32,646 nt of DNA from Myxococcales bacterium (GTDB lineage: Bacteria; Myxococcota_A; Polyangia; Polyangiales; Houyiibacteriaceae), in NCBI GenBank assembly GCA_012744445.1, contig JAAYBZ010000063.1, forward strand, positions 1 through 32,646. Reading direction: 5' to 3'. This document shows positions 1 through 32,646 of the stretch, piece by piece. Both the position numbers and the translations under genes were made by a program. Numbering within the stretch: position 1 is the stretch's first letter; each line of letters starts with the position of its first letter. Under the pieces are notes generated by a model. The model saw only the letters and a list, made by a program, of their open reading frames with translations. It was not told where the DNA came from and ran no database searches.

Positions 1-409
1 CGGGGGCCGCCTCGTCGGCCGGCGCAGCCTCTTCGTCGGCGGCCTCGTCGTCCACGGGGAGCGAGGGCGCGAACTCGGGGGTGTTCAGCTCGAGGACCGG
101 CGCCTCGTCGGCGCCCTCGATGCTGGCCGGCGCTTCCTTGCCCTCGCGGATGCGCGACTCGACGCGCTCGAGGGCGGCCGCGTCGCGCGAGCTGATGTAC
201 GCGAGCACGACCGAGAGGAGCATGAAGAGCGCGGCGCTGACGCTGGTGAGCCGCGTGAGGATGTTGGAGCCGCCGCCGCCGCCGAAGACCTGCTGCCCCA
301 TGCCGCCGCCGATGCCGCCGAGCCCGCCGCCTCGCCCCGACTGGAGCAGGATCACGAAGATCAGGAAGAAGCAGACGAAGACGTAGACGACGGTGAGTAA
401 GGTGGTCAT
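1..409 (-). CDS. secG: Preprotein translocase subunit SecG (3' end cut by window edge)
   Basis: SecG is the small inner-membrane subunit of the SecYEG channel. The protein opens with a hydrophobic helix (about residues 2-22), then a Gly-rich cytoplasmic loop containing SGRGGGLGG and a GQQVFGGGGG stretch, then LTRLTS and a second hydrophobic helix (about 55-70). This two-helix layout with a Gly-rich loop is the SecG pattern. After the second helix the chain continues for at least 60 residues as an acidic, Ala/Glu-rich tail that is still open at position 1; ordinary SecG is about 75-110 residues in total. The ATG at 409 lies 7 bp after the tpiA stop, so it is the last visible gene of the gap-pgk-tpiA-secG operon, an order seen in many bacteria. 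Identification is firm; the extent of the tail is unknown. Confidence 0.9.
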   Translation of the reverse strand, partial: MTTLLTVVYVFVCFFLIFVILLQSGRGGGLGGIGGGMGQQVFGGGGGSNILTRLTSVSAALFMLLSVVLAYISSRDAAALERVESRIREGKEAPASIEGADEAPVLELNTPEFAPSLPVDDEAADEEAAPADEAAP

Positions 410-416
410 GAGCGGC

Positions 417-1156
417 TCAGTGCTTGGCGGCCCGAATGATGGGCAAGAACGACTCGGTCTTCAAGGAGGCGCCTCCGACGAGCGCCCCGTCGACGTCGGG
501 TCGACCGAGGAGGGCCGCGGCATTGTCGGCCTTGACCGACCCCCCATAGAGGATGCGCACTTTGTCCCGAAACGCCGCGGAAAGCGAGCCCCGAATCGCC
601 GCGTGCATGGCCTGGGCGTCGTCGGGGCTGGCCGTGCGACCCGTGCCGATGGCCCAGACGGGCTCGTAGGCCACGAGGACGCGATCGAGATCGAGGCCCT
701 CGAGCCCCGCCTTCACCTGCGAGAGGACCACCTCTTCGGCGCGCCCGGCCTCGCGCTCCTCGAGCGTCTCGCCCACGCAGACGATGGGGACGAGCCCGCC
801 ACGCTGCGCGGCCTGCGCCTTCTTCTGCACGTCGGCGTCGCGCTCACCGAAGAGCTGACGACGCTCCGAGTGTCCCACGATGACGTACGTGCACCCCGCG
901 TCGACGAGGAAGGGCGCGCCCACCGCCCCGGTGAACGCCCCGCCATCCTCGAAGTGGACATCCTGGGCGGCGAGGGCGATCGACGACCCCTCGAGCGCCT
1001 CGCGGACGGCGTGGAGCGAGGTGTAGACCGGGGCGAGGACGACGTCGCACGAGGCGGGCTCGGCCACGAGCGCGGCGCGGAGCGAGGAGGCGAGCGCGCG
1101 CGCCTCCTCGGCGAGGAGGTTCATCTTGAAATTGCCAGCGACCACCGGTCGCCGGC

Positions 1157-1160
<4 letters not shown>
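417..1160 (-). CDS. tpiA: Triose-phosphate isomerase
   Basis: This cytoplasmic glycolytic enzyme interconverts dihydroxyacetone phosphate and glyceraldehyde 3-phosphate. At 247 residues it has the normal length for the family. The substrate-binding lysine sits in GNFKMN (Lys12; most relatives have GNWKMN), the electrophilic histidine in VIVGHSERR (His97) and the catalytic glutamate in AYEPVWAIGTG (Glu166). The phosphate-gripping LYGGSVK and the DGALVGGASL end motif are also present. The ATG overlaps the pgk stop as ATGA, so translation is probably coupled to pgk. All catalytic residues are intact. Confidence 0.98.
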
Positions 1161-2335
<1,175 letters not shown>

Positions 2336-2341
2336 TTCTCC

Positions 2342-3355
2342 TCAGCTCTTCTGGGCGACGAAGCGCGCCACGTCGAGCAGCCGCGCCGCGTATCCCCACT
2401 CGTTGTCGTACCAGGCTTGCACTTCGACGAGGGTTCCGTCCACGACCTGCGTGAGCGGGGCGTCGAACACGGCCGAGTGCGTATCACCCACGAAGTCCAT
2501 CGACACCAGGGGACGCTCCTCGTACGCGAGGATGCGGGCGAGGCGACCCTCGGCGGCCTCGCGGAACGCCGCGTTGATGGTGGCGGCGTCGGTGCTCTTC
2601 TTGGGGACGACCGTGAGGCAGGTGAGGCTCACGTTGGGCGTGGGCACGCGGACGGCCATGCCGTCGAGCTTCCCCTTGAGGTGCGGGAAGACCTCGGTGA
2701 CCGCCGTGGCCGCGCCGCTCGAGGTGGGGACCATGGAGAGCGCCGCCGCGCGGCCCCGGCGCGCGTCCTGCGAGTGCGTCCCGTCGACGAGGTTCTGATC
2801 GCCCGTGTAGGAGTGGACCGTGACCATGTGGGCCCGCTCGATGCCGACGGTCTTGTCGAGCACGTCGATGAGGGGCGCGAGGCAGTTGGTCGTGCAGGAC
2901 GCGTTGGAGATGACGTTGTGCTTGGCCGGATCGTAGGCGTCCTCGTTGATCCCGAAGCAGAGGGTGACGTCGGAATTGATGCCGGGGGCGCTGAGCACGA
3001 CCTTGCGCGCCCCGGCCTCGAGGTGCTGCGCGGCCTTCTCGCGCTTGCGGAGCCGGCCGGTGCACTCGAGCACCACGTCGACCTCGAGCTCGGACCAAGG
3101 GAGCTTCGCCGGGTCGGGGTTGGAGAGCATCCGCACGCGCGAGTTGCCGACGATCATCACGTCGTCCTCGACCCGGACCTCGAAGCCGGCGCGGCGGTGG
3201 ATGCTGTCGAACTCGAGCAGGCGCGCGAGCGACTCGGGGGGCGCGAGATCGTTGACGGCGACGAGCTCGATGTCTCGCGCGCCGCTCGAGAAAAGCTGCC
3301 GGGCGACGCTCCGCCCGATGCGTCCGAATCCGTTGATGGCGATGCGCTTGGACAC
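2342..3355 (-). CDS. gap: Glyceraldehyde-3-phosphate dehydrogenase, type I
   Basis: This enzyme oxidises glyceraldehyde 3-phosphate to 1,3-bisphosphoglycerate with NAD. The 337-residue protein has the Rossmann motif NGFGRIGR at residues 8-15. An Asp follows Asn in AVNDLA near residue 36, which fits NAD rather than NADP preference. The catalytic cysteine lies in SNASCTTNCLAP (Cys154), its partner His181 in HSYTGDQ, and the family signature WYDNEWGYA near the end. The start is a GTG with GGAGG about 5 bases upstream. It is the first gene of the operon and follows a readable promoter. Confidence 0.98.
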   Translation of the reverse strand: MSKRIAINGFGRIGRSVARQLFSSGARDIELVAVNDLAPPESLARLLEFDSIHRRAGFEVRVEDDVMIVGNSRVRMLSNPDPAKLPWSELEVDVVLECTGRLRKREKAAQHLEAGARKVVLSAPGINSDVTLCFGINEDAYDPAKHNVISNASCTTNCLAPLIDVLDKTVGIERAHMVTVHSYTGDQNLVDGTHSQDARRGRAAALSMVPTSSGAATAVTEVFPHLKGKLDGMAVRVPTPNVSLTCLTVVPKKSTDAATINAAFREAAEGRLARILAYEERPLVSMDFVGDTHSAVFDAPLTQVVDGTLVEVQAWYDNEWGYAARLLDVARFVAQKS

Positions 3356-3402
3356 TTCGTCCTCCGTCGCGTTCGATCGCGCCGCTGTGCTGGAAGAGAA
3401 GT

Positions 3403-3431
3403 TATTTAGCGGCCGGATCCCTCAGGGTCAA
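3403..3431 (-). promoter_or_regulatory. Probable housekeeping promoter of gap-pgk-tpiA-secG
   Basis: On the minus strand a TTGACC -35 box (3431-3426) is followed after 17 bp by TAAATA (3408-3403). This TAAATAACT stretch is AT-rich in an otherwise GC-rich neighbourhood. Transcription would begin near 3396, giving a leader of about 40 bases that contains the GGAGG ribosome site of gap. The -10 is a weak match to TATAAT, so the call rests on the -35, the spacing and the position. Confidence 0.5.
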
Positions 3432-3514
3432 CGAAGAGCGATTGTCCCCCAAGAGGGTGCTCGACGTCGCTCGACGAGGAGGCTCGGGGCCCGAATCGGC
3501 CAAGAATCCAGGGT

Positions 3515-3550
3515 GAAAACGAAAAGAGCCCGCGGCGGGGCGGGCTCTTT
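3515..3550 (-). terminator. Intrinsic terminator of the 64-residue gene
   Basis: A perfect 11-bp stem (3523-3533 with 3540-3550) encloses a 6-base loop. Read on the minus strand, the stem ends in TTTT and is followed by CGTTTTC, a fair U-tract. It lies 27 bp after the stop of the small gene at 3577 and upstream of the gap promoter, so it separates the two transcription units. On the plus strand the tail is G-rich, so minus-strand use is much more likely. Confidence 0.85.
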
Positions 3551-3576
3551 GGCGGTCGCGGGGGCGGGACTTCGAC

Positions 3577-3771
3577 TCACTCGGCGGCTTCGGCCGAGAC
3601 CTGCGCGTCCTCGGTGACGAGCTCGAGGAGGGCGTTGGTGAAGACGACGATGTCGCCTCGCGAGTGCCCTTGCGACCGCAGCTCGCGGTAGAGCGACTTG
3701 GCGATGATGCGCAGCGCGCGCGCGTCGCCCGCCGGTAGCACGCTCTCCTGTTTACGGGCATCGATGGACAT
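3577..3771 (-). CDS. Small protein of unknown function under a sigma-54 type promoter
   Basis: I do not recognise this 64-residue protein. It starts MSIDARKQ and has an amphipathic helix around AKSLYRELRSQGHSRGDIV and a second helix FTNALLELVTEDA, ending in an acidic Ala/Glu tail. There is no signal peptide or membrane segment, so it is probably a small cytoplasmic helical protein, possibly a regulator or adaptor. An ATG ten codons upstream (3801) is in frame, but 3771 is preferred: AGGGAG lies about 11 bases before it, and the sigma-54 promoter places the transcript start near 3797, downstream of the longer start. A strong terminator follows, so the gene is a single-gene unit with its own promoter and terminator. 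Confidence 0.75.
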   Translation of the reverse strand: MSIDARKQESVLPAGDARALRIIAKSLYRELRSQGHSRGDIVVFTNALLELVTEDAQVSAEAAE

Positions 3772-3807
3772 TCCGGTTCCTACTCCCTGGGGTCGGCCCA
3801 TGTGGAA

Positions 3808-3823
3808 AGCAAGCTTCGGGCCA
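3808..3823 (-). promoter_or_regulatory. Sigma-54 (RpoN) -24/-12 promoter
   Basis: The minus strand reads TGGCCCGAAGCTTGCT. The RpoN consensus is TGGCACR-N4-TTGCW, so only one position (A to C) differs, and the invariant GG and GC are correctly spaced. The predicted start near 3797 gives a leader of about 26 bases to the ATG at 3771, with an AGGGAG ribosome site inside it. Such promoters require a bacterial enhancer-binding protein; none is encoded in this window. Confidence 0.8.
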
Positions 3824-3950
3824 GCGCGTGGGAGAAGGCAGAAGAGGGCGTCCCGAGCGGGCGGTCCGTCGATTTTCCGAGGATTTCCGTGAGTCGACCG
3901 TTGGATATGGAGCTTCGACGGTCACCCTTCCTCGTCATCCGTCCAGTTGG

Positions 3951-4002
3951 GTGCGAAGCGAACACCGCGGTGCGAGCCCCAGTGCGAAAGAGATTACGCA
4001 CC
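3951..4002. promoter_or_regulatory. Candidate enhancer-binding site cluster upstream of the sigma-54 promoter
   Basis: Three copies of GTGCGA occur at 3951, 3970 and 3982, a related inverted copy (ACGCAC) lies near 3996, and a 10-bp palindrome CACCGCGGTG spans 3963-3972. They lie about 130-180 bp upstream of the sigma-54 promoter, the usual distance for an activator site. This is inferred from position and repetition only. Confidence 0.3.
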
Positions 4003-4019
4003 GGCGCGTGCCGCACGTC

Positions 4020-4349
4020 TCAGCCCTGGTTGGACTGCAGGGCCTGCCGGACGGCGCTGGTGCTCTTGTCGACGACCTTGGTGAGGAGCTCGATCTCGCG
4101 CGCGGACCGGTAGACCGCCGCTTGGAGCGCGATGAGGTGGGTCGGATCGTCCTTCCGGCTCCTCATGCTGGCCACGAGGCTGCGTTCGAGGACGCGCTCC
4201 CCTTCGGCGACGCGCCCGAGGGTCTCGGCGAAGACCTCTCGGAACGAACGGCCGACGCCGGTGGGCGCCGAAGGGGGGGAGGCGCTGGAGGGGACGAGGT
4301 GCAGGGCTTGGGACGTGGGGAAGGGCGAGACGGAATTCGAGATGCGCAT
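4020..4349 (-). CDS. Protein resembling a type III secretion inner-rod (YscI/HrpB-like) or FliE-like rod subunit
   Basis: This 109-residue protein has a Ser/Pro-rich disordered N-terminus (about 1-33) followed by long helices. The C-terminal part, with HLIALQAAVYRSAREIELLTK and then VVDKSTSAVRQALQ ending NQG, follows the pattern of YscI/HrpB/EscI inner-rod proteins: a Leu-x-x-Gln stretch, an Ala/Val-Glu-Leu-x-x-Lys core, then Lys-x-x-x-x-Val and a terminal Gln. FliE, a related rod-like subunit, is the main alternative. There is no signal peptide, as expected for a type III substrate. The ATG lies 7 bp after the stop of the sigma-factor gene, so they form an operon. No other secretion-apparatus gene is in the window. 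The family call is from pattern memory, not a search. Confidence 0.6.
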   Translation of the reverse strand: MRISNSVSPFPTSQALHLVPSSASPPSAPTGVGRSFREVFAETLGRVAEGERVLERSLVASMRSRKDDPTHLIALQAAVYRSAREIELLTKVVDKSTSAVRQALQSNQG

Positions 4350-4356
4350 GACGGGC

Positions 4357-5049
4357 TCATCGGCCGGCGAGCGCGGGAGTTTCGCCCTCGACGAGCGCCG
4401 CCCGCAGCCGATCGAGCGCGCGCGTGTAGATGCGGCTCGCCCACGACTTGGAGATGCCGAGCTTCTTCGCCGTCTGGTCGAAGGGGATCCCCTCGAAGTA
4501 GTAGCCGACGATGAGCGCGCGCTCGCGCTCGTCGAGGATCTCGAGGGCGTCGTGGAGCCTCCGCTTGGACTCGGCGTGGAGAAACGACTCCTCGGGGCTC
4601 GGCCCCTCGTCGACCGCCTCGCTGCCCTTGTGCTCGCTCGCGTGGGCGAGGACGAAGCTCGTGGTGAGCCGGGCGAGGGCCGTGTCGATCGACTTCACCG
4701 TCTGGTCGAGGGAGGCGCCGCCTCGCTCGCGCGGAGCGTAGGCCACGTCCTCGGTGATGCGATCGGCGGCCTCGGCGGCCTTGAGGCGCGCGTGGGCTCG
4801 GCGACTGAGCCGCGACATCTCGCGCACGCCGTCGATGACCGCCCCGCGCACGCGATAGCTCGCGAAGGTGCGGAAGAGGACGCCGCGCGAGGGGTCGAAG
4901 CGCTTCTTGGCTTCGACGAGGCCTTGAAAGGCATAGGCCATCAGGTCGGGCGTCTCGGAGGCCGGGAGCATGAGCTCGCGGACGACGCGGTGGACGATGG
5001 ACTCCACCATGCTCCGATGCTCTTCGATGAACGAGTCTTCCGGTTGCAC
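4357..5049 (-). CDS. FliA/WhiG-type alternative sigma factor (sigma-28 class)
   Basis: This 230-residue RNA polymerase sigma factor lacks region 1.1. Region 2 covers about residues 10-80, with DLMAYAFQGLVEAKKRFDP and the core/-10 motif FRTFASYRVRGAVIDGVRE, close to the FliA form FKTYASWRIRGAMLDELR. Region 3 is around 80-130. Region 4 is at about 168-220, with DERERALIVGYYFEGI and the helix-turn-helix AKKLGISKSWASRIYTRAL. The start is GTG with a GAGGGG ribosome site about 5 bases ahead. FliA normally drives late flagellar or secretion genes; here the gene directly downstream resembles a secretion rod subunit. No anti-sigma factor (FlgM-like) gene is visible nearby. Confidence 0.85.
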   Translation of the reverse strand: MQPEDSFIEEHRSMVESIVHRVVRELMLPASETPDLMAYAFQGLVEAKKRFDPSRGVLFRTFASYRVRGAVIDGVREMSRLSRRAHARLKAAEAADRITEDVAYAPRERGGASLDQTVKSIDTALARLTTSFVLAHASEHKGSEAVDEGPSPEESFLHAESKRRLHDALEILDERERALIVGYYFEGIPFDQTAKKLGISKSWASRIYTRALDRLRAALVEGETPALAGR

Positions 5050-5076
5050 GCGATCCCCTCGATGGCGAGCCCACAG

Positions 5077-5104
5077 CGATTAGTACGGAATTGTGGGCGG
5101 TCAA
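5077..5104 (-). promoter_or_regulatory. Possible promoter of the sigma-factor operon
   Basis: On the minus strand TTGACC (5104-5099) is followed after 16 bp by TAATCG (5082-5077), placing a start about 20-25 bases before the GTG at 5049. The -35 is identical to those before gap and the menaquinone operon. The -10 matches poorly, so confidence is low. Confidence 0.35.
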
Positions 5105-5238
5105 GCGCCGAACACTGTCGGGCGACGCGCGCGGAGGTTTCGTCGCGGTCGCGAATTTCCAAGTCTCACGCGCGAGGGCGACCGAATGATCACGCGCGAC
5201 TTTTCAAGGAGGCCCTAGGCGAGTACAAGCGCGTGACG

Positions 5239-5856
5239 ATGTCCGTGAGGCGGCCCATCACCGATCGTCCGAGCGTCGCGCGCGCCGACCGAAAAGAGCG
5301 CGAGCGATTCCGCGCCATGGCGGTGAAGGCGGGCGATTGTCCGTCGACGGCCGACGCCTTCGCCTTCGCGTACCAGAGCCTCGGCGCGCAGGATCGCCTC
5401 CGCATGGCGCGCGCCGTGGCGCGCGATCTCCGCGGCTCCGGCGACGATCCCGGCCCTGCGCTCGCGATCTTCCTCGCCGTCGAGGAGGAGCCCGCGATCG
5501 TGGCCGAGCTCGTGACGATGCTCGGCCGGCTCGACGAAGGCGCGGCGCGGACGCGGGCGCGCGCGAGCTTCTTCGGCGGCAGCCCGCCTTCCGGCATCCT
5601 CCTCGGCCTCCCCAAGCACGGCGAGTGGGTCGCGCTCTTCATCGAAGACGCCGAGGTGCCCGAGGTGAGCCTGCTCCGCGCGCCGACCTACGACGAGCTC
5701 GAGCTCCGCGCCGCGTCGATCGTCGGCCGCGCCGCGCGCCGCGTGCGGCCCGACGAGGCCGCCGACGCCGCCGCGCCTCGACTCTTGCAACATCGCCGCG
5801 CGCGGGGAAGCTTGCCCCCGGGCGCGCGGGAATTCGCCGAGATCTTCTCGGTCTGA
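5239..5856 (+). CDS. Protein of unknown function
   Basis: I do not recognise this 205-residue protein. It begins MSVRRPITDRPS with a basic N-terminal third (ADRKERERFR), then a mixed alpha/beta region with LRMARAVARDL, LAIFLAVEEEPAIVAELVTML and SGILLGLPKHGEWVALFIED, and ends ...REFAEIFSV. No signal peptide or membrane helix is evident. The ATG at 5239 is chosen because it opens the plausible protein sequence; a GTG two codons upstream is also possible. An AAGGAGG at 5206-5212 is 20-26 bases from either start, too far to be ideal. It is transcribed divergently from the sigma factor and lies 31 bp before thrB. The long minus-strand reading frames across it look like codon-bias shadows. Confidence 0.65.
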   Translation: MSVRRPITDRPSVARADRKERERFRAMAVKAGDCPSTADAFAFAYQSLGAQDRLRMARAVARDLRGSGDDPGPALAIFLAVEEEPAIVAELVTMLGRLDEGAARTRARASFFGGSPPSGILLGLPKHGEWVALFIEDAEVPEVSLLRAPTYDELELRAASIVGRAARRVRPDEAADAAAPRLLQHRRARGSLPPGAREFAEIFSV

Positions 5857-5887
5857 GCCTCCGCCGCCGCGTTCGAGGAAAAGCTTC

Positions 5888-6847
5888 GTGGCCGTCTACA
5901 CCTCCATCTCGCTCGCCGATGCCTCCCGCATCACCCAAGCGCACGGGCTCGGCGCCGCCACCGCGCTCATGCCCATCGCCGCCGGGAGCGTGAACACCAA
6001 CTACTTCGTGCACGGCCCCTTCGGGAAGCTCTTCCTCCGCGTCTACGAGGAGCAGGAGGCCCAGGGCGTCGAGTACGAGTGGGCGCTCCTCGATCACCTC
6101 GACGCGCGCGGCATCCCGCTCCCGCGTCGCGTCCGAGGCACCCAGCCCGGCGAGGTCCGCGTCGCCGGCAAGCCCACCGCGCTCTTCGAGGTCGTGGGTG
6201 GCGAGGAGCTCTGTTTCCGCCTCGTCGAGCCGCGTCACCTCGCCTCCGTGGGCGACGTCCTCGCCCGCATCCACCTCGCCGGCCGCGACTTTCCGTGGCG
6301 CCGCGCGGGCCGCTTCCAGCGCAAGAACATCGCCGAGCGCCTCGATGACGCCGCGCGCGCGAACCGCCCCGAGCTCGAAGCGCCCATCCATGAGCTCCGC
6401 GCGACGCTCGCGCGCCTCGAGGCCACGCCCGAGCGCCCGCTCCCCCGCGGCGTGATCCACGGCGATCTCTTCCGCGACAACGTGCGCTTCGAGGGCACCG
6501 AGATCGCGGCCGTGCTCGACTGGGAGAGCGCGAGCGACGGCGTCCTCCTCTACGACCTCGTCGTCGTCTTCCTCGCCTGGTGTTACGGCGACGACCTCGA
6601 CTTCGAGCGGGGAAGGGCGCTCTTCGACGCCTACCAGGCCGTGCGGCCGCTCGAGGCCGTGGAGTGGGAGGCGCTCTTCGACGTGGCCGTCGAGGCGGCC
6701 GTGCGCTTCAGCGCGACGCGCATCACCGACTTCCACCTCCGGGGCGACGACGGAAGCCGCGTGATGAAGGACTACCGCCGCTTCCTCGCGCGGCTCGCGG
6801 CGCTCGAGGCGCTCGGGCCCGAGGGGCTGCGGTCGAAGCTCGGCTGA
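5888..6847 (+). CDS. thrB: Homoserine kinase, APH-fold type
   Basis: This 319-residue protein matches the aminoglycoside-phosphotransferase-fold homoserine kinase (Pseudomonas-type ThrB), which makes O-phosphohomoserine for threonine synthesis. It starts MAVYTSISLADA; GSVNTNYFV corresponds to the nucleotide loop, followed by LFLRVYEE and the lid region. The catalytic loop is HGDLFRDN (191-198, with the catalytic Asp in HGD) and the metal-binding LDWESA is near 210-215. It differs from the GHMP-type ThrB of enteric bacteria. The start is GTG with GAGG about 9 bases upstream. Other small-molecule kinases share the fold, but the N-terminus is specific for homoserine kinase type II. Confidence 0.85.
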   Translation: MAVYTSISLADASRITQAHGLGAATALMPIAAGSVNTNYFVHGPFGKLFLRVYEEQEAQGVEYEWALLDHLDARGIPLPRRVRGTQPGEVRVAGKPTALFEVVGGEELCFRLVEPRHLASVGDVLARIHLAGRDFPWRRAGRFQRKNIAERLDDAARANRPELEAPIHELRATLARLEATPERPLPRGVIHGDLFRDNVRFEGTEIAAVLDWESASDGVLLYDLVVVFLAWCYGDDLDFERGRALFDAYQAVRPLEAVEWEALFDVAVEAAVRFSATRITDFHLRGDDGSRVMKDYRRFLARLAALEALGPEGLRSKLG

Positions 6848-6850
6848 GCC

Positions 6851-6879
6851 GCGGGGCAAGCCCTCTAGGGGCGCCCCGC
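6851..6879. terminator. GC-rich hairpin between convergent thrB and the S41 peptidase gene
   Basis: GCGGGGC (6851-6857) pairs with GCCCCGC (6873-6879), and a smaller CCCT/AGGG hairpin lies inside. There is no T-tract on either strand, so this is only a weak candidate for a shared terminator in the 39-bp convergent gap. Confidence 0.3.
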
Positions 6880-6886
6880 CGGCGGA

Positions 6887-9800
6887 TCAGTCGTCGATGT
6901 TGGTGTCGAGGCCGAAGAGCTCGTCGTCGTAGCGCGGGCTCTCGAGGATCTCGCCGTTGGGCCCGTCGCGGCGGATGACGAGGAGCTCCTGCGTCGTCGC
7001 GTCGCCGTGCTCGCGCACGAAGACCGTGACGTAGTTGATCCCGTCGTGGAGCGGGACGGTGGCCTTGAAGCGCACGTCGTCGGTGGGCTTGCCGTTGCCG
7101 AAGCTCTGGTAGAAGACCTTGTTGGCGCCGGCGAAGACGTAGACGTCGCGCACGCCGCTCTCGTCGGTGGCCTGCCCCTCGATCACGATGCGGTCGTTCC
7201 GCGTGACGAGCGACTCGACGTGAACGCGGACCCGCGGCGGCACGTTCTGGAAGACGGGCTCGATGGGCCCCGCCTCGCCCGTGCCCACGGCGCTCGCCTC
7301 GACCCACGCGGGCTGCCCCTCGGGGAGCCGCACCTGGACGAAGCCGTCGATCTCGCGGAGCGCCTCGACCGAGGCCCCGCGCGGGGCGTTCGCCACGATC
7401 TCGGCGTCGGCGTCGGGCGACTCGCGGAAGACCGCGCCGGGCACGAGCTGCACGCGGCGGACGCGGCGCTCGGGCGCCTGGAGGGCGGGCGCCACGGGGA
7501 TGCGCTTCTCCTGGCTGAAGCCGTGGCGGAGCTCGGTGTCGTAGACGGAGACCTCGAGCTTCACCTCGTTGCGGCTGAAGTCCTTGAGCACCTCGAAGCC
7601 GAAGCGCACCACGCGCTCCTCGCCGGGCGCGAGCGAGTCGAACTCGAAGCGGCCGTCGTGGAGGAGGATGCCCTTGCCGTTCTCCTTGCCCGTCTGCGAG
7701 CGGAGCGTGGCGTAGGTCTTGTAGGCCGGGCCGTCGCCCACGTTCTTCACGCGGAGGTAGAGGTTGCCGCGCTCGCCGCGCTGGAGGCGCCCGTCGCCGT
7801 TGCCCTCGTGATCGTCGCCGAAGTGGAGCGACCACGCGAAGATCGGCCGGGGGAGGGGCTGGATCTGCGTCCGCACGAAGACCGGCTCGGGGGCGTTCCC
7901 GTGCTCGTCCTCGAAGCGGATCTCGATGCCGTCGGCGCGCGCCGGCGTCCCGCGGGGCACGCGGCACGCGCGCTTCGGGCCCTCGCCCTCGCACACGCCG
8001 AGGGGGGCGGTCCACTCGCGCGTCTCGCCGGGCATGAGCTTGCCGAAGACGAGCTCGCGGTTGTGGAAGAGGCGGTTCTCGCTCTTGGTCACGGCGCGGA
8101 GCCGGTAGAGCGGGGCGTCGCCCGTGTTGGTCACGCGCACGGTGAGCTGGATGGGCTCGCCGGCCGTGACGCGGTTCTCCTCGCGATCGGTGAAGGCCTC
8201 CACGGCGACGGTGGTCTTGCCCGCGTTCTCGCCGACGCTCCAGTCGACGCCGAGCTTCTTGAGCTCGGCGACGGCGCGCGCGAGCTCCTTCTCGCGGGCG
8301 GTCTCGATGACGGGCCCCGCCTCCTTGAGCATCTTCCGCCGGTCGGCGCTCGTGACGCGCGAGAGGAGGCGCACGGAGAAGTCGGTGAGGAACTCCACCT
8401 CGTCCTCGTTCTCGGCCGCCTCCTCGGGCGCGGCCTCCTCGAGGCGGCGCCGCGTCTCGCGGTCGAGGTAGTAGCGGAGGACGACGGTGGACTCGGTGGG
8501 CAGGAGCGCCGCCGCGTGCGTGAGGTGCTGCTTGAGGTCGGCCTCGCGGAAGGCCGTGTCGTCGACCATGAGGTCCATGCGCTCGAGGTCGACCGTCATG
8601 GGCTCGATGGCGATGTCGGGCACGATGCCGACGCCCTGGATCGAGACGTCGCCGGGCGTGAGGTATTGCGCCACGGTGAGCTTGAGGGCGGAGCCGTCCT
8701 GGAGGTTGAAGAGGACCTGCACCGAGCCCTTGCCGAAGCTCCGCTGACCGATGACGAGCGCCCGATCGTGGTTCTGGAGCGCGCCCGCCACGATCTCGCT
8801 CGCCGAGGCGCTCGAGCCGTTGATGAGCACGATCATCGGGTAATTGGGCTCGGTGCCGCGCTCGTGGGCCTCCTTGCTGTCGCGCTCGCGCGGATCCTGC
8901 GAGGAGGTGGCCACGATGGTGCCGCTCGGGAGGAAGGTGTCGGCGACCTTCACGGCCTGATCGAGGAGGCCGCCCGGGTTGTCCCGGAGGTCGAGCACGA
9001 GCGCCTTCATCTTCTGCTCGTGGAGCTTGGCGAGGGCCTCACGGAGATCGGCCGTGGTGTTGCCCTGGAAGTTGCTGATCTTCACGTAGCCCACGTTGGA
9101 CGCGAGCATCCGGCTCTCGACCGACTTGATGCTGATGATGGCGCGCGTGAGCGTGTACTTCTTCTTCTTGGAGTAGGTCCCGTTGGGCTGCTTGCGCGAG
9201 ATCCAGACGTCGACCTTGGAGCCCTCTTCGCCGCGGAGGCGATCGACGGCCTCGGTGAGGGGCATGTTGAGCGTGGACTCGTCGTCGATCTGCACGATGC
9301 GGTCGCCCTTGAGGAGGCCGGCGCGCGAGGCCGGCGTGTTCTCGATGGGGCGGATGATGGTGAGGTGGCCATCGCGGATGGAGATGACGATGCCGAGGCC
9401 GCCGAAGTGCCCGCTCGTGCTGGCCTGCATCTCCTTGAAGACCTCGGGCGAGAGCAGGACCGTGTGCGGGTCGAGCGTGCGGAGCATCCCGTTGATGGTC
9501 GCGTACTCGACGTCCCGGAGATCGATGTCGGGCTCTTTGACGAGCTCGGGCTGGAGGAACTCGAAGATCTCGCGGAAACGCTCGGTGAGGGCCCAGGGGC
9601 TCGTCACCTTGGCCACGTCGAAGCGCCGCTTATGCTCGTTGACCTGGATGGTGAGGTGATCGTCTCCGTCCTCGTAACGGACGATGACGGGGGCCACGAC
9701 CCGCTGGAGGCTGGTGAGGCCGCCGAGGAGCATCCGCTTGTAGTCGATGCGCTCGGGCTCGACGTAGCGGCTCTTCACCTCGAAGACGGTCCGCTGGAGC

Positions 9801-9973
9801 GCGCTCAGCCGGGAGAGGTCGTAGGCCTCGCGCTGCTTCGCGGCTTGGGCTCGCGAGGAGCCGTCGATGTTCACGTCGAGGCCGTTGGGCTCGCGACCGA
9901 ACGTCATGAAGAGCGCGAGCGCGAGCACCGTGGCGTAGACGAGCGCGAAGGCGGAGCGTTTCTTTAGTTTCAT
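6887..9973 (-). CDS. Very large S41 family C-terminal processing (tail-specific) peptidase with long C-terminal extension
   Basis: This 1028-residue serine peptidase is more than twice the usual CtpA/Prc length (about 400-700). An N-terminal signal anchor spans about residues 7-24. A PDZ domain lies near 190-260 with GGLGIVISI and ASRAGLLKGDRIVQIDDE. The S41 core follows with LVLDLRDNPGGLLDQAV. The catalytic Ser390 is in NGSSASASEI and Lys415 in RSFGKGSVQ; their 25-residue separation matches the D1-processing peptidase Ser/Lys dyad. After about 460 comes a helical, acidic region, then immunoglobulin-like beta segments around 600-830 resembling CARDB domains, an SH3-like module near 840-895, and a further beta domain ending in an acidic tail. 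It resembles the myxobacterial MXAN_5808-type peptidases, from memory. The ATG at 9973 precedes MKLKKRSAF; the longer upstream frame overlaps the divergent CCA gene and was not used. Confidence 0.9.
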   Translation of the reverse strand: MKLKKRSAFALVYATVLALALFMTFGREPNGLDVNIDGSSRAQAAKQREAYDLSRLSALQRTVFEVKSRYVEPERIDYKRMLLGGLTSLQRVVAPVIVRYEDGDDHLTIQVNEHKRRFDVAKVTSPWALTERFREIFEFLQPELVKEPDIDLRDVEYATINGMLRTLDPHTVLLSPEVFKEMQASTSGHFGGLGIVISIRDGHLTIIRPIENTPASRAGLLKGDRIVQIDDESTLNMPLTEAVDRLRGEEGSKVDVWISRKQPNGTYSKKKKYTLTRAIISIKSVESRMLASNVGYVKISNFQGNTTADLREALAKLHEQKMKALVLDLRDNPGGLLDQAVKVADTFLPSGTIVATSSQDPRERDSKEAHERGTEPNYPMIVLINGSSASASEIVAGALQNHDRALVIGQRSFGKGSVQVLFNLQDGSALKLTVAQYLTPGDVSIQGVGIVPDIAIEPMTVDLERMDLMVDDTAFREADLKQHLTHAAALLPTESTVVLRYYLDRETRRRLEEAAPEEAAENEDEVEFLTDFSVRLLSRVTSADRRKMLKEAGPVIETAREKELARAVAELKKLGVDWSVGENAGKTTVAVEAFTDREENRVTAGEPIQLTVRVTNTGDAPLYRLRAVTKSENRLFHNRELVFGKLMPGETREWTAPLGVCEGEGPKRACRVPRGTPARADGIEIRFEDEHGNAPEPVFVRTQIQPLPRPIFAWSLHFGDDHEGNGDGRLQRGERGNLYLRVKNVGDGPAYKTYATLRSQTGKENGKGILLHDGRFEFDSLAPGEERVVRFGFEVLKDFSRNEVKLEVSVYDTELRHGFSQEKRIPVAPALQAPERRVRRVQLVPGAVFRESPDADAEIVANAPRGASVEALREIDGFVQVRLPEGQPAWVEASAVGTGEAGPIEPVFQNVPPRVRVHVESLVTRNDRIVIEGQATDESGVRDVYVFAGANKVFYQSFGNGKPTDDVRFKATVPLHDGINYVTVFVREHGDATTQELLVIRRDGPNGEILESPRYDDELFGLDTNIDD

Positions 9974-10078
9974 CGCATCGTTGGAGGGCGTCGCCTCGAT
10001 TCTCGGAGCATAGCCAGCCGTGGGCCCCGCGGCTACGGTCGCTGGATCCCCACGCGGACCTTGTGTATGGAGCGGGCC

Positions 10079-11389
10079 ATGCCTCCTTCGCTGCGCGCGT
10101 CCTTCCCACGCGACGTCCTCCAGCTCTGCGACGAATTCCGAGCGAAAGGGGCGCGCGTGTGGATCGTCGGGGGCGGTGTGCGCGATCTCCTCCTCGGGAG
10201 GGAGGCTTACGACTTCGATCTCGCCACCGACGCCCGCCCCGAGCGGGTGGTGAAGATGTTCAAGCGCACGATCCCCACCGGGATCGCCCACGGGACGGTG
10301 ACGGTGCTCTTCCGGGGGCGCGGCTACGAGGTCACGACCCTCCGCGGCGAGGAGGGCTACGCCGACGGCCGCCGTCCCGATCACGTGGAGTACGTGGACG
10401 ACGTCGAGGACGACCTCGCGCGGCGCGACTTCACGGTGAACGCCATCGCCTACGATCCGGCCGCGGACGCGCTCATCGACCCCTTTGGCGGGCTCGAGGA
10501 CCTCGAGGCCCGGCGTCTCCGCGCGGTGGGCGATCCGCTCGCCCGCTTCCGCGAGGACGGCCTGCGCATCCTCCGCGGGGCCCGCTTCGCCGCCACGCTC
10601 GAATTCGACCTCGATCCCGAGACCGAGGCGGCCTTCGGGCCCTCGCTCGACGTCTACGCCAAGGTGAGCCGCGAGCGGATCCGCGACGAGTGGGTCAAGG
10701 CCTTCAAGGCGAGGGAGCCCTCGCGCGCCTTCGAGGTGATGGCGCGGACGGGGATCCTCCGCGTGACCTCCGAGGTCCTCGGGCGCTTCGCCGAGGAGCG
10801 CCCGGAGGACTTCACCCGAGCCCTCCGGGCGATGGACGCCTGCCCGCGCGATCCGAGCCTCCGCCTCGCCGCGCTCCTCGCCCTTTCCGTCGCCGACGAC
10901 CAGGGCCGCGCCTCGCCGGAGGCGAGCGCCGCGTTCGCCGAGGACTTCGTGAAGGAGCTGCGGGGCACGCGCGAGGAGCGGGCGCGGATCCCGCGCTGGA
11001 TCGTCGGCGCGAGCGCGCTCCCTCCGGCGGACGACCCCGTGGCCGTGCGCCGCTTCGTCCAGCGGATCGGCCGGGAGGACCTCGATCCCGCCCTCACGCT
11101 CGCCGAGGTCTTCGCCGAGGACGAGGCCGCGCGGCGGCGGGTCGTCGAGGTGCGCGAGACCACGCGCCGCGAGCTCGAGGCCGGCATGGCCGTCGAGACG
11201 CGCGACCTGGCGGTGAAGGGCAGCGACGTGATCGCGGCCCTCGGGACCGGGCCGGGGAAGCACGTCGGTGTGCTGCTCTCGATGCTCCTCGACGAGGTCA
11301 CCCTCGATCCCTCGAAGAATCGGCCCGAGGCGCTCCTCGCCATCGCGCGCGAGCTCGAGCCCAGGGCGCGCGAGCTCGCGGCGAAATGA
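10079..11389 (+). CDS. cca: CCA tRNA nucleotidyltransferase / poly(A) polymerase family protein
   Basis: This class II nucleotidyltransferase of 436 residues most likely adds or repairs the CCA end of tRNA. The head has VGGGVRDLLLG (about 30-40) and the metal-binding DFD (Asp45, Asp47) in EAYDFDLATDA, then IPTGIAHGTVTV, the RRDFTVNAIAYDP motif, DPFGGLEDL and FREDGLRILRGARFAA. The C-terminal third is helical and ends in the PGKHVG...EALLAIA pattern of the tRNA-binding tail. A region in which some relatives have an HD phosphohydrolase motif reads ALLALSVADDQ here, so no HD activity is expected. I chose the ATG at 10079 because TGGAG lies 6 bases before it; starts at 10061 (TTG) and 10067 (ATG) are in frame. 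Poly(A) polymerase (PcnB) cannot be excluded. The stop overlaps the next gene as ATGA. Confidence 0.85.
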   Translation: MPPSLRASFPRDVLQLCDEFRAKGARVWIVGGGVRDLLLGREAYDFDLATDARPERVVKMFKRTIPTGIAHGTVTVLFRGRGYEVTTLRGEEGYADGRRPDHVEYVDDVEDDLARRDFTVNAIAYDPAADALIDPFGGLEDLEARRLRAVGDPLARFREDGLRILRGARFAATLEFDLDPETEAAFGPSLDVYAKVSRERIRDEWVKAFKAREPSRAFEVMARTGILRVTSEVLGRFAEERPEDFTRALRAMDACPRDPSLRLAALLALSVADDQGRASPEASAAFAEDFVKELRGTREERARIPRWIVGASALPPADDPVAVRRFVQRIGREDLDPALTLAEVFAEDEAARRRVVEVRETTRRELEAGMAVETRDLAVKGSDVIAALGTGPGKHVGVLLSMLLDEVTLDPSKNRPEALLAIARELEPRARELAAK

Positions 11390-12108
11390 GCTTCGTCGAC
11401 CTGCATTCGCACGTGATCCCGGCCGTCGACGACGGCGTGAAGACCCTCGACGACGCCCGCGCGCTTCTCCGGGGGCTCCGTTCCCTCGGCTTTGCGCACG
11501 TGGTCGCCACGCCCCACATCCGCACGGCGCTCTTCGAGAACGAGCCCGCGGCGCTCCGGCGCGCGTTCGACGCGCTCGTCGCGGCGCTCGGCGACGACGA
11601 CGCGCTCCCCTCGCTCGGCCTCGCCGCCGAGCACCACGTCGACGACGTGGTCTTCGAAAAGCTCGCGGCGGGCGACGGGCTCCCCTATCCGGGCGGGCGG
11701 GCGGCGCTGGTCGAGCTGCCCGAGACGCGCTTTCCGCTCGGCATCGACGGGCGCTTCTTCGACCTGATGGTGCGCGGCGTCCGCCCCGTCGTCGCGCACC
11801 CCGAACGCTACGCGCCGCTCTTCCGCGGGAGCGAGCCGCTCGCCACCTGGGTCTCGCGAGGCGTCGGGGCGCAGCTCGATCTCATGTCGCTCGTGGGGCG
11901 CTACGGGAAGAACCAACAGCGCGCGGCCGAGCGGATGCTCGACCAGGGGCTCTACCTCGTGGCGGCGAGCGACGCGCACAAGCCCGAGCACCTGCCGCTC
12001 GTGGAAGCCGGGCTCCTCGCCCTCGAGCGGCGCGTCGGGGCGAGCGGCGCGCGCGCGCTCCTCGTGGACGGCCCGCGAGCGCTGCTCGGCGAGGACGCGG
12101 CGCTGTAA
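11386..12108 (+). CDS. CpsB/YwqE-like PHP-domain phosphatase
   Basis: This 240-residue PHP-fold metal-dependent hydrolase resembles the CpsB/CapC protein-tyrosine phosphatases that control capsule or exopolysaccharide kinases. Metal ligands are visible in DLHSHVIPAVDDG (His7, His9), VVATPHI, AAEHHVD, VVAHPERY and VAASDAHK, in the order expected for the family. There is no signal peptide, so it is cytoplasmic. Its ATG overlaps the CCA gene stop (ATGA), so the two are probably co-translated. No tyrosine kinase or polysaccharide gene lies in the window, so the substrate is not evident; another PHP phosphoesterase role is possible. Confidence 0.8.
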   Translation: MSFVDLHSHVIPAVDDGVKTLDDARALLRGLRSLGFAHVVATPHIRTALFENEPAALRRAFDALVAALGDDDALPSLGLAAEHHVDDVVFEKLAAGDGLPYPGGRAALVELPETRFPLGIDGRFFDLMVRGVRPVVAHPERYAPLFRGSEPLATWVSRGVGAQLDLMSLVGRYGKNQQRAAERMLDQGLYLVAASDAHKPEHLPLVEAGLLALERRVGASGARALLVDGPRALLGEDAAL

Positions 12109-12146
12109 CGCGCGCTCGCGTCCGTGGTATTCCTGGCGCTCCACAC

Positions 12147-13217
12147 GTGACCCGGCCTTCGCTCCGACTCCTCCGCGCGATCCTGCCGCGCCTCTTGCTG
12201 TCCATCGCGCTCGCGCTCCTCTTCGTGTGGATCGTCCGTCAGGGCGGGCTCCCGCTCATCCCCCCGCGCTCCTCCTTCGACGCGCTCGCGTGGTGGGCGC
12301 TGCCGATCTACTTCGTCACGCTGGTGCTCACGCACCTCTTCCGGGCCACGCGCTTCCGCTTCCTGATCCGCCCGGTGAAGCAGCTCCCGCTGCGCGACGT
12401 CATCGCGCTCAACTGGGTCGGCTTCTTCGCCATCTTCGCGTTCCCGCTCCGGCTCGGCGAGATGGCGCGGCCGATGCTCACCAAGCTCCGCCACGGCATC
12501 TCGGCCTCGGCCGGGCTCGGCACCGTGGCCGTCGAGCGCGTCTTCGACGGGCTCCTCACGAGCTTCTGCGTGGCCTACGGGCTCTTCGTCTTGCCCACGA
12601 GGCCGCCCGAAACGGCCGTCGAGCGAGCGCTCCCCGGCTACGGGCTCCTCGCGCTCCTCGTCTTCGGCGGGGCCTTCCTCGCCGTCTTCTTCTTCCTCTG
12701 GCAGCGGGAGCGGGCCACGCGGCTCACCCAGGCCGTGCTCGGCCTCGTCTCGCCCAAGCTCGCCGCGTTCGTCGCGAGCAAGGTCGACGCCGTGGCCGAG
12801 GGCCTGCGCTCGGTCCAGAGCGCGCGGCTCCTCTCGCTCTTCACCCTCGAGACGCTCGCCTATTGGGGCGTGAACGCGCTCGGGATGTGGCTCCTCGCGC
12901 GCGGCTGCGGGCTCCCGCTCTCCCTCGGCCAGGTGGTGGGCGTGATGGGCATCATGGCCATCGGCATCCTCCTGCCGGCCGGGCCGGGCCTCTTCGGCGC
13001 CTTCCAGCTCTCGGCGGCGCTCGGCCTCTCGCTCTACCTCCCGCAGGAGCTCGTGCAGCACGAGGGCGCGCTCTTCATCTTCTTGCTCTACGCGGTGCAG
13101 GCGAGCTTCATCACCGTGGCCGGGCTCGTCCCGCTCTACGCCATGGACCTCGAGCTCTCCTCGCTCGTGGGCCCCGCGGCGCAGAAGGCCACCAGCGGCT
13201 CAGCCGACGTCCTCTAG
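12147..13217 (+). CDS. Flippase-like / lysylphosphatidylglycerol synthase transmembrane-domain protein
   Basis: This 356-residue polytopic inner-membrane protein has roughly seven or eight hydrophobic segments, beginning at residues 8-25 (LLRAILPRLLLSIALALLF). It carries the conserved signs of the UPF0104/AglD2-type family: FPLRLGEMARP, a TVAVERVFDGL motif, and a GLFGAFQ segment near the end. Members are proposed to move lipid-linked intermediates or to form the membrane part of LPG synthases. There is no C-terminal catalytic domain here, so no aminoacyl-transfer activity is implied. The start is GTG, 38 bp after the PHP gene, with no clear ribosome site. Its last 18 bp overlap the convergent menE. 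Confidence 0.8.
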   Translation: MTRPSLRLLRAILPRLLLSIALALLFVWIVRQGGLPLIPPRSSFDALAWWALPIYFVTLVLTHLFRATRFRFLIRPVKQLPLRDVIALNWVGFFAIFAFPLRLGEMARPMLTKLRHGISASAGLGTVAVERVFDGLLTSFCVAYGLFVLPTRPPETAVERALPGYGLLALLVFGGAFLAVFFFLWQRERATRLTQAVLGLVSPKLAAFVASKVDAVAEGLRSVQSARLLSLFTLETLAYWGVNALGMWLLARGCGLPLSLGQVVGVMGIMAIGILLPAGPGLFGAFQLSAALGLSLYLPQELVQHEGALFIFLLYAVQASFITVAGLVPLYAMDLELSSLVGPAAQKATSGSADVL

Positions 13218-14552
13218 GCGCGGCGTGGCGAGGCGCGCGGTCGCGTCGCGATCGAGCTTGCCCACGGCGTTGGTGGCGAGGGCGTCCACCACGGCCACCT
13301 TCCGCGGCAGCTTGAAGGGCGCGAGCGCCTCGCGGAGCGTCGCGACGATCGCGCGCGGCGAGGGCGCGCCGGGCTCGAGCACGAGGGCGGCGGCGACGCG
13401 CTGGCCCCAGGTGTCGTCGTCCACGCCGAAGACGCACGCGGCGCGCACCCCGGGGATGCGCTCGAGCGCGGCCTCGACCTCGGCCGGATAGACGTTCTCG
13501 CCGCCCGTCACCACGAGGTCACGGCGCCGGGCGAGGATGTGGAGGCGACCGGCCTCGTCGAAGCGCCCGAGATCGCCCGTCTCGAAGAAGCCCTCGTCGT
13601 CGAAGGGAGAGGGGAGCCCGAGGTAGCCGTCGAAGAGGTTCGGGCCGCGGACGCGGATCTCGCCGGCGGGGCCGAGGCGCACCTCCACCGAAGGCAGCGG
13701 CTCGCCGGCTCCGTCGGCTTGGCCGCGGACGGGGGCGCGGGCCGTGGTCACCTGCGAGCAGGCCTCGGTGAGGCCGTAGGTGGTGTGGATCGGCAGGCCC
13801 CGGGAGAGCGCCCGATCGAGCACGCGCGCGGGGCAGGCCGCGCCGCCGAGGAGGATGGCGCGGAGCGTGCCGCGCTCGAGCCCGAGGTCGAGCAGCCGAT
13901 CGAGCATCGTCGGGACGAGCGAGACGTAGGCGGGCCGCCACGCGGCGATCGCGTCCATCGCGCGCGAGGCCTCGAAGGGCGCGGCGAGGGCGATGGACGA
14001 GCCCGCGAGGAGCGAGCGGATCACGATCGATAACCCGCCGACGTGCGCGATGGGCATCACGAGGAGCCAGCGATCGCCCGGGGCGAGCGGGAGGCGCGTG
14101 GCGCTCGCCTCGGCCGAGGCGACGAAGGCGCGGCGCGAGAGCACGGCGGCCTTGGGCGCGCCCGAGGTCCCCGAGGTGTGGAGGATGGCGAGGGTGCCTC
14201 GCGATGCCTCGGGGGGCGCGGCCTCGCCCCGCGTCGCGAGGCTTCCGTCGGCGTCGACGAGGAGCGCGGGGCGCGTCCGCTCGAGGGCGGCGGCGCGCTC
14301 GGCGGGCGTCCAGCGCGGGTGGATCATCACGATGGCCGCGCCGAGCTCGAGGGCCGCGAGCACGTCGATCACGCGCGCGCGCGTCGCCTCGCCCACGATG
14401 GCGACGCGCGACCCTTCGGCGAGGCCAGCCGCCCGGAGCTCGCCGAGGCGCGCACGAACGCGAGCGGCGAGCTCGGCATAGGAGAGCGATCCCGCTTCGT
14501 CGACGAGGGCCTCGTCGAGGACGCCCGCACGCGCGAGGACGGAGAGCGTCAT
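13200..14552 (-). CDS. menE: o-Succinylbenzoate-CoA ligase
   Basis: This 450-residue member of the acyl-adenylate family activates o-succinylbenzoate with ATP and CoA in menaquinone synthesis. The P-loop-like LHTSGTSGAPKAAVLSR is at about 124-140, then HVGGLSI, TTYGLTEACSQVTT, and the hinge FFETGDLGRFDEAGRLHILARR with DLVVTGGENVYPAEVE. The C-terminal catalytic lysine is in NAVGKLDRD. The family has many similar ligases; the assignment rests on the position at the end of the men operon and the short MenE-like length. It overlaps menC by ATGA and its 3' end overlaps the convergent flippase-like gene by 18 bp. Confidence 0.92.
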   Translation of the reverse strand: MTLSVLARAGVLDEALVDEAGSLSYAELAARVRARLGELRAAGLAEGSRVAIVGEATRARVIDVLAALELGAAIVMIHPRWTPAERAAALERTRPALLVDADGSLATRGEAAPPEASRGTLAILHTSGTSGAPKAAVLSRRAFVASAEASATRLPLAPGDRWLLVMPIAHVGGLSIVIRSLLAGSSIALAAPFEASRAMDAIAAWRPAYVSLVPTMLDRLLDLGLERGTLRAILLGGAACPARVLDRALSRGLPIHTTYGLTEACSQVTTARAPVRGQADGAGEPLPSVEVRLGPAGEIRVRGPNLFDGYLGLPSPFDDEGFFETGDLGRFDEAGRLHILARRRDLVVTGGENVYPAEVEAALERIPGVRAACVFGVDDDTWGQRVAAALVLEPGAPSPRAIVATLREALAPFKLPRKVAVVDALATNAVGKLDRDATARLATPRLEDVG

Positions 14553-15555
14553 CCGAGCCCCTCCGCGCGGCGGACGTCGGCGACGGGCCCGCCGAGGCCG
14601 ACGGGGAGCGCGACGCGCGCGCCGTCCTCATCCGTCCAGGCGTCGAGCCCGGCGTAGGGGAAGAGCCCGTGCGCGCCCTCCGGATCCAGCGCGAGCGCGA
14701 GGTGGACGAGCATCGCGAAGGCGCGGGGCGGCTCGAAGAGGTGCCCGACGACCACGCGCCCGCCCTCGCGCTCCACCTCGCGGCCGAGCGAGAGCGACGC
14801 CGAGACGCCGAGGCGGGTCGGCTTGAGCACGAGCGCCTCGGCCTTGCCGCGGGCGACGGCCTCGAGGGCGAGCGAGGGCGCGCGATCGACGCTCTCGTCG
14901 AGGGCGACGCGGCAGGGCAGGGGCGGCGCTTCGAGCAGCCGCTCCACCGAGAACGGCTCCTCGACGTAGTCGACGCCGATCTCGGCGAGCACCTCGAGGA
15001 GCGGATGCCGCGCGTCACCGAGCGCGCCGTTCGCGTCGGCGCGGAGGATGCGCGAAGGCCCGAGCTCCGCGCGGAGGCGGAAGAGGAGCGCGGCCTCGTC
15101 CCGCGCGCGCCCGGGGCGGCCGATCTTCACCTTCACGCCGGGCGCGCCGGCCTCGATCATGCGGAGCGCGTCCTCCACCCCCGTCTCGATCGAGTCGACC
15201 AGCCCCACGGCGCGGAGCTCGCGCGCGTTCGCGCCGAGGAGCGCCGCCACCGGGCAGCCCTTCTGCTTGCCCTCGCGGTCCAGGAGCGCGGCCTCCACGG
15301 CGAAGCGGGCAGAGGGAGGGGCGAGCTCCGGTATCGAGCTCGACGCGCCGTCGAGGCGGAGCCCTCTGAGCGCGGCGGCGACCTCTTCGAGCGTCTCGGC
15401 GGAGAACCCCGGGAGCGGGGCGGCCTCGGCCTCACCCTTTTCGCCGCCGCCCTCGATCGACACGGCGAGGGCGCGCCTCGCCTGGACGCTCCCCTTGGCG
15501 CTTTCCCTCGGCCGCGGAAGCTCGACGGCGAGGTTCCGGAGCGCGAGGCGGAGGC

Positions 15556-15559
<4 letters not shown>
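14549..15559 (-). CDS. menC: o-Succinylbenzoate synthase
   Basis: This 336-residue enolase-superfamily enzyme dehydrates SHCHC to o-succinylbenzoate. The catalytic KxK lysines lie in VKVKIGRPG, the metal ligands in [13 protein letters not shown] and DESVDR, and the second lysine in LVLKPTRLG; the GHLFEPPRA stretch follows. The start is GTG, overlapping the menA stop as GTGA; a much longer in-frame extension upstream runs into menA and is rejected. The divergent N-terminus fits OSBS enzymes, which vary more than other enolase relatives. Confidence 0.92.
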
Positions 15560-16463
<904 letters not shown>

Positions 16464-16467
<4 letters not shown>

Positions 16468-17207
16468 GCTTCGTCCTCCGTGAGGATGGCGGCCAGCTCG
16501 GCGGGCCGCTCGAGGGTGAGATCGTGGCCCGCGCCTTCGAAGGTGACGAGCCGGGCGCGGGGGAGGTGCGCGAGGAGCTCTTCGGCGTGGTCGAGGAAGG
16601 CCTCGTCGCGCTCGCCCACGGCGAGGGTGACGGGCACGAGCACGTCGCCGAGCTCGTCGCGGAGATCGGGCATGCAGGCGAGCCCGAGCGTGCGGAGACA
16701 CGCCGCGAGGCCGCGGGGATCGTGCATGAGACGCTCGCGGCGGCGCTTCTCGCGGAGCGAAAGGGGCAGGGCGCGCTGCGTGGAGAAGAGCGGGAGCGCC
16801 TCCCAATCGTCCACGAAGGCCTCGAGCGATTCCGTCTCGAGCCGCTTCGCGAGGTCCTCGTCGCGCGCCCGTCGTGCCTCGCGCTCGGCGCCGTGGGGAG
16901 GGAGCCGACCGCCGACGAGGGTGGCGCCCTCGCACTCGAGCTCGGGGTGCCTCGCGAGGAGCGAGAGGGCCACGCGCGCGCCCATCGAATAGCCGACGAG
17001 GTGCGCGCCGGGGCCGACCTCGCGGAGGATCGCGTCGGCGATGCGCGCGACCTCCGCGTCCCAGCACGTGGCCTCGGACGGCGCGCCGCGGTGGCCGACG
17101 AAGATCGGGCGGACGACGCGGCGCCCCTCGGGGAGGTGCTCGACGAGCGCGTCGAAGCTCGAGGGCGCGCCGAGGAAGCCGTGGAGGAGCACCCAGGGCG
17201 AGCTCAT
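16464..17207 (-). CDS. menH: 2-Succinyl-6-hydroxy-2,4-cyclohexadiene-1-carboxylate synthase
   Basis: This 247-residue alpha/beta-hydrolase eliminates pyruvate from SEPHCHC, the MenD product. The oxyanion region is [12 protein letters not shown] (7-18), the nucleophile is the Ser of [11 protein letters not shown], the acid is in VGERDEAF and the histidine in [11 protein letters not shown]. The fold alone is common; assignment to MenH relies on its place between menD and menA and on the GYSMGAR motif typical of MenH. The ATG overlaps the menD stop (ATGA). Confidence 0.92.
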
Positions 17208-18973
17208 GGCCGCGCGCCTCCGACGCGTGCGGCGAGCGCCTCGAGGAGGCTCGCCTCTTCGGCGCGGAAGCCCGAGGCCGGCACCACGGCCTCGATCACG
17301 CTCGCGCCGCCGCGCGAGAGCGCCTCGCCGAGGGCCCGTGAGAGCGCCTCGCCGTCCTCGACGCGCGCGTGCTCGAGGCCGAAGGCGCGCGCCGCGTGCT
17401 CGATGGCGAAGCGCTGGGGCGTGGTGACGCGCGGCATGATCCACTCGAACCGGGGATCGCGGCCGAGCGGGAGCTGCTCGAAGATGCGCCCCCCGTCGTT
17501 GTTCACGACGACGATGGCGAGCGGCGCCGAGACCTGCGCCGCGGCGGCGAGGCCGCCCACGTCGTGCTGGAAGGAGAGGTCGCCGAGGAGGAGCGCCCCG
17601 GGCCGCCCGGTCGCGATCGAGGCGCCGGCCGCCGTGGAGACGAGGCCCTCGATCCCGTTCGCGCCCCGCTGGTGGAGGACGAGCAGGTCGAGATCCTTCG
17701 AGGGGACGGCGCGATCGAGCGTGCGGATGGGGAGGCTGTTGCCGAGGGTGAGCGTCGCGCCGCGGGGCATGGCCTCGATCACGCGGCGCGCGATCTGCGA
17801 CTCGCCGTAGCGCGCCACGGACTCGTCCACGACGGCCCAGGCGGCGCGCTCGGCCTCGAGGACCTCCGCGACCCACGCGTCATCGACGCGGGACGGCTCG
17901 GTGATGGCCCCGAGCAGGCTGCGGATCGCGGGCCCGATGGGCCCCACGGCGACGTCGGCCGTGCCCTGGGGATCGCGCGCCCGGTGCGCCTCGAAGCGGA
18001 TCCGCGCGAGCTCGGGGCGGGCGCCGAGGAGCCGCTCGTAGGCCATCGAGGTGGGGGGGCCGCCGATCTCGATCGCGAGATCGAAGCGGGAGAGCGGCGA
18101 GGGCACCCGGAGGAGGAGGTCGAGCGCGTCGACCCGCGCGACTCCGTCGCCTCCCCGGCCGAAGCGGAGCTGGCTCGTGGCCTCGGCGTAGACGGGCGCG
18201 CCGAGCGCCCTCGCGAGATCGAAGACCGCGTCGGCCGTGCCGTCGCTCGCGGCCGAGACGGGGAGCGGCCCGAGCACCACGAGCGGGCGCTCTGCCCGGG
18301 ACACGCGCGCGGCGAGGCGCTCGACGTCGGGCGCGCCGCGGCCGTGCACGGCCTCGGTGGGGGGTGAAGCGAGGAGCGCGTCGACCCTCGCACGGAGGGC
18401 GCGGCCGGCCTCGCTCGAAGGCTCGCAGGGCTCGAGGGGCTTCCGCGCCGGGAGGTTGATCTGCACCGCCCCCGGCCGCGGCCCCCGGCTCGCCGCGACG
18501 GCCGCGAGGAGGGCGCGCCGCGCGTGCCGGAGCGCCTCGGGATGCGCGGAGGGGTTGCCGAGCTCGAGGAAGTATCGCGCGTGATCCCCGAAGAGGCGCG
18601 TCTGATCGATGGTCTGCGCCGCGCCCGAGTCGCGGAGCTCCACGGGCCGATCGGCGCTCAGGACGAGGAGCGGGACCTCGGCGTAGGAGGCCTCGATGAC
18701 GGCGGGATGGGCGTGCGCGGGCGCCGTGCCCGAGGTGGTGAGGAGCGCCGCCGGCGCGCCCGTGGCGCGCCCGATGCCGAGGGCGACGAACGCGGCGCTC
18801 CGCTCGTCGAGGACGCTCTCGAGGCGGAGGTCGTCGCGGGCGGCGAGCGCGAGGAGGTAGGGCGTGGAGCGAGATCCCGGGCTCACGACGACGTGCCGCA
18901 CCCCCGCGGCCGCGAGCGTCCCGGCGACGAGCCGCGCCCACTCGGTGAGCAGGTTCTCCGGCTCGGCGCTCAC
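17204..18973 (-). CDS. menD: 2-Succinyl-5-enolpyruvyl-6-hydroxy-3-cyclohexene-1-carboxylate synthase
   Basis: MenD is a thiamine-diphosphate enzyme joining isochorismate and 2-oxoglutarate. The 589-residue length is normal. The N-terminal domain has [15 protein letters not shown] and [17 protein letters not shown], with the catalytic glutamate in the latter, then [14 protein letters not shown] and [20 protein letters not shown]. The C-terminal domain has the ThDP/Mg motif [12 protein letters not shown] followed by [16 protein letters not shown]. The GTG start overlaps the menF stop (GTGA). Confidence 0.97.
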
Positions 18974-20394
18974 CCTTCGCCCACCCCGAGCGCGCGCATC
19001 ATCGGGCGCATCTTGAGCTTGGTCTCTTCCCACTCGAGCGCCGCCTCGGAGGCCGCGACGATGCCCGCGCCCGCGAAGAGGTGGGCCTCGTCGCCCCGCG
19101 CCACGAGGCAGCGGAGCGCCACGAAGAATTCGGCGTCGCCCCGCGCGTCCACGAAGCCGATGGGCGCCGCGTACCAGCCGCGGCTTGGCTCGTGCTGGGC
19201 GATGAAGCGACGCGCGAAGTCGGCGGGCGTGCCGCCCACCGCCGGCGTGGGGTGGAGCGCCTCGACCACGGTGAGCGCGTCGACGCCCTCGGCGAGCGTG
19301 GCCGCGATGGGCGTGCGGAGGTGGAGCACCGTGGGGAGCCGCCGGATCCGCGGCGTCTCGCTCGCCTTCACCTCGGTGCAGAGCGGCTCGAGGCGCGCGA
19401 CGATGTGCTCGACCACGCGCGCGTGCTCGCCGAGATCCTTCTCGCTCGCCTTGAGCTTGGCCTCGCCGTCGGCCTCGCCCGCGCCGATCGAGCCCGCGAG
19501 CGCCTCCGTCTCGAGCGTGCGGCCGCGCTTCTCGAAGAGGTGCTCAGGCGTGCAGCCGAGGAAGGTGGTCGCGCCCCGCCGCACGAAGAAGCGCGTGGCG
19601 CCCTCGGGGGCCTCGCCGATCCGCGAAAAGACGGCCGTCGGATCGAGCGGGCCCGCGGCGCGCACGGCCTTCCGCCGCGAGACCACGATCTTGGAGGCCT
19701 CGCCGCGACGGAGGGCGGCGTGGACCAGCTCGACGAGCGCGTTCCACTCGGCGGGCTCGGTGCCGGCCTCTTCGACCACGGGCGGGAAGGGCGCGCCGGG
19801 CGGCGGCGCGTCGAGGGCGTCGAAGAGGGCGTCGAGCTCCGCGAGCGCGCGGGCGCGATCGAAGGCCTCCTCTGGCGAGAGCGCGAGGGTGAGCGCGGCG
19901 CGGGCACCGTCGCTCCAATACGTCCAGCGCGGGAGGACCAGGCGTCCGCGGCCGAGCTCCTCGAAGGGCGCGGCGGGCGCCGCCTCGGGCTCGAAGGCCA
20001 GGCCCACGAGCGCGCGCGGCGTGACCTCGAGCGCGCCCGGCGCGACGCGGTGCGAGAAGCGATCGAAATAGCGCGAGAGCTCCCGGCGCGCGGCGGCCAT
20101 CCCCTCGGGGCTCGCGCTCACCTCGAGCGAGGCGGCCTCGCCGAGCGTCGCCATCGCGAGCCCGCCCGCGGGCGCGAAGCTGAACGCCGGTGCGTCGGGG
20201 AGGGCGCGGAGGAAATGCTCCACCGGGACGGCGACGGCGGCGACGGTGAGCGCGAGGCCTCCCTCACGATCCGCCTCCGCCGAGCGCTCGACGAAGTCGC
20301 GCGCCTTGCGCCGGAGCTCGGCCGTCGCCTCGCGTCCCACGGTTGCCGCCGCCCCGCCCGCGCCGATGGGAGCGGTCGCCGGCGTGTGTTTCAC
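18970..20394 (-). CDS. menF: Isochorismate synthase
   Basis: This 474-residue chorismate-utilising enzyme makes isochorismate, the first committed menaquinone intermediate. The C-terminal catalytic domain contains ASKIVVSRRKAV, FLGCTPEHLFEKRGR, ETEALAGSIGAGE, EALHPTPAVGGTP and AGAGIVAASEAALEWEETKLK, all characteristic. The N-terminal third is more variable. The start is GTG at 20394, in GTGA overlap with the ubiE/menG stop; a longer in-frame reading into menG is rejected. Related isochorismate synthases serve siderophores, but the operon makes MenF the clear choice. Confidence 0.95.
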   Translation of the reverse strand: MKHTPATAPIGAGGAAATVGREATAELRRKARDFVERSAEADREGGLALTVAAVAVPVEHFLRALPDAPAFSFAPAGGLAMATLGEAASLEVSASPEGMAAARRELSRYFDRFSHRVAPGALEVTPRALVGLAFEPEAAPAAPFEELGRGRLVLPRWTYWSDGARAALTLALSPEEAFDRARALAELDALFDALDAPPPGAPFPPVVEEAGTEPAEWNALVELVHAALRRGEASKIVVSRRKAVRAAGPLDPTAVFSRIGEAPEGATRFFVRRGATTFLGCTPEHLFEKRGRTLETEALAGSIGAGEADGEAKLKASEKDLGEHARVVEHIVARLEPLCTEVKASETPRIRRLPTVLHLRTPIAATLAEGVDALTVVEALHPTPAVGGTPADFARRFIAQHEPSRGWYAAPIGFVDARGDAEFFVALRCLVARGDEAHLFAGAGIVAASEAALEWEETKLKMRPMMRALGVGEG

Positions 20395-21137
20395 CGCACG
20401 CCCTCCTCGGCGGGGACGCGCGCGGTGTAGAGGTGGCAGGCGCCGAAGGTCAGCGCCTCGAAGCCCACGTCCACGAGGCCCGCCTCGCGCATCGACGCGG
20501 CGAATTCCTCGGGCGGCGGGAAGGCCGCGATCGACGTCTGGAGGTAGCGGTATTCGCGCGCCCCCGAGAGGATCGCGCCGATGCGCGGCACCATCACGCG
20601 CACGTGGAAGCGGGCGAGCGGGCCGAGCAGGCCCCCGCTCGGCTCGCCGAGCTCGAGGATGCCGATGCGTGCGCCGGGCTTGCCCACGCGCCGCATCTCG
20701 CGGAGCGCCGCCAGGCGGTCGGGGACGTTGCGGATGCCGAAGGCCATGGTGATGGCGTCGAAGCTCGCGTCGTCGGCGTCGAGCCGCTGCGCGTCGCCCA
20801 TCTCTAGCGCGATGCGATCGGAGAGGCCGCGCCGCGCCACCTTGGACTCGCCGATGGCGAGCATCCCGCGCGAGGGATCGACCCCGACGACCGTGGCGCC
20901 GGGCTCGGCCTTGGCGAGGGCGATGGCGAGGTCGCCCGTGCCGGTGGCGAGGTCGAGGATCCGATCGCCGGGCCGGAGCGCGAGCGCCTTCACGGTCTTG
21001 CGCCGCCACCACACGTCGATCCCCATCGAGAGGACGCGGTTCAAGAAGTCGTAACGCGCGGCGATGGCGTCGAAGAACTCGCCGGAGCCGGGGCGCGGCG
21101 CGGGAGTGATCGCCTGGGAGGGAGTCTCTCGGGTCAT
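20391..21137 (-). CDS. ubiE: Demethylmenaquinone methyltransferase (UbiE/MenG)
   Basis: This 248-residue SAM-dependent methyltransferase performs the last menaquinone step, C-methylation of demethylmenaquinone. Diagnostic stretches are FFDAIAARYDFLNRVLSMGID, LDLATGTGDLAIALA (SAM loop), VVGVDPSRGML, MAFGIRNVPDR and EYRYLQTSIAAFP. The ATG at 21137 follows the prenyl synthase stop by 10 bp, with a GAGGAAGAG ribosome site in that gap. A longer in-frame extension runs into the upstream gene and is not used. Confidence 0.95.
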   Translation of the reverse strand: MTRETPSQAITPAPRPGSGEFFDAIAARYDFLNRVLSMGIDVWWRRKTVKALALRPGDRILDLATGTGDLAIALAKAEPGATVVGVDPSRGMLAIGESKVARRGLSDRIALEMGDAQRLDADDASFDAITMAFGIRNVPDRLAALREMRRVGKPGARIGILELGEPSGGLLGPLARFHVRVMVPRIGAILSGAREYRYLQTSIAAFPPPEEFAASMREAGLVDVGFEALTFGACHLYTARVPAEEGVR

Positions 21138-21147
21138 GGGCTCTTCC

Positions 21148-22227
21148 TCATGCGCGGCGCGCGACGGCGGCGCGGGCCACGGTGGTGAGCGCGTCGATGG
21201 CCGGGCCCTTCGGCCATCGCCCAAGCGCCGCGATGGCGCGATCGGCTTGCTCGAACGCGAAGGCGCGCGCGTCCTCGAGCGCCTGCGTGCGCTCGAGGAG
21301 GGCGAGCACCTCGGAGTAGCGCGCGCCCATCCCGGCGGCGAGCTCCTCCTCGGACGCGTCGACGAGCTCCCGGAGGAGCGCCGCGGCCGAGGGCTCGCGC
21401 TCGACGGCGAGGATCAACGGGTAGGTCGCCTTGCCCTCGCGGAGATCGGTGAAGAGCGCCTTGCCCGTGCGCTCGGGATCGCCGCCGAAGTCGAGCACGT
21501 CGTCCACGGCCTGGAAGGCGAAGCCGAGGTGTGAGCCGTAGGCCTCGAGCGCGGCGATCTCCTCGTCGGAGAGGCCGGCCACGCGGCCGCCGGCGCGCAT
21601 CCCGTAGCGGAAGAGGGCGGCCGTCTTGCCCTCGGCCACGCGATGCCAGCGGTCGCGATCGACGTCGAGCTTGCCGCGCGACTCGAGCTGGATGGACTCG
21701 GAGACGATCATCTCGTCGATGACGTCGAAGAGCGTGGTGAGGAGGTCGGGGATGCCCACGGCCGAGACGCGCCGGAGGGCTTCGATGAGGAGCCAGTCGC
21801 CGGCGTAGATGCTCACCGAGTTGCCCCAGATGGCGCGCGCCGTGGGCTTGCCGCGGCGGGTGTCGGCCATGTCGATGACGTCGTCGTGGAGGAGCGTCGC
21901 CGCGTGGACGAGCTCGACCGCCACGGCGAGCGAGAGCGCGCGCTCGTCGAAGCCGCGCCCGAGCTTGGCCGCGAGCGCGACGCAGATGGGGCGGAGGCGC
22001 TTGCCGCCGAGCGAGAGGAGGTGCGCCGCGCCCTGGTGGGCCGCGCGCTCGCCGGAGACGGCGCGGAGGGCCTCGTCGATGGGCGCGAGATCGCTCCCCA
22101 CGAAGGCGGCCAGATCGGCGAGCTTCGCCTCGAGGTCGGGCAGATCGTTCTCGCCGCAGAGGGACTGCAGCCTCTCCAGGATCTCCAACTGCTTCGGCTC
22201 GGCGTTCGTGTCGTGCGCGACGCTCAT
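21148..22227 (-). CDS. Polyprenyl diphosphate synthase (IspB/HepT type)
   Basis: This 359-residue trans-prenyltransferase makes the long isoprenoid side chain for menaquinone. The first Asp-rich motif is in LLHDDVIDMADTRRG (Asp115, Asp116, Asp119) and the second in AFQAVDDVLDFGGD (Asp242, Asp243, Asp246). GGKRLRP near residues 74-80 binds isopentenyl diphosphate. The residues before the first motif are small or medium, which fits a long-chain product, but chain length cannot be read with certainty. The ATG at 22227 has AAGGAG 7 bases upstream. It is the first gene of the eight-gene men operon and follows a readable promoter. Confidence 0.93.
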   Translation of the reverse strand: MSVAHDTNAEPKQLEILERLQSLCGENDLPDLEAKLADLAAFVGSDLAPIDEALRAVSGERAAHQGAAHLLSLGGKRLRPICVALAAKLGRGFDERALSLAVAVELVHAATLLHDDVIDMADTRRGKPTARAIWGNSVSIYAGDWLLIEALRRVSAVGIPDLLTTLFDVIDEMIVSESIQLESRGKLDVDRDRWHRVAEGKTAALFRYGMRAGGRVAGLSDEEIAALEAYGSHLGFAFQAVDDVLDFGGDPERTGKALFTDLREGKATYPLILAVEREPSAAALLRELVDASEEELAAGMGARYSEVLALLERTQALEDARAFAFEQADRAIAALGRWPKGPAIDALTTVARAAVARRA

Positions 22228-22301
22228 CTGCGGCTCCTTCGCGCGATCGATCGAAGGCGTGCACGCGCCGCACCGACGAACGATCGAGTCATGGCCCGGT
22301 T

Positions 22302-22329
22302 GGGATACTCGCTGGCCCCCTTCGGTCAA
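22302..22329 (-). promoter_or_regulatory. Probable promoter of the menaquinone operon
   Basis: On the minus strand TTGACC (22329-22324) is followed after 16 bp by TATCCC (22307-22302). Transcription would start near 22295, leaving a leader of about 70 bases before the ATG at 22227. The -35 is identical to that before gap. The -10 matches only its first three bases, so this is a moderate call. Confidence 0.45.
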
Positions 22330-22445
22330 GAATATCCCAAATCTTTGGCGTCGTGAGCGCGTGTGAGCGGACTCGGTCGTCACCACATCTCGACCGCGCC
22401 GCCGTTTATTGGACGAACGGCGCGGGACCGGCCTAGCGTCGCCGC

Positions 22446-22898
22446 ATGCGCAGGATCTCGATCGGGCTCGCGCTCGCGCTCCTCGTCTCGCCGGCGATCG
22501 CGTCGGCGCGATCCTTCGACGTCGTCCCCTTCCACTACGAGCAGGTCTGGGCCGCGGCCGTCCGGCTCATCCGCGTCGACCAGGGCTTCCGCATCACCGA
22601 CCAGGACCGCGACGTCGGCTTCCTCCTCTTCGACTACGAGCGCGCAGGACACCGCACCCAGGGCAGCATCGAGATCATCCGCGTCGAGCAGGACGGTCGT
22701 CCGGCGGTGCGCGTCGTCGTCCACCTCGCCAAGTCGCCCTCGTACCTCGAGCGGCTCCTCCTCGATCAGCTCGGCCGCAAATTGAAGAGCGATTTCGGCG
22801 TCCCCGAGACCCCGTCGCGACGCGAGCCCGATCGCGCGCGCGCCGACCAGGACGCCGAGGAAGGCGCGCCCGCGAGCGAAGGCGAGCGCGCGAATTGA
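22446..22898 (+). CDS. Small exported protein of unknown function
   Basis: I do not recognise this 150-residue protein. It has a clear signal peptide (MRRISIGLALALLVSPAIASA, cleavage after about residue 21), then a compact alpha/beta domain of about 95 residues with VVPFHYEQVWAAAVRLIRV, ITDQDRDVGFLLFDYE and VRVVVHLAKSPSYLERLLLD. This resembles small periplasmic proteins with a helix followed by a three-stranded sheet. The last 35 residues are charged and low-complexity. It is divergent from the men operon and its stop codon lies within the -35 box of the lysC promoter. Confidence 0.75.
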   Translation: MRRISIGLALALLVSPAIASARSFDVVPFHYEQVWAAAVRLIRVDQGFRITDQDRDVGFLLFDYERAGHRTQGSIEIIRVEQDGRPAVRVVVHLAKSPSYLERLLLDQLGRKLKSDFGVPETPSRREPDRARADQDAEEGAPASEGERAN

Positions 22899-22922
22899 CG
22901 AGCGGCGCGGGCACACTAGACT
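22895..22922 (+). promoter_or_regulatory. Promoter of lysC
   Basis: TTGACG (22895-22900) is followed after 16 bp by TAGACT (22917-22922), a good sigma-70 type match. The start would fall near 22929, only a few bases before the TTG start codon at 22932. The -35 box contains the stop codon of the preceding gene. Confidence 0.65.
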
Positions 22923-22931
22923 CCGCGTCCC

Positions 22932-24143
22932 TTGAGCCTCGTCGTTCAAAAATTCGGCGGGACCAGCGTAGGGTCCCTGGAGCGCATCCAAAACGTCGCC
23001 CGTCGCGTCAAGAAGACGCGTGAGGCCGGCCATTCGGTCATCGTCGTGGTGAGCGCGATGTCCGGTGAGACCGACCGTCTCATCGGCCTCGGCAAGTCCA
23101 TCGCCGAAAGCCGCCGCCCGCGCGCTCGCGAGCTCGACGTCCTCGTCGCCAGCGGTGAGCAGGTGAGCGCAGCGCTCCTCGCCATCGCCCTCAACGACAT
23201 GGGCGTGCCGGCCCGCTCGATGCTCGGCTTCCAGGCGAAGATCCGCACCGACGAGGCGCACACCAAGGCCCGCATCAAGAGCATCGACGGCGAGGCCCTC
23301 CGCAAGGCCGCGGAGGACGAGGTCATCGTCGTGGCGGGCTTCCAGGGCGCGGACGAGCGCGGGAACATCACCACGCTCGGTCGCGGCGGCTCCGACACCT
23401 CCGCCGTGGCCGTCGCCGCCGCGGTCAAGGCCGACGTCTGTGAGATCTACACCGACGTGGACGGCGTCTACACCACCGATCCCAACGTCGTCCCCACCGC
23501 GCGCAAGATCGATCGCATCAGCTACGAGGAGATGCTCGAGCTGGCCTCGCTCGGCGCCAAGGTGCTGCAGATCCGCTCCGTCGGCCTCGGCATGAAATAC
23601 GGGATCCCCATCCACGTGCGTTCGAGCTTCTCGGACGCGGAGGGCACTGTCGTGACACGTGAAGACGAGCTCCTCGAATCGGTCGTCGTCGCCGGCGTCG
23701 CCGCCGACAAGAAGACCGTGAAGGTGACGATGCGCCACCTCAAGGACCGCCCCGGCGTGGTGGCCAAGGTCTTCGGGGCGCTCGCCGAGGCCAACGTGGT
23801 GGTCGACATGATCATCCAGAACGTCTCCCTCGAGGGCCACACCGACCTCACCTTCACCGTGAGCTCCGAGGACGCCGACCGCGCCCGCGACATCGCCAAC
23901 GCCCTCGCGGCCGAGCTCGAGGTGGCCGACGTCATCCTCGACGACGACGTGGTGAAGGTCTCCATCGTGGGCGTCGGCATGCGCAACCACGCGGGCATCG
24001 CGGCGCGCATGTTCCAGCTCCTCGCCGACGAGGGGATCAACATCGAGGCCATCAGCACGAGCGAGATCAAGACCTCGTGCCTCATCCGCGCGAAGTACGC
24101 CGAGCTCGCCGTGCGCGTGCTCCACGAAGGCTTCATCGGCTGA
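22932..24143 (+). CDS. lysC: Aspartate kinase
   Basis: This 403-residue monofunctional aspartokinase catalyses the first step to lysine, methionine and threonine. KFGGTSVG is at 7-14, then [31 protein letters not shown] and the [14 protein letters not shown] stretch. Two ACT domains follow: one from about 263 ([20 protein letters not shown]) and one from about 340 ([19 protein letters not shown], then [13 protein letters not shown]), which bind feedback effectors. The start must be TTG at 22932: an in-frame TAG lies at 22917 and no other start codon occurs before the conserved KFGG. No ribosome site is visible, and the predicted transcript start is almost at the codon. thrB of the same pathway is at 5888, not linked. 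Confidence 0.95.
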
Positions 24144-24170
24144 GCCTTCGCGCCCCGCGCGCTCGGGACG

Positions 24171-24202
24171 AAACCATCGGCTCCATGGGCCGATGGTTTT
24201 TT
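24171..24202 (+). terminator. Intrinsic terminator of lysC
   Basis: A perfect 11-bp stem (24171-24181 with 24189-24199) encloses a 7-base loop and runs into six T residues (24197-24202). It lies 28 bp after the lysC stop. The next gene's ATG begins at 24204, one base after the T-tract. Confidence 0.9.
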
Positions 24203-24203
24203 C

Positions 24204-24665
24204 ATGTCCGCTCCCCGTGACGGCGCCCTCCGCGCGGCCGCGCTCTTCGTGGCGCTCGCGGCCTCGGTCTCCCTCGCGCGCGCCGAGCTCCTCCGCGTCG
24301 ACGCGCCGCCCCCCGAAATGCCCGCGCCGCTCGGCGAAACGAGCGCGCCCCTCCGCGAGCGCGGCAAGATCGACCTCAACGCGGCCGACGAGGGCACGCT
24401 CACCTTGCTCCCGCGCGTCGGCCCCGCGCTCGCGCGGCGCATCGTCGCCCACCGCGAGGCGCGCGGGGGCTTCTCGGGCGTCGAGGATCTCCTCGAGGTC
24501 AAGGGCATCGGCCCGAAGACGCTCGAGCGCCTCCGCCCGATGATCGAGGTCTCAGAATCGATCCCAGAGATAGGCGAGGCGGAGGCTCGCGCTGAGGGAG
24601 ATCCCACCCGAACCGTCGATGCCGCCGAAGGGCACGGCGAGGAGGCGGAGCTCGGGCCCGAGTAA
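24204..24665 (+). CDS. ComEA-like helix-hairpin-helix protein, exported
   Basis: This 153-residue protein has a signal peptide (about 1-27, ending SLARA), a short Pro-rich linker, then a tandem helix-hairpin-helix unit at about 53-115: KIDLNAADEGTLTLLPRVGP, RIVAHREARGGFSGVEDLLE and VKGIGPKTLERLRPMIEV. This is the ComEA DNA-binding domain, which in other bacteria pulls incoming DNA through the envelope during transformation. The remaining 37 residues are an acidic tail encoded on the strand opposite the end of the outer-membrane gene at 24552. No ribosome site precedes the ATG, which abuts the lysC terminator; no other in-frame start would keep the signal peptide. Other exported HhH proteins without a role in competence are an alternative. 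Confidence 0.8.
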   Translation: MSAPRDGALRAAALFVALAASVSLARAELLRVDAPPPEMPAPLGETSAPLRERGKIDLNAADEGTLTLLPRVGPALARRIVAHREARGGFSGVEDLLEVKGIGPKTLERLRPMIEVSESIPEIGEAEARAEGDPTRTVDAAEGHGEEAELGPE

Positions 24666-25091
24666 GAAGGCGCGCGTGACGAGCACGTCGAGGCCCACGA
24701 AGGCCGAGAAGGCCGGGGCGAATTCGCGCACGCCGCGGTGGCCCTCGAGCGCGGCGCCCACGCCCACGCCGAGCACGGGCACCACGCGGACCACGTCGAG
24801 CGCGTAGGTCGTCTCGAAGAGCAGGGCGCTCCGGCGGAAGCGCGGCTCCGGCACGAAGACCTGGCCGAGCCCCGTCGCCCGGAGCGACCACGCGTCGTTC
24901 AGCCCGAAGCCCAGCGTGCCCGAGAAGCCGAAGCCGTGGTCGGGCCCCTGGAAGTCGTCGGCCCCGGCGAGCCGCCCCGCGTAACCGAAGGCGCCGGCGA
25001 TCTCCACCTGGTCCTCGTACGCGCGCGCCTCGCCTGCGCGGAAGAGGGCGGCGAGGGCGAGGGCGAGCGCCAGGAGGGAGCGGCTCTGCAT
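24552..25091 (-). CDS. Small outer-membrane beta-barrel protein
   Basis: This 179-residue protein has a signal peptide (about 1-23, ending GEARA) and then alternating beta segments rich in Gly and aromatic residues: EIAGAFGYAGRLAG, GFGFSGTLGFGLNDAWSLRATG, SALLFETTYALDVV and ISLSASLRLAYLWDRF. The last residue is Phe in an alternating hydrophobic strand, the usual C-terminal signal read by the BAM complex. The size suggests an eight-stranded barrel. I chose the ATG at 25091 because it starts the signal peptide; the 43 codons upstream do not look like protein. The last 114 bp overlap the comEA-like gene on the other strand. Specific function is unknown. Confidence 0.8.
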   Translation of the reverse strand: MQSRSLLALALALAALFRAGEARAYEDQVEIAGAFGYAGRLAGADDFQGPDHGFGFSGTLGFGLNDAWSLRATGLGQVFVPEPRFRRSALLFETTYALDVVRVVPVLGVGVGAALEGHRGVREFAPAFSAFVGLDVLVTRAFLLGPELRLLAVPFGGIDGSGGISLSASLRLAYLWDRF

Positions 25092-25165
25092 GGCCCGACA
25101 CTCTAAAGGGAGCCGGCGCGCGGGGCCATCGCCAAGCCGCGCACCCGAGCCGAGGTGCACCGCCG

Positions 25166-25193
25166 TTGACGCAGGGATCGGCCTGGGTATAGT
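25166..25193 (+). promoter_or_regulatory. Promoter of the YfgM-like/bamB operon
   Basis: TTGACG (25166-25171) and TATAGT (25188-25193) are separated by 16 bp, the best sigma-70 type match in the window. The start would be near 25200, giving a leader of about 32 bases that contains the GGAG ribosome site of the GTG at 25232. Confidence 0.75.
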
Positions 25194-25231
25194 GCCCGCT
25201 CGAATCCGCCGAGGACCCACCGGAGAAGCGC

Positions 25232-26038
25232 GTGACGGGCGAGAACGAACGAGACGACCAGACCCCTCAGACGACCCCGCCCCCGGCTGAAAAGCCCCTC
25301 ACCCGCGGCGAGCGGCTGCGGCGTGAGCGCGAGGCCAAGGCCAAGGCCAAGGCCGAGAAGCGCGGCCGCGAGGCCGAGCTGCGCGAAGAGAAGGCCATCG
25401 AGGTCGCCGAGCGCGCCCGCGAGGTCACGCAGCAGGTGATGCGCGAGAGCGGCGGGAAGATCGCCGCCGTGCTCTTCGGCGTGCTCCTCCTCCTCGTCGG
25501 CATCGCCGTCGCCGCCGACATGATGGCCGGCGCCCGCGAGGAGCGCGCCCGCGCCCTGGCCGAGGCCGACGCCGTGGAGGCGCCGGCCGCGCGCGCCGAG
25601 GCGCTCCGCAAGGTCGCGGCGGAGAACGAGGGCAAGGAGCTCGCCGTCTGGGCGCGCCTCGGCGAGGGCTCGGCCCAGCTCGAGGCGGGCGACGCCGCGG
25701 CGGCCGAGGCGGCCTTCGCCGACGTCGAGAAGCACAAGGAGCTCTCCACCCTCGAGCGCCGGCTCGCCCTCGAGGGCCTCGCCGCCGCGCGTCTCGCCAA
25801 GGGCGACGCCGAGGGCGCCAAGAAGGCCTTCGAGCGCCTCGCCGAGATCGACGACGACGCCGCCAAGAACGCGGCCGAGCTCGGCCTCGCGCGCATCCTC
25901 GCGGGCGAGGGCAAGACCGACGTCGCGAGGAAGATCGTCAGCGGCGTGATCGCGCGCCTCAAGCAGGCCGGACGAGAGGGCCGCGGCTACACCTTCGAAG
26001 AGGCCGAGGCCCTCGCGTCGTCCCTCCAGGGCGGCTGA
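25232..26038 (+). CDS. YfgM-like tetratricopeptide membrane protein
   Basis: This 268-residue protein has a highly charged cytoplasmic N-terminus (about 1-75, Lys/Arg/Glu/Ala-rich), one transmembrane helix at about 77-97 (IAAVLFGVLLLLVGIAVAAD), and a periplasmic domain of helical pairs resembling tetratricopeptide repeats (such as ELAVWARLGEGSAQLEAGD and LEGLAAARLAKGDAEGAKKA). This layout is that of YfgM, the ancillary SecYEG/chaperone-network protein encoded beside bamB in enterics. The start is GTG with CGGAGAAG just upstream. The stop overlaps the bamB ATG by one base (TGATG), so they are translationally coupled. Confidence 0.8.
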   Translation: MTGENERDDQTPQTTPPPAEKPLTRGERLRREREAKAKAKAEKRGREAELREEKAIEVAERAREVTQQVMRESGGKIAAVLFGVLLLLVGIAVAADMMAGAREERARALAEADAVEAPAARAEALRKVAAENEGKELAVWARLGEGSAQLEAGDAAAAEAAFADVEKHKELSTLERRLALEGLAAARLAKGDAEGAKKAFERLAEIDDDAAKNAAELGLARILAGEGKTDVARKIVSGVIARLKQAGREGRGYTFEEAEALASSLQGG

Positions 26039-27234
26039 TGCGCGCCCTCCGGCACGCCCGCACGGCTCTCCTCGTCGCGCTCGTCGCGACGTCCGGCTCC
26101 GTCGGCTGCCTCGGGCTCGGCAAGGGCCCGTTCCCCGTGCTCACCGACGAGCGCGTGCAGGGGAAGAAGTCGAGCCCGCGCGTGCGCCTCGCCTGGCACC
26201 GCGTGGTCAACCACGGCGGCAAGGCGCCGTACCGCCCGGTCGAGTCGGCGAGCCCCGCGCTCGATCCCGCGCGCGGGCGCATCTACGTGGGCGCCACCAA
26301 CGGCGCGCTCCTCGCCTTCGACGCGCAGGGGCGGCAGCTCTTTTCGCACCACATCGAGGAGTCCATCGAGGCCGAGCCCGCGCTGGACGCAAAGCGCCGC
26401 GTCCTCTACGTGGGCACGGGCGACGGGAAGCTCCGCGCCATCCACGCCGACACGGGCGCGCTCCTCTGGGACGCCGACGTGGGCTTTCCGCTCGACGGCG
26501 CGCCGCTGCTCGCGGGCGACGCCCTCTACTTCGCCACGACCGACGACGGCGTCGTGGCCGTCTCCAAGAAGGACGGCGCCACGCTCTTCTCCTACCGCCG
26601 CCCGCGCGGCGAGGACTTCCACATCCGCGGACGGAGCGGGCTCACCCTCGTGGGGGACCTCCTCCTCGCCGGCTTCGACGACGGCGCCATCGTGGCGCTC
26701 GACGCGAGCGACGGCTCGGTCCGCTGGCTCTACGACACCTCCAACGATCTCCCCGACACCCGGGGCAAGCGCCCGAGCTTCGGCGACGTGGACACCACGC
26801 CCGTGGTCATCGACGGCGTGGTCTACGCGGCGAGCTTCTCCGCCGGGCTCTACAAGCTCGACCTCGAGAGCGGCAGCGTCCTCGACCGTGACCCCACCAA
26901 GAAGGGCGTGACCAGCCTCGTCGCGGTGGACAAGACGCTCCTCGTCGTCTCGCCCAACACCGGCCTCGTCGCCATCGACACCACGCAGGACAAGGTGCTC
27001 TGGACCCGCCCGCGCGAGCGCGGCGCCCTGAGCACGCCCGTGTGCACCGAGACGGGCGTCGTCCTCTACGGCGAGACGCCTGGCTCGTTCGTGGCCGTCG
27101 ACCTCTACACCGGGCGCGAGCTCGCCCGCCTCGAGAGCAGCGAGGGCTTCTCCGCCAAGGCCGCCACCGCCTGGAACCTCGCGGCCGTCCTCAGCAATTC
27201 GGGGACGCTCTACACCTTCGCCATCGAGGACTGA
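26038..27234 (+). CDS. bamB: Outer-membrane assembly factor BamB-like PQQ-repeat lipoprotein
   Basis: This 398-residue protein has an N-terminal lipoprotein signal ending in GSVGC (Cys about residue 24), then a beta-propeller of repeated PQQ-like blades: ALDPARGRIYVGATNGALLAFD, ALDAKRRVLYVGTGDGKLRAI, ALYFATTDDGVVAVSKKDG, LLLAGFDDGAIVALDASDG and VVYAASFSAGLYKLDLESG. This is the BamB architecture; BamB helps the BAM complex insert outer-membrane beta-barrels. The coupling to the YfgM-like gene supports the call. The propeller fold is shared with other PQQ-repeat proteins, which is the main alternative. The hairpin terminator at 27299 follows. Confidence 0.85.
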   Translation: MRALRHARTALLVALVATSGSVGCLGLGKGPFPVLTDERVQGKKSSPRVRLAWHRVVNHGGKAPYRPVESASPALDPARGRIYVGATNGALLAFDAQGRQLFSHHIEESIEAEPALDAKRRVLYVGTGDGKLRAIHADTGALLWDADVGFPLDGAPLLAGDALYFATTDDGVVAVSKKDGATLFSYRRPRGEDFHIRGRSGLTLVGDLLLAGFDDGAIVALDASDGSVRWLYDTSNDLPDTRGKRPSFGDVDTTPVVIDGVVYAASFSAGLYKLDLESGSVLDRDPTKKGVTSLVAVDKTLLVVSPNTGLVAIDTTQDKVLWTRPRERGALSTPVCTETGVVLYGETPGSFVAVDLYTGRELARLESSEGFSAKAATAWNLAAVLSNSGTLYTFAIED

Positions 27235-27298
27235 GCCCGCCGCGCCCGCCCGCCGGCGACGCGCCGCGCCGCGCCCTCGTCGACGCGCGCCGGGCAAA

Positions 27299-27328
27299 GA
27301 AGAAGGCCCTCCGGAGAGGGCCTTCTTC
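27299..27328. terminator. Bidirectional intrinsic terminator between bamB and the nitronate monooxygenase gene
   Basis: A perfect 13-bp stem (27299-27311 with 27316-27328) closes a CGGA tetraloop. Both arms end in a T-rich run read outward: CTTCTTC on the plus strand and CTTCTTCTTTG on the minus strand. It sits between two convergent genes and probably serves both, better on the minus strand. Confidence 0.85.
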
Positions 27329-27350
27329 GATACGAGGCTCGGGCCTCAGC

Positions 27351-28478
27351 TCACTCGGGGAGCGTCTGCTGGAGACGGTTCACCGTCTCGACGAAGCCCT
27401 CGACGAGGTCGTAGACGACCTTGCCGGCCGGCTTGCGGACGTTCATCTGGCCGACGACCTGGCCCACCGGGGTGCCGATGAGCTCGATCGCGCCCTTGTG
27501 GCCCTGCTCCGCGTAGCGGTGGATGCGCTGCGTGGCGTCGGCGGTGGCCATGTACTGGAGGGGCATCGGGAGGAAGCCCGGGCAGTTCGGGTCCTCTTCC
27601 CACGCCTTGACGTAGGCGGTGTAGAGCTGGCGCGCGGGCTTGCCGGAGATGGCGCGCGAACGGCGCGTGTCGTCCGAGCTGGCGCGGAGCATCTTCTCGA
27701 TGAGGGGCTCGGGGGTGTCGGACTCGTTGGTGGTGAGCCAGATCGAGCCCGTCCAGACGCCCGCCGCGCCGAGCGCGAAGGCCGCGGCGACCTGACGGCC
27801 GTCGCCAATGCCGCCGGCCGCGAGGACCGGGGTGTCGCCGACCGCGTCCACGATCTGCGGGACGAGGACCATCGTGGAGATCTCGCCCGTGTGACCGCCC
27901 GCCTCATAGCCGGAGGCGATGATGATGTCGACGCCGGCTTCCTTCTGCTTGAGGGCCTGCTTCACGTTGCCGCAGAGGGCCGCGACGAGGATGCCGTTCT
28001 TGTGCGCATCACGGATGATCTCCTCGGGGGGCGCGCCGAGGGCGTTCGCGATGAGGCGGATGGGATGCTTGAGGCCCACGTCGACGTGCTGACGACCGGC
28101 GGCGGTCGACCAGCCGAGGAGCGCCTCGGTGCGCTCGACCTCGGGGGGGAGGGGCGGGACGTCGTACTTCTTGAGGAGGTTCTCGAGCCACTCCCGATGC
28201 TTCGGGGTGATCATGGCCTCGAGCTCCTCCTTGGAGAGCTGGCCCTGCTCGCGGCCGATGTACTTGGCCGGCATGACGGTGTCGAGGCCGTAGGGCTTGC
28301 CCTCGACGTGCTCGTCGATCCACTGGAGCTCGAGCTCGAGCTGCTCGGGCGAGAACGCCACCGCGCCGAGCACGCCGAGACCACCCGCCCGGCTCACGGC
28401 CGCGACCACGTCACGGCAGTGGCTGAACGCGAAAATGGGGAACTCGATCCCCAGCCGTTCACAAAGTTCGTTCTTCAC
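27351..28478 (-). CDS. Nitronate monooxygenase-like flavoprotein
   Basis: This 375-residue FMN-dependent TIM-barrel enzyme belongs to the nitronate monooxygenase / 2-nitropropane dioxygenase family, which oxidises alkyl nitronates. Visible motifs are FAFSHCRDVVAAVSRAGGLG at the start, DIIIASGYEAGGHTGE and VLAAGGIGDGRQVAAAFALG followed by GAAGVWTGS for FMN phosphate. An insert around residues 60-115 (through MPAKYIG and ITPKHREWLENLL) makes it longer than the shortest members. The start is GTG with GAGGTAG ahead. It lies 12 bp after the MarR gene, so they form an operon and the regulator probably controls it. Substrate is not evident; enoyl reductases such as FabK share the fold. Confidence 0.85.
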   Translation of the reverse strand: MKNELCERLGIEFPIFAFSHCRDVVAAVSRAGGLGVLGAVAFSPEQLELELQWIDEHVEGKPYGLDTVMPAKYIGREQGQLSKEELEAMITPKHREWLENLLKKYDVPPLPPEVERTEALLGWSTAAGRQHVDVGLKHPIRLIANALGAPPEEIIRDAHKNGILVAALCGNVKQALKQKEAGVDIIIASGYEAGGHTGEISTMVLVPQIVDAVGDTPVLAAGGIGDGRQVAAAFALGAAGVWTGSIWLTTNESDTPEPLIEKMLRASSDDTRRSRAISGKPARQLYTAYVKAWEEDPNCPGFLPMPLQYMATADATQRIHRYAEQGHKGAIELIGTPVGQVVGQMNVRKPAGKVVYDLVEGFVETVNRLQQTLPE

Positions 28479-28490
28479 GCTGCTACCTCG

Positions 28491-28973
28491 TCATCTGGGT
28501 TGCGACCCTTGGCTCAAACCGCTTCGGATGCGGGCGAGGGCGTCGCGAAACGCCGAAAGCTCGCCTTCGCCGAGCGCGGCTGAAATCTCTCGTTCGAGCT
28601 CGGCCATCACCACCAGCCCCTCGAGGGCGCCGCGGCGGCCGGGCTCGGTGAAGCGCACGAGCTTGGCCCGCCCGTCGGTGGGATCGGGCACGCGCTCCAC
28701 CACCTTCATGGCCTCGAGCTCGGAGACGAGCTGCGAGACGGCCTGCTTGGAGATGCCGAGCGCCGTCGCGATGTCCCCGCTGCGCGTCCCCTCGGGGCGC
28801 ACGTGGTGGAGGAGGGTGGCGTGCGAGGCGCGGAAGCCGGCAAATCCCGTGCGCTCTTCGAGCCGCTGCACCGCCTCCTTGCGGAGGACGCGCGCGGTCT
28901 CGAGGAGGAGCTGGGTGACTCCTTCCCGCAGCGAGGCCTCGAGGGCCTCGATCTGCATCTCGTCGAGCGGCAC
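28491..28973 (-). CDS. MarR family transcriptional regulator
   Basis: This regulator of 160 residues (or 155 from the ATG at 28958) has a winged helix-turn-helix. RASHATLLHHVRPEGTRSGDIA leads into the recognition segment LGISKQAVSQLVSELEAMKVVERVPDP, followed by the wing DGRAKLVRFTEPGR; long helices at each end form the dimer interface. This is the MarR layout, typically a repressor released by a small ligand. Its own promoter carries a dyad, suggesting autoregulation and control of the downstream nitronate monooxygenase gene. The GTG at 28973 lies almost at the predicted transcript start; the in-frame ATG five codons later is the alternative. Confidence 0.88.
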   Translation of the reverse strand: MPLDEMQIEALEASLREGVTQLLLETARVLRKEAVQRLEERTGFAGFRASHATLLHHVRPEGTRSGDIATALGISKQAVSQLVSELEAMKVVERVPDPTDGRAKLVRFTEPGRRGALEGLVVMAELEREISAALGEGELSAFRDALARIRSGLSQGSQPR

Positions 28974-28980
28974 GGCGAAA

Positions 28981-29009
28981 ATGGTAAAGGCACCTGACTA
29001 ACTAGTCAA
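28981..29009 (-). promoter_or_regulatory. marR-type promoter with overlapping operator dyad
   Basis: On the minus strand TTGACT (29009-29004) and TACCAT (28986-28981) are separated by 17 bp. A perfect dyad TGACTA-AC-TAGTCA occupies 28995-29008, covering most of the -35 and part of the spacer. A further TTGACT half-site lies at 29014-29019 on the plus strand. A regulator bound here would block polymerase, as expected for MarR autorepression. Confidence 0.6.
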
Positions 29010-29067
29010 GCGAGTTGACTTTATCCGAACGCCTGGCCGCATGCGCCTCCTCGACCCGATCGGAGGC

Positions 29068-30219
29068 TCAGCGCTTGGGCGTGAGGCGGAGGAGGCGCGA
29101 GTCGCCGTCCTCGAGCAGGTAGAGGGCGCCGTCGGGGCCTTCCTCCACCTCGCGGATGCGCTTGCCCATGGGGTAGCGCTCCGCCTCGTGCGCCTTCTCT
29201 CCGTCGAAGCGCACGCGGATGAGCGCCTCGGAGGAGAGGCCGCCGATGAAGCCGTCGCCGCGGAAGCCCGGGAAGCGATCGCCCTGGTAGATGACGAAGC
29301 CGGCGGGGGAGATCACCGGGTCCCACGCGACGACGGGCGCCTGGAATTCGGGGCGCGTCGAGTGGCTCGGGATGTCGCGCAGGTCGTAGTGGCGGCCTTC
29401 CGAGACCTCGGGCCAGCCGTAGTTCTTGCCGGGCTCGATGAGGTTGAGCTCGTCGCCGCCGCGCGGGCCCATCTCGTGCGCCCAGAGGCGCCCCTCGGCG
29501 TCGAAGGCGAGGCCGAGCACGTTGCGATGGCCCATGGTCCAGAACTCACGCGCCACACCGCCGCGCTCGCGGAAGGGGTTGTCGTCGGGGACGCGGCCGT
29601 CGTCGAAAAGCCGAATGATCTTGCCGAGGTTATTCGTGAATTCCTGAGCCGGCGTGAAGAGCTGGCGGTCGCCCGAGGAGATCCACATCCTGCCGTCGCG
29701 GAGGACGATGCGATGGCTGAAGTGGCCCTGGCCGGGATCCTTGGGCGTCTGGCGCCAGATCACCTCGAGCGCTTCGAGCATGGCCCCGTCGTCGGTCTCG
29801 CGGAGGAGGGCGCGCGCCACGGCCGCCCCGCGGCCGCCTTCGCCGGGCTCGGCGTAGCTCAAGTAGAGGCGCGGCTCGTCGGCGAAGTCCGGATGGAGGA
29901 CCACGTCGCCGAGGCCCCCTTGGCCGCCGTAGGCCACCTCGGGCACGCCCGCGACCTCGACGATCCGATCGGCCTCGAGGTCCACGAGCTCGAGCCGACC
30001 GGGCTTCTCGGTGATGAGCAGCCGTCCGTCGGGCAGGAAGGTCATGGCCCAGGCCTCTTCGAAGCGGCCGAGCTCTTCGATCTCGAAGACCTCCTCGGGC
30101 GGGGTGATCCGGGGCGGCTCGGGCGCGTCCGGCGGGCGCGGCGGCTCGGCCTCGGAGCTCTTGCAAGCGGCGGCGAGGACGATCACCGCCAGGACCGACC
30201 ACGAAAGGGCTCTCGTCAT
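29068..30219 (-). CDS. PQQ-type soluble aldose/glucose-sorbosone dehydrogenase-like lipoprotein
   Basis: This 383-residue protein starts with a lipoprotein-type signal (MTRALSWSVLAVIVLAAAC), followed by a Pro/Glu-rich linker and a six-bladed beta-propeller. Propeller signs are WAMTFLPDGRLLITEKPGRL, GGQGGLGDVVLHPDF, GHFSHRIVLRDGRMWISSGD, GHRNVLGLAFDAEGRLWAHE, then GPRGGDELNLIEPGKNYGWP, and VISPAGFVIYQGDRFP. The pattern is that of YliI/Asd-type aldose dehydrogenases using PQQ and calcium in the periplasm; the active-site His is probably in GHFSHR. I chose the ATG at 30219 because it begins the signal and has GGGG just upstream; an ATG at 30243 is also in frame. No PQQ biosynthesis genes are in the window. 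Confidence 0.82.
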   Translation of the reverse strand: MTRALSWSVLAVIVLAAACKSSEAEPPRPPDAPEPPRITPPEEVFEIEELGRFEEAWAMTFLPDGRLLITEKPGRLELVDLEADRIVEVAGVPEVAYGGQGGLGDVVLHPDFADEPRLYLSYAEPGEGGRGAAVARALLRETDDGAMLEALEVIWRQTPKDPGQGHFSHRIVLRDGRMWISSGDRQLFTPAQEFTNNLGKIIRLFDDGRVPDDNPFRERGGVAREFWTMGHRNVLGLAFDAEGRLWAHEMGPRGGDELNLIEPGKNYGWPEVSEGRHYDLRDIPSHSTRPEFQAPVVAWDPVISPAGFVIYQGDRFPGFRGDGFIGGLSSEALIRVRFDGEKAHEAERYPMGKRIREVEEGPDGALYLLEDGDSRLLRLTPKR

Positions 30220-30385
30220 CACCCCATCATGAACGGTGGCCATCCCCGGGCGCGAACCCCTCGGGCTCGAGCGAAAGCGCCGCGCCGATCCCCCGCGCCG
30301 GAGGAGGCGGGTCCCCGGACGCCGGCGCGTAGAACAAGCGGCCGGACGCGGCGCGACGGCGCGCGGCGCGGGGAGGGGAAGGGCC

Positions 30386-31171
30386 GTGCTTCCGATTCTG
30401 TACTGGAACAGCGCCGCGCTCTTCTTGGCCCTGCTCGCCCTGGCGGGGGTCAGCCTCGAGCTCGGGCATCGGCTCGGGCTGCGCCTCCGGCCGCGCTACG
30501 ACGAGCGCGTCGTCGACCAGCTCGGCAGCATCCAGGCCGGCGTCCTCGGCACGCTGGGGATCCTCCTCGGCTTCGTGCTCTCCATCGTGCTCCTCCAGTT
30601 CATCGAGCGGAGGGATCTCGTGGTGCGAGAGGCCGACGCCATCGGCACGGCCTACATCCGGGCTCAATTCCTCGAGGAGCCGGAGCGGGAGGAGGTCCGC
30701 GCGATCCTCCGCCGCTACATCCAGCTCCGGCTCGAGATCTTCGAGTCGCGCGGCACGGGCGAGGCGCAGAACGCCCGCTTCGAGGCCGCCGTGGAGGCGT
30801 GCCGCGACCTCCAGGGCCGCCTCTGGGACGCCGCGCTGCGCGCCACGCAGAAGGATTCGCGGCCGATCCTGAACCTCTTCGTCGACACCGTGAACGAGGT
30901 CATCGACCTCGACACGCACCGCTACGCCGCTTGGCGGCACCACGTGCCCAGGCTCGTCCTCGACGTCCTCATCGTCTTCGCGATCGTCAGCCTCGGCATG
31001 ATGTCCTTCGTGAGCGCGACCCGATGCGCGCAGCGCGTCGGCGCCTGGTATCTCCTCGGCGGGCTCCTCTGCATGCTGCTCCTGGTCATCGTCGACCTCG
31101 ACCGCCCGCGGCTCGGCTGGATCCCCGTGGACCACGACGCGATGGAATACGAGGCGCGCGGGATGGAGTGA
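30386..31171 (+). CDS. Membrane protein of the bestrophin-like DUF4239 type
   Basis: This 261-residue protein has a pair of hydrophobic segments at the N-terminus (about 4-24 and 48-70, with AGVLGTLGILLGFVLSIVLL), a soluble helical middle with ERRDLVVREADAIGTAYIRAQFL and RAILRRYIQLRLEIFESR, and two more hydrophobic segments near the end (about 192-210 and 218-235). The ExxAIGTxYxRAxLL stretch is typical of this uncharacterised four-helix family. I chose the GTG at 30386 because GGGAGGGGAAGG lies just upstream and the 50 in-frame codons before it are Arg-rich and not protein-like. It is divergent from the aldose dehydrogenase gene. Function is unknown. Confidence 0.75.
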   Translation: MLPILYWNSAALFLALLALAGVSLELGHRLGLRLRPRYDERVVDQLGSIQAGVLGTLGILLGFVLSIVLLQFIERRDLVVREADAIGTAYIRAQFLEEPEREEVRAILRRYIQLRLEIFESRGTGEAQNARFEAAVEACRDLQGRLWDAALRATQKDSRPILNLFVDTVNEVIDLDTHRYAAWRHHVPRLVLDVLIVFAIVSLGMMSFVSATRCAQRVGAWYLLGGLLCMLLLVIVDLDRPRLGWIPVDHDAMEYEARGME

Positions 31172-31297
31172 GCACCGGGCGCGAAAGAACGATCCGGCTC
31201 GACCGCGCGGCGCGCCCGCGAGATTCGACCGGGGACGACATATGTAAGCCAGATCGCATTCCACAGAATTCCACATCCATATTTCGCATAAGAAAGA

Positions 31298-31510
31298 TTA
31301 TGTAAACTTATCGGGTGAATCGGCCTCGGGAGCCCACGGGACGGCCCCGATCGGCCGCCCACGGCCGGCCGCGCGCGCCGGCGCCCCCAGGGGGCCCTCG
31401 GGCATCCGCGCCGCCTCGAACGCGCCGAGATCGGCCGCCAAGAACTTGGTGAGCGATCGCGATTTCATCGCCAAGCGCGCGACTCCATTGAGGACGCGCC
31501 GAGACGTCAT
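31298..31510 (-). CDS. Candidate 70-residue small protein, uncertain
   Basis: An ATG at 31510 is preceded by GAGG six bases upstream and opens a 70-codon frame (MTSRRVLNGVARLAMKSRSL at its start) ending at a TAA in the first AT-rich patch. The protein is basic at the N-terminus and Ala/Gly/Pro-rich later. It has no signal peptide, membrane segment or family I recognise, and no promoter is visible. Third-position GC is high but not clearly above chance for this genome, so it may not be translated. Confidence 0.25.
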   Translation of the reverse strand: MTSRRVLNGVARLAMKSRSLTKFLAADLGAFEAARMPEGPLGAPARAAGRGRPIGAVPWAPEADSPDKFT

Positions 31511-31752
31511 TTCGGGCCTCACGAAGTTAGGCGGACCGGCCGGAGCCCGTCCGAGACTCCCGGCCGCGCGCCACGCGCCCGCCACGAGGCATCGGACACG
31601 CAGGCCCGCCCGGCGTGCGAGCCGCCGGTTCTCTCCGGGCTCTTGACTGGCCTCGCCAGCTCATCTCGCCCGGCCTCCAACCAGAAAACGGCGCATTTTC
31701 CAATGGTTGCGGCTCCGACCGCAAACACGCTTGTCAATCCGTAAACGAGAAA

Positions 31753-31770
31753 TCACATTGTGATACACAA
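31753..31770. promoter_or_regulatory. Nested palindromes, possible regulator site
   Basis: TCACA-T-TGTGA (31753-31763) overlaps TTGTG-ATA-CACAA (31758-31770), so one 18-bp stretch holds two perfect dyads. It lies about 80 bp upstream of the possible -10 of the lipoprotein gene at 31890. A regulator site is plausible by position; no specific family is implied. Confidence 0.35.
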
Positions 31771-31835
31771 CCGAGCAACCCCAAAGTAAACTTGTAAAAC
31801 CTCAGGTCGCAAACGGAGCCCCACCCGCGCGGGCG

Positions 31836-31844
31836 TGGTATAAG
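31836..31844 (+). promoter_or_regulatory. Possible extended -10 promoter of the lipoprotein gene
   Basis: TGGTATAAG fits an extended -10 (TGN followed by TATAAG). No -35 box is visible at the usual distance. The start would be near 31851, giving a leader of about 40 bases to the ATG at 31890. Confidence 0.35.
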
Positions 31845-31889
31845 CCCCGACCACGCCGTCGCTCACGCGGCGGGCACGGAGCAGCCCAG

Positions 31890-32375
31890 ATGAAGTTCCG
31901 GATCGCAGCGCTCGCCCTCGCCTGCGCGCTCGCGGCGTCGTGCGGCGCCTCGGACGCCTGGGGGACGAGCGGGGGCTTCGAGCTCGTCGACATGCCCGAG
32001 AGCCGGGCGCTGGTGGTGATCAAGGAGGCGCTGCTCGACCACGGCTACTCGGTCGAGACCAACGCCTGGACCGTCGACGTGGGCTGGGCCTCCCCCCTCC
32101 TCGTCGACCTCCGGGCCTCGGGGACCAGCTTCGGCATCGAGTGGGTCTCGGCCGAGGACCAGAGCTGGTACGGGAGCGACGTGCCGCCCCCGGCCCCCCA
32201 CGGCCAGCTCCGCATCGTCTCGGGGCGCGACTTCTCGGATCACGCGCAGGTCCTCCTCCTGCACGCGAGCAGCTACCAGTACCGGGCGCGCGACGGCCGC
32301 GAGGGCCAGGTCGAGCTCGAATTCCGCATCCGCCAGGACGTGCGCGACTTCGTGAGCTTCGCGCGCGGACGCTGA
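31890..32375 (+). CDS. Small lipoprotein of unknown function
   Basis: I do not recognise this 161-residue protein. It has a lipoprotein signal (MKFRIAALALACALAASC, modified Cys18) followed by a single globular domain with FELVDMPESRALVVIKEALLD, HGYSVETNAWTVDVGWASP, QVLLLHASSYQYRARDGREG and VELEFRIRQDVRDFVSFA. Its start, a helix then beta strands, resembles the small exported protein at 22446 in layout, though not clearly in sequence. It ends 4 bp before the convergent enoyl-CoA hydratase-type gene. The long leader with AT-rich palindromes suggests it may be regulated. Confidence 0.75.
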   Translation: MKFRIAALALACALAASCGASDAWGTSGGFELVDMPESRALVVIKEALLDHGYSVETNAWTVDVGWASPLLVDLRASGTSFGIEWVSAEDQSWYGSDVPPPAPHGQLRIVSGRDFSDHAQVLLLHASSYQYRARDGREGQVELEFRIRQDVRDFVSFARGR

Positions 32376-32379
32376 TCGC

Positions 32380-32646
32380 TCAGCGGCCCTCGAACCGCGG
32401 CGGGCGCTTCTCGGCGAACGCAGCGAGCGCCTCGAGCCGGTCGCGCGAGACCAGCGTGCGCTCGTAGAGCCGGAGCTCGGTGACGAGGCCCTCCTCGAGC
32501 GTCTGATCGACAGCCGCGTCGACCGCCTCGAGGGCCGCGGCCACGGCGATGGGGGCCTTGGTGACCATGGGCTCGAGGAATTCGAGCGCCGCCTCGACCG
32601 CGCTCTGCCCTTCCCGCGCCACGCGGTTGACGATGCCGAGCCGCAG
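32380..32646 (-). CDS. Enoyl-CoA hydratase/isomerase (crotonase) family protein, 5' part outside the window
   Basis: Only the last 88 codons are present. They start LRLGIVNRVAREGQ, matching the GLVNRVV segment after the crotonase catalytic core. A helical C-terminal region follows (FLEPMVTKAPIAVAAALEAV), and the end AFAEKRPPRFEGR is typical of enoyl-CoA hydratases acting on fatty acyl-CoA. MenB, also a crotonase and missing from the men operon, usually ends differently (a KRPPDF-type ending with a longer tail), so I do not call it MenB. The catalytic residues lie beyond the window edge. Confidence 0.8.
   Translation of the reverse strand: MRLGIVNRVAREGQSAVEAALEFLEPMVTKAPIAVAAALEAVDAAVDQTLEEGLVTELRLYERTLVSRDRLEALAAFAEKRPPRFEGR

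Follow-up and report, generated by a model that had tools for sequence, protein, structure and literature searches.

A small-protein gene of Myxococcota with a conserved predicted sigma-54 promoter and paired putative activator sites

Introduction

Among the described systems that come closest to the locus studied here, the Sda and Spo0E-like regulators of Bacillus are conditionally expressed proteins of about 45-85 aa that consist of two antiparallel helices, and the CP12-type regulators of GAPDH are small, disordered proteins switched by disulfides. For the control of transcription, two sigma-54 systems of Myxococcus xanthus are the nearest. The NtrC-like response regulator NmpR acts at sigma-54 promoters through two dyad-symmetric upstream sites (GCGCA-N5-TGCGC), which are preferably 14-15 bp apart, and its oxygen-use regulon comprises several operons (PMC11841059). 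The Nla28 regulon is characterized by the promoter consensus TGGCACG-N4-TTGC(T/A) and by tandem half-sites CT(C/G)CG(C/G)AG (PMC9765219).

Here, we analyse a stretch of 32,646 nt (the window) from a Myxococcales bacterium (GenBank assembly GCA_012744445.1, contig JAAYBZ010000063.1), for which an initial annotation had proposed a 64-aa protein gene with its own sigma-54 promoter and terminator. Based on comparison with related genomes, the predicted protein, its candidate promoter and a pair of putative activator sites, which the annotation had overlooked, are conserved together across much of Myxococcota.

Results

The features of the locus are listed in Table 1.

Table 1. Features of the small-gene locus in the window, with the basis for each
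Feature	Sequence	Position	Strand	Basis or remark
Distal predicted activator site (UAS1)	GGTGCGTAATCTCTTTCGCACT	3981..4002	-	15/16 to GGTGCGWA-N6-TWCGCACC
Proximal, weaker predicted activator site (UAS2)	ACCGCGGTGTTCGCTTCGCACC	3950..3971	-	11/16; 31 bp from UAS1
Sigma-54 -24/-12 promoter box	TGGCCCGAAGCTTGCT	3808..3823	-	Match to TGGCACG-N4-TTGCW; kept in relatives
Predicted transcription start		3797 +/- 2 nt	-	12 nt after C of -12 GC; inferred from box
Ribosome-binding-like site	AGGGAG	3783..3788	-	About 11 nt before ATG; sequence
64-aa protein gene	MSIDARKQESVLPAGDARALRIIAKSLYRELRSQGHSRGDIVVFTNALLELVTEDAQVSAEAAE	3577..3771	-	Start 3771, stop 3577; homologues and AlphaFold2 model
Intrinsic terminator	AAAGAGCCCGC-loop-GCGGGCTCTTT, then TCGTTTTC	3523..3550	-	Sequence and folding energy
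gap (glyceraldehyde-3-phosphate dehydrogenase), first of gap-pgk-tpiA		2342..3355	-	Named from translations by inspection

An alternative in-frame ATG lies upstream of the 64-aa start, at 3801. Since the predicted transcription start is downstream of it, the start at 3771 is favoured, in agreement with the earlier proposal that the promoter decides the start codon. The AGGGAG site just upstream of the ATG also stands at the right distance from the box, as had been claimed, and TAGGA, which is closer still to the ATG, could be the ribosome-binding-like site instead. The terminator, with an 11-pair stem and a T-run about 26 nt past the stop codon, proved as strong as had been supposed (-26 kcal/mol for the folded region, z -3.5) and closes the unit. 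By a strict rule, terminators were found 3' of 24 of 129 homologues and never in composition shuffles. With homologue start codons picked by rule, the ATG in genus g11 (loci L009 and L011-L031) follows the predicted sigma-54 start by about 5 nt, and the transcript there is predicted to be nearly leaderless, a point against the proposed unit.

A search with the window protein found it in 33 of the 34 genomes of its own family, nearly always as a single copy. For the class and the phylum, a profile built from 17 members was used, which matched 215 of 290 class genomes, that is, 101 of the 146 genera sampled in the class, and 93 of 284 sampled genomes phylum-wide. The carriers include Sandaracinus sp. 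NAT131, Myxococcales bacteria SG8_38 and UBA1660, metagenome-assembled genomes (MAGs) of Sandaracinaceae and Kofleriaceae, and a few MAGs labelled Syntrophaceae or Deltaproteobacteria. A single-sequence search of the contig database gave no matches, while the alignment-based search did find relatives.

The box fits TGGCACG-N4-TTGCW at 11 of the 12 specified positions; the match to the RpoN consensus noted initially is therefore present, while its count of 15 of 16 includes the four N's of the spacer. With GG and GC in N10 spacing, and a host that encodes RpoN (one rpoN gene, with one Sigma54_DBD match at 9.6e-68) as well as activators (about 16 strong Sigma54_activat matches), the box has the marks of a sigma-54 promoter at the level of sequence. 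In its own whole genome, sites with at most one mismatch number 24, against 33 for the reversed control pattern, so the box taken in that genome alone is not significant and no better than chance. This count favours reading the box as a chance match and the ORF as something other than a sigma-54 gene. The box becomes significant because it is conserved upstream of the homologues: without demanding GC, at least 10 of 12 positions agree in 108 of 131 homologous loci (82%) against 0.9% of 4710 background windows, where loci and not independent events are counted, the homologous loci being related and the background windows, from the same contigs, sharing that relatedness. The corresponding figures are 48% of the 131 loci against 0.02% of background windows at 11 or more positions, and 125 of 131 against 10% at nine or more; after the over-sampled genus g11 had been thinned, 80% of loci still reached 10 of 12. 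The conservation check suggested by the initial annotation thus came out in its favour, protein and GG-N10-GC box both being kept in relatives, most of which are MAGs. As the box and the palindromes described below are kept upstream of homologues across families and classes, a chance match appears extremely improbable.

Under a stricter rule (GG and GC invariant, at least 10/12, no more than 200 bp upstream), 96 of 133 loci have a box. The same rule is passed by 0.5% of 4815 background windows from the contigs that hold the loci and, on the opposite strand, by one locus (0.75%). The misses belong mostly to family f2, probably Polyangiaceae, in which many loci read TGGCACG-N4-TTGTA or close to it, GT standing in place of GC; for example, L142, L153, L154, L183, L214, L144 and L143 have a perfect -24 element and TTGTA or TTGTT at -12. 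The apparent absence of the box in f2 arises largely because GC is demanded at -12, and the view that f2 lacks it was rejected as largely an artefact, most such loci carrying TTGTA or TTGTT. Scans for strict GG-N10-GC overlook these f2 promoters. Some lineages speak against the proposed unit. In family f18, where pgk is still the neighbour of the gene, the box is weaker (4/8) and palindromes are few (1/8). Two of the four Deltaproteobacteria-labelled members reach 10/12 for the box, and this group is without the GGTGCGWA-N6-TWCGCACC palindrome.

The palindrome emerged when every dyad in 90 upstream regions was counted without bias and compared with background; the dyad GGTGCGTA occurred in 32 of the 90 regions against 0.08 expected. 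Since the consensus was drawn from the same loci that it scores, the evidence lies in the contrast with background rather than in the raw score: 56 of 131 loci reach at least 14/16, compared with 4 of 3634 background windows. Measured from the box, UAS2 begins 148 bp and UAS1 179 bp upstream, and the score of UAS2 is weak alone, being reached by 17% of background windows. In relatives, the site is commonly present twice, at a spacing of 31-35 bp, and lies about 60-230 bp from the box on its upstream side. In a pattern search, the core of UAS1 (3982-4001) is the only W-type zero-mismatch match to GTGCGNA-N6-TNCGCAC in its own genome, where one other exact match has C/G at the W positions; over the phylum, the exact palindrome occurs in 48 of 361 genomes and the reversed control in one. 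Box and palindromes together provide the cis-elements of NtrC-type sigma-54 control. Two putative dyad-symmetric sites lie within 50-250 bp upstream of the box, the nearer of which is weak.

The arrangement resembles that of NmpR, which belongs to the same phylum and whose spacing of 14-15 bp is comparable to the 31-35 bp from start to start of the 22-bp sites here. However, the half-sites are in the opposite order to those of GGTGCGWA-N6-TWCGCACC, and NmpR serves several operons, whereas the site in the window has no second match of its kind in the genome. The Nla28 regulon shares the sigma-54 consensus and has tandem activator half-sites, but CT(C/G)CG(C/G)AG does not resemble the window palindrome. 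Literature searches returned nothing relevant for the palindrome motif or a matching small protein.

Among 30 exact-site loci that were read, nine place the site upstream of the small gene and the others elsewhere. In L263, L264 and L269 (near position 1500), palindrome and -24/-12 box stand before a second small protein, which reads MRPAVLAAAFAF... in L263 (..RWLDRRRE), and by eye a TM2-like membrane protein comes next in L263 and L264. In L252 and L253, the palindrome and a sigma-54-like box lie upstream of what is, by eye, a phosphatidylserine-synthase-like gene.

The protein family shares the core RAxxILAKSxYRELxxxGxxxxxIVxLxxELLxLVT, with R18, I22, A24, K25, R29, E30, G35, S37, V42, F44, L49, E50 and T53 invariant in the alignment. 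AlphaFold2, given a 44-sequence alignment, predicts a two-helix hairpin (helices 14-33 and 38-63) behind about 13 disordered residues, with a mean pLDDT of 85.7 and values of 94-98 over residues 21-60. The small hairpin is probably cytosolic, with conserved residues on both helices. The window protein had no match over the curated cut-offs of Pfam and NCBIfam, and the 44 members gave weak scattered matches only. Several candidate relationships were rejected. That is, the Spo0E-like phosphatase profile (PF09388) reached a best E of 0.09 in two of 44 members, SQELD being absent and the window protein reading TNALLEL; the TAL/BurrH DNA-binding repeats owe their low whole-chain E-value to the summing of many short matches, single matches of 12-15 residues each having an i-Evalue of about 490 or worse; and PhaZ7 and other PDB sequence hits were weak or additive artefacts. 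Foldseek found no match in the PDB at E<=10, which says little for a small hairpin, and the proposed mode of action consequently rests on size, fold and analogy.

In the family, the small gene is directly upstream of gap-pgk-tpiA in 17 of the 19 loci checked, and gap or pgk also follows in families f5, f8, f11, f13, f15, f17, f18, f21, f23, f24 and f29 and in one f49 locus. Families f2, f4, f6, f14, f26 and f32 and most other classes lack the linkage and yet retain both protein and promoter. The position directly downstream of a sigma-28-type operon, stressed in the initial annotation, is found in the window and kept in some genera only, the conserved context being gap-pgk-tpiA. In f2, an FHA-domain/secretion-ATPase-like gene is often seen by eye 3' of the small gene. 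Nearby in the window, a 109-aa protein (4020-4349, minus strand) is encoded downstream of the FliA/WhiG-type sigma factor gene and resembles type III secretion inner-rod proteins only weakly (E 0.014, short of the curated cut-off), and a 206-aa protein (5239-5856, plus strand) that adjoins the sigma-factor gene is conserved in relatives.

This neighbourhood bears on two alternatives. The sigma-54 promoter might serve gap-pgk-tpiA, the small ORF being a leader or attenuator peptide, as the conserved order and the distances of 100-500 bp to gap or pgk would suggest; we regard this as improbable, because the amino acids are conserved across the phylum, even where gap or pgk is not adjacent, and because a strong terminator stands between the ORF and gap in the window. 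Alternatively, the hairpin might bind and adjust GAPDH, PGK, TPI or the way they assemble, whenever less or more glycolysis is called for by the sigma-54 signal, somewhat like CP12, with which it shares small size and conserved vicinity to gap. The linkage in the family and in further families speaks for such a target. The families and classes without linkage, and the terminator that parts the two genes in the window, speak against it, as does the protein itself, which has no cysteine and is predicted to be a helical hairpin (CP12 being compared by description). We consider this reading unlikely; a link to these enzymes is possible, not general.

As for the activator, comparison of the window's own genome (G000) with G009, G024 and G340 left two response regulators that are clearly orthologous to proteins of another class; they are encoded on contigs C86 and C163. 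The conserved NtrC-like regulator at G000:C86:5183-6589 (HTH ..ISRKSLQxKMKEL..) can be put forward only tentatively, as a weak candidate. Two further genera of the family, as well as another class, have a counterpart that is its reciprocal best hit and keeps the recognition helix. Among genomes at least 90% complete, about 4 of at least 143 carriers of the small gene lack an ortholog of the regulator, against 16 of 43 non-carriers (Fisher p about 1e-8; ortholog threshold of about 1e-137 set by eye), a correlation that spans related and hence non-independent lineages. G012, the sole family genome without the small gene, also has no such ortholog. However, the regulator is present in many genomes without the small gene, and the C163 regulator also has an ortholog in the same other class.

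In the region G000:C163:13000-18000 (L288, L298), this second NtrC-like response regulator adjoins gspC- and gspD-like genes, in front of which lies a one-mismatch sigma-54 box (C163:15382-15397); type II secretion may be under sigma-54 control in G000. Two other activators were rejected. An FHA-type activator (G000:C126) keeps a syntenic place 2-4 kb away from the small gene in several f2 loci, but it also occurs in several genomes that lack the small gene, and it is further argued against because g11, without a clear ortholog, keeps box and palindromes. With an L286-type activator, which lies close to the small gene in f43, the reason was that f1 and f43 do not share a conserved putative recognition helix.

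Discussion

The best explanation, which we hold to be probable, is a free-standing, activator-dependent sigma-54 unit whose hairpin product probably binds another protein. The case for an enhancer-controlled sigma-54 unit is strong in terms of cis-elements, and the activator-dependent control proposed initially for a single small gene is strongly supported by the joint conservation of protein, box and palindromes. An NtrC-type enhancer-binding protein would bind the two tandem 22-bp palindromes (4002-3981 and 3971-3950), loop the DNA to the sigma-54 RNA polymerase waiting at 3823-3808 and open the promoter. The resulting mRNA would be short, begin with a leader of about 26 nt, encode one 64-aa protein and stop at its own terminator before gap.

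The suggestion of a regulatory or developmental protein found no such footing, since there is no functional homologue and nothing links the protein to development. By analogy, we lean slightly towards a dose-controlled regulator that binds another protein, similar in action to Sda and Spo0E-like proteins and identical to neither. Size and predicted helical hairpin are alike, whereas no significant profile match was obtained (Sda not being listed), the SQELD motif is absent and the promoter is of another type. A phylum-wide module, in which one conserved NtrC-type response regulator acts through a dedicated enhancer and the hairpin adjusts central carbon metabolism or two-component signalling, would be a speculative extension to which we give little weight. 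On that reading, the occurrence of palindrome and box, in other classes, also before the second small protein and the phosphatidylserine-synthase-like gene would suggest an envelope or nutrient response.

The putative activator-site pair is previously unseen, and the predicted protein is without relatives of known function. Small proteins can seldom be traced past the genus, while here one can be tracked across a phylum, and its regulatory address with it, namely the putative activator sites and the promoter, plus the terminator in some lineages. The change from GC to GT at -12 in the sigma-54 promoters of the Polyangiaceae-like family offers a conserved test case. Since protein, promoter and site pair are conserved together, what began as a guess from a single sequence is now a regulatory system open to test, in which the reader of GGTGCGWA-N6-TWCGCACC, the signal that it reports and the partner of the hairpin can now be sought.
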